DNA from: Salinispirillum sp. LH 10-3-1 | Lineage (GTDB): Bacteria > Pseudomonadota > Gammaproteobacteria > Pseudomonadales > Natronospirillaceae | Direction: 5' to 3' | Assembly (NCBI RefSeq): GCF_030643825.1 | Contig: NZ_CP101717.1 | Coordinates: 930,001-994,000 of the forward strand | DNA length: 64,000 bases | Shown: piece by piece, positions 1 through 64,000 of the stretch | How the letters are laid out: each line of letters begins with the position of its first letter | How positions within the stretch are numbered: position 1 is the stretch's first letter | Notes under the pieces: model-generated | The model's database searches: none | Told to the model about the DNA's origin: nothing | The model's input: only the letters and a program-made list of their open reading frames with translations | Translations under genes and position numbers: made by a program

Positions 1-1
1 T

Positions 2-634
2 TTGCGCATCAGTTGGACTACGCCGTGGGGTGATGGTGTTACGGACACGCAGCTGATAGGCGATTTCAATGTTGCAAACCTGGCCGTGGTCATTGGCACA
101 CTGGGCGCGCTGGGCTTAAGTTTTGAGCGTATGGCTGAACTACTGGCCCAGTTAACCCCTGTTGCTGGTCGTATGCAGCCAGTGCTGTTGAAAAACGGTG
201 TGCTGGCTTTGGTGGACTACGCCCATACTCCCGATGCGTTGGAAAAGGCCTTGCAAGCAGCTCGGCATCACTCGACGGGCCGAGTGCATTGTGTGTTTGG
301 CTGCGGTGGTGAACGGGATCGTGGTAAGCGGCCGTTAATGGCTGCGGCTGCGGCGGCGCGTGCTGACCAGTTATGGGTAACCAGTGATAACCCACGCTCA
401 GAAAGCTTTCTGCAGATCGTCAGCGACATGTTGCCCGGTATGCCGCGCGACGCGCGTTATGAAGTAGTTGCTGATCGTGCTGAAGCCATTCTAATGGCGG
501 TGCGGGATGCGGTGCCGGGCGATGTTATTTTGATCGCTGGTAAAGGCCATGAGACGTATCAGGAGATCCAAGGCGTCAAACACCATTACTCGGACTTAGA
601 GGCTGTTCAGGCAGCTGAGGAGCGTGCCCAATGA
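2..634 (+). CDS. murE: UDP-MurNAc-tripeptide synthetase MurE (3' part only)
   Basis: This is the C-terminal 210 residues of MurE, the cytoplasmic ligase that adds meso-diaminopimelate to UDP-MurNAc-L-Ala-D-Glu. The gene starts before the window; complete family members are near 490-500 residues. Visible are the end of the central ATPase domain (GDFNVANL; DYAHTPDALEKAL) and the C-terminal domain with GGERDRGKRP. The motif DNPRSE at about residue 129 of the visible part is the signature of DAP-adding rather than lysine-adding enzymes, which fits a Gram-negative wall. The stop codon overlaps the murF start as ATGA, so the two are translationally linked in the dcw operon. Confidence 0.97.
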   Translation: MRISWTTPWGDGVTDTQLIGDFNVANLAVVIGTLGALGLSFERMAELLAQLTPVAGRMQPVLLKNGVLALVDYAHTPDALEKALQAARHHSTGRVHCVFGCGGERDRGKRPLMAAAAAARADQLWVTSDNPRSESFLQIVSDMLPGMPRDARYEVVADRAEAILMAVRDAVPGDVILIAGKGHETYQEIQGVKHHYSDLEAVQAAEERAQ

Positions 635-1998
635 TGCGCCCACTGCTCAGCACCGAACTGACCGCACTTTACGAAGGTTCTGCCATTACCGGGGCTGTGG
701 AAGTTTTGGATTTCAGTACCGATACGCGCAGCTTGCAATCCGGTGACGCCTACATTGCGTTGCGTGGACAGCATTTTGATGGTCATCAATTCAATAGCGA
801 TGCGGCGGCGCGCGGCGCTGCTTTGTTGGTGGTCGACCACCCGGATACCTTGGCGACCCCGCAGTGGATTGTTGCTGATACACGGTTGGCGCTGGGCAAG
901 TTAGGTGCCGCCAATCGCAATATGAGTACGGCGTCCGTGGTTGCCTTGACCGGTAGCTCCGGCAAAACCACCACGAAAGAGATGCTGGCGGCCATGTTGG
1001 GTGCCTGCGGTACCACATTGGCGACCGAAGGTAATCTGAACAACGACATTGGAGTGCCCAAAACCTTACTGCGCATTGCCCCTGAGCATGAATACGCGGT
1101 GCTCGAATTGGGAGCCAATCATGTCGGCGAAATCGCCTACACGACCGCGCTGGTGCGACCTGATGTGGCTGTTATCGTGAATGCAGGCAGTGCGCATTTG
1201 GCTGAGTTCGGATCCACTGAACTCATTCGTCAGGCAAAGGGTGAAATACTCAGCGGCCTCAGCGAAAACGGCATTGCGGTACTGAACCTTGATGATAAAG
1301 GATACACCCAGTGGTGCGCCGCAGCGCCGGGGCGTGTGGTCAGCTTCTCAGTGAAGAATCCTGATGCTGATGTAGTGGCTACGCTGGAGCAGGTTGAGGA
1401 CGAGCGCAGCCTGGTCCATTTGCGTGGTCCGGATTTCGAGCACAGCGTGGTGTTGCCTTTGGTTGGGGCTCACAACGTGGCTAATTTAGCCGCGGCGGCG
1501 GCGGTGATGGTGGCTTTGGCTCTCCCGGTACATATCTGGTTGCCAGCGATTGCAACACTGCGTAACGCGCCGGGTCGATTGGGGCAGCATACCTACAAGG
1601 GCTGGCGTCTGATTGATGACACCTATAATGCGAACCCTGAGTCGGTGAGTGCGGCCATCGATGTGCTGGCTACCTTGCCCGGACAGCAGATTTTGGTACT
1701 GGGTGAGCTGGGCGAGCTCGGCGATCATACGCAAACGGCGCACGAGCAAATTGGGCAGTACGCTCGCCAGCGCATTGCCGCCGTGTGGACCATTGGCGAC
1801 ATGGCGAGCCACAGCAGTCGTGCGTTTGGTAAGGGCGGGCAACATTTCACTGACAAGGTGGCACTCATTGCGGCCTTGCACCACAAGGTCGCGCACGAGA
1901 AAACGGGCGCGGTATTAATCAAAGGCTCTCGATCAGCCGGAATGGAAGAAGTTATGAAAGGCCTAATCGACCAGCTTGAACTAGGAGCAACCCACTAA
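631..1998 (+). CDS. murF: UDP-MurNAc-tripeptide:D-Ala-D-Ala ligase MurF
   Basis: MurF joins D-Ala-D-Ala to the UDP-MurNAc-tripeptide in the cytoplasm, completing the pentapeptide precursor. The 455-residue protein has an N-terminal UDP-binding domain (about 1-95), a P-loop GSSGKTTT at about 108-115, the central-domain segment NNDIGVP, and a C-terminal ligase domain with [10 protein letters not shown]. Length matches the family. It overlaps murE at ATGA and shares TAATG with mraY, so it lies mid-operon. Two adjacent ATG codons (631 and 634) could both serve as start; the first is used here. Confidence 0.97.
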
Positions 1999-3080
1999 TG
2001 TTACTGTGGCTCTCTATCTGGCTCAGCGAATTTTTCACGCCCTTTGGCGTGGTGCAGTACATCACGATGCGCGCGATTTTGGGCGTGTTGACAGCGCTTG
2101 GTTTGTCTCTGCTGATTGGCCCCACCATGATTCGCATGTTGCGTCGGCATCAAGTGGGGCAAGCGATACGGGTCGACGGTCCCCAAACCCACTTGAGCAA
2201 AGAAGGCACGCCCACCATGGGCGGCGCACTGATTCTGTTCTCGGTGTTGCTCAGCGCCTTGTTGTGGTCGGATTTGTCGAGCCACTATGTTTGGATCGTT
2301 GTAGGGGTGACCTTTGCGTTTGGGGTGGTTGGTCTGGTGGATGACTACCGCAAAGTGGTGCAGCGCAACTCGAAAGGCTTGCCGGCACGCTGGAAGTATT
2401 TTTGGCAATCGGTGGCGGGGTTGATTGCTGCGGTAGCGTTGTATGCCTTCGCGCAAACACCGGTGGAAACCTCTTTGATCGTGCCTTTCTTTAAGGATAT
2501 CGCCATTCCATTAGGGTTTGGTTTTATTGTCCTGACGTATTTTGTGATCGTGGGTACCAGCAACGCGGTGAACCTAACGGACGGCTTAGACGGCCTGGCC
2601 ATTGTGCCTACTATCCTGGTTGGCGGAGCCTTGGGTGTCTTTGCATACGTCAGTGGTCACTTTCAATTCGCCAACTACCTTGGCATACCCTTTGTTGCGG
2701 GTGCTGGCGAATTGGTGGTGTTCTGCGGTGCATTGGTTGGTGCTGGTTTGGGCTTTCTATGGTTCAACACCTATCCGGCGCAAGTGTTTATGGGCGATGT
2801 GGGTGCGTTGGCATTGGGCGCTGCCCTAGGGGTGATCGCTGTGATCGTGCGGCAAGAAATAGTGCTGTTCATTATGGGCGGACTGTTCGTTGCCGAAACA
2901 CTGTCGGTCATTGTTCAGGTTGCCAGCTATAAGCTGACCGGTCGCCGGGTATTCCGCATGGCGCCCTTGCATCATCATTACGAATTAAAAGGCTGGCCAG
3001 AGCCGCGCGTGATTGTCCGGTTTTGGATCATCACCGTCATTCTGGTGCTCATTGGCCTGTCTACACTGAAATTGAGATGA
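1998..3080 (+). CDS. mraY: Phospho-MurNAc-pentapeptide transferase MraY
   Basis: This inner-membrane enzyme transfers phospho-MurNAc-pentapeptide to undecaprenyl phosphate, making lipid I. The 360-residue length equals that of the E. coli enzyme. About ten hydrophobic segments are visible. The catalytic aspartate pair sits in VDDYRK at about 115-116, and [10 protein letters not shown] and the C-terminal HHHYELKGW, both conserved in the family, are present. The start overlaps the murF stop (TAATG). It is followed after 13 bases by murD. Confidence 0.98.
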
Positions 3081-3093
3081 GAAACAAAGCGAA

Positions 3094-4449
3094 ATGACAC
3101 AACTGATTGGTACAGACAAGCAGCGAGTCGTTATTGGGTTGGGTAAAACCGGCTACAGTATGGCGACTTGGCTGGCTGCGCAGGGCGTACCGTTTCGAGT
3201 GATGGATACTCGAGCGGATGCACCTTACGCCGCGCAATTTGCGGCAGAACAGCCGCAGGTTGAGCTGTGTCTGGGTCAGTGGGCAACAGACTGGCTGAAC
3301 AGTGCCGACGAGGTTTACGTGAGCCCAGGTGTTGCTTTAGCAGAGCCGGCGTTGGTCTCGGCCATCGCGAAGGGTGCCCAGGTGGTCAGTGACGTCGCGC
3401 TTTACGCCCGCAATACCCAAGCACCCATCATCGCGGTGACAGGGTCAAATGGTAAAAGTACGGTGGTCACCTTATTGGGTGCCGTAGCCGAGCGTCTGGG
3501 GCTGAACGCGGCAGTGGCAGGCAACATCGGTAAGCCAGTCTTGGATCTTATGGACGAGTCGCATGAATTGGCCATTCTTGAGTTGTCGAGCTTTCAGCTG
3601 GAAATGGTCGAGCATTTAAACGCGCGTGTGGCCATGGTGTTAAACATCAGTCCTGATCATATGGATCGTTACGAGGATCTGGCAGCTTACCGGCTCGCTA
3701 AACATCGTATCTTCAATGGCTGCGATAGCTTGGTCGTGAATGCCGATGACGTGTTGACCCAACCCTTGATGTCGAGTGCCCGGCCTTACATGGCGTATTC
3801 GTTGAAACGCAAGGATATTGGCATGTTGAGCGCTGACGTTGACGCTGCGGGTATTCATGTGTTCGACGGCTTGCAGGAAGTGATTCACTGGCCGACGTTG
3901 CGTTTAAAAGGGCGACACAATCTACAGAATATTTTGGCGGTGCTGGCGGTGGCAAAGCTAATGTCATGGCCAATGGCCTCGGTTGCCGAAGCCATTGCTG
4001 CCTTTACTGGATTACCGCACCGCTGCGAGTGGGTCGCCGAGCAGCATGGCGTAACCTTCGTGAATGACTCAAAGGGCACCAATGTCGGCGCAACCGTGGC
4101 CGCCCTGGAGGGCTTAGCGCCTGAATGCACAGGGCGGCTGCACCTGCTGTTAGGCGGCGATAGCAAGTCCGCTGATTTTTCGCCCTTAGCCGCTGTATGT
4201 CAGAAGCTTGCGGTTGCTGTTTATACCTATGGGCGTGACGGAGCCTCGATTGCCGATGCGTGTGAAAAAGCCGGTGTCGCTGCAATGCGGGCCGAGACGA
4301 TGCAAGACGCTTTAGCACAAGCACGTGGTCATGCGGTAGCCGGTGACTGGGTGTTGTTGTCACCAGCGTGTGCAAGTTTTGACCAGTTCGCAAATTTTGA
4401 AGCGCGTGGTGCTGCTTTTGTACAAACCGTGCTGGGAGGTGCTGCATGA
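3094..4449 (+). CDS. murD: UDP-MurNAc-L-Ala:D-Glu ligase MurD
   Basis: MurD adds D-glutamate to UDP-MurNAc-L-Ala in the cytoplasm. The 451-residue product has the Mur-ligase layout: an N-terminal Rossmann-like domain with GLGKTG at about 15, a P-loop GSNGKST at about 117-123, NISPDHMDRY in the central domain, and a C-terminal domain with NDSKGTN and LLSPACASFDQF. Only a weak purine-rich ribosome site precedes it. Its stop overlaps the ftsW start (ATGA). Confidence 0.97.
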   Translation: MTQLIGTDKQRVVIGLGKTGYSMATWLAAQGVPFRVMDTRADAPYAAQFAAEQPQVELCLGQWATDWLNSADEVYVSPGVALAEPALVSAIAKGAQVVSDVALYARNTQAPIIAVTGSNGKSTVVTLLGAVAERLGLNAAVAGNIGKPVLDLMDESHELAILELSSFQLEMVEHLNARVAMVLNISPDHMDRYEDLAAYRLAKHRIFNGCDSLVVNADDVLTQPLMSSARPYMAYSLKRKDIGMLSADVDAAGIHVFDGLQEVIHWPTLRLKGRHNLQNILAVLAVAKLMSWPMASVAEAIAAFTGLPHRCEWVAEQHGVTFVNDSKGTNVGATVAALEGLAPECTGRLHLLLGGDSKSADFSPLAAVCQKLAVAVYTYGRDGASIADACEKAGVAAMRAETMQDALAQARGHAVAGDWVLLSPACASFDQFANFEARGAAFVQTVLGGAA

Positions 4450-5639
4450 CGACAGCATCACTCTACGAAACCTGGCGCGAAGATCGGTGGCTCGACTGGT
4501 CTAATGTTGATCGGACGTTGGTGGTACTTGGTGTTTCCCTGGCCTTGTTTGGCTGGTTGATGATTACGTCGGCTTCGATGGATTTTGCTGAGCAGAATCT
4601 GGGTAATCCTTTTGCGCTTATGCAGCGTCACGGCGTTTATCTGGCACTTGCTTGCATTGCCTTTGCTATTACCGTGCATGTGCCCATGGCCTTGTGGTAT
4701 CGCTTGGGCGCACCCATTTTATTGCTTGGCTTTGTGTTGCTGGTATTGGTGCTGGTGCCAGGTATTGGACGGGAAGTTAACGGCAGTTGGCGCTGGATCA
4801 ATTTAGGCTTTATTCAGTTTCAGCCCAGCGAATTGGCCAAATTGGCGATGATTCTCTACGTTGCAGGCTATTTAGTGCGTCGGCAAGACGAAGTTCGGAC
4901 TAGCTGGCGCGGCTTTCTTAAGCCGCTTCTTGTAGTGGCGGTGATCACTATTTTGCTCTTGGCTGAACCGGACTTCGGTGCCGTGATCGTCATCATGGCG
5001 ACCATCATGGGCATGATGTTTTTAGGTGGTGTGCGTGCTGGACAGTTTTTCGTCACCATTGCAGTAGCGATTTTGTCGGCTGGCATTATGGCGATCACAC
5101 AGACCTACCGTGTCGCACGACTGATGTCATTTATGAACCCATGGGCGGAAGAAAATGTTTTTGGGTCAGGCTATCAGCTGACCCAGTCTTTGATTGCATT
5201 TGGCCGCGGCGAGCTTTTCGGCGTAGGGCTCGGCAATAGCTTGCAAAAGCTCTTCTACCTACCGGAAGCCCACACCGACTTCATCGTCGCCATTATTGCG
5301 GAAGAACTCGGTTTGTTTGGCATTTTGGTGTTATTGGCTGCGTTAGCGTGGTTGGTATCTCAGATTATTATCGTTGGCTGGCGAGCGGATCGGGCTGGGC
5401 AATCGTTCGGTGCTTATATCTGTTTCGGTATAGCGATTGTGTTTGCCCTACAGATATTTATTAACGTAGGTGTGAGTTCAGGACTCCTGCCGACCAAAGG
5501 ACTGACGTTGCCTTTGGTGAGTTACGGTGGGACCAGTCTGTTGGTCAGTTTCACCATGCTTGGCCTTGTAGCGCGGGTATCCGCTGAAACTTCAGCGAAC
5601 GCTGCTGCCCAGCAGGGAGGTGCTCATGAGCAAGCCTAG
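4446..5639 (+). CDS. ftsW: Septal peptidoglycan polymerase FtsW (SEDS family)
   Basis: FtsW is the SEDS-family glycosyltransferase that polymerises lipid II at the division septum with its partner PBP3. The 397-residue protein shows about ten membrane segments and the family motifs QPSELAK, AEPDFGAV, PEAHTDFI and PLVSYGGTS near the C terminus. Its position between murD and murG separates it from the paralogue RodA at 35895. It overlaps murD by four bases and murG by 14 bases, so the murG ribosome site lies inside its last codons. Confidence 0.97.
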   Translation: MTTASLYETWREDRWLDWSNVDRTLVVLGVSLALFGWLMITSASMDFAEQNLGNPFALMQRHGVYLALACIAFAITVHVPMALWYRLGAPILLLGFVLLVLVLVPGIGREVNGSWRWINLGFIQFQPSELAKLAMILYVAGYLVRRQDEVRTSWRGFLKPLLVVAVITILLLAEPDFGAVIVIMATIMGMMFLGGVRAGQFFVTIAVAILSAGIMAITQTYRVARLMSFMNPWAEENVFGSGYQLTQSLIAFGRGELFGVGLGNSLQKLFYLPEAHTDFIVAIIAEELGLFGILVLLAALAWLVSQIIIVGWRADRAGQSFGAYICFGIAIVFALQIFINVGVSSGLLPTKGLTLPLVSYGGTSLLVSFTMLGLVARVSAETSANAAAQQGGAHEQA

Positions 5640-6711
5640 AGTATTGATCATGGCTGGTGGCACTGGCGGGCATGTTTTCCCTGGGCTGGCGGTAGCAGAC
5701 CGCATGCGCGATCTAGGTTATGAGATCAATTGGCTAGGTACTGGGCGCGGTATCGAAAACGACCTAGTGCCCGCGGCAGGCTATCCCTTGCACCAGTTGA
5801 CCGTGACCGGCGTGCGCGGCAGCAGTGCTGTGGCTCGACTGCTGGCACCGTTTCGAATTGCACAATCCGTATGGCAAGCGATGCGCACGCTGCGGCATTT
5901 CAAGCCCGATGTGGTGCTCGGCTTTGGGGGCTATGCATCAGGCCCTGGCGGTGTTGCGGCTCGCCTGCTGCGTATTCCCTTAGTGATTCACGAACAGAAT
6001 GCTGTGGCGGGAACGACCAACAAGCTGTTGTCACGCATTGCCAATTCTGTGTTGTGTGGTTTCCCGAATGCTTTTGGGCCCGCAGTGCAATGTACGGTGG
6101 TGGGTAATCCGGTGCGTGCCAGTTTGGGCGAGATAGACTCACCGACAGCGCGCGGGCTTGCCATGCAGACGCCGTTTCGCCTGTTGATTTTGGGTGGCAG
6201 CCAAGGTGCCCAAGCGATCAACGAGATGGTACCGGAAGCTTTGAGTTTGTTGTCGCCAAGCGAGCGACCACAGGTACGACACCAATGCGGTAAGGCTAAT
6301 TTGGTCGCGACCCAAGCGGCGTACGCGCGGGCCGCGGTCAATGCCAACATAGAACCTTTTATTACCGATATGGCAGAGGCGTTAACGCAGGCTGACTTGG
6401 TCATCGCAAGAGCGGGTGCTTTAACTGTTGCCGAGATTGCCGCCGTGGGTGTGAGCAGTGTCTTAATTCCGTTTCCGCACGCGATTGATGACCATCAGAC
6501 CAGCAACGCGCGCGCCCTGGTTGACCTTGGTGCGGCTACCCTGATGCCGCAGAGCGGATTAACCGCAGAGGCCCTGGCAGCGACCCTGCGCGAGCAATTG
6601 CAAACAGAATCTTTATTGAGCCGCGCCACAGCGTCACGAGCGGCCGGCAAACCCGACGCAACTGAACAGGTTGTGCGTGAGTTACAGCATTGGATGGGAG
6701 AGAAGGTATGA
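5626..6711 (+). CDS. murG: Lipid II synthase MurG (GlcNAc transferase)
   Basis: MurG transfers GlcNAc from UDP-GlcNAc to lipid I at the cytoplasmic membrane face, giving lipid II. The 361-residue protein has two Rossmann-like halves (GT-B fold) with the glycine loop [10 protein letters not shown] at 11-20, [21 protein letters not shown] and [11 protein letters not shown]. The frame also opens at GTG 5620, but ATG 5626 is preferred because AGGGAGG at 5614-5620 sits five bases upstream. The stop overlaps the murC start (ATGA). Confidence 0.97.
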
Positions 6712-8150
6712 CCTTCAAAAAAGCAAATATCACTGTGTTTGATGTACCGGAAATGCGCCGTATTCGCCGCGTGCACTTTGTCGGGATCGGTGGCGTGGGT
6801 ATGTGTGGTATTGCCGAAGTATTGCTGAACCAGGGCTATGCTGTTTCTGGTTCAGATATACGCGCAAGTGCAACGACAAAGCGTTTAGAGCAACTGGGGA
6901 TGGACATCACCATTGGTCACCAAGCCGAAAATGTCACCCAAGCCGATGTTGTAGTGACCTCCACGGCGGTGAAGAAAGACAACCCTGAAGTGGTGGCCGC
7001 GACTGAGTTACGTATCCCCATGGTTCCGCGTGCTGAGATGCTCGCTGAGCTGATGCGGTATCGCCACGGTATTGCGGTTGCCGGTACACACGGTAAAACC
7101 ACGACGACCAGCTTAGCCGCGTCGGTATTAGCCGAGGGCGGACTGGACCCTACCTTTGTCATCGGTGGACGTCTTAACAGCGCTGGCACCAATGCACGGC
7201 TCGGTACCTCACGCTACCTCGTAGCTGAGGCGGATGAAAGTGATGCGTCGTTTCTGCACTTGCAGCCGATGGTGGCCGTGGTAACCAACATTGATGCCGA
7301 CCATATGGATACCTATGGTGGTGATTTCGAGAAAGTGAAAGACACGTTCGTGTCCTTTCTGCACAACTTACCGTTCTACGGTTTAGCCATACTGTGTGTG
7401 GACGACGAATACGTGCGAGAAATCCTACCGCGCGTGGGTCGCCCAACGGTGACCTACGGCGTCGCAGAAGACGCGGATTATCGAGTGACTGACATCAAGC
7501 CTGAAGCCTACAGCACAGCCTTCACCGTGCATCGCCCGGGCGGACTGCCGCCACTTGCGGTGCGGGTCAAAATGCCCGGCCAGCACAATGTGTTGAACGC
7601 GGCCGCTACCGTGGCAATGGCGACGGAAGAAGGCGTGGATGATGTGTCCATCGTCAAGGCATTGGAGCAATTTGCCGGTGTGGGACGACGTTTCCAGGTT
7701 CGTGGCGAATTTAAAAATGCGAAAGGCCAGATGATGTTGGTGGATGACTACGGTCATCACCCACGTGAGCTGGAAGTAACCATCGAAGCCGCGCGGCGCG
7801 GTTGGCCGGAACGGCGCTTGGTGTTGGTGTTTCAGCCGCACCGTTTTACGCGGACGCGCGACCTGTATGAAGACTTTGTGCGCGTATTGTCCAAAGTGGA
7901 TGTGTTGGTGTTGCTCGACGTGTACGGCGCGGGAGAAGACCCGATCAACGGTGCCGACGGGCGATCATTGGCGCGCAGCATTCGCCAGCGTGGACAGGTT
8001 GAACCGGTGTTTGTTGAGAACATCAGTGATGTGGTCGGCCTGTTACCGAATTTGTTGGAAGATGGCGACCTGGTGATTGCGCAAGGGGCCGGAGACATAG
8101 GCGGGTTAGCCATCGAACTACAGAATAGAGAACTGGGTTTTAAAGCATGA
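6708..8150 (+). CDS. murC: UDP-MurNAc:L-Ala ligase MurC
   Basis: MurC adds the first amino acid, L-alanine, to UDP-MurNAc. From ATG 6708 the product is 480 residues. It has the UDP-binding loop GIGGVGM at about 26-32, the P-loop GTHGKTTTT at about 126-134, EADESDASF, and the C-terminal DDYGHHPRE. An in-frame TTG lies 18 bases upstream, but ATG 6708 overlaps the murG stop and has GGGAGAGAAGG just upstream, so it is the better start. It overlaps ddlB by four bases. Confidence 0.97.
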
Positions 8151-9088
8151 CAAAGGTGAACACGCAAGGTCATCAAGCAGGCAAGGTCGCGGTGTTGTTC
8201 GGTGGCAAGTCGGCTGAGCGCGCGGTATCGCTGCAAAGTGGTCAGGCCGTTATTGATGCTCTGCGAAGCAGCGGTGCGGACGTGCTAGCGATTGATACGG
8301 CAGAGCCTTTTTTCGACTTGCTGACATCGGAGAATGTTTCTCAGGTGTTCATCGCCTTGCATGGTCGTGGCGGTGAAGACGGGAGTATCCAAGGTTTTCT
8401 GGATACCCTGGGCATACCCTACACCGGCAGTGGCGTTGCGGCCTCTGCGCTGGCCATGAACAAGGTCATGACCAAGCAAATCTGGCAAGGACACGGGTTG
8501 CCAACAGCGCGCTATGAGCTGCTGGACGAAGACAGCCATTGGGCCGATGTATTGCAGCAACTGGGTGGCAAGGTGGTGATCAAGCCAGTGCTCGAAGGGT
8601 CCAGTATTGGCATCACCATCGCTGACAGCCCTGAACAAGTGAAGGCCGGGTTTACGCTGGCTCGGCAGTTTGATCGGGTGGTCATGGCTGAGCAATTTAT
8701 CGATGGCCCGGAATACACCATGAGCATTCTGGACACTGCGGACGGTTTACAGGCCTTGCCGGTTATTCGCATGAAGTCGGCCGGTCAGTTCTACGACTAC
8801 GATGCAAAGTATGAGCGTGACGATACTCATTACTATTTGCCATCCGGCCTGTCGGATGCAGATGAACAGGCGATTCAAGATTTAGCACTGCAAGCTTTTC
8901 GAGTGCTGGGTTGCGCCAATTGGGGACGAATCGATGCCATGCGCGATGCCGACGGCAGTTGGTATCTGTTAGAAGCCAATACAGTGCCTGGGTTAACCAG
9001 TCACAGTTTGGTACCCATGGCGGCTAAGGCAGCGGGTCTGGACTTCCCCGCCTTAGTGCACACCATTTTGGCAAGGCACGGAGGCTGA
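8147..9088 (+). CDS. ddlB: D-alanine:D-alanine ligase Ddl
   Basis: This ATP-grasp enzyme joins two D-alanines for the MurF reaction. The 313-residue protein has [13 protein letters not shown] near the N terminus, [12 protein letters not shown], the ATP-grasp loop [12 protein letters not shown], and the metal-binding end [13 protein letters not shown]. Its place between murC and ftsQ is that of ddlB in other gammaproteobacteria. The start overlaps the murC stop (ATGA). Confidence 0.97.
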
Positions 9089-9092
9089 TACG

Positions 9093-9863
9093 GTGACACG
9101 ACGCGGTGCGACACGGCGGCGGGAATGGCCTCGCCTGGAAGTATCTTTGCCCACCGTCTCGGTGCAAGTTTGGCAGCGCTTGGTGTTAGGGCTGTGTGTG
9201 ATAGCAGGGGTGGCGTTGGTAGGGCTGTCGGTACGTGGTTTAACGCCGGAGCAGGTACGCTGGACGCTGGATACAGAGCTGCTGTTCCAAAGTGAAGATG
9301 AAGTCATGGCCGTGGTAGAGCAGTACGCCGACGTCAGCTACTGGAAGCTGTCGTTGCCCGAGGTAGAGCAGTCGTTGGCAGCCTTGCCTTGGATCGAGCA
9401 GGCTACTTTGGTGCGTCAATGGCCAGACCGAGTGGTGGTTCGAGTCAGCGAACAGACGCCATTGGCGTATTGGAACGACAGTGCCTTTATTAACAGTCGC
9501 GGGCAGGTTTTTGGTCCCAGTGATCTGGTGTTTGAGCTGCCGAAGTTGTCCGGGCCGGACGGTCGGGCGACCGATGTGATGACGCATTACTTGCAGTTCA
9601 GCCAGATGTTCAGTGCCATGGGGTATCGAATTGATGCCTTGGATCTGGCCCCACGAGGTGCATGGACTGTGCAGTTGGACAACGGTGTTGAAGTGCGCCT
9701 TGGGCAGAAGAATATTTTACAACGGGCGCGTCGTGTGGCGCGTGTGTTGGGAGAGACAAACGACCGGGCACAGACCGGAAACATCGCCGTCATGGACGCG
9801 CGCTATCAATTTGGTGTAGCAGTGGAATGGAAAGCAGAGACAAGAGCGGGAGAGTCAGCATGA
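9093..9863 (+). CDS. ftsQ: Cell division protein FtsQ
   Basis: FtsQ is a bitopic inner-membrane divisome protein that links early cytoplasmic and late periplasmic division proteins through FtsL and FtsB. The 256-residue product has a basic cytoplasmic tail (about 1-28), one membrane helix (about 30-47), then a POTRA domain and the FtsQ/DivIB domain. Translation starts at GTG 9093, four bases after the ddlB stop, with GGAGG a few bases upstream. The stop overlaps the ftsA start. Confidence 0.95.
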   Translation: MTRRGATRRREWPRLEVSLPTVSVQVWQRLVLGLCVIAGVALVGLSVRGLTPEQVRWTLDTELLFQSEDEVMAVVEQYADVSYWKLSLPEVEQSLAALPWIEQATLVRQWPDRVVVRVSEQTPLAYWNDSAFINSRGQVFGPSDLVFELPKLSGPDGRATDVMTHYLQFSQMFSAMGYRIDALDLAPRGAWTVQLDNGVEVRLGQKNILQRARRVARVLGETNDRAQTGNIAVMDARYQFGVAVEWKAETRAGESA

Positions 9864-11101
9864 GTTCATCACACAAGGGCGAATTGATTGTCAGCTTGGA
9901 CATTGGTACGTCCAAGGTGGTGGCCATTGTCGGGCTGGTTAATGCGGAAGGCGGTCTTGAAGTAGTTGGTCTTGGCTCACATCCCGCTTACGGCATGAAG
10001 AAAGGCGTGGTGGTCAATATCGAGTCGACCGTGCAGTCGATTCAGCGCGCCATCGAAGAAGCCGAATTAATGTCAGGGTGTGACATTCATTCCGTGCACG
10101 TGGGCATCGCCGGTAGTCATATTCGCAGCCACAACAGTCACGGTATTGTCGCCATTCGGGACAAAGAAGTGCAGGAAGCGGACGTCGAGCGTGTGATCGA
10201 TGCAGCGCAAGCGGTCGCGATACCAGCGGATCAGAAAATTTTACACATTCTGCCGCAGGAGTATTTGATCGATAACCAAGAAGGCATCAAAGAGCCTTAC
10301 GGGATGTCGGGTGTGCGCTTGGAAGCCAAGGTGCATTTGGTTACGGCCGCCGAGAACGCGGTGCAGAATATTGAAAAATGTGTACGTCGTTGCGGCCTGG
10401 AAGTGGAGCAGATCATCCTTGAGCAACTGGCGTCAAGCTACGCCGTGTTGACCGCCGATGAAAAAGAATTGGGCGTGTGCATGGTGGATATCGGCGGCGG
10501 TACCACCGATATGGCGATTTTTACCGAAGGGGCTATTCGCCATACCTCGGTGATCCCCATCGCCGGTGATCAGGTGACCAATGATATCGCCATGGCTTTT
10601 GCTACGCCGACGCAGCACGCCGAAGAAATCAAGGTGAAATACGCTTGTGCACTGGCGCAGTTAGCGGGGGCACATGAGTCCATCAAGGTGCCGAGTGTGG
10701 GTGATCGCCCACCGCGTGAACTGTCACGTCAAGCATTGGCAGAGGTGGTTGAGCCGCGTTATGAAGAATTGTTTTCATTAATTCAGGCCGAACTGCGCCG
10801 CAGTGGCTATGAAGAAATGATACCGGCAGGCATCGTGCTGACCGGAGGTACCTCCCGCATGGAAGGTGCCGTAGAACTGGCCGAAGAGGTATTTCATATG
10901 CCTGTTCGGCTCGCTTACCCCACTGGTGTAACAGGCCTGACCGACGTAGTACAGAGCCCTGTGTATTCCACTGGTGTAGGGTTGCTGTTGCACGGACTGC
11001 AGCAACTGGAATTGCAGGGCAGTAAAAAGAAGAAACGCGCCCAGAAACAACAAGCAGGGTTTTGGGTTCGTTTTAAAGACATGGTCAAACAAAATTTCTA
11101 A
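9860..11101 (+). CDS. ftsA: Cell division actin homologue FtsA
   Basis: FtsA is an actin-fold ATPase that tethers FtsZ to the membrane and recruits later divisome proteins. The 413-residue protein contains the phosphate loop DIGTSKV near residue 14, DIGGGTTDMA, GGTSRMEGA, and a C-terminal amphipathic membrane-targeting helix (FWVRFKDMVKQNF). The start at ATG 9860 overlaps the ftsQ stop and has GGGAGAG upstream; the upstream in-frame ATG at 9827 would lie inside ftsQ and lacks a comparable site. Confidence 0.97.
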   Translation: MSSSHKGELIVSLDIGTSKVVAIVGLVNAEGGLEVVGLGSHPAYGMKKGVVVNIESTVQSIQRAIEEAELMSGCDIHSVHVGIAGSHIRSHNSHGIVAIRDKEVQEADVERVIDAAQAVAIPADQKILHILPQEYLIDNQEGIKEPYGMSGVRLEAKVHLVTAAENAVQNIEKCVRRCGLEVEQIILEQLASSYAVLTADEKELGVCMVDIGGGTTDMAIFTEGAIRHTSVIPIAGDQVTNDIAMAFATPTQHAEEIKVKYACALAQLAGAHESIKVPSVGDRPPRELSRQALAEVVEPRYEELFSLIQAELRRSGYEEMIPAGIVLTGGTSRMEGAVELAEEVFHMPVRLAYPTGVTGLTDVVQSPVYSTGVGLLLHGLQQLELQGSKKKKRAQKQQAGFWVRFKDMVKQNF

Positions 11102-11124
11102 TGGATAGAACAGGAGCAGGCAAA

Positions 11125-12309
11125 ATGGCTGAATACGAAAAGGCAATGACATCAGGTGACATGTTCACCTTGGTAGAGTCTTCACCGAATCAAGCTGTCA
11201 TTAAAGTAGTGGGTGTTGGTGGTGGCGGTTGTAACGCTGTCCAACACATGTTGGCGACCAATCAGGTGCCTGGTGTGCAGTTTATTTGCACCAACACAGA
11301 CGCCCAAGCGTTAGATGTTTTAGATGGTGCTACCGTGTTGCAGTTGGGTGGCGCCCTGACGAAAGGGCTGGGTGCGGGTGCTAACCCGGAGGTCGGTCGG
11401 CAGTCCGCGATTGAAGATCGCGATAAGATTGTAGAAGTGCTGCAAGGTGCCGATATGATCTTCGTTACCGCCGGTATGGGTGGTGGTACGGGTACAGGTG
11501 CCGCGCCGATCGTCGCTGAAGTGGCGAAAGAATTAGGTATTTTGACGGTGGGCGTGGTTACCAAGCCGTTTAAATTCGAAGGACGTCGCCGGATGAAATT
11601 GGCAGATGCCGGTATCGAAGCCTTGCGTCAGCATGTGGATTCATTGATCTGTATCCCTAACCAGAAGTTGTTGACCGCTATGGCGGATGACGTAAGTCTG
11701 TTAGACGCTTTTGCCGAAGCCGACAACGTCTTGCTGAACGCCGTGCAGGGTATCTCTGACCTGATCATCCGTCAGGGTAAGATCAACGTCGACTTTGCCG
11801 ACGTCCGTACGGTCATGGCCGAAATGGGCATGGCAATGATGGGTGCCGGTGTGGCGCGCGGTGAGAATCGTGCAACTAAAGCAGCCGAAGCGGCGATTCG
11901 CTCTCCGCTGTTGGAAGATGTCGATCTGCGTGGTGCGCGTGGTGTGCTGGTTAACATCACCGCAGGCGTTAACTTGGGACTGCACGAGTTTGAAGCCGTC
12001 GGTGACATCATTGAGGAATTTGCGGCGGAAGATGCTACAATTGTAATTGGTACAGCTATCGATCCGGAACTCACTGATGAGATTCGTGTGACTGTGGTAG
12101 CGACCGGGATTGGTGAGAAAGACGAAAAACCCGTCATCGCCGTCGACAACACGCGTAAAAAAGTCGAAACGAATTACCAGAAACTGGATCGACCCACCGT
12201 GATGCGCCGTCGTGACGACGAAGTGCGTAGTCAAAATACTGGCGCAAAACCGCAAGGAATGGACGATTTACTTGACGTTCCTGCGTTCTTACGCCGTCAG
12301 GCTGATTAA
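11125..12309 (+). CDS. ftsZ: Cell division tubulin homologue FtsZ
   Basis: FtsZ is the GTP-driven polymer that forms the division ring. The protein has the N-terminal GTP-binding fold with the tubulin signature GGGTGTG, the T7-loop region NVDFADV, and the C-terminal peptide LDVPAFLRRQAD, which binds FtsA, ZipA and MinC. Three starts are possible: ATG 11101 (overlapping the ftsA stop), ATG 11125 (AGGAG eight bases upstream, used here, 394 residues) and ATG 11161, which lines up best with the family N terminus. The first two give a short N-terminal extension. Confidence 0.97.
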   Translation: MAEYEKAMTSGDMFTLVESSPNQAVIKVVGVGGGGCNAVQHMLATNQVPGVQFICTNTDAQALDVLDGATVLQLGGALTKGLGAGANPEVGRQSAIEDRDKIVEVLQGADMIFVTAGMGGGTGTGAAPIVAEVAKELGILTVGVVTKPFKFEGRRRMKLADAGIEALRQHVDSLICIPNQKLLTAMADDVSLLDAFAEADNVLLNAVQGISDLIIRQGKINVDFADVRTVMAEMGMAMMGAGVARGENRATKAAEAAIRSPLLEDVDLRGARGVLVNITAGVNLGLHEFEAVGDIIEEFAAEDATIVIGTAIDPELTDEIRVTVVATGIGEKDEKPVIAVDNTRKKVETNYQKLDRPTVMRRRDDEVRSQNTGAKPQGMDDLLDVPAFLRRQAD

Positions 12310-12319
12310 CACTTTGTAT

Positions 12320-12394
12320 TTTTGGAATCGGAGTCTATCTGCTATGATCCTGCAAACTTTGAAACAACCGTTTAACAGGTAGGACTCCCAAGAC
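12320..12394 (+). promoter_or_regulatory. Possible sigma-70 promoter and leader of lpxC
   Basis: The 85-base gap between ftsZ and lpxC holds a good -10 hexamer, TATGAT at 12343-12348, with only weak -35 candidates (TTTGGA at 12321 or TTGGAA at 12322, spacing 15-16). In E. coli lpxC also has its own promoter after ftsZ. The ribosome site AGGA at 12381 lies ten bases before the lpxC ATG. The assignment rests on the -10 match alone. Confidence 0.35.
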
Positions 12395-13300
12395 ATGGTG
12401 AAGCAACGCACGCTCCGAAACGCCATTAAAGCCACAGGCGTGGGGCTACACTCTGGAGAGAAGGTCTTTTTGACGCTTCGTCCTGCTCCAGTGGACACAG
12501 GGATTGTCTTTCGTCGGACAGATCTCAGTCCAGAGGTAGAGATACAAGCCTTTGCAAAAAATGTGGGCGATACGACCTTATCAACGACATTGATGAAAGG
12601 TGACGTGCGTGTAGACACCGTGGAACACCTGCTGTCGGCCATGGCTGGCCTCGGCATAGACAACGTCTATGTCGATGTCAGTGCTGCCGAAGTGCCCATC
12701 ATGGACGGCAGTGCAGGTCCGTTTGTGTTCTTATTGCAGTCCGCTGGCATTGCCGAGCAGGATGCGGCCAAAAAATACATTCGTATTATTCGGCCTATTG
12801 AAGTGCGTGATGGCGACCGTGTAGCGCGGTTTGAGCCCTATGACGGCTTTAAAATCAGTTTCAAGATTGATTTTGATCACCCGGTTTTCGCTAATGGTAA
12901 GCAGTTCGCTAGCCTCGATTTTTCTTCATCGACCTTTGTGAAAGAGATCAGTCGGGCACGTACCTTTGGCTTTATGCGGGACTTCGAATATCTGCGCGCG
13001 AACAACCTGGCGCTTGGTGCTAATTTCAATAACGCCATTGCTATGGATGAATACCGTGTTCTGAATGAAGACGGTTTACGTTACGAGGATGAATTTGTGA
13101 AGCATAAGATTTTGGACGCTGTCGGCGACCTTTATCTTTTGGGACACAGCCTTATCGGCCATTTCATTGCCGAAAAGTCGGGGCATGGTCTTAACAACCT
13201 GCTGCTGCGTGAATTGATCTGTCACCCAGAAACTTGGGAGTACATGACCTTTGACACGGCCGAGGCAGCTCCTATATCTTATCGCCCAGTACTAGCGTAA
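12395..13300 (+). CDS. lpxC: UDP-3-O-acyl-GlcNAc deacetylase LpxC
   Basis: LpxC is the zinc-dependent deacetylase for the committed step of lipid A synthesis. The 301-residue protein shows the family N terminus ([18 protein letters not shown]), the zinc ligands in VEHLLSAM and [10 protein letters not shown], and the catalytic-histidine region [13 protein letters not shown]. Length and location after ftsZ match E. coli. In E. coli the enzyme level is set by proteolysis; the C-terminal tail here (ISYRPVLA) is nonpolar like the E. coli degradation tail, which is inference. Confidence 0.97.
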
Positions 13301-13319
13301 AGCGGACGTAAGCAAAATT

Positions 13320-14246
13320 ATGGATATCATTCTTGTCAGTCGCCGTCATGGCAGCTCAACACACATTCCGCGCTGGCTCGGCAAATGGGTGGTCCCGTTT
13401 TTCATTGCGGTCATTTGCGTGACTTTTTTTGCTGGCTATCGCGTTGGTGCGCCCATTCATGAGATGGCGCTGAGTAAAGACGCCATGAGTCAGTGGGAAA
13501 ACGAAATCAGTAAGCAGAAAGCTGAAGTAGAAAAGATCTCTCGTCTGACCTACGAACAGCTGGATGCGTTGACCGTCCGACTTGCTGAGTTGCAAGCACG
13601 CTTGACGAGAGTCGATGCACTGGGCGAGCGCTTGGTACAGGTCGCCGGTTTAGAAGACGGTGAATTTGATTTCACCATGATGCCTGGGGTCGGTGGGCCA
13701 GAGATGTCTGGAGAGGGCATGTCTTATCGTCCTCCGTCCTTTATGGAGGCCCTGGATCAGTTAGACAGCCATATCGTCAGTCGTAGTCATCAGTTGTCCA
13801 TCTTGGAATCTGTTTTGCAGAACCGAAATATCGAAGCACAGACGTTTGTGGCCGGTCGTCCGGTGGGTTCAGGCTCGTGGATGAGTTCGCGCTTTGGGTA
13901 TCGTACCGATCCGTTCACTGGACGTATCACGTGGCACAATGGTTTGGATTTCGCTGGCCGACAGGGTATTGATGTTATGGCAGTGGCCGCCGGGGTTGTT
14001 GTCTACAGTGGCGATCGTGGCGGCTATGGTAATACTGTCGATATCAACCATGGCGGTGGGTATGTTACCCGCTATGCACACAATAAAGAGAACCTGGTCA
14101 GTGTCGGTGATATCGTAGAAAAGGGGCAGCCCATTGCCTTGCTGGGTTCGACAGGTCGTTCTACAGCACCGCACGTTCACTTTGAAGTATATCTTAATGG
14201 CCGAGCGGTAGACCCGGCCCCGTACATTACGCGTCGTATGAATTGA
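13320..14246 (+). CDS. M23-family peptidoglycan endopeptidase, membrane anchored
   Basis: This 308-residue protein has one N-terminal membrane helix (about 24-42), a coiled-coil stretch (about 60-105), a linker, and a C-terminal M23 (LytM) domain. The zinc-ligand motifs are intact: HNGLDFAG (HxxxD) and HVHFEV (HxH), so it should be an active endopeptidase or an activator with an intact site. It lies between lpxC and secA, where E. coli has secM; Pseudomonas has a similar M23 gene here. A role in wall remodelling during growth or division is inferred from domain and context. A terminator follows directly. Confidence 0.88.
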   Translation: MDIILVSRRHGSSTHIPRWLGKWVVPFFIAVICVTFFAGYRVGAPIHEMALSKDAMSQWENEISKQKAEVEKISRLTYEQLDALTVRLAELQARLTRVDALGERLVQVAGLEDGEFDFTMMPGVGGPEMSGEGMSYRPPSFMEALDQLDSHIVSRSHQLSILESVLQNRNIEAQTFVAGRPVGSGSWMSSRFGYRTDPFTGRITWHNGLDFAGRQGIDVMAVAAGVVVYSGDRGGYGNTVDINHGGGYVTRYAHNKENLVSVGDIVEKGQPIALLGSTGRSTAPHVHFEVYLNGRAVDPAPYITRRMN

Positions 14247-14259
14247 GATGAATGCTTTG

Positions 14260-14310
14260 AAAAACGCCCATTGAGGATTGCTTAGAGTCAGTCTTTAATG
14301 GGCGTTTTTT
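14260..14310 (+). terminator. Rho-independent terminator after the M23 gene
   Basis: An AAAACGCCCATT arm at 14261-14272 pairs with AATGGGCGTTTT starting at 14297, leaving a 24-base loop; six T residues end the right arm. It closes the dcw/lpxC transcription block before secA. The loop is longer than usual, so efficiency cannot be judged by eye. Confidence 0.8.
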
Positions 14311-14518
14311 GTTGGTCTAGAATACCTTTCGGGGTGCTAGTGTTCGCTATTGGCCGCTAGGCCTTTGCAGCAAGAGTAGCAGCCCCTTTGGCGCTATTGC
14401 TCCCTGCGCTACCGCGCAAAAGTGTGCGCCTGCACGCTTTTTCTCCTGATTCAACATGCCTACATGCGCAATAAATCTGATATAGTACCGCCATTCAATT
14501 TTTTATCAGAAGAGTGTC

Positions 14519-17221
14519 ATGTTTACTCAGTTAGCCCGAAAGATCGTTGGTAGTAAGAACGAGCGTGAAATCAAGCGACTCGGTAAAATAGTCGCCCGAA
14601 TCAATGCGATGGAAGCCGAAATTCAAGCATTGGATGATGCGGCTCTAAAAGCGAAGACCGAAGAATTTAAAACCCGTTTCAGTGCGGGTGAAACCCTTGA
14701 TAAGCTGTTGCCAGAGGCCTTTGCCGTTTGTCGCGAAGCCAGTGCGCGCGTCATGGGCATGCGTCACTTTGACGTCCAGTTGATCGGTGGCATGGTATTG
14801 CACAGCGGTAAAGTCGCTGAGATGAAAACCGGTGAAGGTAAAACCTTGGTGGCCACTCTCGCCGCGTACCTGAATGCGCTTAGCGGTGAAGGTGTTCACA
14901 TAGTCACCGTGAACGACTACCTGGCTGCTCGTGACGCCAATTGGATGCGTCCACTGTATGAGTTTCTCGGTTTGAGCGTCGGCGTCGTGCGTGGCCAGCA
15001 GCCAGCGGAAGAGAAGCGGGCGGCCTACTTGTGCGACCTGACGTACGGCACGAACAATGAGATGGGGTTTGACTATCTGCGCGACAATATGGCCTTCCGC
15101 AAGGAAGACAAGTTTCAGCGCGGTCATGCCTTTGCTGTGGTCGATGAAGTGGATTCGATTCTGATCGATGAGGCGCGTACACCGCTGATCATCTCCGGTC
15201 CGGCAGAAGACAGCTCCGAGAAATACATCCAACTTAATAAGCTGATTCCGCGTTTGCAGCGGCACATTCCTGCTGACGAAGGTGTAGAAGAGCAACCGGG
15301 CGATTTTAAGGTCGATGAAAAAGACCGGATGGTTGAACTCACTGAACAGGGCCATGAAAAGCTCGAAGCCATGCTGATTGAAGCGGGTTTGCTGCAAGAA
15401 GGTGAGTCGCTGTATGCACCACACAATCTAACCTTGTTGCACCATGCGCATGCAGCCTTACGGGCGCATAACCTTTTTCAGCGTAACGTCGACTACATTG
15501 TGCAGGATAAAGACGTTGTTATCGTTGACGAGCATACCGGCCGTACGATGCCGGGGCGTCGTTGGAGTGAAGGCTTGCACCAAGCGGTTGAAGCCAAAGA
15601 AGGGCTGCCGATTCAGCGTGAAAACCAGACGCTCGCGTCGACAACTTTCCAGAACTACTTCCGTCTGTATCAAAAGCTCTCGGGCATGACAGGTACGGCA
15701 GATACAGAAGCCTTTGAGCTTAACCAGATTTACGGCCTTGATGTCGTAGTCATCCCGACGAATAAGCCAATCTCTCGTCAAGATCACAATGACCTCGTGT
15801 ATATGTCCGAAGCCGACAAGTACACGGCGGTAATCAAAGATATCCAAGCCTGCGTGGCTGCAGGGCGCCCTGTCCTAGTTGGTACAGCCTCGGTGGAAGC
15901 CTCGGAGCGTATTTCGTTGGCCTTGGACAAAGAAAAAGTTAAACACAGCGTTTTGAACGCTAAAAACCACGCCAACGAAGCGCAGATCATTGCCGATGCG
16001 GGTCGTGCTGGTTCCGTGACCATCGCCACCAACATGGCGGGACGTGGTACAGACATCGTATTGGGTGGTAACTGGGAGTCTGAAGTTAAGGCTTTGGAAA
16101 ATCCTACGGAGAATCAAATCGAGGCGATCAAAGCCGCATGGCAAGAGCGCCACGATGCCGTGCTGGCGGCTGGTGGCCTCCACATTATTGGTACTGAGCG
16201 TCACGAATCTCGTCGTATCGACAACCAGTTGCGTGGTCGTGCTGGCCGGCAGGGCGATCCGGGGTCGTCGCGCTTCTATCTGTCGCTAGAAGACAACTTC
16301 ATGCGAATTTTCATGTCGGACCGCATGAAGTCCATCATGCAAGGCTTAGGCTTGGAGAAGGGTGAGGCCCTAGAAGCCAAGATGGTCTCCAATGCCATAG
16401 AAAAAGCTCAGCGTAAGGTAGAGAACCGCAACTTCGATATTCGTAAACAGTTGTTGGAATACGATGACGTCGCGAATGACCAAAGAACCGTGGTGTATCA
16501 GCAGCGCGATGAGTTGATGGACGAAGCGGATTTAACCGAAATCATTGATAATATTCGTGCCGATGTGGTCGGTGCCGTTGTCGATGAGTTTATTCCCCCT
16601 CAGAGTCTTTCCGAGCAGTGGGACATTGAAGGCCTGGAAGCACAGTTGCAGACCAATTTCGCCGTTAATTTGCCGGTTAGCAAGTGGTTAGAGGCTGACG
16701 ATCATCTCGATGAAAAAGGTATCCGCAAGCGCATTTTGGACGAGATCGTTCAGTCCTACAAAGCCAAAGAAGAAGTGGCCGGCGCTGATGCTTTGCGTCA
16801 GTTCGAAAAGCAAGTGATGTTGCAAGTACTGGATCAGTTGTGGAAAGAACACCTGTATGCCATGGACCAGTTGCGTCAGGGTATTCACCTGCGGGGTTAC
16901 GCGCAGAAAAATCCAAAGCAAGAATACAAGCGGGAAGCCTTCGCGCTGTTCCAAGAAATGCTCGAGTCCGTGAAGCGCGAAGCCATTCGATTGCTGTCGC
17001 ACGTACAGGTGCGTAGCCGTGAAGAAGTGGAAGAGATGGAACGTCGTCGCATAGAGCAGCAGAAGGCCATGGAAGAACTGCAACGCCGTCAGGCCGAACA
17101 GCGTGAAATAGCTTCACAGCTGCCAGGCGGTGGGGCTGAAGTACCTAAGGTAGGGCGTAATGAGCCTTGCCCATGTGGTTCCGGTAAAAAATACAAACAT
17201 TGCCATGGCAGATTAGCGTAG
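14519..17221 (+). CDS. secA: Preprotein translocase ATPase SecA
   Basis: SecA is the motor that drives unfolded preproteins through SecYEG. The 900-residue protein matches the E. coli length. It shows Walker A (MKTGEGKTL), Walker B ([17 protein letters not shown]), [10 protein letters not shown] in the second nucleotide-binding fold, [11 protein letters not shown], and the C-terminal zinc-binding tail [14 protein letters not shown] used for SecB and lipid contact. AGAAGAG precedes the ATG. No secM-like arrest gene lies upstream; the 208-base gap from the terminator shows only a possible -10 (TATAGT at 14481) without a convincing -35. Confidence 0.98.
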
Positions 17222-17234
17222 GAGTCTTCACAGA

Positions 17235-18449
17235 ATGGCCGTAGGTGCTGGTATTACAACGCAACTCTTGCCAGTTGCGGGCGTTGAGCTGTCCGTTACG
17301 TCGGCGGGCATCAAGAAGCCAGGCAAGCAAGACTTGACCTTGATGGTGCTGCAGGACGGTAGTGCAGCAGCGGGCGTATTCACCCAGAACCTGTTTTGTG
17401 CCGCTCCCGTTACGCTGGCGAAGACCCACTTGGCGGGTGGGTACGTGCGAGCCTTGGTCATCAACACGGGTAATGCCAACGCCGGTACGGGCGAGCGTGG
17501 GAAAGCTGATGCTGAGCGTACTTGCGCGGCCGTTGCTGAATCTCTGGGCTTTTCTGCATCCGATGTGCTGCCTTTTTCCACCGGCGTGATCGGTGAGTAT
17601 TTGCCGATGGATCGTCTGTTAAAGGCAGTGCCGTCGTTAGCGGAAGGGGTCGGAACTGCCGACTGGCACACGGTCGCCCACGCCATCATGACCACCGATA
17701 CACGTGCCAAAGGCCATAGCATTCAGCTTGAGCTGGACGGTCGTGTTGTTACCTTAACGGGAGTCAGCAAAGGTGCAGGGATGATTAAACCCAATATGGC
17801 TACCATGCTGGGTTTTGCTGCTACCGACGCTGCGGTAGCGCCGGAAGATTTGCAGGCGCTACTGACTTCGGCGGCCAATCGAAGCTTTAACCGTATTACG
17901 GTGGATGGTGATACCTCGACGAACGATGCGTGCATTTTAGTCGCCACCGGAGCCTCCGGTGTGGCTCTTGGCCCAAACAGTCCGCATTGGTCTGCCTTTA
18001 GCCAAGCAGTGCATGAACTGATGCGCGAACTGGCGCACCAGATTGTCCGCGACGGGGAGGGTGCAACGAAGTTTGTTGCCATTCAGGTGCACTCTGCGAA
18101 GAGCAGTGCGGACGCCTTGGAAGTGGCCTATACCGTAGCACACTCGCCCTTAGTAAAAACCGCGATGTCGGCGAGCGATGCGAATTGGGGAAGAATCTTA
18201 GCCGCCGTCGGCCGGGCCCCTGTTGCGCCATTTGATCTGCAAGGTATCGACATTTATTTAGACGATGTTTTGTTGGTGAAGCACGGCGAAAAAGCTACGG
18301 GTTATGAAGAAGCGCAAGGCGCAGCAGTGTTCGCAAAGGACACGTTCACCATACATATTCATATGGGCTGTGGTACCGCAACAGAAACGGTGTGGACGAC
18401 CGACCTCAGTCATGAGTACGTATCTATCAACGCCGATTACCGTTCCTGA
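17235..18449 (+). CDS. argJ: Glutamate N-acetyltransferase / amino-acid acetyltransferase ArgJ
   Basis: ArgJ moves the acetyl group from N-acetylornithine to glutamate, recycling acetyl in arginine synthesis; bifunctional forms also use acetyl-CoA. The 404-residue precursor carries the autocleavage site KPNMATMLGF, in which the threonine becomes the N-terminal nucleophile of the beta chain. GGAG stands nine bases before the ATG. It follows secA after 13 bases and precedes mutT, the same order as in Pseudomonas. Whether it is mono- or bifunctional cannot be told from sequence by eye. Confidence 0.95.
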   Translation: MAVGAGITTQLLPVAGVELSVTSAGIKKPGKQDLTLMVLQDGSAAAGVFTQNLFCAAPVTLAKTHLAGGYVRALVINTGNANAGTGERGKADAERTCAAVAESLGFSASDVLPFSTGVIGEYLPMDRLLKAVPSLAEGVGTADWHTVAHAIMTTDTRAKGHSIQLELDGRVVTLTGVSKGAGMIKPNMATMLGFAATDAAVAPEDLQALLTSAANRSFNRITVDGDTSTNDACILVATGASGVALGPNSPHWSAFSQAVHELMRELAHQIVRDGEGATKFVAIQVHSAKSSADALEVAYTVAHSPLVKTAMSASDANWGRILAAVGRAPVAPFDLQGIDIYLDDVLLVKHGEKATGYEEAQGAAVFAKDTFTIHIHMGCGTATETVWTTDLSHEYVSINADYRS

Positions 18450-18450
18450 T

Positions 18451-18888
18451 ATGCGCCAGATTGATGTTGCCGTGGGGGTGGTGCTTGATGATGCCGGGCG
18501 TGTTCTATTGGCGCGGCGTCCAGAAGCACTGCACCAGGGCGGAAAACTCGAGTTTCCTGGTGGCAAGATAGAGCCCGGTGAGTCGCTGGCGCACGCTATG
18601 CAGCGTGAGTTCTTGGAAGAGGTTAACCTTGCGTTGCATGTGCCTGAAGACCTAGCGCCGTGGCAAGTGATAGAGCACGATTACGGCGACAAACAAGTAC
18701 GCTTAATGATTGCTCTAGTGACGTCTTACTCAGGAACGCCAATGGGAAACGAAGGGCAAGATGTGTTCTGGCAACCCGTTGCACAACTCAAAGCAGCGGA
18801 CTTCCCCGCTGCCAACGTTGCCATTATCGACAAGCTACAACAGCATTTGGGTGTGGAGGATGACCGCCCCATGGTGGACGAGGGCTAG
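18451..18888 (+). CDS. mutT: 8-oxo-dGTP diphosphatase MutT (Nudix)
   Basis: MutT hydrolyses oxidised dGTP and prevents A:T to C:G transversions. The chosen start, ATG 18451, directly follows the argJ stop and gives an N terminus (MRQIDVAVGVV) that lines up with E. coli MutT; the frame is open further upstream inside argJ. The 145-residue protein has the Nudix box at about 38-60 (GKIEPGE, then REFLEEVNL). The usual glycine before the last hydrophobic residue of the box is asparagine here, while the metal-binding REXXEE core is intact. Confidence 0.92.
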   Translation: MRQIDVAVGVVLDDAGRVLLARRPEALHQGGKLEFPGGKIEPGESLAHAMQREFLEEVNLALHVPEDLAPWQVIEHDYGDKQVRLMIALVTSYSGTPMGNEGQDVFWQPVAQLKAADFPAANVAIIDKLQQHLGVEDDRPMVDEG

Positions 18889-18902
18889 TGCCCGGCCGAT
18901 AC

Positions 18903-19112
18903 TTAATCTTGCAGGCGTTTCATCTCTTTCTCTATATCATCGGACATCATATCGTCTATTGTCGGATCACCCGGTATTTTATGCCCCTCGGTTATCCAAT
19001 CACCCAAATCAATCATGTGGCAGCGATGGCTGCAAAACGGGCGGTACTTCGCTTCTTTGGTCCATTGAACGGTCTTGCCGCAAGTGGGGCATTTGACTTC
19101 GGGTACGGCCAT
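18903..19112 (-). CDS. yacG: DNA gyrase inhibitor / zinc protein YacG
   Basis: YacG is a small zinc protein that binds GyrB and inhibits gyrase in E. coli. The 69-residue protein has the four-cysteine zinc site (CPTCGK and CSHRCHMIDLGDW). It is the last gene of the pilB-pilC-pilD-coaE-yacG reverse operon, 22 bases after coaE, with AGGAAG before the ATG. It converges on mutT with a 14-base gap. Confidence 0.93.
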   Translation of the reverse strand: MAVPEVKCPTCGKTVQWTKEAKYRPFCSHRCHMIDLGDWITEGHKIPGDPTIDDMMSDDIEKEMKRLQD

Positions 19113-19134
19113 AACAACGATCTTCCTAACGGCT

Positions 19135-19758
19135 TTATTGTGCTGACGAACTGAGCTGCTGAACGTAGCGGTGGTGAAAACGTTGTGTTGCTTTGTGCAA
19201 CGCTTCTAATGAGCCCGTATTGTCGATGATAAAGTCCGCCGCCTGCAACCGTTTATCGCGTGGCCATTGTTTCGACATGATCTGCTGAATCAGGGCTGCA
19301 CCATTGCCGTCGCGCTGCATTGCTCGCTCAACCTGCTGCCGCTCGGCAGCGTCAACAACCAGGGTGGCGTCGCAAAGCTCAGCTTGGCCGGACTCGAAGA
19401 GTAAGGGCGATACCAGAACACGATAGGGGCCGGATGCGCTCGCCAGTTGAGCGACAATGCTTTGACGAATGGCGGGGTGAGTGATCGACTCTAGCCACTT
19501 ACGACGTTCATCATCGGGTAGCACATGGGTGCGTAGCCAAAGCCTGTTCAAGGTGCCATCGGGACTGAGGGATTCGGGGAAACGGCTTACAATAGCGTCA
19601 AACGCGGGTTGCTCGGGAGCGACAACTTCACGCGCAACGACATCGGCGTCCACCACATGAATGCCAAACTCGTTGTGCAGTAAATCACTCACGACGGTCT
19701 TGCCTGAGCCAATGCCGCCAGTAACGCCAAGAATGGGTCCCGTTAGCCCATTGCCCAT
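19135..19758 (-). CDS. coaE: Dephospho-CoA kinase CoaE
   Basis: CoaE phosphorylates dephospho-CoA, the last step of coenzyme A synthesis. From ATG 19758 the product is 207 residues with the P-loop GVTGGIGSGKT near the N terminus, DADVVARE, and the lid-region LRTHVLPDDERRKWLESITHP. The open frame extends upstream inside pilD, but the family N terminus begins just before the P-loop, so 19758 is chosen; it overlaps the pilD 3' end by 16 bases. Confidence 0.95.
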   Translation of the reverse strand: MGNGLTGPILGVTGGIGSGKTVVSDLLHNEFGIHVVDADVVAREVVAPEQPAFDAIVSRFPESLSPDGTLNRLWLRTHVLPDDERRKWLESITHPAIRQSIVAQLASASGPYRVLVSPLLFESGQAELCDATLVVDAAERQQVERAMQRDGNGAALIQQIMSKQWPRDKRLQAADFIIDNTGSLEALHKATQRFHHRYVQQLSSSAQ

Positions 19759-20618
19759 GCTAAATACCCCTGTACCAGCTGCTCGCCCCAAAACAGATAA
19801 ACCAAGGCAGCGCCACACAGATAGGGCCCAAAGGCAATGGGGATCTGGCGGTCACGGCCGAGTAGCAGCATCATGAGCAAGCCCGCTATAGCGCCCACTA
19901 CGGACGATAACAAAATGATTAACGGTAACGCTTGCCAGCCAAACCAGGCTCCAAACACCGCAAAGAGCTTGAAGTCGCCATAACCCATGCCTTCTTTACC
20001 GGTGAGCAAACGGAAAGCATGAAACACCAGCCACAACGACCCGTATCCCGCCGCAGCCCCAATAACAGCTTGATCAAGCGACAAGCCGCTAGATGGCGAA
20101 ATGTGCAAGAGCAGGCCTAGCCAGAGAAGTGGTAGCGTGATTTGATCGGGTAATAGCTGAGTGTCTAAGTCAATAAAGGTCAGTGCTACCAACGCCCAGA
20201 CAAATGCCATCCACAGCAAAGCCGCCAAGCTGGGTGGGACGGAAAGTGCCACTGCCACGGTCAAGGCGGCAGTGAGCAGCTCAACGAGAGGATAGCGACC
20301 ACCGATAGAGGCCCCACAAGCACTGCAACGGCCGCGTAGAAACAGATAGCTAACGACGGGCAAGTTCTCAAACCACCGTATGCGGTGCCCGCACGAAGGG
20401 CAGGCCGAGCGCGGCACTGCTAAATTATAGGGCTCTTCTGCCTCTCCAGATTCCAACGCCAGAACACTTCTGGCTTCATATTGCCATGCCCGTTCGAGCA
20501 TTTTGGGAAGGCGGTGAATAACCACATTCAAGAAACTGCCGATGCAAAGGCCAAACAACAGCGCGAGGGCATAGTAAATGGCGGGCATTTGCTGCAGGGT
20601 AACAATAAAAGACTGCAT
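19743..20618 (-). CDS. pilD: Prepilin peptidase / N-methyltransferase PilD
   Basis: PilD cleaves the leader of type IV prepilins at the cytoplasmic membrane face and methylates the new N-terminal phenylalanine. The 291-residue protein has multiple membrane segments, the four-cysteine loop (C73, C76, C98, C101), and the catalytic aspartates in FIDLDTQLLPD (about 150-152) and GMGYGDFK (about 215). The start overlaps the pilC stop by one base. Its substrate PilA is encoded in the same locus. Confidence 0.97.
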   Translation of the reverse strand: MQSFIVTLQQMPAIYYALALLFGLCIGSFLNVVIHRLPKMLERAWQYEARSVLALESGEAEEPYNLAVPRSACPSCGHRIRWFENLPVVSYLFLRGRCSACGASIGGRYPLVELLTAALTVAVALSVPPSLAALLWMAFVWALVALTFIDLDTQLLPDQITLPLLWLGLLLHISPSSGLSLDQAVIGAAAGYGSLWLVFHAFRLLTGKEGMGYGDFKLFAVFGAWFGWQALPLIILLSSVVGAIAGLLMMLLLGRDRQIPIAFGPYLCGAALVYLFWGEQLVQGYLAWAMG

Positions 20619-21826
20619 CAGATAACCGAGCCCATCATAAAGATCGGCAAGTACATGGAGATCAGCAGGCCACCTACCACAACGGCCAAGAAAGCCATGA
20701 TAGCTGGCTCAATCATCGCTGTCATGCCATCGACCAAGTTATCCACTTCTTCCTCATAAATGGTAGCGGCCCGACCCAGCATGTCGTCTAGTGAACCGGC
20801 TTGCTCACCAATGGTCACCATTTGCACCAACATAGGTGGAAACACTTCTTGGCGCGTCATGGATTGATTCAGCTCCGTACCGGACGAAACATCGTTTCGC
20901 ACGTTGTTAATCGCCTCATAGAAAACAATGTTACCGGATGCGCCTGCTGCAGAGCTCAACGCATCGACCAAGGGGACGCCTGCCGCAAACGTCGTAGAGA
21001 GTGTGCGGGCATAGCGAGCGATGGCGCTGGTACGCGTCAAGTTGCCGATGACTGGAAGTCGTACTATGGTGCGCTGCACGGTGTGCCTGAACTTGGTGGA
21101 GCGCCGCATACCTTGCTGAAACAAGACGATAAAGGCAGCTGTACCGACAATGACCTTCAGAATGTGTGCCACCATCCAATCAGACATGTTGACCACCATC
21201 TGGGTCAGCAATGGCAAATCTGCCCCAAAGCCTTGGAACATATCAGCGAAAACCGGCACCACTTTCCACAATAGAACGATGGTCACCACTACAGCGAACA
21301 CCAATACGACGATAGGGTAGGTGAGGGCCTTTTTGATCTTTTTCTTCAGCGCTTCCGATTTCTCTTTGTACAACGCGATGCGCGACAGCATGGTTTCCAG
21401 AGCACCCGCTTGTTCACCAGCTTCTGTCAGGTTGCAATAGAGGTCATCAAAATACTTGGGGTTACCGCGGAGTGCATCGGCCAGCGTACCACCACTGGAA
21501 ACACGGTTCTTGATGTCAAGAATTAAGCCGCGCAACGAAGCTTTTTGCACACCATTGGCGACAATGTCAAAGGACTGCATCAGCGGTACACCGGCGCGCA
21601 TCATGATGGCAAGCTGACGGGTAAAGAGCGCGATGTCTTCATTGGTAATGGTGTTATTGCCTAGAGAAAAAGCTTCACGCTTCTTGACGATCTTCTTGAC
21701 CTGAATGCCTTGCTTGCGCAGTTCTGCTTTTGCCAACGCCGGGTTCTGCTGCGCAATAATGCCTTTGGTTTGCTTGCCTTTGCGATCTAAGCCGCTGTAT
21801 TCAAAGGTTACTGTCTTGGTCGCCAT
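20618..21826 (-). CDS. pilC: Type IV pilus inner-membrane platform protein PilC
   Basis: PilC is the polytopic platform that couples the PilB motor to pilus assembly. The 402-residue protein contains two GspF domains, with repeated hallmarks such as MRAGVPLMQSFD, LTEAGEQAGALE and a second TIGEQAGSLDDML, and three long membrane helices. It lies between pilB and pilD. Confidence 0.97.
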   Translation of the reverse strand: MATKTVTFEYSGLDRKGKQTKGIIAQQNPALAKAELRKQGIQVKKIVKKREAFSLGNNTITNEDIALFTRQLAIMMRAGVPLMQSFDIVANGVQKASLRGLILDIKNRVSSGGTLADALRGNPKYFDDLYCNLTEAGEQAGALETMLSRIALYKEKSEALKKKIKKALTYPIVVLVFAVVVTIVLLWKVVPVFADMFQGFGADLPLLTQMVVNMSDWMVAHILKVIVGTAAFIVLFQQGMRRSTKFRHTVQRTIVRLPVIGNLTRTSAIARYARTLSTTFAAGVPLVDALSSAAGASGNIVFYEAINNVRNDVSSGTELNQSMTRQEVFPPMLVQMVTIGEQAGSLDDMLGRAATIYEEEVDNLVDGMTAMIEPAIMAFLAVVVGGLLISMYLPIFMMGSVI

Positions 21827-21884
21827 GAAAAAAGCCTGATAAATTGTCTAAATGGTGTCTGAACTGAATTCGTATTCGTTGTCG

Positions 21885-23588
21885 TTAATTATCAATAGTT
21901 ACGCGGTTTATTTCTTCGAGGCTGGTCACACCTTGAGCCGCTTTCATTAATCCCGACTGCCGCAGGCTCGCGAAGCCGTCTTCACGCATGGCGGCATCCA
22001 GCTCTATCGCATTGCCGCCTTCCATGATGATTTTGGAAATACGTGGCGTGATGCGGACCACCTCATAGACACCGACACGCCCCTTGTAGCCTTTATTACA
22101 CGCACTACAACCCACGGGTTGAAATAACTTGGCTTGTTTGATCAGTTCATCGCTGAAGCCTTGTTCACGCAGTGCTTCCGCCGGTACATCCGCCGGTTTT
22201 TTACAGGCGCTACACAAGCGACGTGCCAGACGTTGGGCGATAATGACATTGATGGTGGTCGCCAAGTTGAACGAGGGCACGCCCATATTGAGCAAGCGGG
22301 TCAAGGTTTCAGCCGCGCTATTGGTGTGCAGGGTCGACATCACCATGTGGCCGGTTTGTGCTGCCTTAATAGCGATTGACGCCGTTTCTAAGTCACGAAT
22401 CTCACCCACCATGATGATGTCGGGGTCTTGGCGCAGGAACGACCGAAGTGCTACTGCGAAGTCGAGCCCGACCTTGGCATTCACGTTCACCTGGTTGATG
22501 CCTTCCAAGTTGATTTCCACCGGATCTTCCGCCGTGGAAATATTGACGCCTTCTTGGTTGACGATGTTCAAGCCGGTGTAGAGCGATACCGTTTTACCAG
22601 AACCTGTGGGGCCGGTGACCAGAATCATACCCTGAGGCTTGCTCAGAGCGTTTAAGTAAATTGCTTTCTGGTCTTCTTCGTAACCCAATGCATCAATACC
22701 CAGCTTGGCACTGGAAGGGTCGAGGATACGGAGAACGATCTTCTCGCCAAATAAAGTCGGCAACGTGTTAACCCGGAAATCGATGGCCTTGTTTTTGGAA
22801 ATACGCAGTTTGATACGACCGTCTTGCGGTATGCGGCGTTCGGAGATGTCCATGTTGGACAAAATCTTCAGGCGCGCGGCAATCTTGGGTCCGAGTTGTA
22901 TGGGCGGCTTCGACATGGTCTGCAACACGCCATCCACTCGGAAGCGCACGCGGTAAGCTCGCTCGTACGGTTCAAAATGCAAGTCCGATGCGCCTTTTTT
23001 GATGGCGCTCAAGAGCATTTGCTGCACAAAGCGCACCACTGGCGCGTCGTCGGTGCCGCCACTGATGTCGTTGCGCTCATTGTCTTCTTGCTCGGCGTCT
23101 ACAACATCGAGTTCCTCAAATTCACCATCTTCAAAATCACCGAGATCGGTGGCGCCAGCATCAGCCGCTTTGTCGAGCATTTCGCCCAAAATGTCGTCTT
23201 CAACAATAACCAGTTCGGTACTCAGGCCTGTAGCAAAGCGTATATCTTCAAGTGCCTTCAGGGCCGTTGGGTCTGACACGCCAATAAATAAACGATTTGC
23301 ACGCTTAATCAGTGGCAACGCTCGATGCTTCTGCAATAGCTTGATATCGACCAGGTCGCGGGGCAACTGTTCCATATCAAAGGCACGCAGATCAAAAACG
23401 GGCACCCCAAGCTCGTCAGAGGCTATGGTTGCTAGATCACTGGCCTTGGCCATGCCGTTTTGCACCAAATAAGTAATGATCGACACCTTGTCGCGTGCCG
23501 CAGCTTTCTGCGCATCCATAAGGGAGTCAGCACTCACTATGTGCTGTTCGGCGAGACGCTTATTCATTCCGGACAGGGCTATGGTCAT
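21885..23588 (-). CDS. pilB: Type IV pilus extension ATPase PilB
   Basis: PilB is the cytoplasmic hexameric ATPase that drives pilus extension. From ATG 23588 it has 567 residues, near the 566 of P. aeruginosa PilB. It has an N-terminal GspE_N domain, an acidic insertion (about 170-195), Walker A (GPTGSGKTVS), the Asp box (EDPVEI), Walker B (DPDIIMVGEIRD), a His box (TGHMVMSTLHT), and the four-cysteine zinc site (CSACKKP and CSACNKG). The open frame extends 66 bases upstream, but the family start and an AAGAAAG site favour 23588. Confidence 0.96.
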   Translation of the reverse strand: MTIALSGMNKRLAEQHIVSADSLMDAQKAAARDKVSIITYLVQNGMAKASDLATIASDELGVPVFDLRAFDMEQLPRDLVDIKLLQKHRALPLIKRANRLFIGVSDPTALKALEDIRFATGLSTELVIVEDDILGEMLDKAADAGATDLGDFEDGEFEELDVVDAEQEDNERNDISGGTDDAPVVRFVQQMLLSAIKKGASDLHFEPYERAYRVRFRVDGVLQTMSKPPIQLGPKIAARLKILSNMDISERRIPQDGRIKLRISKNKAIDFRVNTLPTLFGEKIVLRILDPSSAKLGIDALGYEEDQKAIYLNALSKPQGMILVTGPTGSGKTVSLYTGLNIVNQEGVNISTAEDPVEINLEGINQVNVNAKVGLDFAVALRSFLRQDPDIIMVGEIRDLETASIAIKAAQTGHMVMSTLHTNSAAETLTRLLNMGVPSFNLATTINVIIAQRLARRLCSACKKPADVPAEALREQGFSDELIKQAKLFQPVGCSACNKGYKGRVGVYEVVRITPRISKIIMEGGNAIELDAAMREDGFASLRQSGLMKAAQGVTSLEEINRVTIDN

Positions 23589-23849
23589 GGTCAGCTTTCT
23601 TGTTCTTGAAGATAATTGAAAGTATATCAGTTGCATGCAAACGCTACAGCACACTCTGCATTATGTCATGACTGATCAATGATAGAAGTGCTTGATCTGT
23701 GAAAAAACACTACGTAGCTCACAAAATTTACTCAGCAGCCTAGCTGAGAGCAATGAGTTAGGGTAAATTGTGTGCCATGGGTAGATTGCGTGTTACTCGT
23801 CGTAGCATTCCTTTACCTACTAACGACAATCCGATGGAGATTTATAAGA
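23589..23849. promoter_or_regulatory. Divergent pilB/pilA control region
   Basis: This 261-base gap must hold both the pilB and pilA promoters. For pilB a -10-like TATACT lies on the reverse strand at 23621-23626, next to the perfect palindrome TTGCATGCAA at 23631-23640. Toward pilA there is a dyad CTCAGC (23731-23736) / GCTGAG (23743-23748) with a six-base loop. No sequence fitting the sigma-54 -24/-12 rule (GG, ten bases, GC) was found before pilA, unlike Pseudomonas. Confidence 0.4.
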
Positions 23850-24335
23850 ATGAAAAGCATGCAAAAAGGCTTTAGCTTGATTGAATTGATGATCGTAGTA
23901 GCGATCATCGGCATCCTGGCCGCAGTGGCCATTCCTCAGTACCAGAACTACATCGCTCGTTCACAGTTCTCTGAAGCGCATGCGCTGTTAGGTGCGGTTC
24001 GGGTTTCTGTTCAGGAACGCTTGGATGCGGGTAGAGCAATTGCTGATGCAACCGATGCAGCGTCAGTTACGTCTGTGTTGCAGCAGACTCTTGGTGCTCA
24101 AGTTCAGGGCTCTTATGGTGCTCTTACAGGCGGTGTTAACACAACAACACCTGATGGCTATCAGATTACATACACTTTCAGTCCTGGTTCTGGTGCCAGC
24201 CCTCGTTTGGTGGCAGCAGGAACGACAAATGATGGCGTAGTTAATTACACTTACGTAATCGCTACAGGTCAATGGACATGTAGTACTGATGTTGAACAGG
24301 CGCTGGCTTCGAACTGTGACCCTGTAAGCCCCTAG
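23850..24335 (+). CDS. pilA: Type IVa major pilin PilA
   Basis: This is the structural subunit of the pilus. From ATG 23850 the 161-residue prepilin has a seven-residue leader (MKSMQKG), the cleavage site G/F, Glu5 of the mature protein, and the hydrophobic helix [20 protein letters not shown]. The C terminus carries a disulfide-type loop between two cysteines (WTCSTDV and SNCDPVSP), ending two residues after a serine. GGAG stands about ten bases upstream of the ATG. The frame is open from 23772, but that would bury the leader. It is divergent from pilBCD and followed by a strong terminator. Confidence 0.97.
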
Positions 24336-24340
24336 TATTT

Positions 24341-25786
24341 ATGAAGCTTCAAATCAAAAAAACCCTGGCAACTGCCGGGGTTTTTTTTAGCCCATCTATT
24401 ATATTACCCGTATCCATGGGCTTGCTGTTGCTTGCTCCTCTGATGCTGCCGTTCATTAGACTGCCAACTGATGTGCCCATGTATGATCAGCTCCGTATTG
24501 CCGTGGCACTGACGGTGACGCTGGTAGGGTATGCATCATTAATTCTGCACCCGCCGCGATGGGGTGCCATAGGCGTTGCAGTGATTACTCTATCGCTAGC
24601 ATTGCTGTCTGTGGTGGTTTTTGGCTATGCGAGTCAGTTCAATATTTTAGAGTTCTCGCTGGCCCTTTTGTTGTTGGGTGCCATTCTTTTGCTCGTGCCA
24701 CTCGTACGCAACCATCTTGCTATACAGACGTTGAGTCTTTTGCTGTCACTGTTTGCCTTGTCTCTTTTTATCGCTGCTTTTTTTGCTTGGCTACCCTTTT
24801 GCGTATTTGAATCACGCTGCAGATCATTACAAAGCAGCTATGTGGGGTTCGAAAACAAGCGGCTGGTGAACGATGTCCAAAATTTATTGGTACCCGTGTT
24901 ACTGGGCGTTTGGCTTGTTGCTAAGCGTGCTTTGCTGCGCAGTACCGCGTTGGCGGCTTTTGGCGGTATGCTCTGGCTCGGCTTCTTGCTGGATTCTCGC
25001 GGCTTGTTCATTGCGCTGATAGTGGTAGGTGCTGCGGCCTGTATTGCAGAGCGTCCTAGTTTGAGACAGGTTATACCGCCAGTTCTCGTCAGTCTGTTTG
25101 CATTCCTTGTATGGTGGTCTGTGCAAGCAATCGCTGCGCTCAGTTCACAAACTGCTATGGCAAGCATTCGCACGGGTGACAGCGGTCGGCTGGAGCTTTG
25201 GGCCTATAGTATCGAGCGGATAATGGCTGCACCAATAGCCGGGTATGGTCCTGGTGCCTTTGCTGCGGAAGGTAATTTTGTGTCCTCGCCACACAATATT
25301 CTGTTGAGTGTGGGTTACGACTACGGAGTCTTGATAGCATTGTTGGTTGTTGCAGGTATGGCGGCGCTGTTTTGGTCCATTTTGACCGTACGCCGCCCTC
25401 CATTGGCTGCGTCAGTTGCATGGGGCTTACTGGTGTTAATGATAGCGAGCTTGGTCAGCAGCCCTCATATCACACCATTGGGCCAACTGTTCTATGTGAT
25501 TGCTGTCGCTGTGACGCTGGCGACAGACAATCGTCTCGTTTTTTGGTGGCAATCTCGTTTTGATGGAGCAGTGACTAAAAATCAACTTGCGAGATATTTT
25601 GGCGTTGTTCTGTGGGGGGCTGTTTGTGTCTTGGTGGCTATGTCAATGTTCGCCACCTTTCCGCAGACTTATGACGAGCCAAAACGCTTTAAACCTCGCA
25701 TCTGGCTCGACGGAGAGTATGCGCCTGCCCTCATTGAGCTGGGCAGGCTGGAATCTCAGTTGTCGTTAAGGAAACGCATCGAATAA
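24341..25786 (+). CDS. O-antigen ligase-like membrane protein, candidate pilin glycosyltransferase
   Basis: This 481-residue protein has about eleven hydrophobic segments and the Wzy_C / O-antigen ligase hallmarks: an arginine-containing stretch before the large loop (RTGDSGRLELWAYSIERI), PIAGYGPGAF, and SSPHNILLSVGYDYG. Family members either join O-antigen to lipid A or transfer glycans onto pilins (PilO/TfpO, PglL). Direct position after pilA suggests pilin as acceptor, as with TfpO in Pseudomonas; this is inference. No good ribosome site precedes ATG 24341, and the terminator covers its first codons; ATG 24416 is an alternative start. The 3' end overlaps the convergent nadC by 31 bases. 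Confidence 0.72.
   Translation: MKLQIKKTLATAGVFFSPSIILPVSMGLLLLAPLMLPFIRLPTDVPMYDQLRIAVALTVTLVGYASLILHPPRWGAIGVAVITLSLALLSVVVFGYASQFNILEFSLALLLLGAILLLVPLVRNHLAIQTLSLLLSLFALSLFIAAFFAWLPFCVFESRCRSLQSSYVGFENKRLVNDVQNLLVPVLLGVWLVAKRALLRSTALAAFGGMLWLGFLLDSRGLFIALIVVGAAACIAERPSLRQVIPPVLVSLFAFLVWWSVQAIAALSSQTAMASIRTGDSGRLELWAYSIERIMAAPIAGYGPGAFAAEGNFVSSPHNILLSVGYDYGVLIALLVVAGMAALFWSILTVRRPPLAASVAWGLLVLMIASLVSSPHITPLGQLFYVIAVAVTLATDNRLVFWWQSRFDGAVTKNQLARYFGVVLWGAVCVLVAMSMFATFPQTYDEPKRFKPRIWLDGEYAPALIELGRLESQLSLRKRIE
24356..24390 (+). terminator. Strong rho-independent terminator after pilA, inside the next open frame
   Basis: AACCCTGGCA at 24361-24370 pairs with TGCCGGGGTT at 24373-24382 (one G:T pair), followed by a run of eight T. 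It starts about 25 bases after the pilA stop. The open frame of the following membrane protein begins at 24341, so this hairpin falls in its first codons; transcription from pilA would mostly end here. Confidence 0.88.
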
Positions 25787-26610
25787 TCCACTGCCCGCAC
25801 GTGTTTGGTCAAAGACCCCACCGATACATAGGGTGTCTTGGCCAGCTCGACTTTTTCCAGATCAAAATTTCCTGACGACTCCAATGGAATATCGCCACCC
25901 TGTGCGATCACCTTCTGTAAGTCGCTCTCGGATAGTTCGTCCAGCATAATGCGATCAGCTCCGGCCTCTACCGCTTCTTGGTATTCCGCAAAGGTTTCTA
26001 CTTCGACCACAATCAACTGCGTTGAGCGCAAATCCTGTGCGCGCTGAATGGCCGCACTGATGCCGCCAGCGGCCGCTATGTGATTTTCTTTGATCAAATA
26101 GGTGTCATACAGGCCCAGTCGGTGGTTCTGGCAGCCGCCAACGAACACGGCGTATTTTTGCGCCAGACGTAATCCTGGTAGGGTTTTGCGCGTATCCAAT
26201 ACGGTGACGTGGTGCGGGCGTGCAGCCTCTGCGTAGCGCCTAGCCAAGGTAGCTGTGCCAGACAGTGTTTGCACAAAGTTCAGTGCCGTGCGTTCGCCGG
26301 TCAACAGGCTGCGCGCCGGTCCGGTCAGTTCGCAGACCACGCTGTTGGCGGTCAGGGTGTCGCCGTCTCCGCACTTCCACTGTACTGTCACACGATCGTC
26401 GAGTTGCTTGAACACGGTATCCAGCCAAGCGCGGCCGCAAAAAACGGCGTCTTCGCGTATGATAATATGGGCGCTGGCCATTTGATCTTCGGGGATCAGG
26501 GCGGCAGTCACGTCGCCAATATCTTCGAGGTCTTCTTGTAAAGCAAAGGCCACTGTGGCATCTATGTGCTTGCGCAGGCGGTCCGCATAAGGCACCGTTA
26601 TGAGTTTCAT
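25756..26610 (-). CDS. nadC: Quinolinate phosphoribosyltransferase NadC
   Basis: NadC decarboxylates quinolinate and joins it to PRPP, forming nicotinate mononucleotide for NAD synthesis. From ATG 26610 it has 284 residues with EDLEDIGDVT, TLSGTATLARRY, DTRKTLPGLRLAQKYAV, IKENHIAAAG and ESSGNFD, all family landmarks. The open frame continues upstream, but alignment to the family favours the start at MKLITVPYADRL. Its 3' end overlaps the convergent gene. An AmpE-like gene is divergent on the other side. Confidence 0.96.
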   Translation of the reverse strand: MKLITVPYADRLRKHIDATVAFALQEDLEDIGDVTAALIPEDQMASAHIIIREDAVFCGRAWLDTVFKQLDDRVTVQWKCGDGDTLTANSVVCELTGPARSLLTGERTALNFVQTLSGTATLARRYAEAARPHHVTVLDTRKTLPGLRLAQKYAVFVGGCQNHRLGLYDTYLIKENHIAAAGGISAAIQRAQDLRSTQLIVVEVETFAEYQEAVEAGADRIMLDELSESDLQKVIAQGGDIPLESSGNFDLEKVELAKTPYVSVGSLTKHVRAVDYSMRFLNDN

Positions 26611-26650
26611 GCAGTTAATTCCAATATAGCCAATAGAGGGTAAACCGAAT

Positions 26651-27292
26651 TTGATCGGAATTGCGCTTATCATCAGCACGCTGATCGTGCGTTGGCAGCC
26701 CGTCGGTAATCTAGTGTACCCCATCACTGAACGGATGGCGAAGGTGCGCGACCGGCGCCCGTGGCTCGGCATGTTACTGGCCGCAGCGCTCTCCGTTGCT
26801 TTGTGGTTTGCCTCTGGGCACGGGCAAACCCTGCTCGTTGTGCTGGTGCTGATGTTGCTGTTTGCCGGGCGACCACTCAGTGGCCAACGTCCGGGCGATA
26901 CGCCTGAATACGCTGAACGTCTAGCGCGCAGCATACGGCGCTATTTTGTACCCTTGCCATTATTGGCGCTTTTTGGTTTGGCAGGGGTGATCTTTTTGCT
27001 CTGGTTGCGCTTAGGCGCCTTTCCTTTTCGTCAGGCCGTAAACCGTTGGCTGAACCTGACCACGGCGCAGCTGGTGGGGTTCCATTGGGGCATGATGAAG
27101 AAGTCGAAGGTGGCGTTGCAGCGCAGCCTTGTGGTGGGAGTAGGGCAGCCCAAGTCGCTGCTCAATTGGTGCCTTCAGTTCATTACGCGCGTGCAGGAAG
27201 AGTTCAGCTTTGCGCAGATATGGCAGGCCTTTGTGCTGATTCGTTGGCAATGGTTGGTGGTGGCGGTCGTGATTCGATTGGTCTTTGATTGA
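26651..27292 (+). CDS. Predicted membrane protein, AmpE-like by position
   Basis: This 213-residue protein opens with TTG 26651 (AGAGGG about ten bases upstream) and has about five hydrophobic segments (1-14, 38-55, 59-72, 98-122, 200-213). It is divergent from nadC, the place held by ampD-ampE in E. coli. Features such as GQTLLVVLVLMLLFAG and the RRYFVPLPLLALF segment loosely resemble AmpE, a presumed inner-membrane sensor near beta-lactamase induction, but AmpE is near 284 residues. No ampD is next to it. The AmpE link is tentative. Confidence 0.5.
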   Translation: MIGIALIISTLIVRWQPVGNLVYPITERMAKVRDRRPWLGMLLAAALSVALWFASGHGQTLLVVLVLMLLFAGRPLSGQRPGDTPEYAERLARSIRRYFVPLPLLALFGLAGVIFLLWLRLGAFPFRQAVNRWLNLTTAQLVGFHWGMMKKSKVALQRSLVVGVGQPKSLLNWCLQFITRVQEEFSFAQIWQAFVLIRWQWLVVAVVIRLVFD

Positions 27293-27401
27293 GTCAGAGT
27301 GAGTACTCTGTCAAAGAGATTGTACGGCTTTCCAACATTAGACCTTGAGTGGCTCGAATTTGACCCCATATTTCGCGGTATACTCGATAGCACTTTTTTA
27401 A

Positions 27402-28397
<996 letters not shown>

Positions 28398-28399
28398 GA

Positions 28400-28477
28400 A
28401 CGGCGGGTATAAATAGCCGCCCTACGTCTAAAGCAAATTTATGTGATCTTGTAGGGCGGGCTGTTTACACCCGCCGT
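28400..28477. repeat. Paired REP-like palindrome between trxB and minE
   Basis: The arm at 28400-28425 is the inverse of 28451-28477 except for two mismatches and one extra base, giving a long dyad around a 25-base spacer. Each arm, read from its inner end, begins GTAGGGCGG and can itself fold through GGCGGG/CCCGCC. The GTAG head is the mark of REP elements mobilised by RAYT transposases, so this looks like a BIME-like pair. In this convergent gap it may also act as a bidirectional terminator. Confidence 0.75.
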
Positions 28478-28485
28478 CATCACTG

Positions 28486-28737
28486 CTATTCAGGCAATGT
28501 CACATTCAATTCCAGAATTGACACCTGCCCTTCATTCTCTATTTGAATGTTCACGTCGTCTGACTCAATCGGAATGTACTTGCGTATCACCGCCAGAATC
28601 TCATTCTGCATGGCTGGCAGGTAGTCCGGTTGGGTCCGTTGTTGGCGTTCGTGCGCCACAATGACCTTTAGGCGCTCTTTGGCCAACGAGGCGGTTTCGC
28701 CGCGTTGACTGTCCCTGAATCGTCCAAATAATGACAT
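28486..28737 (-). CDS. minE: Cell division topological specificity factor MinE
   Basis: MinE displaces MinC from MinD and drives the pole-to-pole Min oscillation. From ATG 28737 the product is 83 residues, starting MSLFGRF, with the anti-MinCD segment ([16 protein letters not shown]) and the C-terminal dimerisation domain. GAAGGGGA stands before this ATG; the upstream in-frame codons overlap the ribosome site and are not used. It is the last gene of the minC-minD-minE operon. Confidence 0.96.
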
Positions 28738-28751
28738 GATAGTTCCCCTTC

Positions 28752-29561
28752 TCAACTGCCGAACATGCGTTGCAGCAGGCCCTTGCGTTCCATTTCCGTG
28801 AAGCGCATAACACGCTCCTCTCCCAGCAAACGCGATACAACGTCAGCGTAAGCTTGTCCTGCCGAGCTTTCCGTATCCAGAATGACCGGAACACCTAAGT
28901 TCGAGGCTCGTAACACGGCGTCGCTCTCGGGAATAACGCCAATCAGTTTACTGGCCAGAATCTCTTCAACGTCCGCTACACTGAGCATATCGCCTCGGCC
29001 TACACGTTCTGGATTGTAGCGGGTAATCAGTAAATACTCGCGAATGGGTTCTTCATTGTTTTCGGCGCGGCGGCTCTTGCTTTGCAACATCCCAATAATG
29101 CGGTCGGAGTCGCGCACCGATGATACTTCGGGGTTGGTGACGACGATGGCCTCGTCGGCAAAATACATCGCCATCATCGCGCCACCCTCGATGCCTGCGG
29201 GCGAGTCGCAAATGATGAATTCGAATTCTTCACTCAGGTCGTTAAGAACCTTTTCAACGCCTTCGCGCGTCAGGGCGTTTTTATCTTTGGTTTGCGATGC
29301 CGGTAGGATAAACAGCTTGTCGCAGCGCTTATCTTTAATCAGCGCCTGATTCAGCCGGGCTTCGCCTTGAATCACATTAACGAAGTCGAACACCACGCGG
29401 CGTTCGCAATCCATAATGATGTCCAGATTGCGCAGACCAATATCAAAATCTATTACCACGGTTTTGTGTCCGGCTTTTGCCAGCCCCATACTGAGCGCTG
29501 CGCTGGTGGTGGTTTTACCCACACCACCTTTGCCTGAAGTCACCACAATTATCTTAGCCAA
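28752..29561 (-). CDS. minD: Septum-site ATPase MinD
   Basis: MinD is the membrane-bound ATPase that carries MinC to the poles. The start is TTG 29561, seven bases after GGAGG, giving 269 residues beginning [19 protein letters not shown], which lines up with E. coli MinD. It contains the deviant Walker A (KGGVGKTT) and ends with an amphipathic membrane-targeting helix ([11 protein letters not shown]). The open frame extends upstream to 29615, but that segment does not resemble the family. Confidence 0.96.
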
Positions 29562-29592
29562 GGTCTTGCCTCCATATAAAACGTTGATCAGA

Positions 29593-30297
29593 TCAGTCGG
29601 TGGTTGGTTCGCCACTGATTACCAACCGATCATCCTGAAAGTGAATCTGCACATGCTGGGTAGTGGTCGGAAATTGCTCAGGCAGCATATAAACACCGGC
29701 AATGGCCACAAGCTCTGCCTGCAGTGAAGAACAGAAAATTTGTGCTTTTTCGAAGCCGCTCACACCCGCCATGGCGCGTCCGCGCAAGGGGCCGTAAACG
29801 TGGATATTGTAATCGGCCATGATTTCAGCTCCGGCGCTGACCGGTGCCATAATGATGAGGTCAGCATCACGGGCATAAATCTGTTGGCCAGAGCGCACTT
29901 GCTGGCGCACCACCACACTGCGCCGCGTGGTTGCCGAAGGTCGCTTGGTGCGTTTCAGTGATGCGTCGGGTGCAGGTAAGTCGGCGAGGCCGAGGGCGTG
30001 AATACGCTCTTTCCACGTATCGCTTTGATATTGCACAGCAAAGGGAATCAGCTGCGCCTTACGAATTGCCGCGCACCAGTCCTCTAACCACTCCGGCAAC
30101 TCAGGCCAGCCTGGAAACGCCATTACACAGGGTGCGTGGCGCATCGATCCATTGTCGTCTGCCATGAGATCCTGTAACGCCAGAATGGCTTGCTCTAGCG
30201 TGCTGCCATCGGCCAATTGCAGCAGGGCATAGGCGGTCATGCTGCCTTTCAAGGACAAAATATTCTTTGGGGGCGTGGAGAGGGCTGGCGTGGTCAT
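29593..30297 (-). CDS. minC: Septum-site inhibitor MinC
   Basis: MinC blocks FtsZ assembly away from midcell. The 234-residue protein has an N-terminal FtsZ-binding domain (about 10-105), a linker, and a C-terminal beta-helix domain with the conserved RSGQQIYARDADLII and NIHVYGPLRGRAMAG stretch that binds MinD. It is the first gene of the reverse minCDE operon. Confidence 0.95.
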   Translation of the reverse strand: MTTPALSTPPKNILSLKGSMTAYALLQLADGSTLEQAILALQDLMADDNGSMRHAPCVMAFPGWPELPEWLEDWCAAIRKAQLIPFAVQYQSDTWKERIHALGLADLPAPDASLKRTKRPSATTRRSVVVRQQVRSGQQIYARDADLIIMAPVSAGAEIMADYNIHVYGPLRGRAMAGVSGFEKAQIFCSSLQAELVAIAGVYMLPEQFPTTTQHVQIHFQDDRLVISGEPTTD

Positions 30298-30489
30298 GCG
30301 GCATCCATGGTTGCTTTGCGACAGTGTATCGAACCCACCGATGCCTTACCAGTGCTCTGCGTGGCGCTCTGGATGGGAAAGGCCTTCAGAGCATCCTAGT
30401 AAGAAAACGCACGGAAAATATTAGGCAGTTCTTTGCGCTTTTGGGCGGCTTCATATTATGCTCAGGAGAGATTATTCTATGAGAGCCTT

Positions 30490-31089
30490 GTGGTGACTTT
30501 TTTACCCATTTTTCCGCTATCGCAGCCTATGTTTCCGGGTTGTCGGTTACCGTTGCGTATCTTTGAGCCGCGGTACCTGCGTATGGTGTCTGAATCCAGT
30601 CGAGATGGTACGGGGTTCGTCATCACTTTGTTGCAGGAAGGCCAAGAGGTCATTCGGTCGGGCAGCCGAGCGGCCACCTTTCATGATCTGGGCTGTCATT
30701 GCCAAATTGTCGACTTTGAGCAACTGCCGGGCGGGTTACTGGGTATCACCATTGAAGGCCAAGCAGAAATGTGGATTGAAACAGCGCATCAGGAGGAAGA
30801 TGGGCTCTGGATGGGCAAGACACATCGTGCCGAAGTCCAGCCCTTGGCGCTGGATGAGCCGCTGGAAGATCTGATGGCGGTGATGGCAGAGCTGAAAACT
30901 CACCCTTTGTTGGACAGCTTGGTGCCTGAAGAGGCGGTAGAAGACATGGATCCAGTACGTTTGCTGAACACGCTGTGCTGCTGGTTGCCGATGTCGGAAG
31001 TGCAGAAACAGGCGCTGTTGACGGACTTGAATTTGCAACAGCGCTTGGCGGGGTTGCGGGGTGTACTCGATGAGTGGATGCGCTCTTAG
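30490..31089 (+). CDS. LON substrate-binding-domain protein (peptidase S16-like, no protease)
   Basis: The protein consists of a Lon N-terminal (LON) domain only, with the landmarks FPLSQPMFPGCRLPLRIFEPRY and GFVITLL; no AAA or Ser-Lys protease domain follows. Such stand-alone LON proteins (about 190-220 residues) are common in proteobacteria and have no settled function. The frame opens at 30433, but homologues begin just before the hydrophobic TFLPIFPL, so GTG 30490 (or GTG 30493), preceded by GAGAG at 30481, is chosen. It is transcribed alone, divergent from minC; the gap upstream shows a possible -10 TATTAT at 30454. Confidence 0.82.
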   Translation: MVTFLPIFPLSQPMFPGCRLPLRIFEPRYLRMVSESSRDGTGFVITLLQEGQEVIRSGSRAATFHDLGCHCQIVDFEQLPGGLLGITIEGQAEMWIETAHQEEDGLWMGKTHRAEVQPLALDEPLEDLMAVMAELKTHPLLDSLVPEEAVEDMDPVRLLNTLCCWLPMSEVQKQALLTDLNLQQRLAGLRGVLDEWMRS

Positions 31090-31177
31090 GGCGGCAATTT
31101 AATTCATCGCTATGAAAATGCCTCACGCGGTCGCGTTCCTCGGGTAGCTCAGGGCAGTGTATACTGTGTGCAAAACC

Positions 31178-31200
31178 AGCCAGCAGGCTGGCTTCCTACA
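31178..31200. repeat. REP-like hairpin upstream of proA
   Basis: AGCCAGC at 31178-31184 pairs perfectly with GCTGGCT at 31187-31193, followed by TCCTAC; read on the reverse strand it begins GTAGGAAGCC. It matches the elements after moaE and after the cold-shock gene at about 17 of 21 positions in reverse orientation. A TATACT lies 13 bases upstream at 31160, a possible proA promoter -10 without a good -35. Confidence 0.6.
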
Positions 31201-31235
31201 GAAAATTATTACTTCATTTCGTGACGGATCCTTTC

Positions 31236-32489
31236 ATGGACATTCAAGCCTACGTTGAGCAGGTTGGGCAGCAGGCCAGAACTGCGGCAACCGTAATGAT
31301 GACCGCCAGTGCAGGACAAAAAAATACGGCGCTCGAACAGATAGCCCAAGCCCTGCGTGACGGGCAGGATTACATCATCGCTGAAAACCAAAAAGATTTG
31401 GCGGCAGGGCGTGACAGGGGCCTGACCGATGCCATGCTTGACCGGCTTACGCTAAACGATGAGCGCATCGCCGGCATGATAGAAGGCCTGCGGCAGGTGG
31501 CGTCGCTGCAAGATCCCGTGGGCGCCATTAATGGTATGGAATATCGGCCGTCCGGTATTCAAGTCGGAAAGATGCGCGTGCCCTTGGGGGTTATTGGCAT
31601 CATTTATGAGTCGCGCCCCAATGTCACCATTGAAGCCGCAGCACTGTGTTTGAAGTCGGGCAATGCCGCCATTTTACGCGGTGGCAGCGAAGCTATTCAC
31701 TCGAATCAAGCATTGGCCAGCTGTGTGCAATCCGGTCTGGCGGCGGCGGGTATACCAGAGCATGGCGTACAAGTGATCAATACCACGGATCGTGCGGTGG
31801 TGGGCGCCCTTATTACCATGCCCCAATACGTTGATGTCTTGGTGCCGCGTGGCGGAAAGGGTTTGATCGAGCGCATATCGCAAGACGCGCGAGTGCCGGT
31901 GATCAAACACCTCGACGGCATTTGCCACGTGTACATCGACGCCCAAGCGGACCTCGACAAAGCGCAGCGCATCGCTCTGAACGCCAAAACGCACCGGTAC
32001 GGTGTGTGTAATGCCATGGAAACCTTGCTGGTGCATGAAGTCGTGGCCGCTGAGGTGCTGCCTAAGCTGGCAGCTGCTTATGCGGAAAAGGGTGTTGAGC
32101 TGCGCGGCTGTGCGGCGACGCAAGCGATCATTGCGTGTAATACGGCTACCGAAGAAGATTGGGAAACCGAATATTTGGCGCCTATTTTGTCAATCAAGGT
32201 GGTGGCCGATTCTGACGCAGCGATAGCGCACATTAATCGTTATGGCTCGCAGCACACCGACGCGATCGTGACTGAAAACTACACCTTGGCGCGTCACTTT
32301 TTGGCCGCGGTTGATTCAAGCTCGGTCATGATCAACGCATCAACACGCTTTGCGGACGGCTTTGAATATGGGCTGGGTGCGGAGATTGGTATTTCCACCG
32401 ACAAGTTGCACGCACGTGGGCCTGTGGGCCTGCTGGGGTTGACCAGTGAAAAATATGTCGTGTTTGGCGACGGGCACATTCGCCAGTGA
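31236..32489 (+). CDS. proA: Gamma-glutamyl phosphate reductase ProA
   Basis: ProA reduces gamma-glutamyl phosphate to the semialdehyde in proline synthesis. The protein shows family landmarks [21 protein letters not shown], and the catalytic-cysteine segment DGICHVYID. Two starts are possible: GTG 31221 (422 residues) and ATG 31236 (417 residues, used here). Neither has a strong ribosome site. proB is not adjacent. The downstream nadD begins eight bases after the stop, followed by rsfS and rlmH, an arrangement shared with Pseudomonas. Confidence 0.95.
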
Positions 32490-32496
32490 GAATGAC

Positions 32497-33147
32497 TTGT
32501 CGCTGATCATTGTCTATGGGGGCACCTTTGACCCCCCGCACCTGGCCCACCTAGGTGTCATGCAAGCAGCTTTGCAGCAGCTACCGGAAGCACGCTTGCT
32601 GCTGTTGCCGTGCTATATGCCGGTGCACAAGGCACGGCCAGGCGCTTCTGCCGCGCACCGTCTCGGCATGCTATCGGCGATGCTGGCGGCCGAGCCGCAG
32701 CTCATGGGTCGGGTGCAAATCGACGACCGCGAACTGCAAGCCGAGTCGCCACGCTACACGGTTGATACATTGGCAGAGCTGCGCGCTGAACTGGGCTCGG
32801 ATCAGCCATTGGCTTTTTTGATGGGCGGTGATTCATTACAGGGACTCAGTTCCTGGCAGCGGTGGCGTGAATTAACGAACTTTTGTCATCTGCTGGTTTA
32901 CCCACGGCCTGGCTATGCATTGCCGCAAGAAGGGGTGTTAGGTCAGTTTTTGGCAGGCAAGTGGTTGCCCAACCAGCAGTGCGCGAGACTGGCGCAGACT
33001 CCTTTTGGGCAGGCATGTCTGCTATCCGGTACACTTATGCCGGCTGCCAGTCGAGAGATTCGTGCTGGAGCAGCGTCTATGCACTCCTCAGTGCCCAAGT
33101 CTGTGTTAAAATATATCGAGCAATACTCCTTATATCAAAATAGCTGA
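32497..33147 (+). CDS. nadD: Nicotinate-mononucleotide adenylyltransferase NadD
   Basis: NadD adenylates nicotinate mononucleotide in NAD synthesis. The frame starts inside proA, but the first plausible start is TTG 32497, seven bases after GAGA, giving 216 residues (E. coli 213). It shows the nucleotidyltransferase motif YGGTFDPPHLAH at the N terminus, MGGDSLQGL and a C-terminal SREIRAG in place of the usual ISSTXIR. NadC is encoded at 25.8 kb, so two steps of the pathway lie in the window. Confidence 0.93.
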   Translation: MSLIIVYGGTFDPPHLAHLGVMQAALQQLPEARLLLLPCYMPVHKARPGASAAHRLGMLSAMLAAEPQLMGRVQIDDRELQAESPRYTVDTLAELRAELGSDQPLAFLMGGDSLQGLSSWQRWRELTNFCHLLVYPRPGYALPQEGVLGQFLAGKWLPNQQCARLAQTPFGQACLLSGTLMPAASREIRAGAASMHSSVPKSVLKYIEQYSLYQNS

Positions 33148-33153
33148 GGCCGA

Positions 33154-33531
33154 ATGAACAGCGAACAAATGCAAGAAATCATCACGAATGCGCTGGAAGA
33201 CGTAAAAGCACAGAATCTAATAGCGCTCGACGTTCGTGATAAGACCAGTGTCACCGACATGATGTTGGTCGCCTCTGGTACGTCGACACGCCATCTGCAA
33301 GCCTTGGTGGCGAACGTAGATACCGAAATGTCGAAACTGGGTATCGAACCGCTGGGGCGCGAAGGCGAAACCGGGTCTGACTGGGTGTTAATCGACTACG
33401 GCGATGTCGTTGTACACGTGATGTTGCCGGAGACTCGTGCCCTCTACGACTTAGAGCAGCTCTGGTCAGGCGCGTCACCAAGTGACAATGTGGCGGGTGA
33501 TGGCACTTCGGCTGCTGACTCGGTCGAATGA
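33154..33531 (+). CDS. rsfS: Ribosomal silencing factor RsfS
   Basis: RsfS binds ribosomal protein L14 and blocks subunit joining in stationary phase. The 125-residue protein has the RsfS/Iojap landmarks ALDVRDKTSVTDMM, SGTSTRHLQAL, EGETGSDWVLIDYGDVVVH and YDLEQLW. It follows nadD after six bases and overlaps rlmH at ATGA. Confidence 0.95.
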   Translation: MNSEQMQEIITNALEDVKAQNLIALDVRDKTSVTDMMLVASGTSTRHLQALVANVDTEMSKLGIEPLGREGETGSDWVLIDYGDVVVHVMLPETRALYDLEQLWSGASPSDNVAGDGTSAADSVE

Positions 33532-33992
33532 AGCTACGGATCCATTCGGTCGCTGGCAAAATGCCAGCCTGGGTGCAAGCTGGGGTAGACGAATACGTGA
33601 AACGTCTGCCCCGTGAGCTGGCACCTGAATGGGTTGATTTGCCTTTAGCCAAGCGTGCGCGAAATGTAAAAACTCTTGATGTTGTGGCGCAAGAAACGGA
33701 TCGTTTGTTGCGCAGTGTCCGCGAGGATCATGTCGTGCTGCTGGACATCAGTGGTAAGAATTGGTCCACCGAAGAGCTTGCCGAAAGTATGACGTCATGG
33801 CAGCGCGAAGGACGTGACGTCAGCTTGGTGGTGGGCGGACCTGACGGTGTCGACGACCGCTTGCGTCAGCGTGCGCAGCAACGTTGGTCGTTGTCGCGGC
33901 TGACCCTGCCGCACCCATTGGTGCGTGTTTTGTTGGCTGAGCAGTTGTATCGTGGGTGGACAGTGCAGCAAGGTCACCCGTATCACAAGTGA
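33528..33992 (+). CDS. rlmH: 23S rRNA pseudouridine-1915 N3-methyltransferase RlmH
   Basis: RlmH methylates pseudouridine 1915 in helix 69 of 23S rRNA. The 154-residue protein is a minimal SPOUT methyltransferase with the knot motifs LLDISGKNWSTEELA, LVVGGPDGVDD and LPHPLVRVLLAEQLYR. It overlaps rsfS at ATGA and is followed by mrdA. Confidence 0.96.
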   Translation: MKLRIHSVAGKMPAWVQAGVDEYVKRLPRELAPEWVDLPLAKRARNVKTLDVVAQETDRLLRSVREDHVVLLDISGKNWSTEELAESMTSWQREGRDVSLVVGGPDGVDDRLRQRAQQRWSLSRLTLPHPLVRVLLAEQLYRGWTVQQGHPYHK

Positions 33993-34027
33993 GTCGATGA
34001 CCCCACAACAGGCAAATAAAGAAACGT

Positions 34028-35905
34028 ATGACCAGACACCACTTTAAAGATCACGCACGCGAGCAGGTACTGGTATTCCGCCGCATGCTGGTGGCGTTCT
34101 CTTTCATTGTCGTCTTGTCGGGCATTTTGGCGGGTCGTCTTTTCTATCTGCAAATCGTTAAACACGATGTTCATGTCGCGCGTTCTAATAACAACCGCAT
34201 CGCCTTGCAGGCCTTACCACCGAACCGTGGTCTGATTTACGATAGTCGAGGGCGACTGTTGGCCGAAAACCTACCTAACCACCGTCTTAGCATCGTGCGC
34301 GAGCGCGTAACCGATCTGGACGCTACGCTTACACAGCTCAGTGAGCTGGTCGAGTTGTCGGAAGACGATATTGAGCGTTTTCGTCGGCAGCTAACGCGCT
34401 CGCGTCGTCCATTCTCGCCTGTGCCTCTAAAGGAAGGCCTATCAGAAGAGGAAATAGCGCGCCTCGCAGCGAATCGTTACTTCCTTGATGGCGCCATGGT
34501 TGAAGCCAGTCTTATGCGGCATTACCCGTATGGAGAAGTATTTGCACATTCGCTGGGCTATGTAGGGCGCATCAATATTGAAGAACGGCGGGTGCTGAAT
34601 GAATCACTTTACTCCGGAACGGAATACATTGGTAAGGCCGGTGTAGAACGTTTTTACGAATCCGCGTTGCTGGGTCAACCGGGTTCGCAAACCGTAGAGA
34701 TCAACGCGCGTGGCCGTGTTTTGCAGGTCTTGGAACGGACGCTACCCACACCGGGTGCCGATATTCAGCTCTATCTGGATATTGAGTTGCAGCAGGTAGC
34801 ATTTGAAGCCTTTGAGGGCCGCCGCGGCGCGGCGGTTGCAATAGATGTTAAAACGGGCGGTATCATCGCCATGGTGAGCAGTCCGAGTTTTGACGCCAAT
34901 TCCTTTGTGCGCGGGTTCAGTACGGCGGATTACGCTGTGTTGCGCGACAGCTACGATAAACCCTTTCTGGATCGTGCCACGCGTGGTCAGTATGCACCTG
35001 CCTCGACCATCAAGCCTTTTCTAGGTCTCGCGGGGCTGCAAGCAGGCACCACTACGTGGGACGCCACAATCAATGATCCGGGCTGGTTCCGCCTACCCAA
35101 CGATGACCGGCTCTACTACGACTGGACGTGGCGTACCCGTCGTGATGGGCATGGTACCCGTGTCGGCATGGTGCAGGCGATAGAGGAAAGCAGTAACACT
35201 TATTTCTATGACCTCGCCTTTCGCACCCAATTAGAAGCCTTGCATGAAACGCTGGACGCTTTTGGCTTTGGTCGCAATACCGCAGCCGATGTACACAACC
35301 CGGCGCGTGGTCTTAACCCTTCGCGTGATTGGAAACGGCAGCGTCACGGCATGCCATGGTTCGCCGGAGATACAGTCAACTTGGGCATTGGACAAGGTTT
35401 TCTGCTAACTACCCCACTGCAGATGAGTATTGCTACTGCAGTAATTGCACGGGAAGGGGAGTGGTTTGTGCCACGATTGCTGAAGGACAGCTCAGACCCC
35501 GAATTACTGGCCGCGCTGCCGGAAGTGCAAGCGCATATTGAGCTGGATGATCCGTCACACTGGGGCAGAATGGCGAGCGCAATGCGACGTGTGGTGCATG
35601 GCCCTCGAGGAACTGCGCGGCGCTTGGCGGTGGGTATTGATTATGAAATTGCCGGAAAAACGGGCACGGCGCAGGTCTTCAGTATCGAAGACTTTGAAGA
35701 GTTTGATTCCGAACAAACAGCGGAACGCTTACGTGACCACGCCTGGTTTATGGGTTATGCCCCTTACAATGACCCACAAATTGCCGTGGCGGTGATCGTA
35801 GAAAATGGTGCCAGTGGTGGTGGTATTGCTGGCCCTGTTGCGCGGAAGATATTTGATCACTATATGGCGCAGCCGCGTGACGAGGTATTAGCGTTTGAAT
35901 ATTAA
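34028..35905 (+). CDS. mrdA: Penicillin-binding protein 2 (elongasome transpeptidase)
   Basis: PBP2 crosslinks new peptidoglycan during lateral growth together with RodA. The 625-residue protein has a cytoplasmic tail, one membrane helix (about 21-42), a pedestal domain, and the transpeptidase domain with SxxK (PASTIKPF, S326 and K329), SxN (ESSNTYFYDL) and KTGT (GKTGTAQV). All three catalytic motifs are intact. Its last 11 bases overlap rodA. Confidence 0.97.
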   Translation: MTRHHFKDHAREQVLVFRRMLVAFSFIVVLSGILAGRLFYLQIVKHDVHVARSNNNRIALQALPPNRGLIYDSRGRLLAENLPNHRLSIVRERVTDLDATLTQLSELVELSEDDIERFRRQLTRSRRPFSPVPLKEGLSEEEIARLAANRYFLDGAMVEASLMRHYPYGEVFAHSLGYVGRINIEERRVLNESLYSGTEYIGKAGVERFYESALLGQPGSQTVEINARGRVLQVLERTLPTPGADIQLYLDIELQQVAFEAFEGRRGAAVAIDVKTGGIIAMVSSPSFDANSFVRGFSTADYAVLRDSYDKPFLDRATRGQYAPASTIKPFLGLAGLQAGTTTWDATINDPGWFRLPNDDRLYYDWTWRTRRDGHGTRVGMVQAIEESSNTYFYDLAFRTQLEALHETLDAFGFGRNTAADVHNPARGLNPSRDWKRQRHGMPWFAGDTVNLGIGQGFLLTTPLQMSIATAVIAREGEWFVPRLLKDSSDPELLAALPEVQAHIELDDPSHWGRMASAMRRVVHGPRGTARRLAVGIDYEIAGKTGTAQVFSIEDFEEFDSEQTAERLRDHAWFMGYAPYNDPQIAVAVIVENGASGGGIAGPVARKIFDHYMAQPRDEVLAFEY

Positions 35906-37028
35906 AGGTTATGTTCGGACATTGCCCACAGTGAATCTGGGCAGTCAGCGCGCCCTGTCGTATCGATTGCATCTGGACCTGCCGTTATTGCTCATGCTTA
36001 CACTGTTGATGTTTGCGGGGCTTGTGGTGCTGTACAGCGCTACCGGTGGCAATGTGGAGTTTGTGCAGCGACAAGGCATTCGCATATTGGTTGCCTTTGG
36101 CGCGATGTTTGCGTTGGCCCAGTTCGATCCGAGAACGATTCAGCGCTGGGGCGGCGTCGCTTATCTCGGTGGCTTGGTGCTGTTGGTGGCCGTCTTACTG
36201 TATGGTACCACTGTCAACGGTGCCCAGCGTTGGTTGCGTATTCCTGGGGTTATTACCTTCCAGCCGGCTGAGGTGATGAAGCTTGCCGTGCCCGCTATGG
36301 TGGCATGGTACCTGGCCCGCAATGAGTTGCCGCCGCGCTTTAAACACCTGTGTGTGGCTCTGTTGTTGATTGTGGTGCCTACCTTATTAATTCTGCAGCA
36401 GCCAGACCTCGGCACCTCGTTGCTTATTATCAGCAGTGGTGTTTTTGTTATCTTTTTGGCTGGTATGAGCTGGTGGTACATCACCGCTGGCTTGCTGGGT
36501 GCGGCGGCATCCTTTCCTTTGCTCTGGCTATTTGTCTTACGGGACTACCAAAAACAACGTATTTTAACCATGTTTGACCCTGAGCAAGACCGTCTAGGTT
36601 CGGGCTGGAACATTATTCAGTCGAAAACAGCGATTGGATCCGGTGGCTGGGATGGCAAAGGTTTTATGGAAGGCACGCAATCCCAGCTTGATTTCTTGCC
36701 GGAGAGTCACACCGATTTCATTGTGGCGGTCTTGGCCGAAGAGTTCGGTTTGCTTGGCATGTTATTGCTGTTGACCTTGTATTTGGCCATTTCCGCGCGT
36801 TGCCTCATGATTGCCATTGGCGGCCGGGATACCTTTGGACGCCTACTCGCAGGCGGCTTGACGCTGGTTTTCTTTATTTATGTCTTTGTAAATGTCGGTA
36901 TGGTTTCTGGTATTTTGCCGGTAGTCGGTGTGCCATTACCCCTAGTCAGCTATGGTGGTACGTCTATTGTTACCCTGATGGCTGGATTTGGCATAATCAT
37001 GTCGGTCGCAACTCATAAGAACGTATAA
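35895..37028 (+). CDS. rodA: Lateral peptidoglycan polymerase RodA (SEDS family)
   Basis: RodA polymerises lipid II for side-wall growth. The 377-residue protein has about ten membrane segments and the SEDS motifs FQPAEVMKL, QPDLGTS, PESHTDFI and PLVSYGGTS. The start is TTG 35895, inside the mrdA 3' end, nine bases after GAGG, so it is probably translationally coupled to mrdA. Pairing with mrdA separates it from FtsW at 4446. Confidence 0.96.
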   Translation: MNIKGYVRTLPTVNLGSQRALSYRLHLDLPLLLMLTLLMFAGLVVLYSATGGNVEFVQRQGIRILVAFGAMFALAQFDPRTIQRWGGVAYLGGLVLLVAVLLYGTTVNGAQRWLRIPGVITFQPAEVMKLAVPAMVAWYLARNELPPRFKHLCVALLLIVVPTLLILQQPDLGTSLLIISSGVFVIFLAGMSWWYITAGLLGAAASFPLLWLFVLRDYQKQRILTMFDPEQDRLGSGWNIIQSKTAIGSGGWDGKGFMEGTQSQLDFLPESHTDFIVAVLAEEFGLLGMLLLLTLYLAISARCLMIAIGGRDTFGRLLAGGLTLVFFIYVFVNVGMVSGILPVVGVPLPLVSYGGTSIVTLMAGFGIIMSVATHKNV

Positions 37029-37037
37029 GAGGTAAGT

Positions 37038-38018
37038 ATGCGAAAATGGATATTCAGCTTTGTTGGCAGTATGGCGATGATGGTGCCGTTAACGGTCACG
37101 GCGCAGGCCAGTACGGGTTTTTTGAGTGATCCACGGGCTGAGACTCTGGTCGAAGAGTTGGTGGAGTTTGGTCTAGATCCAGACAAGGTGCGTTATTGGT
37201 TGAGTCAGGGTAATTATCTTGAGTCCACCACCACCAATATTGCTGCCCCACGTGAACAAACATCTACCTATCGTGAGTACCGCCCATTGTTTGTCGCTGA
37301 GTCGACCATCCGGGGTGGTAAAGAGTTCATGGCAGAGCACGCAGAAACCCTGGCGCGCGTTGAAGCAGAGTTGGGCGTCGACCCCAAGGTGGTGGTTGCC
37401 ATCATCGGCGTCGAAACGCGTTATGGTCGGCTGACCGGGCGAGACCGCGTAATTGATGCCTTAGGTACTTTGGCGTTCAGCGATAATCGTCGTAATGACT
37501 ATTTCTATCGCGAGCTACGCGCGCTGTTTCGTATTGCTCATGAAGAACAAATAGATCCCTTGCTCCTGCGTGGCTCCTATGCTGGCGCCATGGGCGTGCC
37601 GCAATTTATGCCGAGCAGCTACATGGCCTACGCCATTGACTTCAATAATGATGGTAAGCGGGATATCTGGAATAACCCCGTGGATGCGATCGGCAGTGTT
37701 GCTAACTACTTGGCTGCGCACCGTTGGGAGCGTGATGGTCCGGTTGCCATGCGAGCGCGCGTCAGTGGTGACGATTTCGAAGACATTGTGGCAAACACCA
37801 GGTTGCAACCGCACACGTCAGTAGCCGATACCCTAGCCAGTGGTTGGGAGCCTATTTACGACATTGACAATGATCGGATGGCCTCTACTTTTCGTTTAGA
37901 CGGCGAGCATGGCGCCGAGTTTTGGTACGGGTTTAACAACCTGTACGTCATCAGTCGTTACAATCGGAGCCTGAGCTATGCGATGGCGGTTTATCAGTTG
38001 AGCCAGGAATTTAGATGA
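37038..38018 (+). CDS. mltB: Lytic murein transglycosylase B
   Basis: MltB cleaves the MurNAc-GlcNAc bond with formation of the anhydro product. The 326-residue protein has a signal peptide (about 1-26, ending AQAS), the catalytic glutamate in GVETRYGR, and LRGSYAGAMGVPQFMPSSY. Unlike the E. coli protein there is no lipobox cysteine, so it should be soluble in the periplasm. It overlaps rlpA by four bases. Confidence 0.95.
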   Translation: MRKWIFSFVGSMAMMVPLTVTAQASTGFLSDPRAETLVEELVEFGLDPDKVRYWLSQGNYLESTTTNIAAPREQTSTYREYRPLFVAESTIRGGKEFMAEHAETLARVEAELGVDPKVVVAIIGVETRYGRLTGRDRVIDALGTLAFSDNRRNDYFYRELRALFRIAHEEQIDPLLLRGSYAGAMGVPQFMPSSYMAYAIDFNNDGKRDIWNNPVDAIGSVANYLAAHRWERDGPVAMRARVSGDDFEDIVANTRLQPHTSVADTLASGWEPIYDIDNDRMASTFRLDGEHGAEFWYGFNNLYVISRYNRSLSYAMAVYQLSQEFR

Positions 38019-38839
38019 TGCGAACACCAGTTCTTGCAGTCGCTGTCACTGCATTACTGTTAGTTGTGGCTGGTTGTGCCGGTCACTATGCCGCTTTGGA
38101 TGATACCACTCCGACGCGAGTCGGCGGCGATACGGCAGGTGGGCGCTATGCCATGGCGCAAGACCGCCCTCCATCACGCACCATTACTGCAGATCAAGTG
38201 CAGGACGTAGTCCCTATCTACGAACCTCCCTCTCGCGGCGGTAATTCTGACTACACCATTGGTGGTGTGCGTTATCAAGTCATGGCATCAGCCGAAGGCT
38301 ATCGCGCCGAGGGGGTGGCGTCCTGGTATGGTGAAAAGTTCCATGGGCACACCACTTCAAATGGTGAAACCTATGACATGTACCAGCTTTCCGCGGCGCA
38401 TACACGGCTTCCTCTACCCACCTATGTGCGAGTAACCAACCTCGAGAATGGCCGCGAAGTGATCGTGCGTGTCAATGACCGCGGCCCCTTTCATGATAAT
38501 CGGTTGATCGATCTTTCCTATGCGGCGGCGGTGCGTCTTGGTTTCGCTGACCAAGGTGTTGCACGCGTCCGAGTAGAGGCGTTGCCACGTAATCAGCATG
38601 CGTCTGCAGCAGCAGCGCCAGCCCGTTATTGGCTGCAGTTTGGCGCGTTTCGTGAAGAGCGAACCGCACGTCAGTTCAGTCAGCAAGTCAGTACAGAGCT
38701 AGGGCAGCAGGCGTCGATTGAAGAAGAGGGCGGGGTGTTTCGTGTGCGCATGGGGCCCGTTCATTTGTCGCGCGCCGAAGAGTTGCAGCGTAGCTGGCAA
38801 GGTAAAGGAAACGACAAGCCGCTGTTATTCCGGCGTTAA
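38015..38839 (+). CDS. rlpA: Septal-ring lipoprotein RlpA (DPBB and SPOR domains)
   Basis: RlpA is an outer-membrane lipoprotein; in Pseudomonas it is a lytic transglycosylase that acts on strands without stem peptides. The 274-residue protein has a lipobox (VVAGC), a double-psi beta-barrel domain (GVASWYGEKFHGHTTSNGE, RVNDRGPF), and a C-terminal SPOR domain (about 200-274, WLQFGAF) that binds denuded peptidoglycan at the septum. It lies between mltB and dacA. Confidence 0.95.
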   Translation: MMRTPVLAVAVTALLLVVAGCAGHYAALDDTTPTRVGGDTAGGRYAMAQDRPPSRTITADQVQDVVPIYEPPSRGGNSDYTIGGVRYQVMASAEGYRAEGVASWYGEKFHGHTTSNGETYDMYQLSAAHTRLPLPTYVRVTNLENGREVIVRVNDRGPFHDNRLIDLSYAAAVRLGFADQGVARVRVEALPRNQHASAAAAPARYWLQFGAFREERTARQFSQQVSTELGQQASIEEEGGVFRVRMGPVHLSRAEELQRSWQGKGNDKPLLFRR

Positions 38840-38936
38840 TCCGCGGAATACAGCTGCATTATTGCCTTGTGCTGTTAAAATAGCGCGCAATCGAGAATCC
38901 CTCACTTTATTCAATTAACGGGTTTGTATTTCTTCC

Positions 38937-40085
38937 ATGATGAAAAAAGTATTATTTTCAGCTGCTGTCTCGTTGTTGGCCCTCCCTTCCTTTGCGAACA
39001 CGCTTATTGTGCCAGCACCCCCCATGGTGGCGGCTAGTTCGTACATCATGATAGATGCTCACAGCGGTGCAGTATTGGTTGAGCACAATGCGGATCAACG
39101 TTTGCCGCCTGCCAGTCTGACGAAAATGATGACCGCCTACATTGCTGAAACGGAGCTGGCTGCAGGTCGGTTGCAGTTGGATGATCAAGTGCGCATCAGT
39201 GAAAAAGCGTGGCGTACTGGTGGCTCTAAAACCTTCGTGTTGGTCGATACGGACGTATCGGTGGAAGACTTGATGCGCGGGATAGTTATTCAATCGGGTA
39301 ACGATGCGTCTATTGCTATGGCCGAGCACCTGGCGGGTACAGAAGATAATTTTGCCGCGGTGATGAATCAATATGCCCAGCGCATGGGCTTGAGCAATAC
39401 GAACTTTGTGAACTCAACGGGCCTGCCAGCACCGAACCATTATTCCACTGCTCGCGATATGGCTATTTTGTCCACACACAAGGTGCTGGATCACCCACAG
39501 TATTACGCCTGGTACAGTGAACGCGAGTTTACGTTTTCTGGTATTACGCAGCCGAACCGCAACAGCTTGCTGTGGCAGAATCCGTTGGTTGACGGCTTAA
39601 AAACCGGCCATACTGAAGAGGCTGGATATTGCCTCGTGGCTTCGGCGGTCGACGAAGGCATGCGTCTCATTACCGTGGTAATGGGTACCAGTAGCAACCA
39701 AGCACGCATTCAGGAAACGCAGAAACTGCTGTCGTATGGCTTTCGCTACTTTGAAACCAATAAGCTGTTCGATGCGGTATCAAATCTACACGATGCTAGA
39801 ATTTGGGGCGGCGCTACTGATCAGGTAGCTTTAGGCTTGGTCGATGATCTCTTCGTGACCATACCGAAAGGGTCTTCCGGCTCGGTTCGTACTTTGCTGG
39901 AAGTTGATTCGCAGCTGGAAGCGCCCGTAACGACCGGTCAAGTTTTGGGTGAATTGCGCGTGATGCAGGGCGACCAAGTACTTGCTGTACGTGATTTAAT
40001 CGCCTTGGAAGATGTTGAGCGCGGTGGCTTCTTCAAGCGGATATGGGACTTTATCAAGCTGTTCTTTATTGGCATTTTTAGTTAG
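38937..40085 (+). CDS. dacA: D-alanyl-D-alanine carboxypeptidase (PBP5/6 family)
   Basis: This enzyme removes the terminal D-alanine from the pentapeptide. The 382-residue protein has a signal peptide ending SFA-NT, the motifs SLTK (S60, K63), SGN (IQSGNDASIA) and KTG (DGLKTGHTEEAGY), a beta-rich PBP5 C-terminal domain, and a C-terminal amphipathic anchor (FFKRIWDFIKLFFIG). Two adjacent ATG codons open the gene. It follows rlpA after 97 bases and precedes ybeD by 11 bases. Confidence 0.96.
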   Translation: MMKKVLFSAAVSLLALPSFANTLIVPAPPMVAASSYIMIDAHSGAVLVEHNADQRLPPASLTKMMTAYIAETELAAGRLQLDDQVRISEKAWRTGGSKTFVLVDTDVSVEDLMRGIVIQSGNDASIAMAEHLAGTEDNFAAVMNQYAQRMGLSNTNFVNSTGLPAPNHYSTARDMAILSTHKVLDHPQYYAWYSEREFTFSGITQPNRNSLLWQNPLVDGLKTGHTEEAGYCLVASAVDEGMRLITVVMGTSSNQARIQETQKLLSYGFRYFETNKLFDAVSNLHDARIWGGATDQVALGLVDDLFVTIPKGSSGSVRTLLEVDSQLEAPVTTGQVLGELRVMQGDQVLAVRDLIALEDVERGGFFKRIWDFIKLFFIGIFS

Positions 40086-40096
40086 GGGGTGTGCGG

Positions 40097-40369
40097 ATGA
40101 ATGAGCAAGACGCACCGAAGATAGAGTTTCCATGTAAGAATTACCCCGTCAAGGTGGTTGGTGAAGAAGGTGAAGGCTTTAAAGAATCTGTCTTCGCTGT
40201 TTTCGAGCATTTGGGTATTGAACACTCAACCACTCGTATACGCGAAATGCCCAGTAAAAATGGGCGTTTTGTTGCTCTGACGGTGCCCATTACTGCAGAA
40301 AGCGTGGAACAGCTTGCTACATTGAATACCGAGTTGCGTAAGCTGACCGCGGTTAAAATGGTTATCTGA
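40097..40369 (+). CDS. ybeD: DUF493 / YbeD family protein
   Basis: This is a small (90-residue) ACT-like protein of unknown function, almost always found between dacA and lipB. Landmarks are [14 protein letters not shown] and a C terminus ending AVKMVI. ATG 40097 is preferred over GTG 40091 because the G-rich ribosome site at 40084-40089 is spaced correctly only for the former. lipB begins one base after the stop. Confidence 0.9.
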
Positions 40370-40370
40370 G

Positions 40371-41018
40371 TTGCACACCGAATCTCCTCTTATTGTTCGC
40401 CAGTTAGGGCGCGTAGCGTACGCGCCCACCCTCGAGCGTATGCGCGATTTCACCCTGAACCGGCAAGAAGACACCCCGGACGAAGTCTGGTTGTTGGAAC
40501 ATGAGGCTGTTTTTACCCAAGGCCAAGCCGGTAAAGCAGAGCACATTTTAGCCGCGGGTGAAATTCCAGTAGTGAACGTTGATCGTGGTGGTCAGGTGAC
40601 CTACCATGGCCCTGGGCAGCTGGTCGCGTATACCTTACTGGACATTAAGCGCTTGGAGATGGGTGTACGGGATCTCGTCAGTCACTTGGAGCATTCCGTG
40701 GTTGATGTGTTGGCGCAATGGGGGGTGCTGGCTTATGCCAAGCCAGACGCGCCCGGCGTCTATGTTAGCGGGGCAAAAATTGCTTCTCTGGGCCTGCGCA
40801 TTAAGAAAGGCCGGGCGTATCATGGCCTTGCTTTGAATGTTGATATGGATTTATCACCGTTTCAGCGTATTAACCCCTGCGGTTATGCTGGTATGGCAAT
40901 GACGCAGCTGAAAGATTTGACGGACGAGCAAGTTACCGTCGAGCAGGTGGCTGAGCGCTGGCTGGCAGGCTTTATGCAGCGCATGGGCGTAAACTCAGTG
41001 CACGAAATTACGGAATAA
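40371..41018 (+). CDS. lipB: Octanoyl-ACP:protein N-octanoyltransferase LipB
   Basis: LipB moves octanoyl from ACP to lipoyl domains. The product has the catalytic lysine in [12 protein letters not shown] (about K136) and catalytic cysteine in NPCGYAGM (about C170), plus [14 protein letters not shown]. The start is probably TTG 40371, one base after ybeD, with no separate ribosome site, so coupling to ybeD translation is likely; the exact start is uncertain. lipA faces it from the opposite strand. Confidence 0.94.
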
Positions 41019-41044
41019 GGCGCTGTCCTCTACTGGACAGCGCC
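41019..41044. terminator. Bidirectional terminator between lipB and lipA
   Basis: GGCGCTGTCC at 41019-41028 pairs perfectly with GGACAGCGCC at 41035-41044 around a six-base loop. It starts directly after the lipB stop and ends nine bases before the lipA stop. T-tracts are weak on both sides, so termination strength is uncertain. Confidence 0.7.
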
Positions 41045-41053
41045 CTGTTACTT

Positions 41054-42097
41054 CTAGCTGATTTGCTTCAACGGAATCTGGTTTGGGTCAACCACCACCG
41101 GTACCTCGACCGGTGCAGCCAAACCAAGATTGTTCTTTTCGAACACGCGATCCGCACGATAGCTGGAGCGTACCATGGGGCCAGATGGTACTTCTAAAAA
41201 GCCTTTGGCGAGCCCTACTTCCCGATAGTGATTGAACTCATCCGGCGTTACCCAACGCTCTACCGGCAGATGGTTTTTGGTCGGGCGCAGATACTGACCC
41301 AGAGTCACAATATCCACACCGACGGCGCGTAAATCATCGAAGGTCTGATAGATTTCTTCGTCGGTTTCGCCAAGGCCAACCATGATGCTGGTTTTGGTAA
41401 TTACATCAGGGCGATGCTTTTTCGCGTGCGCCAACACCTGTAAGGTTTTGTCGTAACCGGCGCGGATGTCACGTACCGGGTGCGTCAGGCGTCGCACGGT
41501 TTCAACGTTCTGCGCGAAGACTTCCAGGCCGGAATCTACCACGCGTTCAATGTGCGCTTCGACCCCGTCAAAATCGGGTGTTAATGCTTCTACCACGACT
41601 TCTGGTGTGCGAGCTTTAATGGCCGCTACGCAGGCAGCATAATGAGCCGCGCCGCCGTCCGGTAGGTCATCGCGATCGACAGAGGTCAACACGATGTAAC
41701 GCAACCCCATCAACTCCACGGATTTCGCCGTGTTCTCCGGTTCGTCGTGATCCAGCCAACCTTTGGGATTGCCCGTATCTACCGCGCAGAACTTACAAGC
41801 ACGAGTACAGACCGAACCCATAACCATGATGGTTGCCGTACCGTTGTTCCAACACTCGCCGATGTTTGGGCAATGAGATTCCTGACAGACAGTGCTGAGT
41901 TTGTGGTCTTTTACGTTGCGGCGCACAGCCTCAAAGCGCTCGCCGCCCGGCATCTTGGCACGTAGCCAATCGGGCTTGCGCACATGGGCTTGTTCGACGA
42001 CTTGATGGCTCTGCTTAACGCCATCTTTTATCGCAGCAATGCCTTGTTCGGTGCGGAACTTATGGCCGCTGATAATACGCTCTTTTCCGTCGCTCAT
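41054..42097 (-). CDS. lipA: Lipoyl synthase LipA
   Basis: LipA is a radical-SAM enzyme that inserts two sulfurs into the octanoyl chain made by LipB. The 347-residue protein has the auxiliary-cluster cysteines ([13 protein letters not shown]), the radical-SAM motif CTRACKFC, and the C-terminal RSSYRAD whose serine ligates the auxiliary cluster. It is convergent with lipB, whereas in E. coli both genes point the same way. Confidence 0.97.
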
Positions 42098-42169
42098 CGA
42101 AAGAGATGCTCTCTAGCAAGAAGGTGAATGAACAGGGTGAATGACCTGCTTGAATAGTACCATATCAAC

Positions 42170-44587
42170 CTAGTTTGTGCTCTGTGGGTGCTCCATCAGC
42201 CAACGTACGTTGCGCACCAGCTCAGGGTTCAGCAGCGACTCGGCCGCCGCAATGGCTTCAGGAACACGCTGATCAAAAGTAATACGTTGTTCGGCATCGG
42301 TTGCGATCACCGTTTTCTCGCGCAGCGTCAGCACGAAGCGCCGAAACAGGGTCTTGTCAAAGAACTCCGGCGCATTCAGGCCATTCAAAATAGACATTCG
42401 CTGCGCCAGCTGCTGGGCCTGCGCTTCTAGGTCAGCTACGGTAAGGCTGTATTGGCCATGTGCCTGCAGCACGGCGAGTGTGAGGTAGTAGCGCTCGAGA
42501 GTTGGCTGCATTAGACGGCCGACGGCGATGAACTGGGTCGCCAAACTCGGGTCGGTGCTGGGAATCAGAAAATCGCCTTCAACCGAAATCAAACCACGTG
42601 CGATCAAACCATCGAGGTATTGGTGTGCGACCTTTTGGGCTGCTTCCATGTCCCAGTGCATAAACAATTCATTGCGTACGTAGCCATAAATCAGCGTGAG
42701 GTGCTTCATTAACTGGTCACGTGTTTTGGGTGTGCCGTGAATTTGCAGGCCGCAACAGAGCAATGCGGGCAGCGCCAGTAAATGAATGATGTTGTTACGG
42801 TAGTAAGTCAACAATACGGCATTGTGGTCGTTAACGCTGTAAAGCGCACCCATCGGGTGGTCAATACGCCGTACCATCTTCATGTCTACGGTATGCGCTA
42901 GCCAGTCCGACGGAGCACCATCAGGAAAGGTCATTGTATCGCTGTAAGGCACTTCCTGTAGCAGGCTGACGTAGAGCGCCGCGTGTTGCTCAATACTGAA
43001 TTGATCCAAGGCGTGGTTAGGGCTCGCTAACAGTACTGTGCCGATCACATTCACAGGGTTCAGTGCTGCAGCTTGATTGATACGGCTGGCCACCTCATTG
43101 CTGAGTACCTGAATGGTCTGCGCCAGCCAGGCCGGTCGAGAGTCCTGGGTGATGTTGTGGTCACGCCAGTTGGCTTCCTGTGCCGTCAGGATGCTTTGCA
43201 ATTCTATGGGAGTGCCAAAGTTCAAGCTGACTTCGCCGTAATTCTTTAGACGCCGTATCGTGCCGATAACATCGAAGATAGATTCGCTCTTCTTTTCTTT
43301 ACCGCGTAGCTCTTTCAAGTAACTGTTGGCTTCGAACACCTTCTCATAGCCGATGTACACGGGAACGAACTTCATTGGCAAGCTGGGGTCACGCAGATAG
43401 CTTTTAACCGTCATCGCCAGCATGCCGGCTTTGGGCTCCAGGGTACGCCCGGTACGTGAGCGCCCACCTTCGACGAAATATTCAACAGGGCTGCCCCGTG
43501 TGAACATCATATGCAGGTATTCGTTAAACACTGCGGTGTAGAGCTTGTCACCACCAAAGCTGCGGCGCATAAAGAACGCGCCACCGCGGCGTAAGATTGG
43601 CCCAACGATCGGCATATTCAGGTTCTTGCCTGCCGCGATGTGCGGGATCGGTACGCCTTGCGAGTGCAAGCTATACGACAGCAGCAGATAGTCAATGTGG
43701 GAGCGATGGCAGGGGACATAGATGACCGCGCTATCCTGCGCCGCCTGTTTTACGACCGCAATGTTATTGATGCGGATGCCGTTGTAAATCTTGTTCCATA
43801 AGCGCGATAGAAAGAGGTCCAGCACCCGCACAGTAGAATACGAAATGTCCGCCATGATCTCTTCGAGATAACCGGTGGCGACCTTGCGTGCTTTGTCCGG
43901 CGTGGTCTTCTGGGTACGCGCATGATGTGCAATGGCTTCACGCACCTGCACAGAATTGACGATATGGGTCATCATGGTACGGCGATGCGATAAGTCCGGC
44001 CCCAAGACGCCCAAGCGGACGCGATTGAAATGCACGCGCAGAATACGATGCACTTTGCGGGACAGGCGAGCGACAGGCTGATCTTCAGTGATCAGTTCGC
44101 GCAGCGATAACGGCTGATTGATCTCGACAAATGTGCTACGGCCATTAACCAACACGGTAAACAGTTTGCGTACGGGGCCGGGGATAGACCAACGGTCGGA
44201 AAACAGTATTTTAAACAGTGACTTTTCTTTGGTGGGCGCACGGCCCCAAAACACACTGATGGGCACCAGCTGGATGTCCTGCTCGGGGTCATCTGTAATG
44301 CGCTGGCATAGCTGCGTCAGTGCAGTTGACCGACCCTGGCGTTTCAGCGTACGCAGGGTGCGCGACTTATACTCCAGAAATACCAAGGGCTCTTGTTCGA
44401 TGGACTTGTGTAGGGTCGGCAGCCCCATTTTGCTGATAAATAAATCGGCGGCAATGCGGTCGGTTAGGCTTTGCCGACGCAAGACATAGATAATGGGCTG
44501 GGTATCTTGCAGTTTTGGCAATTCCGCTGTTTTGGAATTATCAAAGCGTATCCAGACGCTCAGTAGGCGTTTCAGCAGCGCATACAT
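42170..44587 (-). CDS. plsB: Glycerol-3-phosphate acyltransferase PlsB
   Basis: PlsB acylates sn-glycerol-3-phosphate at position 1, starting phospholipid synthesis at the inner membrane. From ATG 44587 it has 805 residues (E. coli 807). The acyltransferase core has HX4D (CHRSHIDYLLLSY), the block FFMRRSFGGDKLY, and the FVEGGRSRTGRTLEPK block that binds substrate. The open frame extends to 44710, but the family N terminus matches the start at MYALLKRLLS. It is transcribed alone on the reverse strand. Confidence 0.95.
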   Translation of the reverse strand: MYALLKRLLSVWIRFDNSKTAELPKLQDTQPIIYVLRRQSLTDRIAADLFISKMGLPTLHKSIEQEPLVFLEYKSRTLRTLKRQGRSTALTQLCQRITDDPEQDIQLVPISVFWGRAPTKEKSLFKILFSDRWSIPGPVRKLFTVLVNGRSTFVEINQPLSLRELITEDQPVARLSRKVHRILRVHFNRVRLGVLGPDLSHRRTMMTHIVNSVQVREAIAHHARTQKTTPDKARKVATGYLEEIMADISYSTVRVLDLFLSRLWNKIYNGIRINNIAVVKQAAQDSAVIYVPCHRSHIDYLLLSYSLHSQGVPIPHIAAGKNLNMPIVGPILRRGGAFFMRRSFGGDKLYTAVFNEYLHMMFTRGSPVEYFVEGGRSRTGRTLEPKAGMLAMTVKSYLRDPSLPMKFVPVYIGYEKVFEANSYLKELRGKEKKSESIFDVIGTIRRLKNYGEVSLNFGTPIELQSILTAQEANWRDHNITQDSRPAWLAQTIQVLSNEVASRINQAAALNPVNVIGTVLLASPNHALDQFSIEQHAALYVSLLQEVPYSDTMTFPDGAPSDWLAHTVDMKMVRRIDHPMGALYSVNDHNAVLLTYYRNNIIHLLALPALLCCGLQIHGTPKTRDQLMKHLTLIYGYVRNELFMHWDMEAAQKVAHQYLDGLIARGLISVEGDFLIPSTDPSLATQFIAVGRLMQPTLERYYLTLAVLQAHGQYSLTVADLEAQAQQLAQRMSILNGLNAPEFFDKTLFRRFVLTLREKTVIATDAEQRITFDQRVPEAIAAAESLLNPELVRNVRWLMEHPQSTN

Positions 44588-44730
44588 AAATGTTTTGTTC
44601 CCAATACCAAAGGCCAGTCGGGCGATTGTAGCAAAAGCAGTAGCTACTTCCTTACAAAAATTAGACATTGACCGGTCTGTTGTAGCGTCAGCCTTACACC
44701 TCAATGCCAAACGATTTCGGCTGTTTAGGC

Positions 44731-44937
44731 TTAATAGTGCGGCGGTGGGCTGTCGGTGATTTCGGGGGCTATCTGTTGGGTGAGGCCGGACACCTGATCG
44801 CTGAACTTTTCTAGCAGGCGTTTAAGTTGGCGAATCTCCGCGTCCTGACGCCCTATAACGGCGCTCAACTGTTCGATGGTGTCCTCCGAAAAGGCCAGGC
44901 GTACTTCGAGATCGGCAAATCGTTGTTCAATATCCAC
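44731..44937 (-). CDS. slyX: SlyX family protein
   Basis: The 68-residue protein is a coiled coil (about 3-55: heptads such as LEVRLAFSEDTIEQL and IRQLKRLLEKF) with a proline-rich tail ending PPPHY, the SlyX family pattern. No biochemical function is settled for the family. It lies upstream of plsB on the same strand. Confidence 0.9.
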   Translation of the reverse strand: MDIEQRFADLEVRLAFSEDTIEQLSAVIGRQDAEIRQLKRLLEKFSDQVSGLTQQIAPEITDSPPPHY

Positions 44938-45170
44938 AGTGTTTTTTCAATCCGGGTTGTTTAGTAGTCAAGGTTTTTGGCATTATGTTGACACTTGTGC
45001 GGTTGTGTCTTGTTTCGCCGCGCCAAGAGTACATGTGCAGAAAGGATAGCATACCCATCGGGTGGAGATGCGTCGAAGTGGGTCTAATGCTGGTTAGTTA
45101 CCCTAGGCCTATTAGGTATGCACATTTTAGTTAACTTACGTTAAGTGATTATTGAGAGAAGAGCTAGGTT

Positions 45171-45590
45171 ATGAATGCAGTGAGTATTATTGTTGGTTTA
45201 GTAATTAGTTTTCTGGCGGCTATTGCCGCAACATTGGTTGTTGTTTTTTGGCAAGGCAATCCTGTGTCTTTGGCGTTCAGCCAAGATGGTTTTTGGGCAT
45301 CCGTCGCCAGTGTCTGGGCGTTGATGGCTCTCGTATTGATGATTATGGAGTTCCTGCCACTTGAAGCACGTGAAGATCTGCGCGAAGAGGGCGTGGTGAA
45401 GTGGTTCAATGGAGCAAAAGGGTTTGGTTTTATCACGCGCGATAACGATGAAGACGTGTTTGTACACTTTCGTTCGATTCGTGGGCGCGGACATCGCACC
45501 TTGCATGAAGGTCAGCGCGTAAAATTTGGGGTGGTTGAAAGCGCCAAAGGTTTACAAGCAGAAGACGTAAGCGTGGTGCGCCACCAGTAG
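45171..45590 (+). CDS. Membrane-anchored cold-shock-domain protein
   Basis: The 139-residue protein joins two predicted membrane helices (about 4-28 and 42-62) to a C-terminal cold-shock domain (about 73-138). The nucleic-acid-binding motifs are complete: KGFGFI (RNP1, 83-88) and VFVHF (RNP2, 96-100), after GVVKWFN. The domain should face the cytoplasm and bind RNA or single-stranded DNA at the membrane; the binding is inferred from the family, the anchoring from sequence. AGAGCTAGG precedes the ATG. The 233-base upstream gap contains a perfect TTGACA at 44988 without a clear -10. Its TAG stop lies in a REP-like element. Confidence 0.85.
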
Positions 45591-45624
45591 GAGGCAAGCC
45601 CTCTGGCCGAATACTAACGGCCAG
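45587..45624. repeat. REP-like element at the cold-shock gene / holA junction
   Basis: From the GTAG at 45587 the sequence matches the element after moaE at 23 of 24 bases from 45588. CTGGCCG at 45603-45609 pairs perfectly with CGGCCAG at 45618-45624. The TAG stop of the cold-shock gene is part of the repeat head, and the last codons of the convergent holA occupy the right arm, so the element is partly coding. Confidence 0.75.
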
Positions 45625-46612
45625 CCCAACGCAATACAACCTGCCCCATCAACAGCCACGGGTCCAGGTTGTCACTGCCTTTAACCGCCGCATCGGTGCG
45701 CTGCAGCAACTGCAATAACGTGCTCCAGCGTGCCGGTTTGATGCGGCTCACCGCTTGCTTCACCGGCCCTTGGCGTGGCCCCATAATCCGCAAGGCCATA
45801 CAGGCTTGGTCGATGGACTCACCTCGCTGAACCTTTTCCTGAATCTGCATTGCATGGCGTGCTTCTCGCGTAAGCGCCCATTGCACCATCAAGGGTTCAA
45901 CACCCTCGCTGCGCAAGCTGTCCAGAATGCGCTGCGCGCGGGCTAAATTGCCTGTATTCGCAGCATCGGTTAGATCAAATACCGTAAAACGGGCATTGTC
46001 GACCACCGACTCCAGCACCAGTTCGGCACTGACTTCGCCATCGCATAAAAGTGCCAGCTTCTCCAACTCTTGCTTGGCAGCCAGCAAGTTACCGTCAACG
46101 CGTTCGGCCAACAACTGGGCGGCATCCGGTGTGAGCGTCAGTTTCAACTGGCGCGCCCGTTGTGAAAGCCATTGCGGCAATTGCTGGCGTTGGATTGGCC
46201 ATACATTGATGACGCCAGCCTGCACGGTGAAGGTTTTGAACCACTTGGTTTTCAGCGTAGCGCGATCCAGTGCTGCGCCATTCACCAGCAATATGTTGTC
46301 CGGGTTGGGCGACGCGGCGTATTCCTGCAGCACATCCTGGCCTGCTTTATCCGGCTTGCGCTCCAGGTTCAATTCCAGCAGCAGTCGGTCACTGAACAGC
46401 GACATCGCTTGATTCGCCTCGATCAACGAAGACCAACTGAACTGTGCATCCGCTTGCAGTACCCGGCGTTCTCCCACCCCATTTTTGCGGGCGTGCTGCC
46501 GTAAGGTGTCTAGCGTCTCCAACACCAATAGCGGTTCCTGCCCCATGACCACGTAGATGGGCAGAAACTGCTTATTCAGATGCTGGGTCAGCTGTTCAGC
46601 CTTGATGTCCAT
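45614..46612 (-). CDS. holA: DNA polymerase III delta subunit HolA
   Basis: HolA is the clamp-loader subunit that opens the beta clamp. The 332-residue protein fits the family, with the N-terminal QLNKQFLPIYVVMGQEPLL, the domain II stretch LLAERVDGNLLAAKQELEKL, and C-terminal helices. It starts six bases after the leuS stop; the usual lptE gene between leuS and holA is missing. Its 3' end lies in a REP-like repeat. Confidence 0.94.
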   Translation of the reverse strand: MDIKAEQLTQHLNKQFLPIYVVMGQEPLLVLETLDTLRQHARKNGVGERRVLQADAQFSWSSLIEANQAMSLFSDRLLLELNLERKPDKAGQDVLQEYAASPNPDNILLVNGAALDRATLKTKWFKTFTVQAGVINVWPIQRQQLPQWLSQRARQLKLTLTPDAAQLLAERVDGNLLAAKQELEKLALLCDGEVSAELVLESVVDNARFTVFDLTDAANTGNLARAQRILDSLRSEGVEPLMVQWALTREARHAMQIQEKVQRGESIDQACMALRIMGPRQGPVKQAVSRIKPARWSTLLQLLQRTDAAVKGSDNLDPWLLMGQVVLRWAGR

Positions 46613-46618
46613 GTGCGC

Positions 46619-49207
46619 TTAGGCCACCACAATATTGACCAGCTTGCCGGGCACCACAATCACGCGCTTGATCTCTGCATCAGCCAAAAACTTCTGCACA
46701 TTGTGCTCCGCGCGCGCGGCGGTCTCAACGCTTGCTTTATCGGCATCGGCCGCTACCGTGACACGTCCACGTACCTTACCGTTCACCTGCACGACGTAAG
46801 TCACTTCGTTGCGCACCAAAGCGCTTTCGTCCACGGCAGGCCAGCGTTCGTGTACGACTGCGTTGCTGTGCCCAAGCGTGGCCCACAGGCTGTGCGCGAT
46901 GTGTGGCGTGATCGGCGACAGCATCAATACGGCGGTTTCAAGCGCTTCACGCACCACTGCTTGGCTTTGGCCGGGCTGCAAATCAAATTTATTGACTGCG
47001 TTCAGCAACTCCATGGTGGCGGCAATGGCCGTATTGAACGTTTGGCGACGGTCAAAGTCATCGCTGACTTTTTGGAGCGTCTCATGGGTTTTTAAACGCA
47101 AAGCTTTCATGTCGGCGTCTAAAGCTGACGTGTCCAATGCAGTCTGATCATTCAGCTCCACCAGGCTGTGCACCGCACGCCACAAGCGCTGCAGGAACTT
47201 GTACGCACCCTGCACGCCAGACTCGACCCATTCCAGTGTCTGGTCTGGTGGGGCGGCAAACATGGCAAACAAGCGTACGGTATCAGCGCCATAGGCTTCG
47301 AGTGTTTCTTTTGGGTTAACCCCGTTGTTCTTAGACTTCGACATCTTGCTCATGCCGGAGTGTATAACCTCGTCGCCCGTAGCGGTTTCTACGGCGCGGG
47401 TGACCTTGCCTTTGTCGTCGCGCTCCAGCGTGACGTCCTTGGGCGAAATCCATACCTGGCCGCCATTAACGGTTTTATGGAAGGTGTCGGCCAATACCAT
47501 GCCTTGGCACAGCAGGCGATCGAACGGTTCATCGCACTTCACCAAGCCTTCGTCGCGCATCAACTTGTGGAAGAAGCGTGAATAGAGCAGGTGCAAGATG
47601 GCGTGTTCGATGCCGCCGACATACTGGTCGACTGGCAGCCAATAATTGGCTTCGTCAGGGTCGACCATGCCGTCGGCATAGTTCGGGCTGGTGTAGCGCG
47701 CGTAGTACCAGCTCGACTCCATAAAGGTGTCAAAGGTGTCGGTTTCTTTTTCAACCGCGCGGCCATCGAGCTCATCTTTGCGCCAATCGAGGTCGGCTTT
47801 GATGGGCGACTGTACGCCGTCCATTACCACGTCTTCCGGTAGCAGAACAGGCAGCTTGTGCATAGGCACAGGAATTTCGCCGCCTTCCGGCAAGTTGAAC
47901 ATCGGGATGGGGGCGCCCCAGTAGCGTTGACGAGACACGCCCCAATCACGCAGACGATAATTGGTGGTCTTTTCGCCCTTGCCCAATTTGGTCAGTTCAG
48001 CGGCAATGGCCTGAAAGGCATCTTCCGAGGTCATGCCATCGTAAGCACCGGAATTCACCAGCACGCCCTTGCAGGTGTAAGCGCCTTGGCTGAGATCAAC
48101 CACATCATCGCTACCGTCGACCGGGCGGATGACTTGAGTGATCGGGATGTTGTACTTGGTCGCAAACTCCCAGTCACGCTCGTCGTGGCCAGGTACGGCC
48201 ATCACCGCGCCGCTGCCGTAGTCCATCAACACAAAGTTCGCTGTCCACACCGGCACCTCGGCGCCCGTTAATGGGTGAATGGCGGTCAGGCCGATCGGCA
48301 TGCCAAGCTTTTCCATGGTCGCCATGTCGGCTTCCGAAGTGGTCATGCTTTTGCACTTGGCGATGAAAGTTTGCAGCTCAGCGTTGTTCTCGGCTGCTTT
48401 CAAAGCCAGCGGGTGCTGGGCGGCCACGGCTACGTAGCTGACGCCAAACAGGGTGTCGGGGCGGGTGGTGTATACGCCGATCTTTTCGTCACTGTCTTTC
48501 AGGTCGAATTCTAAGTTCACACCTTCAGAACGACCGATCCAGTTGCGCTGCATGGTTTTGACCTGTTCCGGCCAGTGCGGCAACTTGTCCAAGTCGTTCA
48601 GCAGTTCTTCGGCGTAGTCGGTGATCTTAATGAACCACTGCGGAATTTCACGGCGCTCAACCACGGCGCCAGAACGCCAGCCGCGACCGTCGATGACCTG
48701 CTCATTGGCCAGTACCGTTTGGTCAACCGGGTCCCAGTTCACCGTTGCCATCTTTTTATAAACCAAGCCTTTTTCGTACAAACGGGTGAAGAACCACTGC
48801 TCCCACTTGTAGTAGTCGGGTTTACAGGTGGTCACTTCGCGTGACCAGTCAAAGCCGAAACCTAAATCTTTCAGTTGCTGGCGCATCTGGTCCGTATTGG
48901 CGTACGTCCACTTGGCCGGTGCTGTTTTGTTCTGAATCGCCGCATTCTCTGCTGGCAGACCAAAAGCATCCCACCCCATGGGGTGCAATACGTTCTTACC
49001 CAGCATGCGCTGATAGCGCGCAATAACGTCAGAAATGGTGTAGTTGCGCACGTGCCCCATGTGTAGCTGCCCGCTTGGATACGGAAACATCGACATGCAG
49101 TAGTATTTTTCGCGGCTGGTGTCTTTTACCGCACGAAATACTTGGTTTTCTTCCCAATACTGTTGGGCTTGGGCTTCAATTTCACTGGGATTGTACGTGG
49201 CGTCCAT
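46619..49207 (-). CDS. leuS: Leucyl-tRNA synthetase LeuS
   Basis: LeuS charges tRNA-Leu. The 862-residue protein has a class I Rossmann core with the HIGH-type motif HMGHVRNY and KMSKS in [11 protein letters not shown], and a CP1 editing domain containing [17 protein letters not shown]. Length fits E. coli (860). It follows lnt on the reverse strand with a 118-base gap and precedes holA. Confidence 0.98.
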
Positions 49208-49325
49208 AAATAGGCAGTCCGGCTCTGATCAGTCAAAATAGAGAATGGGTGAAAGGCGGAAAGGATACCCGAGTCCGCCTTGGTTTTCGATAGCTCATCG
49301 CGAGTTGAGTTAGACCGCGAGCAGG

Positions 49326-50897
49326 TTACCGGCGAGCTGTCCGCAGCGTCCAAAATAAACCCAAGGCACTGAGCAGCACGGTTAAGAGCATCACGGGCCA
49401 ACTGCCTAGGCGCTGAAACGGTGTTATGCCATTGCGCGGCAGGATTTCACCTGACACCGTTGCTTGCACAAATTGCGGTGCGCGCGCCAACACCTGGCCG
49501 TGTTCGTCCAGAATAACGGAGATACCATTTTGGGTGGCGCGAACCATGGGGCGTTGATTCTCGATGGTTCGAGCACGGGTGATTTGCAAATGCTGTTCGG
49601 GCGCTAGGCTACCACCAAACCAGGCATCATTGCTGATTACGATCAGCACGTCACTGTCGAGCGCTTGTTGGCGCGAAAGATTCGGATAGGCCGCTTCATA
49701 ACAAATCAGCGGCGCGAGCTTCAGTTCGGTGCCTGCGTACTGCATGGTCATCGCCGCTTGGCCAGTCGGGCCGGGCGTAAAGCCTGACATAGGGAGGTCA
49801 AAGAAAGCGATCAGCCCTTGCAAAACGCTTTGCAGAGGTAAGTACTCACCAAAGGGTACGAGGTGTTGTTTGCGATACTCGCCCGCACCGTTACCCCAGG
49901 CCTTGATGCCGTTGTAGTAAACACGGCCTTCGCCGCGCAGTGGTAACCCACTGATAATAGCTTGATCGCGCGCCACGGCACGTTGTTCCAACACTTGAAT
50001 AAAGCCGGGCACCGCATCCGGGAAGGTAGGAATGGCCGTCTCTGCCCAGAGCACCAAGGCGGCTTCGGTTTCGCGGTCGGTGAGTGCTAAATGAATACTC
50101 AAAATTTCGTTGAGGATTTGTGTGTCCCATTTGATTGACTGATCGGTATTGCCCTGTACCGCAGCAACCGGCATGGGCTGGCTCAGGCTAGGCTGGGTGT
50201 AATGTCGATCCGTCAGAGCAAAACCGACGCCCCACGACAGCACTAGAAAACCGGCGGCAAACGCCGTGGGCATCAGGGCCTTCACCCGATAGCGCCACTG
50301 CCACAGCAAGGCAGCGCCAAACAGCAACAAAAAGCTAACACCAAACACACCGGTAACCGGAAGCCAGCCGCGCAGCCAGTTATCGGTCGCCAGCGTACCC
50401 CACAACAACCATGGCATACCGGTGAATAAGGTCGTGCGCACGCCTTCAAAGGCTAACCAAAGCAGCGGAAACAACATCCAGTGCAGCGGGGCATCGTTGC
50501 AGTAGCGGCGTCGCACCTTTGCCGGCAGCCAGGCCTGCAGTGCAAACAGTAAGCCCATGGCAACGCAGAACGCAGCGGTTAATACCAAGGAAATGGCAAC
50601 GGGCGTCTCCACCGTTCGCATGGAGGCGTAAACCCAAGACACGCCTGTGCCGAAAAAACCGATACCAAAAAACCAGCCACGCAAAAAGGCTTCCCGTGGG
50701 TTCTGTTGTGCGGTCAGCCACCAAAAGACGATAGGGAGAGCGTAAGCCAGTGGCCAAATGAAGAAAGGTGCGAATATCAGTGGTACAAGAGCGCCTGTTA
50801 ACAGCAATATCCAGCGAGCAGGCCAGTGCTTTTCCGTTAAGGCGTATATCTGAGCAGCAAATATCATTAAACTACGAGTCCTTTGCATATTAGGCAT
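49326..50897 (-). CDS. lnt: Apolipoprotein N-acyltransferase Lnt
   Basis: Lnt adds the third acyl chain to lipoproteins at the periplasmic face of the inner membrane. The protein has about seven membrane segments flanking a nitrilase domain with the catalytic triad Glu (LWAETAIPTF), Lys (YRKQHLVPFGEYLP) and Cys (APLICYEAAYP). Start is uncertain: ATG 50897 (523 residues), 50888 or 50867; the last has AAAGGA upstream. The start region overlaps the divergent frame of the next gene by a few bases only if the latter starts early, which is unlikely. Confidence 0.94.
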   Translation of the reverse strand: MPNMQRTRSLMIFAAQIYALTEKHWPARWILLLTGALVPLIFAPFFIWPLAYALPIVFWWLTAQQNPREAFLRGWFFGIGFFGTGVSWVYASMRTVETPVAISLVLTAAFCVAMGLLFALQAWLPAKVRRRYCNDAPLHWMLFPLLWLAFEGVRTTLFTGMPWLLWGTLATDNWLRGWLPVTGVFGVSFLLLFGAALLWQWRYRVKALMPTAFAAGFLVLSWGVGFALTDRHYTQPSLSQPMPVAAVQGNTDQSIKWDTQILNEILSIHLALTDRETEAALVLWAETAIPTFPDAVPGFIQVLEQRAVARDQAIISGLPLRGEGRVYYNGIKAWGNGAGEYRKQHLVPFGEYLPLQSVLQGLIAFFDLPMSGFTPGPTGQAAMTMQYAGTELKLAPLICYEAAYPNLSRQQALDSDVLIVISNDAWFGGSLAPEQHLQITRARTIENQRPMVRATQNGISVILDEHGQVLARAPQFVQATVSGEILPRNGITPFQRLGSWPVMLLTVLLSALGLFWTLRTARR

Positions 50898-50945
50898 CTT
50901 AAAGTGTTAAGAGTGCCACACACCAACCATCGAGAACCACCTGTT

Positions 50946-52280
50946 ATGTCACAAGCGTTACCCGAATTTCGCGGCTACCGATTCCCTCACCTCAACCGGC
51001 TGTGGTCGGCATTGTGCCAAGAGCGAGAATTGCCGCAACTGGATCGATGGTTGAGTCGCACTCTGCGCGAAGAAAAAGCCTTTGGTCGACGTGATCGTCT
51101 GTACTACGCTGACGTACTGTTTGCCGCCATGCGCTACCTGCAAACCATTGTACTGCTGGAGCAAGGCTATAAAGCTCAGGACGTAAAGGCTTTTCCCGAG
51201 TTTTACCGAACGCAAGACGCCAGCATGACGGCTGCGTCACTGTGGGCCGAAGTGCAAGCCCTGCCGGTGGAGTCGGTGCTGTTCTGGCTGGCCAAAATCA
51301 CCGATACCGGAGGTGATTGGCCACGCGAAATTACCGACCTGAGCGAACGCAATCTGTTTTGGAGTAACGTCAAACAGGTGCTCAATAAAGCCTCAATGAA
51401 TGATGTGTTGCAAGGCTGGCGGCCTTCTTGGCAGCCACTGCTGCAGGAGCGAGCGGCACAGTCAGGCTGGCAGCAAGAAGATTGTCATCGCTTTGTCCAA
51501 GGGCAAAATACCCGTCCGCCACTGTGGTTACGGGTGCAGCGCGCCGAAGATCAGGCCGCTATCGTCGAGCAGATTGTGGGACAGGGCTACGACCTTGAGC
51601 AAGATGGCGATGCCTTGAAGGTGGTTGGCGAACGCGGCATATATCAATTGCCCGCGTGGCAGGAAGGCAAGCTGGAAATACAAGACTGGGCCAGCCAGCA
51701 GATCAGTCGCGCCGTCGATGCCCAGCCCGGCGAACAAGTCTGGGACGCCTGTGCCGGTGGTGGCGGTAAGACCTTGGCGATTGCCAGTGCGATGAACAAT
51801 AAAGGTGCCGTGACGGCAACCGATATTCGTGAATATAAGCTAGAAGAGGTTAAGAAGCGGGCCAAGCGGGCCGGTTGGTTTAATGTGCGACGCTTTGCTT
51901 GGGACGCTGAAGCACCACTGCGATTACCCAAAGAAGCGGCGCGCCAAAACGGCTTTGACCGCGTACTCATTGATGCGCCGTGCAGTTCGTGTGGTACTTG
52001 GCGCCGCAACCCGGATGCACGCTGGCGTTTAACGGAAGAAGAAATTGTTCGACTGACGCAGCTGCAAGACAAAATACTTAGTCAGGCAGCACCCGCCGTA
52101 AAAGTCGGTGGCCGCTTGGTATACGCCACGTGCAGTTGGCTGGTCGCCGAGAACGAAGCGCGGGTTGAGGCCTTTTTGGCGGCTAATCCAGGTTTTAGTT
52201 TGGAGCGTCAGGAGGTCGTGGGTTATCCGGCACAGGATGCAGATACGATGTTTGTCGCAGTACTCACCCGGCAGAGCTAA
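50946..52280 (+). CDS. RsmB/NOP-family RNA cytosine-5 methyltransferase
   Basis: The 444-residue protein has a C-terminal SAM-dependent methyltransferase core: motif I DACAGGGGKTLAIAS, the catalytic motif IV DAPCSSCGTWRRNPD and motif VI TCSWLVAENE with the second cysteine. The N-terminal 200 residues are helical, and a NusB-like domain like that of RsmB is not evident; target RNA is unknown. ATG 50946 is used because family members begin near MSQALPEFRGYRFP; the frame opens at 50883. It converges on a receiver gene with only three bases between stops. Confidence 0.85.
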   Translation: MSQALPEFRGYRFPHLNRLWSALCQERELPQLDRWLSRTLREEKAFGRRDRLYYADVLFAAMRYLQTIVLLEQGYKAQDVKAFPEFYRTQDASMTAASLWAEVQALPVESVLFWLAKITDTGGDWPREITDLSERNLFWSNVKQVLNKASMNDVLQGWRPSWQPLLQERAAQSGWQQEDCHRFVQGQNTRPPLWLRVQRAEDQAAIVEQIVGQGYDLEQDGDALKVVGERGIYQLPAWQEGKLEIQDWASQQISRAVDAQPGEQVWDACAGGGGKTLAIASAMNNKGAVTATDIREYKLEEVKKRAKRAGWFNVRRFAWDAEAPLRLPKEAARQNGFDRVLIDAPCSSCGTWRRNPDARWRLTEEEIVRLTQLQDKILSQAAPAVKVGGRLVYATCSWLVAENEARVEAFLAANPGFSLERQEVVGYPAQDADTMFVAVLTRQS

Positions 52281-52283
52281 AAG

Positions 52284-52655
52284 CTACGGCCCTTCGTTGT
52301 CTTGGGGGCCTAGCTGGGTGATGAAGTCGATGATCTTCTCATCGTCCCAAGGCTTGGCGAAGTATTTCACCACGCCCCACTGTTGCAGTTGGTCCGCCGA
52401 GGGTTCGGCTTTGGCGCTCAACAGGACAAAGTACGCGTCAGGACGCAGCGGGCGCAGCAGCGCAAACAGTTCCGGGCCCAGAATGTCCGGCATATGAAAG
52501 TCCGATACCACCACATCAACGCGAATCTGGCGCGCAATAGCGATGGCTTCTTGCGCGCCAGTGGCGAACATAAAGTCAAACGGGGCCTGGCGTAACTGAC
52601 GATGCAATGCCGCCAGTACTCGCCGGTTGTCGTCCACAAACAGAACGCGTTGCAT
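52284..52655 (-). CDS. Single-domain response regulator (CheY-like)
   Basis: The 123-residue protein is a lone receiver domain with the acidic pair D8/D9, phosphoacceptor D52 (VVSDFHMP), S80 and K101 (FAKPWDDE). No output domain follows. It is 11 bases downstream of the receiver-PAS gene on the same strand and close to a histidine kinase gene, so phosphotransfer from that kinase is likely. The KPWDDE pattern is the same as in the neighbouring receiver, suggesting duplication or co-function. Confidence 0.88.
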   Translation of the reverse strand: MQRVLFVDDNRRVLAALHRQLRQAPFDFMFATGAQEAIAIARQIRVDVVVSDFHMPDILGPELFALLRPLRPDAYFVLLSAKAEPSADQLQQWGVVKYFAKPWDDEKIIDFITQLGPQDNEGP

Positions 52656-52666
52656 GGAATTTTGCC

Positions 52667-53446
52667 TTACTGGGTGATCTTCTGTGGGATGAGCGTCAGC
52701 AAATGCGTGGGAACTTCATTGGTCGACGTAGTGTGGGTGCGCATGGCAAAGCAGGGCATGGTGCCAATAACACAGTGCACGCCGTCGCCAAGGGGGAGAT
52801 CCAGTAAACCTTCCGGCAATATTGTACGTGCCTTCATGCCAGCGATGGCGTGGCCATCGGATATCCACTCCGCAGCCAAAGCGTTGGACTCCACAATTCG
52901 GCCATCTTCACCAATGTGCAAAATGCCAACAGGCAAAGCATCCAGTATCGATTGAGTGGCAATCAAGGTGCGTGAATTCGCATGCAAAGCGCGGTTCTTC
53001 TGATCGATGCGCTCCATCAAGGCTTGATTCACATCTTTCAGCTCTTGGGCAAGATCCTGATGGCGAGTTTGTAAGGTATAAAGCTCTAAACCTTGATGGA
53101 TGGTGGCAAGCAGATGATCGTCGTCCCAAGGCTTAAACAGTATCTTATACACATGGGCTTCATTGACCGCGGTGACCGCAGCCTCCGCTTCGTGGTAGCC
53201 GGAAAGAATGATGCGCGTGACCAGCGGATGGCGCGAGCGTGCCACGCGCAGTAAATCGTTCCCGGACAGGCCAGGCATGCGCTGGTCAGACAATATGACG
53301 CCAATGTTTTCTTGTTCAAGCAGGCTCAACGCGGTGGCGCCTTCGCTGGCGCTGAAGGACGCGAAAGGCTGGGAGTGCAGCAGTCGCATGATGGCTCGAA
53401 GTGTTGCAGGGTCATCATCTACCACTAGTACACCGGGATTCTTCAT
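52667..53446 (-). CDS. Response regulator with C-terminal PAS-like domain
   Basis: The 259-residue protein has a receiver (about 1-122; D10/D11/D12, D54 in ILSDQRMPG, S82, K105 in FKPWDDDHL), a helical coiled-coil linker (about 125-160), and a PAS-like domain (about 163-245, ILDALPVGILHIGEDGRIVESN). It lacks a DNA-binding, GGDEF, EAL or HD-GYP output. It is divergent from a histidine kinase 59 bases away. The PAS could sense a ligand or bind a partner; this is inference. Confidence 0.83.
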   Translation of the reverse strand: MKNPGVLVVDDDPATLRAIMRLLHSQPFASFSASEGATALSLLEQENIGVILSDQRMPGLSGNDLLRVARSRHPLVTRIILSGYHEAEAAVTAVNEAHVYKILFKPWDDDHLLATIHQGLELYTLQTRHQDLAQELKDVNQALMERIDQKNRALHANSRTLIATQSILDALPVGILHIGEDGRIVESNALAAEWISDGHAIAGMKARTILPEGLLDLPLGDGVHCVIGTMPCFAMRTHTTSTNEVPTHLLTLIPQKITQ

Positions 53447-53505
53447 CGGCTACCTCTCTGTGTGGTCTACACTTCAGTATAGACAATATGTGAAGGCTGC
53501 AAGCC

Positions 53506-54462
53506 ATGGCAGAACAATTCTTCCTGATGCCGAGCTCGCCCCTGGCCTTATGGGGGCTATTGTTGGTGGCCGCCGGGCTCGGCGCAGCGTGCTACGATCT
53601 GGTACGTCGTTGGTGGTGGGCGCCACGAGAACGGGCGCGCATCGATGCCGAGCGGCAAGTATTGGGTGGCACCTTGATGGATCTGCGTGAGCGTATGCAG
53701 CATCAAGAACATATGGCGTCGGTCGGAAAAATAGCCAGTGGGGTAGCGCACGAGATCAACAACCCGGCAGGCTATATCATGTCGAACTTAAAGACGCTGA
53801 AGCGCTATATGACGCTTTTGCTAGCGCGCGAAGCCGGCCCCTTGTCAGAAGCGGAGCGCCAAGAGCTTTTGTTCGTGCAGTCGGATCTACCTACCTTAAT
53901 GGACGACTGCTTAGACGGTGTGCAGCGGATTAGCGGTATTGTGCGCAGTCTGCGCAGTTACACCCGAGCGGCAGAGTCGACAGAACAGATTCCCCATACA
54001 TGGGATGACCTCGTACGTAATGCGGTCCGGTTAACGCACGCTGAAATTCATCATCTGTGTCGACTCGAACAACAACTGCACGCTACTCATTCTGTCCGTG
54101 CAAACGAGCGGGAAATCACCCAGGTATTGGCCAACTTGATCCTGAATGCACGGGATGCCATGGCGCTATCCGGTCAGGGGTCGCTCATTACCTTGCGCAC
54201 TCAGGATGTTGATGGCGGTGCTGAACTGCTGGTGGAGGACGATGGGCCGGGTGTGCCTCCACACCTGGTCGAACGTATTTTTGAGCCTTTCTTTACCACC
54301 AAAGCGAGCAATAAAGGCACTGGCCTTGGACTTAGCATTTGCCGCGACATCATTGAAGCCAACCACGGCGGGCAATTGCGCTACGAGGCCGCCAGCAACG
54401 GCGGCGCTCGTTTTATCATTTACTTGCCTAAGGCAGGGGCTAAGACAGCATCAGAACAATAA
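53506..54462 (+). CDS. Sensor histidine kinase
   Basis: The 318-residue protein has one membrane helix (about 12-31), no periplasmic sensor domain, a short coiled coil, and a HisKA-HATPase core: the H box with H82 (GVAHEINNPAGYI), N box (NLILNARDAM), G1 (VEDDGPGVP), F box (FEPFFTTK) and G2 (GTGLGLSI). The lack of a sensor domain suggests that input comes from partners, such as the divergent receiver-PAS protein. Its 3' end overlaps the convergent cnoX gene by 12 bases. Confidence 0.88.
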   Translation: MAEQFFLMPSSPLALWGLLLVAAGLGAACYDLVRRWWWAPRERARIDAERQVLGGTLMDLRERMQHQEHMASVGKIASGVAHEINNPAGYIMSNLKTLKRYMTLLLAREAGPLSEAERQELLFVQSDLPTLMDDCLDGVQRISGIVRSLRSYTRAAESTEQIPHTWDDLVRNAVRLTHAEIHHLCRLEQQLHATHSVRANEREITQVLANLILNARDAMALSGQGSLITLRTQDVDGGAELLVEDDGPGVPPHLVERIFEPFFTTKASNKGTGLGLSICRDIIEANHGGQLRYEAASNGGARFIIYLPKAGAKTASEQ

Positions 54463-55308
54463 CGTCATCAATTTGCGCTGATACTTAGCCACCAAGGCTT
54501 TGTCGTGGCAGGCTTGGAACAAGGCCTGTATGTCTTGGCGGCCCTGATTGTTGTTCCAGCCAATATCACCGCGCAACACCTCCAATAACAGTTCGAACGC
54601 GCGCTCGTAACCGCCGTGTGCAGCTAAGGCCATGGCAAGCGCATGTGCGCTGGCTGGGCTTGGGTCATTGGCGTAGCTGGCTTCCAGTAAATCCACATCG
54701 CCATACGCGGCCGCTTTGTGTTGCAGTGCGATTTCTTGGCAGGCAGATTTAATGGCCGGATGCGCTTGCTGTTCTTCATTCAATTGTTCTGCCACCGCAC
54801 TGGCATCTTCAAGAGCACCAGACTTGAGCAACGTGTGCAGCAACAGCGCCAACGCGTCGGCGTCATCCGGCTGGTTGTGCAGTTGTTGCTGCAACAGTGC
54901 CAAGGCGTCTTCATACGATTGCGTTGCCCAAAGCGCCTCGACCTGCAACGACAAGTCTGGCGCGGCAGGCCCCAAGTGTTCGTCCAAGAAGGCCTTTACT
55001 TCAGACTCGCTCTTGGCGCCCTGAAAATGTCCTACCACCGCGCCGTCTTTAATCAGAGCAACCGTGGGCAGGCTGCGGACGCCAAACTGTGCGGTTAATC
55101 CGGGCTCTTCGTCGGCGTTCACCTTGGCCAGAATAAAGCGTCCATTGCCCTTAGCGGCTAAGCTTTCCAATACCGGCATCAAGTTCTTACAGGGCGCGCA
55201 CCAGTCGGCCCAGAAATCCACCAACACCGGTGTGGTTTGTGACTGCTCGACAATGGCTGACATGAATGAGTCTTCGGTGACCGTTACAATAAAAGGTGAA
55301 TCACTCAC
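54451..55308 (-). CDS. cnoX: Thioredoxin-like chaperone CnoX (YbbN family)
   Basis: The protein has an N-terminal thioredoxin domain with an intact CAPC site (C37, C40 in WADWCAPCKN) and a helical TPR-like C-terminal half, the CnoX architecture. In E. coli this protein hands hypochlorite-damaged clients to GroEL or DnaK; the E. coli site is SQHC, so the redox activity here may be stronger. Start is GTG 55308, with GGAGCC about seven bases upstream, giving 285 residues; the frame is open to 55593 but that segment runs into the MITE and is not coding. Confidence 0.9.
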   Translation of the reverse strand: MSDSPFIVTVTEDSFMSAIVEQSQTTPVLVDFWADWCAPCKNLMPVLESLAAKGNGRFILAKVNADEEPGLTAQFGVRSLPTVALIKDGAVVGHFQGAKSESEVKAFLDEHLGPAAPDLSLQVEALWATQSYEDALALLQQQLHNQPDDADALALLLHTLLKSGALEDASAVAEQLNEEQQAHPAIKSACQEIALQHKAAAYGDVDLLEASYANDPSPASAHALAMALAAHGGYERAFELLLEVLRGDIGWNNNQGRQDIQALFQACHDKALVAKYQRKLMTLLF

Positions 55309-55369
55309 GGGTGGCTCCTGTTTGGTCGATTGTTCGATAAAAAGTGTCGATATGATAAACCGAATCGGC

Positions 55370-55639
55370 CTAGGGAATCTCTGAATTAATCGCACGGCGC
55401 TCTGGCTTTTCGAGGTGCTTTGCGGCAAGGCGGGTTCACGCAGGAATGTCGAGACCTTTCTAGTGAACCTAACGCAGGCGCGGAGTACCTCGGAAAGCCC
55501 CGCTGGGCGCGGCCAAAATGTCCATACACTGCGTTGTACTTCTGGGCAAGGGCTACTGCCATTACCGGCGAAGTACGCCTTGCGCCTGAACATTTTGGTC
55601 AGCGCAGAGTCGCGTGGGATTAATTCAGAGCTTCCCTAG
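55370..55639. mobile_element. MITE with CTAG target duplication, IS5-like
   Basis: A 262-base element (55374-55635) is flanked by CTAG on both sides. Its ends are inverted repeats: the left starts GGAATCTCTGAATTAATC and the reverse-complemented right starts GGAAGCTCTGAATTAATC, with 21 of the first 23 bases matching. Inside, a second imperfect dyad runs between CCAAAATGTCC at 55513 and CATTTTGG at 55591. It encodes no transposase. GGAA ends with CTAG duplication fit the IS5 family (target YTAR). Confidence 0.85.
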
Positions 55640-55698
55640 CAGCGGGAGCCAAAAGCGTTGCTATTTTGTCTGGCATCCCTAAGATGATGAGATAGAAC

Positions 55699-55773
55699 AA
55701 CTCAAGTTTTAGGGATTTGCACAACACCACCGGCAGCCGACTTAGTACACAAAAAGTCTCGAAAACTTGAGTT
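55699..55773. repeat. Perfect 12-base inverted repeat upstream of the moaA leader
   Basis: AACTCAAGTTTT at 55699-55710 is exactly inverted at 55762-55773 (AAAACTTGAGTT), with 51 bases between. The span covers the likely moaA promoter region, although no convincing -35/-10 pair was seen. It could be an operator, a DNA loop site or a remnant of a further insertion. Confidence 0.5.
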
Positions 55774-55780
55774 CACAACA

Positions 55781-55911
55781 ACTCCGAGCCTGTTGCGCCT
55801 TACCCATGTCTTCTGATGTGGCTGGACTTCAGGCCCCAGCGAATACCCGTTGGTATTACGTTGGCTGGGTTCGGCGAGGAAACTCCCGGGCCTCCCACAC
55901 TTGGAAAGGGG
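55781..55911 (+). promoter_or_regulatory. Probable molybdenum-cofactor (Moco) riboswitch of moaA
   Basis: The untranslated leader directly before moaA can form several stems: CCGAGCC (55784-55790) with GGTTCGG (55868-55874); GCCTG (55788) with CAGGC (55830); and CCAGC with GCTGG enclosing AATACC-CGTT-GGTATT at 55842-55857. The 3' part has GAGGAAAC and GCCTCCCA, resembling the conserved part of the Moco motif found before moaA in E. coli and others. Some stems overlap, so alternative folds exist. The ribosome site GGAAAGGGG follows at 55903. Confidence 0.6.
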
Positions 55912-55919
55912 TTTTAAAA

Positions 55920-56888
55920 ATGCTTGCCGACTCGTTTGGACGGCGCTTCTATTATTTGCGCCTGTCCGTCACAGAAGTGTGCAACTTCAGTTGCACCTAT
56001 TGTTTACCCAATGGCTATAGCGGGCCAAAGCCTTCGGCGTTTATGCGCCGTGATGAATTGCGGCGCGTGATGCAGGTGTTCGCGGCTGAGGGTACGCGTA
56101 AAATTCGACTCACCGGCGGCGAACCGTCGCTGCGAGCCGACTTGCCAGACATCATTGCGGATGCGCGTCAGACCCAAGGCATCGAAACCATTGCACTGAC
56201 GACCAATGGCTATCGCCTTGCTGAGTCAATTGCCGACTGGCAACAGGCAGGCCTTAGCCAGCTTAATGTCAGCATCGACAGCCTTGACCCCGCCCAGTTC
56301 AAAGCCATCACCGGCCATGATCGTCTGCGCGCCATCCTGCAAGGCGTGGATGACAGCCTAGCGTTAGGTCTTCCGGTCAAAATCAATGCCGTCTATATGC
56401 GTGGGATGAACGACCAGTTGGGCCAGTTCTTGGCTTGGCTGAAAACCACGCCCGTCACCTTGCGCTTTATTGAAGTCATGGAGGTCGGGGCACAGCCGGA
56501 TTTCTATCATAACCATCACGTGCCACTCAGTAATATGAAGCAGCAACTCTTGCTGGAAGGTTGGCAACCCATCGTGCGCGGCAAAGACGCCGGGCCAGCT
56601 CAAGAGTTTTGGCATCCGGATTATGCCGGGCGTATTGGCTTGATCATGCCTTACAGTCGTGATTTCTGTACCACCTGCAATCGCTTGCGTGTCACAGCGC
56701 AAGGCAAACTGCATCTGTGCTTGTTTGGTGAAACCGGCTACGACCTGCGCCCTTGGTTACAAGAGGACGCGCAGCAGGACGAATTGACCGCCGTCATTCA
56801 AGAAGCACTCGGACATAAACCAGCCACGCACGGCCTGCACGAACACAACACCGGGCTGATCCGCGACCTGTCGATGATAGGGGGCTGA
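55920..56888 (+). CDS. moaA: GTP 3',8-cyclase MoaA
   Basis: MoaA is the radical-SAM enzyme that starts molybdopterin synthesis from GTP. From ATG 55920 the product is 322 residues with the N-terminal cluster CNFSCTYC (C21, C25, C28), the C-terminal cluster (CTTCNRLR and LHLCLFGE), and a terminal Gly-Gly (SMIGG). GGAAAGGGG lies eight bases before the ATG. The frame opens at 55767 inside the leader RNA; that part is not coding. It is the first gene of the moaA-mobA-moaB-moaC-moaD-moaE operon. Confidence 0.96.
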   Translation: MLADSFGRRFYYLRLSVTEVCNFSCTYCLPNGYSGPKPSAFMRRDELRRVMQVFAAEGTRKIRLTGGEPSLRADLPDIIADARQTQGIETIALTTNGYRLAESIADWQQAGLSQLNVSIDSLDPAQFKAITGHDRLRAILQGVDDSLALGLPVKINAVYMRGMNDQLGQFLAWLKTTPVTLRFIEVMEVGAQPDFYHNHHVPLSNMKQQLLLEGWQPIVRGKDAGPAQEFWHPDYAGRIGLIMPYSRDFCTTCNRLRVTAQGKLHLCLFGETGYDLRPWLQEDAQQDELTAVIQEALGHKPATHGLHEHNTGLIRDLSMIGG

Positions 56889-56890
56889 AC

Positions 56891-57445
56891 ATGGCGCCTT
56901 GCGTAGGTATTGTTCTGGCCGGTGGGCGGTCGTCTCGTATGGGGCGAGACAAAGCCGGCTTGCTGTGGCACACCGGTGTGACTTGGGCCGAGCACGCGCG
57001 CCAGCGTTTGTTGAGTGTCTGCGACGATGTGCATGTGAGCCATGCGGATGACCTAGCGGATTTGCGCTCAGACTTCATTGGCCCGCTGGGCGGTATCGAG
57101 AGTGCCCTGACAGCTTGCATGGGGAGGCGTTGTGTTTTCCTGCCGGTGGACATGCCGCGGGTCGATGAGTCGGACTTGCGTGTGGTGACCGAGGTTGCAG
57201 AGCCTCATGCCACCTACGCGCAAGGTTGGTTTCCGCTGATGCTGACCGCCACGCCGGATGTATTGGCGACCGTGCAAAGCATTCTGGCCCTGCCCGAAGC
57301 GCGTCAGCGCTCTGTTCGTGCTCTGGTAGAAGCCCTACAACCCAATATTTCAATTATCGATGCGGCCGCTCCGGATCGACTGAAAAACATTAACGATCCC
57401 GTCGAACTGCAAGCGATGGGTTTAGGAGAAAATACCCATGGGTAA
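56891..57445 (+). CDS. mobA: Molybdenum cofactor guanylyltransferase MobA
   Basis: MobA attaches GMP to Mo-molybdopterin for enzymes of the DMSO-reductase family. The 184-residue protein has the nucleotidyltransferase motif LAGGRSSRMGRDKA, GPLGGIESAL and the metal site LPVDMPRV, ending with LKNINDPVEL. It begins two bases after moaA and overlaps moaB by eight bases. Confidence 0.93.
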   Translation: MAPCVGIVLAGGRSSRMGRDKAGLLWHTGVTWAEHARQRLLSVCDDVHVSHADDLADLRSDFIGPLGGIESALTACMGRRCVFLPVDMPRVDESDLRVVTEVAEPHATYAQGWFPLMLTATPDVLATVQSILALPEARQRSVRALVEALQPNISIIDAAAPDRLKNINDPVELQAMGLGENTHG

Positions 57446-58037
57446 CCACGTTTCCACCCATTTTGTGCCCTTAAATATAGCCGTGCTAACGGTGTCTGAT
57501 ACCCGCACAGCAGCAAACGACACATCGGGCGATGTACTGGTGGACCGCCTGCAACAAGCCGGACATCAACTGGCCGTACGTGCCATCGTCATAGACGACG
57601 TCTACCAACAGCGTTCCGTGGTGTCGCAGTGGATTGCCGACGCCGGGGTCAATGTGATCTTGGTGACTGGCGGCACCGGTCTGACCGGTCGGGACTCAAC
57701 ACCGGAAGCCTTGAGTGTACTGTTCGACAAAACCGTGGAAGGCTTCGGTGAGCTGTTTCGGCATCTGTCATTGCAAGACGTCGGGTCTTCCACCGTGCAG
57801 AGCCGCGCCTTGGCGGGTTTGGCTAACGGCACCATGGTGTTCTGTATGCCCGGTTCGCCCAATGCGTGCAAAACGGCGTGGGACGGCATCTTGGCCGAGC
57901 AACTGAACAGCACCCATAAGCCCTGTAATTTTGTGCCTCACCTGTATCTCGACGTCGTGCAATGCGCCACGCGCGATGGCCTGGAGCAGGGCTCTGCACA
58001 AGGAACAGCGCAGGAAAGTCAGGAAGGTGCAGCATGA
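57438..58037 (+). CDS. moaB: Molybdenum cofactor biosynthesis protein MoaB (MogA-like)
   Basis: MoaB/MogA proteins adenylate molybdopterin before molybdenum insertion. The 199-residue protein has the family core: [29 protein letters not shown] and [22 protein letters not shown] precedes ATG 57438. The last 25 residues are glutamine-rich and are not part of the family core. It overlaps moaC at ATGA. Confidence 0.93.
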
Positions 58038-58519
58038 GTCAATTGACGCACCTGAACGCGCAAGGCGAAGCCAATATGGTGGATGTGTCCGCAAAGGCGG
58101 TTACGGCGCGCGAAGCGCGCGCTGAGGGCTTTATCGCCATGCAAGCAGATACTCTAAAGCTGGTATTAGAGGGCGGGCATAAAAAGGGCGATGTGTTGTC
58201 CGTGGCGCGCATTGCCGGTATTCAAGCGGCGAAACGCACGTGGGATCTGATTCCGCTTTGTCACCCCTTGATGCTGAGCAAGGTGCAGGTCGACTTCGTA
58301 CCCGACGAGACAGCTGGTGGCATTCACATTCAATCGCTATGCAAGTTGAGCGGGCAGACCGGCGTTGAAATGGAGGCCTTAACCGCTGTTTCGGTGGCCG
58401 CGTTGACCCTGTTTGATATGTGCAAAGCGGTAGACCCTGGCATGGTGATCAGCGGAATCCGAGTTATGGAAAAGCAGGGTGGTAAGACCGGGCACTGGCA
58501 AGCGGAAGGAGTGTCGTGA
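58034..58519 (+). CDS. moaC: Cyclic pyranopterin monophosphate synthase MoaC
   Basis: MoaC turns the MoaA product into cyclic pyranopterin monophosphate. From ATG 58034, overlapping the moaB stop with GGAAGG upstream, it has 161 residues with [37 protein letters not shown] and [20 protein letters not shown]. The frame opens upstream inside moaB at 57962; family alignment supports 58034. Confidence 0.96.
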
Positions 58520-58761
58520 TGACCGTGCAGGTGTTGTTCTTTGCGCGCTTGCGCGAAGCCTTGCCCACAGCGGAGCTTGAATGGCCGTGGCAGACGGGCA
58601 CCGTGTCCGATCTAAAACAGCAATTGACGGAGCAGGGTGCTGAATGGCAGCCATTGAACGACGACTTGCTGGTGGCGGTGAATCAGGAAATGGCGCGCCT
58701 GAACACGCCGGTAAACTCCGGTGATGAGGTGGCATTCTTTCCACCGGTAACGGGAGGCTAG
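58519..58761 (+). CDS. moaD: Molybdopterin synthase small subunit MoaD
   Basis: MoaD is the ubiquitin-like sulfur carrier of molybdopterin synthase. The 80-residue protein starts at ATG 58519 (GTG 58516 is possible), overlaps the moaC stop, has the DEVAFFPPVTGG tail, and ends in the Gly-Gly that is thiocarboxylated. Confidence 0.95.
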   Translation: MTVQVLFFARLREALPTAELEWPWQTGTVSDLKQQLTEQGAEWQPLNDDLLVAVNQEMARLNTPVNSGDEVAFFPPVTGG

Positions 58762-58762
58762 C

Positions 58763-59212
58763 ATGGCAGTGCGCGTACAGGTCGAAGACTTCGACGTAGC
58801 AAACGAATACCACCAGTTGGTGGCTGACAATACGGCCGATGGCGCCGTGGTGAGCTTTGTCGGACGTATGCGCGACCTGAATCAAGGCGAGCAGGTACGT
58901 ACCATGACGTTAGAGCATTATCCCGGCATGACGGAAAAGGCGCTGAATAAGCTCGAAGCCGATGCACGTCAGCGTTGGTCGCTAGGCAGAGTGAGTATCA
59001 TTCATCGGGTCGGCACGCTGACCCCAGCGGATCAAATAGTTTGGGTCGGGGTCACCAGTAAGCACCGGGGCGATGCCTTTGCGGCCTGCGAGTACATCAT
59101 GGATACACTCAAAACCACTGCACCGTTCTGGAAGAAAGAATCCACCGCAGCGGGTGAACGCTGGGTGGATGCACGCGAGGAAGACCAACAGCGCAGCACG
59201 CGCTGGTTGTAG
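58763..59212 (+). CDS. moaE: Molybdopterin synthase large subunit MoaE
   Basis: MoaE binds MoaD and transfers sulfur to the precursor. The 149-residue protein shows GAVVSFVGRMRD, MTLEHYPGMTEKAL, RVSIIHRVGTL and the active-site block WKKEST with the conserved lysines. It begins one base after moaD. Its TAG stop is the GTAG head of a REP-like repeat. No moeA or modABC genes follow in the window. Confidence 0.96.
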   Translation: MAVRVQVEDFDVANEYHQLVADNTADGAVVSFVGRMRDLNQGEQVRTMTLEHYPGMTEKALNKLEADARQRWSLGRVSIIHRVGTLTPADQIVWVGVTSKHRGDAFAACEYIMDTLKTTAPFWKKESTAAGERWVDAREEDQQRSTRWL

Positions 59213-59248
59213 GAGGCCAGCCCTCTGGCCGAAATTACCTCCTACAAC
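59207..59248. repeat. REP-like nested palindrome at the end of moaE
   Basis: The outer arms GTTGTAGGAGG (59207-59217) and CCTCCTACAAC (59238-59248) are perfect inverse copies (11 bases). Inside, GGCCAG and CTGGCC form a six-base hairpin around CCCT. The moaE stop TAG lies in the head. It faces ppsA from the convergent side, so it probably also ends both transcripts. Confidence 0.8.
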
Positions 59249-59255
59249 GTTTCTA

Positions 59256-61625
59256 CTACGCCTCTTTCGCCAAATACAACCACGTATCCAACACCGAATC
59301 CGGGTTCAACGACACGCTGTCGATTCCCTGATCCATCAACCATCGCGCAAAGTCCGGATGGTCCGACGGCCCCTGACCACAAATCCCGACATACTTGTTG
59401 GCGTCCTTGCAGGCTTTAATCGCCATCGCCAACAGGGCTTTCACAGCATCATTACGCTCGTCAAACAGGTGAGCAATGATGCCAGAGTCGCGGTCTAGGC
59501 CGAGCGTCAACTGTGTCATGTCGTTGGAGCCAATCGAAAAACCATCGAAATACTGCAAGAACTCTTCAGCCAGCAGGGCGTTGGACGGAATTTCGCACAT
59601 CATGATGATACGCAAGCCGTTGTCACCGCGGCGCAGACCATGTTCGCCCAACAATTCAACCACGCGCTTCGCTTCCGCTGGCGTGCGTACGAAGGGCACC
59701 ATGATTTCCACGTTGCTCAAACGCATGTCATCGCGTACCCGTTTCAGAGCACGGCATTCCAGCTCAAAGCAGTCGCGGAAGTCGTCAGAAATGTAGCGCG
59801 ACGCACCACGGAAACCCAACATGGGGTTTTCTTCTTCCGGCTCGTACGCCTTACCGCCGATCAAATGCGCGTATTCGTTCGACTTAAAGTCAGACATGCG
59901 CACAATGACTTTTTTCGGATAAAACGCCGCCGCCAAGGTCGAGATGCCTTCGGTCAACTTGTCGACGTAGAAGTCGACGGGCGACGCATAACCCGCAATG
60001 TGATTGCTGATGGTGGCTTTGAGGTCTTCGCTCTGATCATCAAAATTGAGCAGCGCCTTAGGGTGCACGCCAATCATACGGTTGATGATGAATTCCAAAC
60101 GCGCCAGACCAACACCTGCGTTGGGCAGGAATTGGAAGTCAAAGGCGCGATCCGGGTTACCCACGTTCATCATAATGTTGAACGGCAGGTCGGGCAGTGC
60201 CTTGATGTCGTCACTCTGATGTTCAAAGGCCAGCTTGCCTTTGTACACGCTACCAGTATCACCTTCGGCGCAGGAAACCGTCACCATCTGGTCTTCGGTC
60301 AGTTTCTCGGTCGCGTCGCCGCAACCCACAATGGCTGGAATACCCAGCTCACGCGCAATGATCGCCGCGTGGCAGGTACGGCCACCACGATTCGTCACAA
60401 TGGCCGAAGCGCGCTTCATCACCGGCTCCCAATCGGGGTCGGTCATGTCGGTCACCAGTACATCGCCGGGCTTAACGTCGTGCATGTTTTCCAAACTCGC
60501 CACCACGCGCACAGGGCCACTGCCAATGCGATGCCCAATGGCGCGGCCTTCGGCCAAGACTGTACCGGTTTCTTTCAGCACGTAACGCTCAATGGACGTG
60601 GTGCCAGCAGTCTGGCTTTTCACGGTTTCAGGACGGGCTTGCACAATGTACAGTTGCTGGTCGTCACCGTCTTTGGCCCACTCAATGTCCATCGGGCGGC
60701 CGTAATGGTTTTCAATGGTGATCGCAATACGCGCCAGTTCTTCCGCGTCGGCATCGCTGATGCAGAAACGCTGGCGGTCGGCCATCGCCACATCAACGGT
60801 TTCAACCGCGTTACCGGCACTGCCTTGGCCCGTGCAGATCATCTTGATGGCCTTAGAGCCCAGCGTGCGGCGCAAAATAGCGGGCACACCTTGCTTAACG
60901 GTTGGCTTGAAAACGTAGAATTCATCAGGGTTAACCGCACCCTGAACCACGGTTTCACCCAAACCATACGCGGCGGTAATAAAGACCGCGTGCGGGAAGC
61001 CAGACTCGGTGTCCAGCGTGAACATAACGCCAGACGCCCCGGTTTCACTGCGCACCATGCGCTGTATACCCGCAGACAGAGCCACTTCGCTATGGGTAAA
61101 GCCTTGGTGCACACGGTAGGAAATAGCGCGGTCATTGTAGAGTGAGGCGAACACTTCTTTGATGGCCTGCTTGATGTTATCCAAGCCTTGAATGTTCAGG
61201 AAGGTCTCTTGCTGACCGGCGAAAGAAGCATCGGGCAGGTCTTCGGCGGTGGCCGAAGAACGCACGGCGACTTTCAAGTTGGTGTCCGTACCCACCATTT
61301 CGGCGTAGGCGGCGTCAATCGCCGTATTCAGTTCGGCTTGGAAATTCGCCTGCATAATCCAGCCACGAATCTGCTTGCCGGTTTCCATGAGCGCGCGGGT
61401 GTCGTCCACATCCAACGCATCTAGGGCCGCATTAATGCGGTCGGCAAGGCCATCATGAGCCAGAAAGTCACGGTAGGCTTGTGCCGTAGTGGCAAAACCA
61501 CCTGGCACGCGCACACCGGCGTCACTGAGTTGATGGATCATTTCGCCGAGGGAGGCATTTTTGCCGCCCACTTTATCGACGTCTTCCATTCGCGCTTGGT
61601 CAAGGCGTATTACGTAGTTAGGCAC
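59256..61625 (-). CDS. ppsA: Phosphoenolpyruvate synthase PpsA
   Basis: PpsA makes PEP from pyruvate and ATP for gluconeogenesis. From GTG 61625 (GGAGA upstream) the product is 789 residues. It has [12 protein letters not shown] at the N terminus, the phosphohistidine motif [18 protein letters not shown], and the C-terminal PEP-binding [15 protein letters not shown] and [13 protein letters not shown]. The frame is open to 61952, but that upstream part is unlike the family. It is divergent from its regulator, as in many gammaproteobacteria. Confidence 0.97.
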
Positions 61626-61842
61626 AGCGATGTCTCCGTTGTCGTAGCTAGTCAGGGCGCGAGGGCTCATTATTATATTATTGGGTGTTCTGGGGCTCGC
61701 GCGCTTGATATTAGAGTGCCGATGATGAAAAATCGACCTCAACAGTTTTACATCATAATACCGGTTTTGCGGCCCAGAGCTGATGCAGGTCAGTCTTCTG
61801 TTGGAAGGGGCGGTGTTGAGCCGTAACAGGCAGAGATGTTTT

Positions 61843-62661
61843 ATGAGACGTTCAGCGTTTTTCGTATCAGATGGCACCGGTATCACCGCAGAAACCCTAG
61901 GTAACAGCTTGTTAACGCAGTTTGAAGGCATTCCGTTCAAGCGCGTAACCATCCCCTACATTGATACGCCGGAGAAAGCCGCCACGGCGGTCGCTCGCAT
62001 TAACCAAGCGACGCTGGACGACGGAGCGCCCGCGATCGTCTTTGACACCATTGTGAACACCGACATTCGGGACACCATTTCGACCTCAACGGGCTTTATG
62101 GTCGACGTATTCGCTACCTTCTTGAAACCCCTCGAACAACAGCTCGGCATCGAGTCGTCTTACTCCGTCGGCAAGTGCCACTCCATTAACGAGTTCAGTC
62201 GCTACCACCGCCGCATCGAGTCGGTGAATTTTGCATTGGATAATGACGATGGCGGCCGCCAGCAACAGTACGACAAAGCGGATATTATTTTGATTGGCGT
62301 ATCACGTTGCGGTAAAACACCGACCTGCCTGTACATGGCACTGCAATTCGGCGTGCATGCCGCTAACTACCCACTGACCATGGAAGACTTGGCCAACCCG
62401 GGCTTGCCTGACGTGCTGATGAAGCATCGTGAAAAGCTGTACGGCTTAACTATCGACCCTTTTCAGTTGGCCGCCATTCGCCATGAACGCCGCGCTAACA
62501 GTCAATATTCATCCTTGAGTCAGTGTGAGTATGAAGTGCGGGAGGTCGAGAAACGCCTGAAGCAAGAGGGCATTACCTTTATCAACACCACGACGTTCTC
62601 CATTGAGGAGATTGCGACGCGGATCATGGATAATGTGGGGCTTGACCGCCGCCAACTCTAG
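61843..62661 (+). CDS. ppsR: PEP synthase regulatory kinase/phosphorylase (DUF299, PpsR)
   Basis: PpsR phosphorylates PEP synthase on a threonine to inactivate it and removes the phosphate by phosphorolysis. From ATG 61843 it has 272 residues with [15 protein letters not shown] at the N terminus and the P-loop [15 protein letters not shown]. It is divergent from ppsA across a 217-base gap, which supports the pairing. The frame opens at 61783 without a good ribosome site there. Confidence 0.95.
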
Positions 62662-62685
62662 GCAGCCGCCAAAACCTTTTTTCTC

Positions 62686-62771
62686 AATCTGGCGTCGTTA
62701 AAAATGGCCTCAAAATGCTCATTTACCATTAGTAAACTGCGCTTTCTCGGCCATTTTTGCCTAGCCAGATT
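62686..62771. repeat. Three-tier nested palindrome after ppsR
   Basis: Three inverted repeats share one centre near 62729: AATCTGGC (62686-62693) with GCCAGATT (62764-62771); AAAAATGGCC (62700-62709) with GGCCATTTTT (62749-62758); and TTTAC (62722-62726) with GTAAA (62732-62736). All three are perfect. The element lies in the convergent gap between ppsR and the SDR gene. No open frame covers it. Confidence 0.75.
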
Positions 62772-62819
62772 TTCGCCTCCGAGGCTTTAGCAACTACCTA
62801 TCACCATTCAGGTTAACAC

Positions 62820-63518
62820 CTACCAAGGCAGTACCGTACCATCCCAATTCCAGAACTGCCCGCTGGCATCAGCGGTGTTCAACTCGGTCAGCACATGCCA
62901 CAAATGTTCCGCAGCTTCCGCAGGTGTTTTCAACTGACCAGCCGGTAAGCCAGCCTGAAACGGTTGTGACAGCGGGCTGTCGGTCGTGCCAGGATGGTAA
63001 GACCCCACCGCTGCCAGCGGAAAACGCCGCTGCCATTCTACTGCTGTGGTTTTGACCAACATATTGATCGCCGCCTTGCTGGCGCGATAAGCGTACCAGC
63101 CCCCCAGTCGATTATCCTGAATGCTACCGACCTTGGCCGACACCACCAACGCCTGCATTTTGTCCTGCCGTGAGAGGCGAGACGTCAGATGCTGCAACAC
63201 CGCCATTGGCAAGAGCGTATTGGCCTGAAAAGCGGCCAACAACGCATCCGGCTTAACATCTTCAACGCGTTTCTCGGGGCGCTGTTCGCCGTTTGACAAC
63301 ATGCCAGTAGCCACCACGACGCGGGTGGGCAGCGGAAGCGAATTGAGCGCGGTCTGCACGTTGTGCCACTGCCAGTCGGCTGTGCGTTGGTGGGTGATGC
63401 CACTGGGTAGCTGCGGCTGGGTTTGGCTGGATACCATATAGACGTTCGTATCCGTCTGGCGCGCCTTTGTGGCTGCCGCCATACCGATAGCACCACCACC
63501 AACGATCCAAGTGCTCAT
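62820..63518 (-). CDS. Short-chain dehydrogenase/reductase family protein
   Basis: The 232-residue protein is a small SDR with the N-terminal nucleotide-binding glycines (WIVGGGAIG), the catalytic YxxxK (YAYRASKAAINM) and the serine region ALVVSAKVGS. HPGTTDSPLSQPF follows. It resembles the CsgA-type SDRs with a short substrate loop, but the substrate is unknown. It stands alone on the reverse strand, just before an insertion sequence. Confidence 0.82.
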   Translation of the reverse strand: MSTWIVGGGAIGMAAATKARQTDTNVYMVSSQTQPQLPSGITHQRTADWQWHNVQTALNSLPLPTRVVVATGMLSNGEQRPEKRVEDVKPDALLAAFQANTLLPMAVLQHLTSRLSRQDKMQALVVSAKVGSIQDNRLGGWYAYRASKAAINMLVKTTAVEWQRRFPLAAVGSYHPGTTDSPLSQPFQAGLPAGQLKTPAEAAEHLWHVLTELNTADASGQFWNWDGTVLPW

Positions 63519-63659
63519 GAAGGTACGCTCTACTTAATTGAAGGGAGTAGGACATACGTAGGTTTAGGCGAGTTGGAGCACTTGTGTCGTCTAACGAAAC
63601 GCCGCTTTATTGGTGGGATTACTCAAGGCCTTGTTGGCTGTGCCTTTGTAGTGGCATAG

Positions 63660-64000
63660 TGAATTTGGCCACCTAATTAGAGGTGTTATCATGCACCAAG
63701 AAGCAATTAGGTGACAGTATGGCAACAAGACCCAAACGTAATTTTAGTCCCGAATTCCGACTCGAAGCCGCTCAATTGGTTGTCGATCAAAACTACACAG
63801 TTCGAGAGGCTGCTGAGGCCATGAGCGTTGGCCATTCGACCATGGATAAATGGGTTCGACAGCTACGCCAAGAACGCGATGGACAGAGCCCTAAAGCAAC
63901 CCCGATGACGCCTGATCAGCTTAGAATCCGTGAGCTCGAAAAGCGCATTCGGGATATTGAAATGGAAAAAGACATACTAAAAAAGGCTACCGCTCTCTTG
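63660..64000 (+). mobile_element. IS3-family insertion sequence, left part
   Basis: The element contains the OrfA reading frame from 63719 and continues past the window. A left end beginning TGAATTTGGCCACC at about 63660 is proposed because IS3-family ends start with TG; the other end and target duplication are not visible. A short dyad CACCT/AGGTG at 63670-63685 lies near the proposed end. Confidence 0.7.
63719..64000 (+). CDS. IS3-family transposase OrfA (cut by window end)
   Basis: The visible 94 residues begin [20 protein letters not shown] and contain a helix-turn-helix (about 10-50: [19 protein letters not shown]) and the start of a leucine zipper ([19 protein letters not shown]), the standard OrfA layout. 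Near the end lies A-AAA-AAG in the zero frame, the heptamer that directs -1 frameshifting into OrfB in this family. AGGTGA precedes ATG 63719. Whether OrfB is intact cannot be seen. Confidence 0.85.

Follow-up and report, generated by a model that had tools for sequence, protein, structure and literature searches.

The gene described here lies in a window of 64,000 nucleotides, by which is meant the whole stretch of DNA that was analysed, and occupies positions 45171..45590 of the + strand, where an open reading frame (ORF) with an ATG start and no internal stop encodes a cold-shock-domain protein of 139 aa with a predicted membrane anchor. Its divergent neighbour is slyX (44731..44937, – strand; Pfam SlyX, 66.6 bits), and the two genes are separated by a gap of 233 bases (44938..45170) in which the promoters of both are expected. 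Within this gap, a promoter and terminator scan returned no promoter-like site on the + strand, with counts close to those of shuffled sequences, and an alignment of the region 5' of the gene with two relatives showed little conservation. Over positions 44700-45700, Rfam gave nothing above threshold, one match to a snoRNA family scoring 18.5 bits against a threshold of 40. Beyond slyX lies an ORF that we take for plsB, and 3' of the cold-shock gene are ORFs that are presumably holA and leuS, the three names being assigned from the sequence. The genome of the window has three matches to the cold-shock domain (CSD), namely a 76-residue CspA-type frame, the membrane-linked CSD described here (membrane CSD, for short) and a frame of 109 residues whose tail is longer.

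An earlier note, made from the letters of this DNA, had described two membrane helices followed by a complete CSD with intact RNP1 and RNP2 motifs, a description with which profile searches, hydropathy and structure prediction agree. The Pfam profile PF00313 matches residues 73-135 (45387..45575, + strand) with an E-value of 5.5e-24 and 84.3 bits (cut-off 27), and the match covers positions 2-65 of the 66 in the profile. RNP1 (KGFGFI, residues 83-88, 45417..45434, + strand) and RNP2 (VFVHF, residues 96-100, 45456..45470, + strand) are both intact in the translation. Among 46 sequences, G84, G86 and F87 of RNP1 and F97, V98 and H99 of RNP2 are invariant, K83 and F85 reach at least 90 %, and all invariant columns listed in two alignments fall inside the CSD or at its edge (a relative with ambiguous letters, L058, was excluded from the structure alignment). 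In the AlphaFold2 model of the window protein, built from 13 sequences (mean pLDDT 82.2, pTM 0.50), five strands lie within residues 72-135 and form the five-stranded OB barrel typical of the CSD family. The closest solved structures found by Foldseek are Salmonella CspE, CspC (bound to an endolysin) and E. coli CspA, the top four matches having TM-scores on the target of 0.89-0.91 and rmsd values of 1.0-1.3. The window protein scores below the cut-off of all 11 NCBIfam models listed, the best score being 91.5 against 120, for CspE. A defence protein was considered as well and rejected, since the PADLOC match to CSD_V (56.2 bits) spans the CSD only.

N-terminal of the CSD, the window protein has two hydrophobic stretches with Kyte-Doolittle means of 2.86 and 2.15 (19-residue windows), and AlphaFold2 places helices at residues 3-27 (45177..45251, + strand) and 38-61 (45282..45353, + strand), so that two membrane helices are predicted by both approaches and membrane insertion is likewise predicted. 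The family charge distribution puts the CSD on the cytoplasmic side, with an N-in/C-in topology. In the 66 relatives with two helices, the mean number of K+R is 1.5 in the N-tail, 0.4 in the inter-helix loop and 2.3 over the 20 residues that follow helix 2, and the count on the presumed inner side exceeds that of the loop in 60 members, falls below it in one and equals it in five. Because no K or R precedes its own helix 1, the predicted topology of the window protein rests on these relatives. An odd number of segments, at the threshold used, is found in 10 of 80 members (five with one, five with three), which do not fit an N-in/C-in arrangement unless a helix was missed or overcounted. The N-terminal membrane part appears to be under purifying selection: in 10 of 13 hand-picked pairs its dN/dS is 0.08-0.33, values that are rough since dS exceeds 1 in six of the 10 (of the remaining pairs, two gave no dS estimate and one has an ambiguous letter), and the CSD has values of 0 to 0.08 in the nine computable pairs of the 13. 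The relatives share with the window protein a median identity of 27 % N-terminal of the CSD vs 66 % within it. The sequence of the membrane part thus drifts, yet the part itself is present in 80 distinct relatives, as is expected of an anchor. A chance ORF or a wrong start at 45171-45590 was discarded on the strength of the hydrophobic segments of the relatives and of this purifying selection.

The relatives come from three sources: 96 genomes of the order to which the window belongs, 30 of which had loci in the search; 80 loci on genome contigs; and 40 regions retrieved because their listed open frame had at least about 130 aa without stops. From these, 159 CSD ORFs were extracted, 84 of which have a hydrophobic segment ahead of the CSD, and 80 of these are distinct and at least 110 aa long, after three repeats were dropped together with L114 (92 aa by the start chosen, in an open frame that has four segments). 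Two segments are found in 66 of the 80, one in five, three in five and four in four; the 80 were taken as best matches to the window protein, near relatives included, and hence are not independent. The second region of one genome (L147, G040) has no hydrophobic segment ahead of its CSD. By genome, the membrane CSD is present in at least 70 of 96, a lower bound made up of 69 with a hydrophobic segment before the CSD in a recount and one found later (G005), and it is present in 21 of 22 genomes of the window's own family and in 32 of the 47 families sampled. In most other members of the window's family, identity is 53-82 % over the aligned part, and end-to-end relatives in two genomes of this family (G006, G012) are 70 % and 62 % identical. 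Carriers include Natronospirillum operosum (70 % identity), Larsenimonas, Marinospirillum, Chromatocurvus and a Litoricola MAG. In a sample of the class (229 genomes), 30 loci were looked at, three of them from the order (L155, L156, L158); among the other 27, five have two segments ahead of the CSD (L154, L157, L161, L169, L183), and in two (L163, L170) the open frame is short and contains a single segment that probably precedes the start. This count covers the 30 loci; the list has other long frames as well, among them one in G240 with 203 aa. In a sample of the phylum (150 genomes), the ten best-scoring matches all come from the window's order. Judged by sequence, the membrane CSD is therefore a conserved and widespread family, wider than the window alone showed, and the relatives across the order rule out a singleton architecture. 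In one locus from Pseudomonas oryzagri (L041), with slyX downstream, the helix-like sequence and the CSD are in different frames; the record contains ambiguous letters and the split is probably a flaw of the record.

The membrane-linked CSD is also, by its sequence, a type of its own, more basic and with nearly fixed arginines. Its mean net charge is +1.4 (sd 1.7, n=80; +1 in the window protein) vs –1.4 (sd 0.8, n=21) in soluble CSDs, the comparison set comprising 22 loci, that is, 20 regions from genomes with a membrane CSD together with L001 and L003 of the window genome, of which L188 gave no CSD by the pattern used. Among the 80 membrane-linked CSDs, arginine is found at position 90 in 65, at 101 in 75, at 104 in 73 and at 109 in 75, and at the start of the domain R71 is present in 73 and E72 in 71. 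In a maximum-likelihood tree built from 74 membrane and 56 soluble CSDs (130 in all), the two labels change twice vs 42 times in shuffles, and one branch (93/97) unites all 74 membrane rows, the window CSD among them, with four soluble rows; the membrane rows by themselves form a single clade in 0 % of 200 bootstrap trees, the tree having 66 columns only and a bootstrap that had not settled. The four soluble CSDs comprise a tandem copy from a single genome (L025), a Moraxellaceae protein (L065) and two Pseudomonas CSDs adjoining a plsB relative, as in the window (L052, L055). Since they fall within the membrane-type clade, the anchor is not needed everywhere. Three of them (L052, L055, L065) are helix-less CSD ORFs from about position 3992 that may either have lost the anchor or descend from CSDs predating it. 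L025 and L158 each contain a tandem pair, in which a soluble, membrane-type CSD immediately precedes the anchored CSD in the same orientation.

With CspA, CspC and CspE the window protein has in common the fold and the CSD with RNP1 and RNP2. It differs from them in its predicted N-terminal membrane hairpin and in being twice as long, and membrane CSDs as a group are set apart by their basic character, their arginine signature and, save for the four soluble CSDs, their place in the tree. The classical CspA type is a stand-alone soluble protein of about 70 aa, whereas the window protein has 139 aa and two predicted membrane helices. DUF1294 is a membrane part, and CSD-DUF1294 proteins resemble the window protein in that a CSD is joined to a membrane part. 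In cold-shock proteins with DUF1294, this domain forms the C-terminal end (PMC7404187), whereas in the window protein the CSD is C-terminal and no DUF1294 match is listed by Pfam; the order of the parts is thus the reverse, as the earlier note had stated. The ribosome hibernation factor HPFcold, like the window protein, carries a C-terminal CSD after another N-terminal domain (PMC13392368), but that domain is PF02482, and no such match is listed for the window protein. A fusion of either the DUF1294 or the HPFcold type was therefore ruled out, neither domain being among the Pfam matches listed. A search of open-licence PMC papers found no study characterising a membrane-bound cold-shock protein of this kind. 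Of the interpretation put forward in the earlier note, the architecture and the order of the parts have stood, and the family charge bias adds a CSD on the cytoplasmic side; RNA binding at the membrane, perhaps close to translating ribosomes or to the edge of the nucleoid, is a proposal. The existence of a widespread and usually slyX-linked subfamily, and of a probable member in Pseudomonas aeruginosa, escaped that note (see below).

From the computed architecture, fold, motifs, conservation, family charge bias, clade and slyX linkage, we infer, with moderate confidence, that the window protein is a CspA-type RNA chaperone anchored in the inner membrane, with its CSD on the cytoplasmic side. 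The two N-terminal helices would form a membrane hairpin with N-in/C-in topology that concentrates the CSD locally at the bilayer, near which the domain would be held by a short linker (about residues 62-70). Messages for membrane proteins are translated at the bilayer (PMC5571963), and the CSD would bind and melt single-stranded stretches of RNA lying or being translated at the membrane, with the messages of inner-membrane proteins as candidate targets. Its basic character might provide extra affinity for RNA or a contact with acidic lipids. The usual picture of bacterial cold-shock proteins is one of small, soluble molecules; a conserved class bound to the membrane in Pseudomonas-type bacteria and their relatives would place RNA remodelling where membrane proteins are made. 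In many such bacteria, RNA degradation takes place at the membrane, with RNase E being membrane-bound.

The window protein belongs to the slyX-linked membrane-CSD subfamily, as we define it, by its predicted helices before a C-terminal CSD, by slyX on the opposite strand next door and by the position of its CSD in the membrane-type clade. Across the family, slyX (detected with the SlyX profile) adjoins the membrane CSD in 59 of 80 loci. Eight of the 59 are from elsewhere, and the others represent 51 of the 96 genomes, spread over 19 of the 47 families. The two genes are on opposite strands in all 59, divergent in 41, as in the window, and convergent in 18. Since opposite strands are kept in both arrangements, the adjacency has outlived rearrangement without co-transcription, and the membrane CSD tends, to judge from these loci, to stay beside slyX. 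The flanks are uneven, from about 0.4 to 5 kb, so that some of the 21 loci without slyX may be short stretches; the soluble-CSD control gave a SlyX match in 0 of 22 loci. By genome, slyX is present in 88 of 96, with a score over the Pfam cut-off in 86. The 70 genomes with a membrane CSD include 68 that have slyX, and among the 26 in which no membrane CSD was found there are 20 (one of them, G052, under the Pfam cut-off). The presence of slyX thus does not sharply track the membrane CSD across the 96 genomes, and its occurrence in genomes where no membrane CSD was found implies that slyX does not need it. Of the 27 genomes initially counted as free of a membrane CSD, 20 were inspected around slyX: one has a membrane CSD after all (G005), and 17 showed no CSD by the pattern used. 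The other two, which belong to one family (L204, L205), have a soluble CSD at a distance of 1.7 kb from slyX and lack a membrane CSD in the stretch inspected.

SlyX is not known to have a function, and by this linkage slyX gains a candidate partner. The protein and SlyX might together constitute one RNA- or ribosome-related system at the membrane, a view that is compatible with a tethered chaperone and that we hold only tentatively, leaning against it. It draws on the adjacency in most loci, always on opposite strands and kept through a change of arrangement, on the lack of a SlyX match at the 22 soluble-CSD control loci and on the presence of slyX in nearly all genomes with a membrane CSD; it has to contend with the 21 loci without slyX, with the 20 genomes that have slyX and no membrane CSD found, and with the five members outside the order, where no slyX occurs within stretches of at most 1.5 kb per side. 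The adjacency may also be explicable by inherited gene order. The broader proposal, an order-wide and unrecognised class of membrane-resident RNA chaperones working with SlyX, we regard as speculative and rather unlikely as well; if true, it would mean a dedicated site of RNA remodelling at the inner membrane and the first functional context for SlyX.

The helices could alternatively serve as a sensor that responds to the state of the bilayer, upon cold or an osmotic or lipid change, by altering or releasing the CSD, making the protein a membrane thermosensor in place of a fixed tether. Purifying selection on the N-terminal part (dN/dS as given above) would suit this reading, as would the long acidic or basic and possibly cleavable linkers of several members; the helices, however, vary in sequence and number, the listed invariant columns lie in the CSD or at its edge, and the window protein has hardly any linker, so that we consider a sensor distinctly unlikely. 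The CSD might otherwise bind single-stranded DNA and tie replicating or transcribed DNA to the membrane, given that it is basic and that CspA-family proteins bind ssDNA as efficiently as RNA (PMC9239060), but its commonest neighbour is slyX, and we think such a role improbable. That the N-terminal part is not made at all, an internal start giving an ordinary soluble Csp, is suggested by in-frame ATG codons within helix 2 and can be given hardly any credence in view of the purifying selection on the N-terminal codons, the hydrophobic segments in 80 relatives and the lack, by eye, of a clear ribosome site at those ATGs.

A tethered RNA chaperone, the reading preferred here, can be set beside a known gene of P. 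aeruginosa through one member of the family (L131), in which the gene order is oprD - HIT - slyX - membrane CSD - ferritin-like - class II D/K/N tRNA synthetase (Pfam; SlyX profile for slyX). The synthetase gene we take for aspS; PA0960 is presumably SlyX and PA0958 oprD. In strain PAO1, PA0960 (hypothetical) is followed by PA0961 (cold-shock), PA0962 (DNA-binding stress protein) and PA0963 (aspS) (PMC2771283). The order at L131 matches that of PA0960-PA0963, and PA0961 is therefore, by gene order, probably a member of the membrane-CSD family. The membrane CSD of L131 has 210 aa and four hydrophobic segments, as against two in the window protein, and its slyX is convergent, whereas that of the window is divergent. 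The excerpts of the literature consulted name PA0961 as a cold-shock or CspA-family protein and leave a membrane part unmentioned. Mutants in each of the cspA-family genes grow normally in LB (PMC9239060), and a transposon mutant in PA0961 has wild-type virulence in C. elegans (PMC3406104), both of which weigh against the preferred reading. The PA0960-PA0963 segment is among the regions whose higher copy number accompanied more aminoglycoside resistance, which the excerpt available does not trace to PA0961 (PMC2771283). In Grad-seq, PA0961 sediments toward the middle of the gradient, as does PA1159, whereas CspA stays in the first fractions (PMC8545117). A membrane-bound class could explain why PA0961 sediments unlike CspA; against reading this as a sign of a tethered RNA chaperone stand the like behaviour of PA1159 and the chance that the position in the gradient results from membrane fragments or from protein partners.
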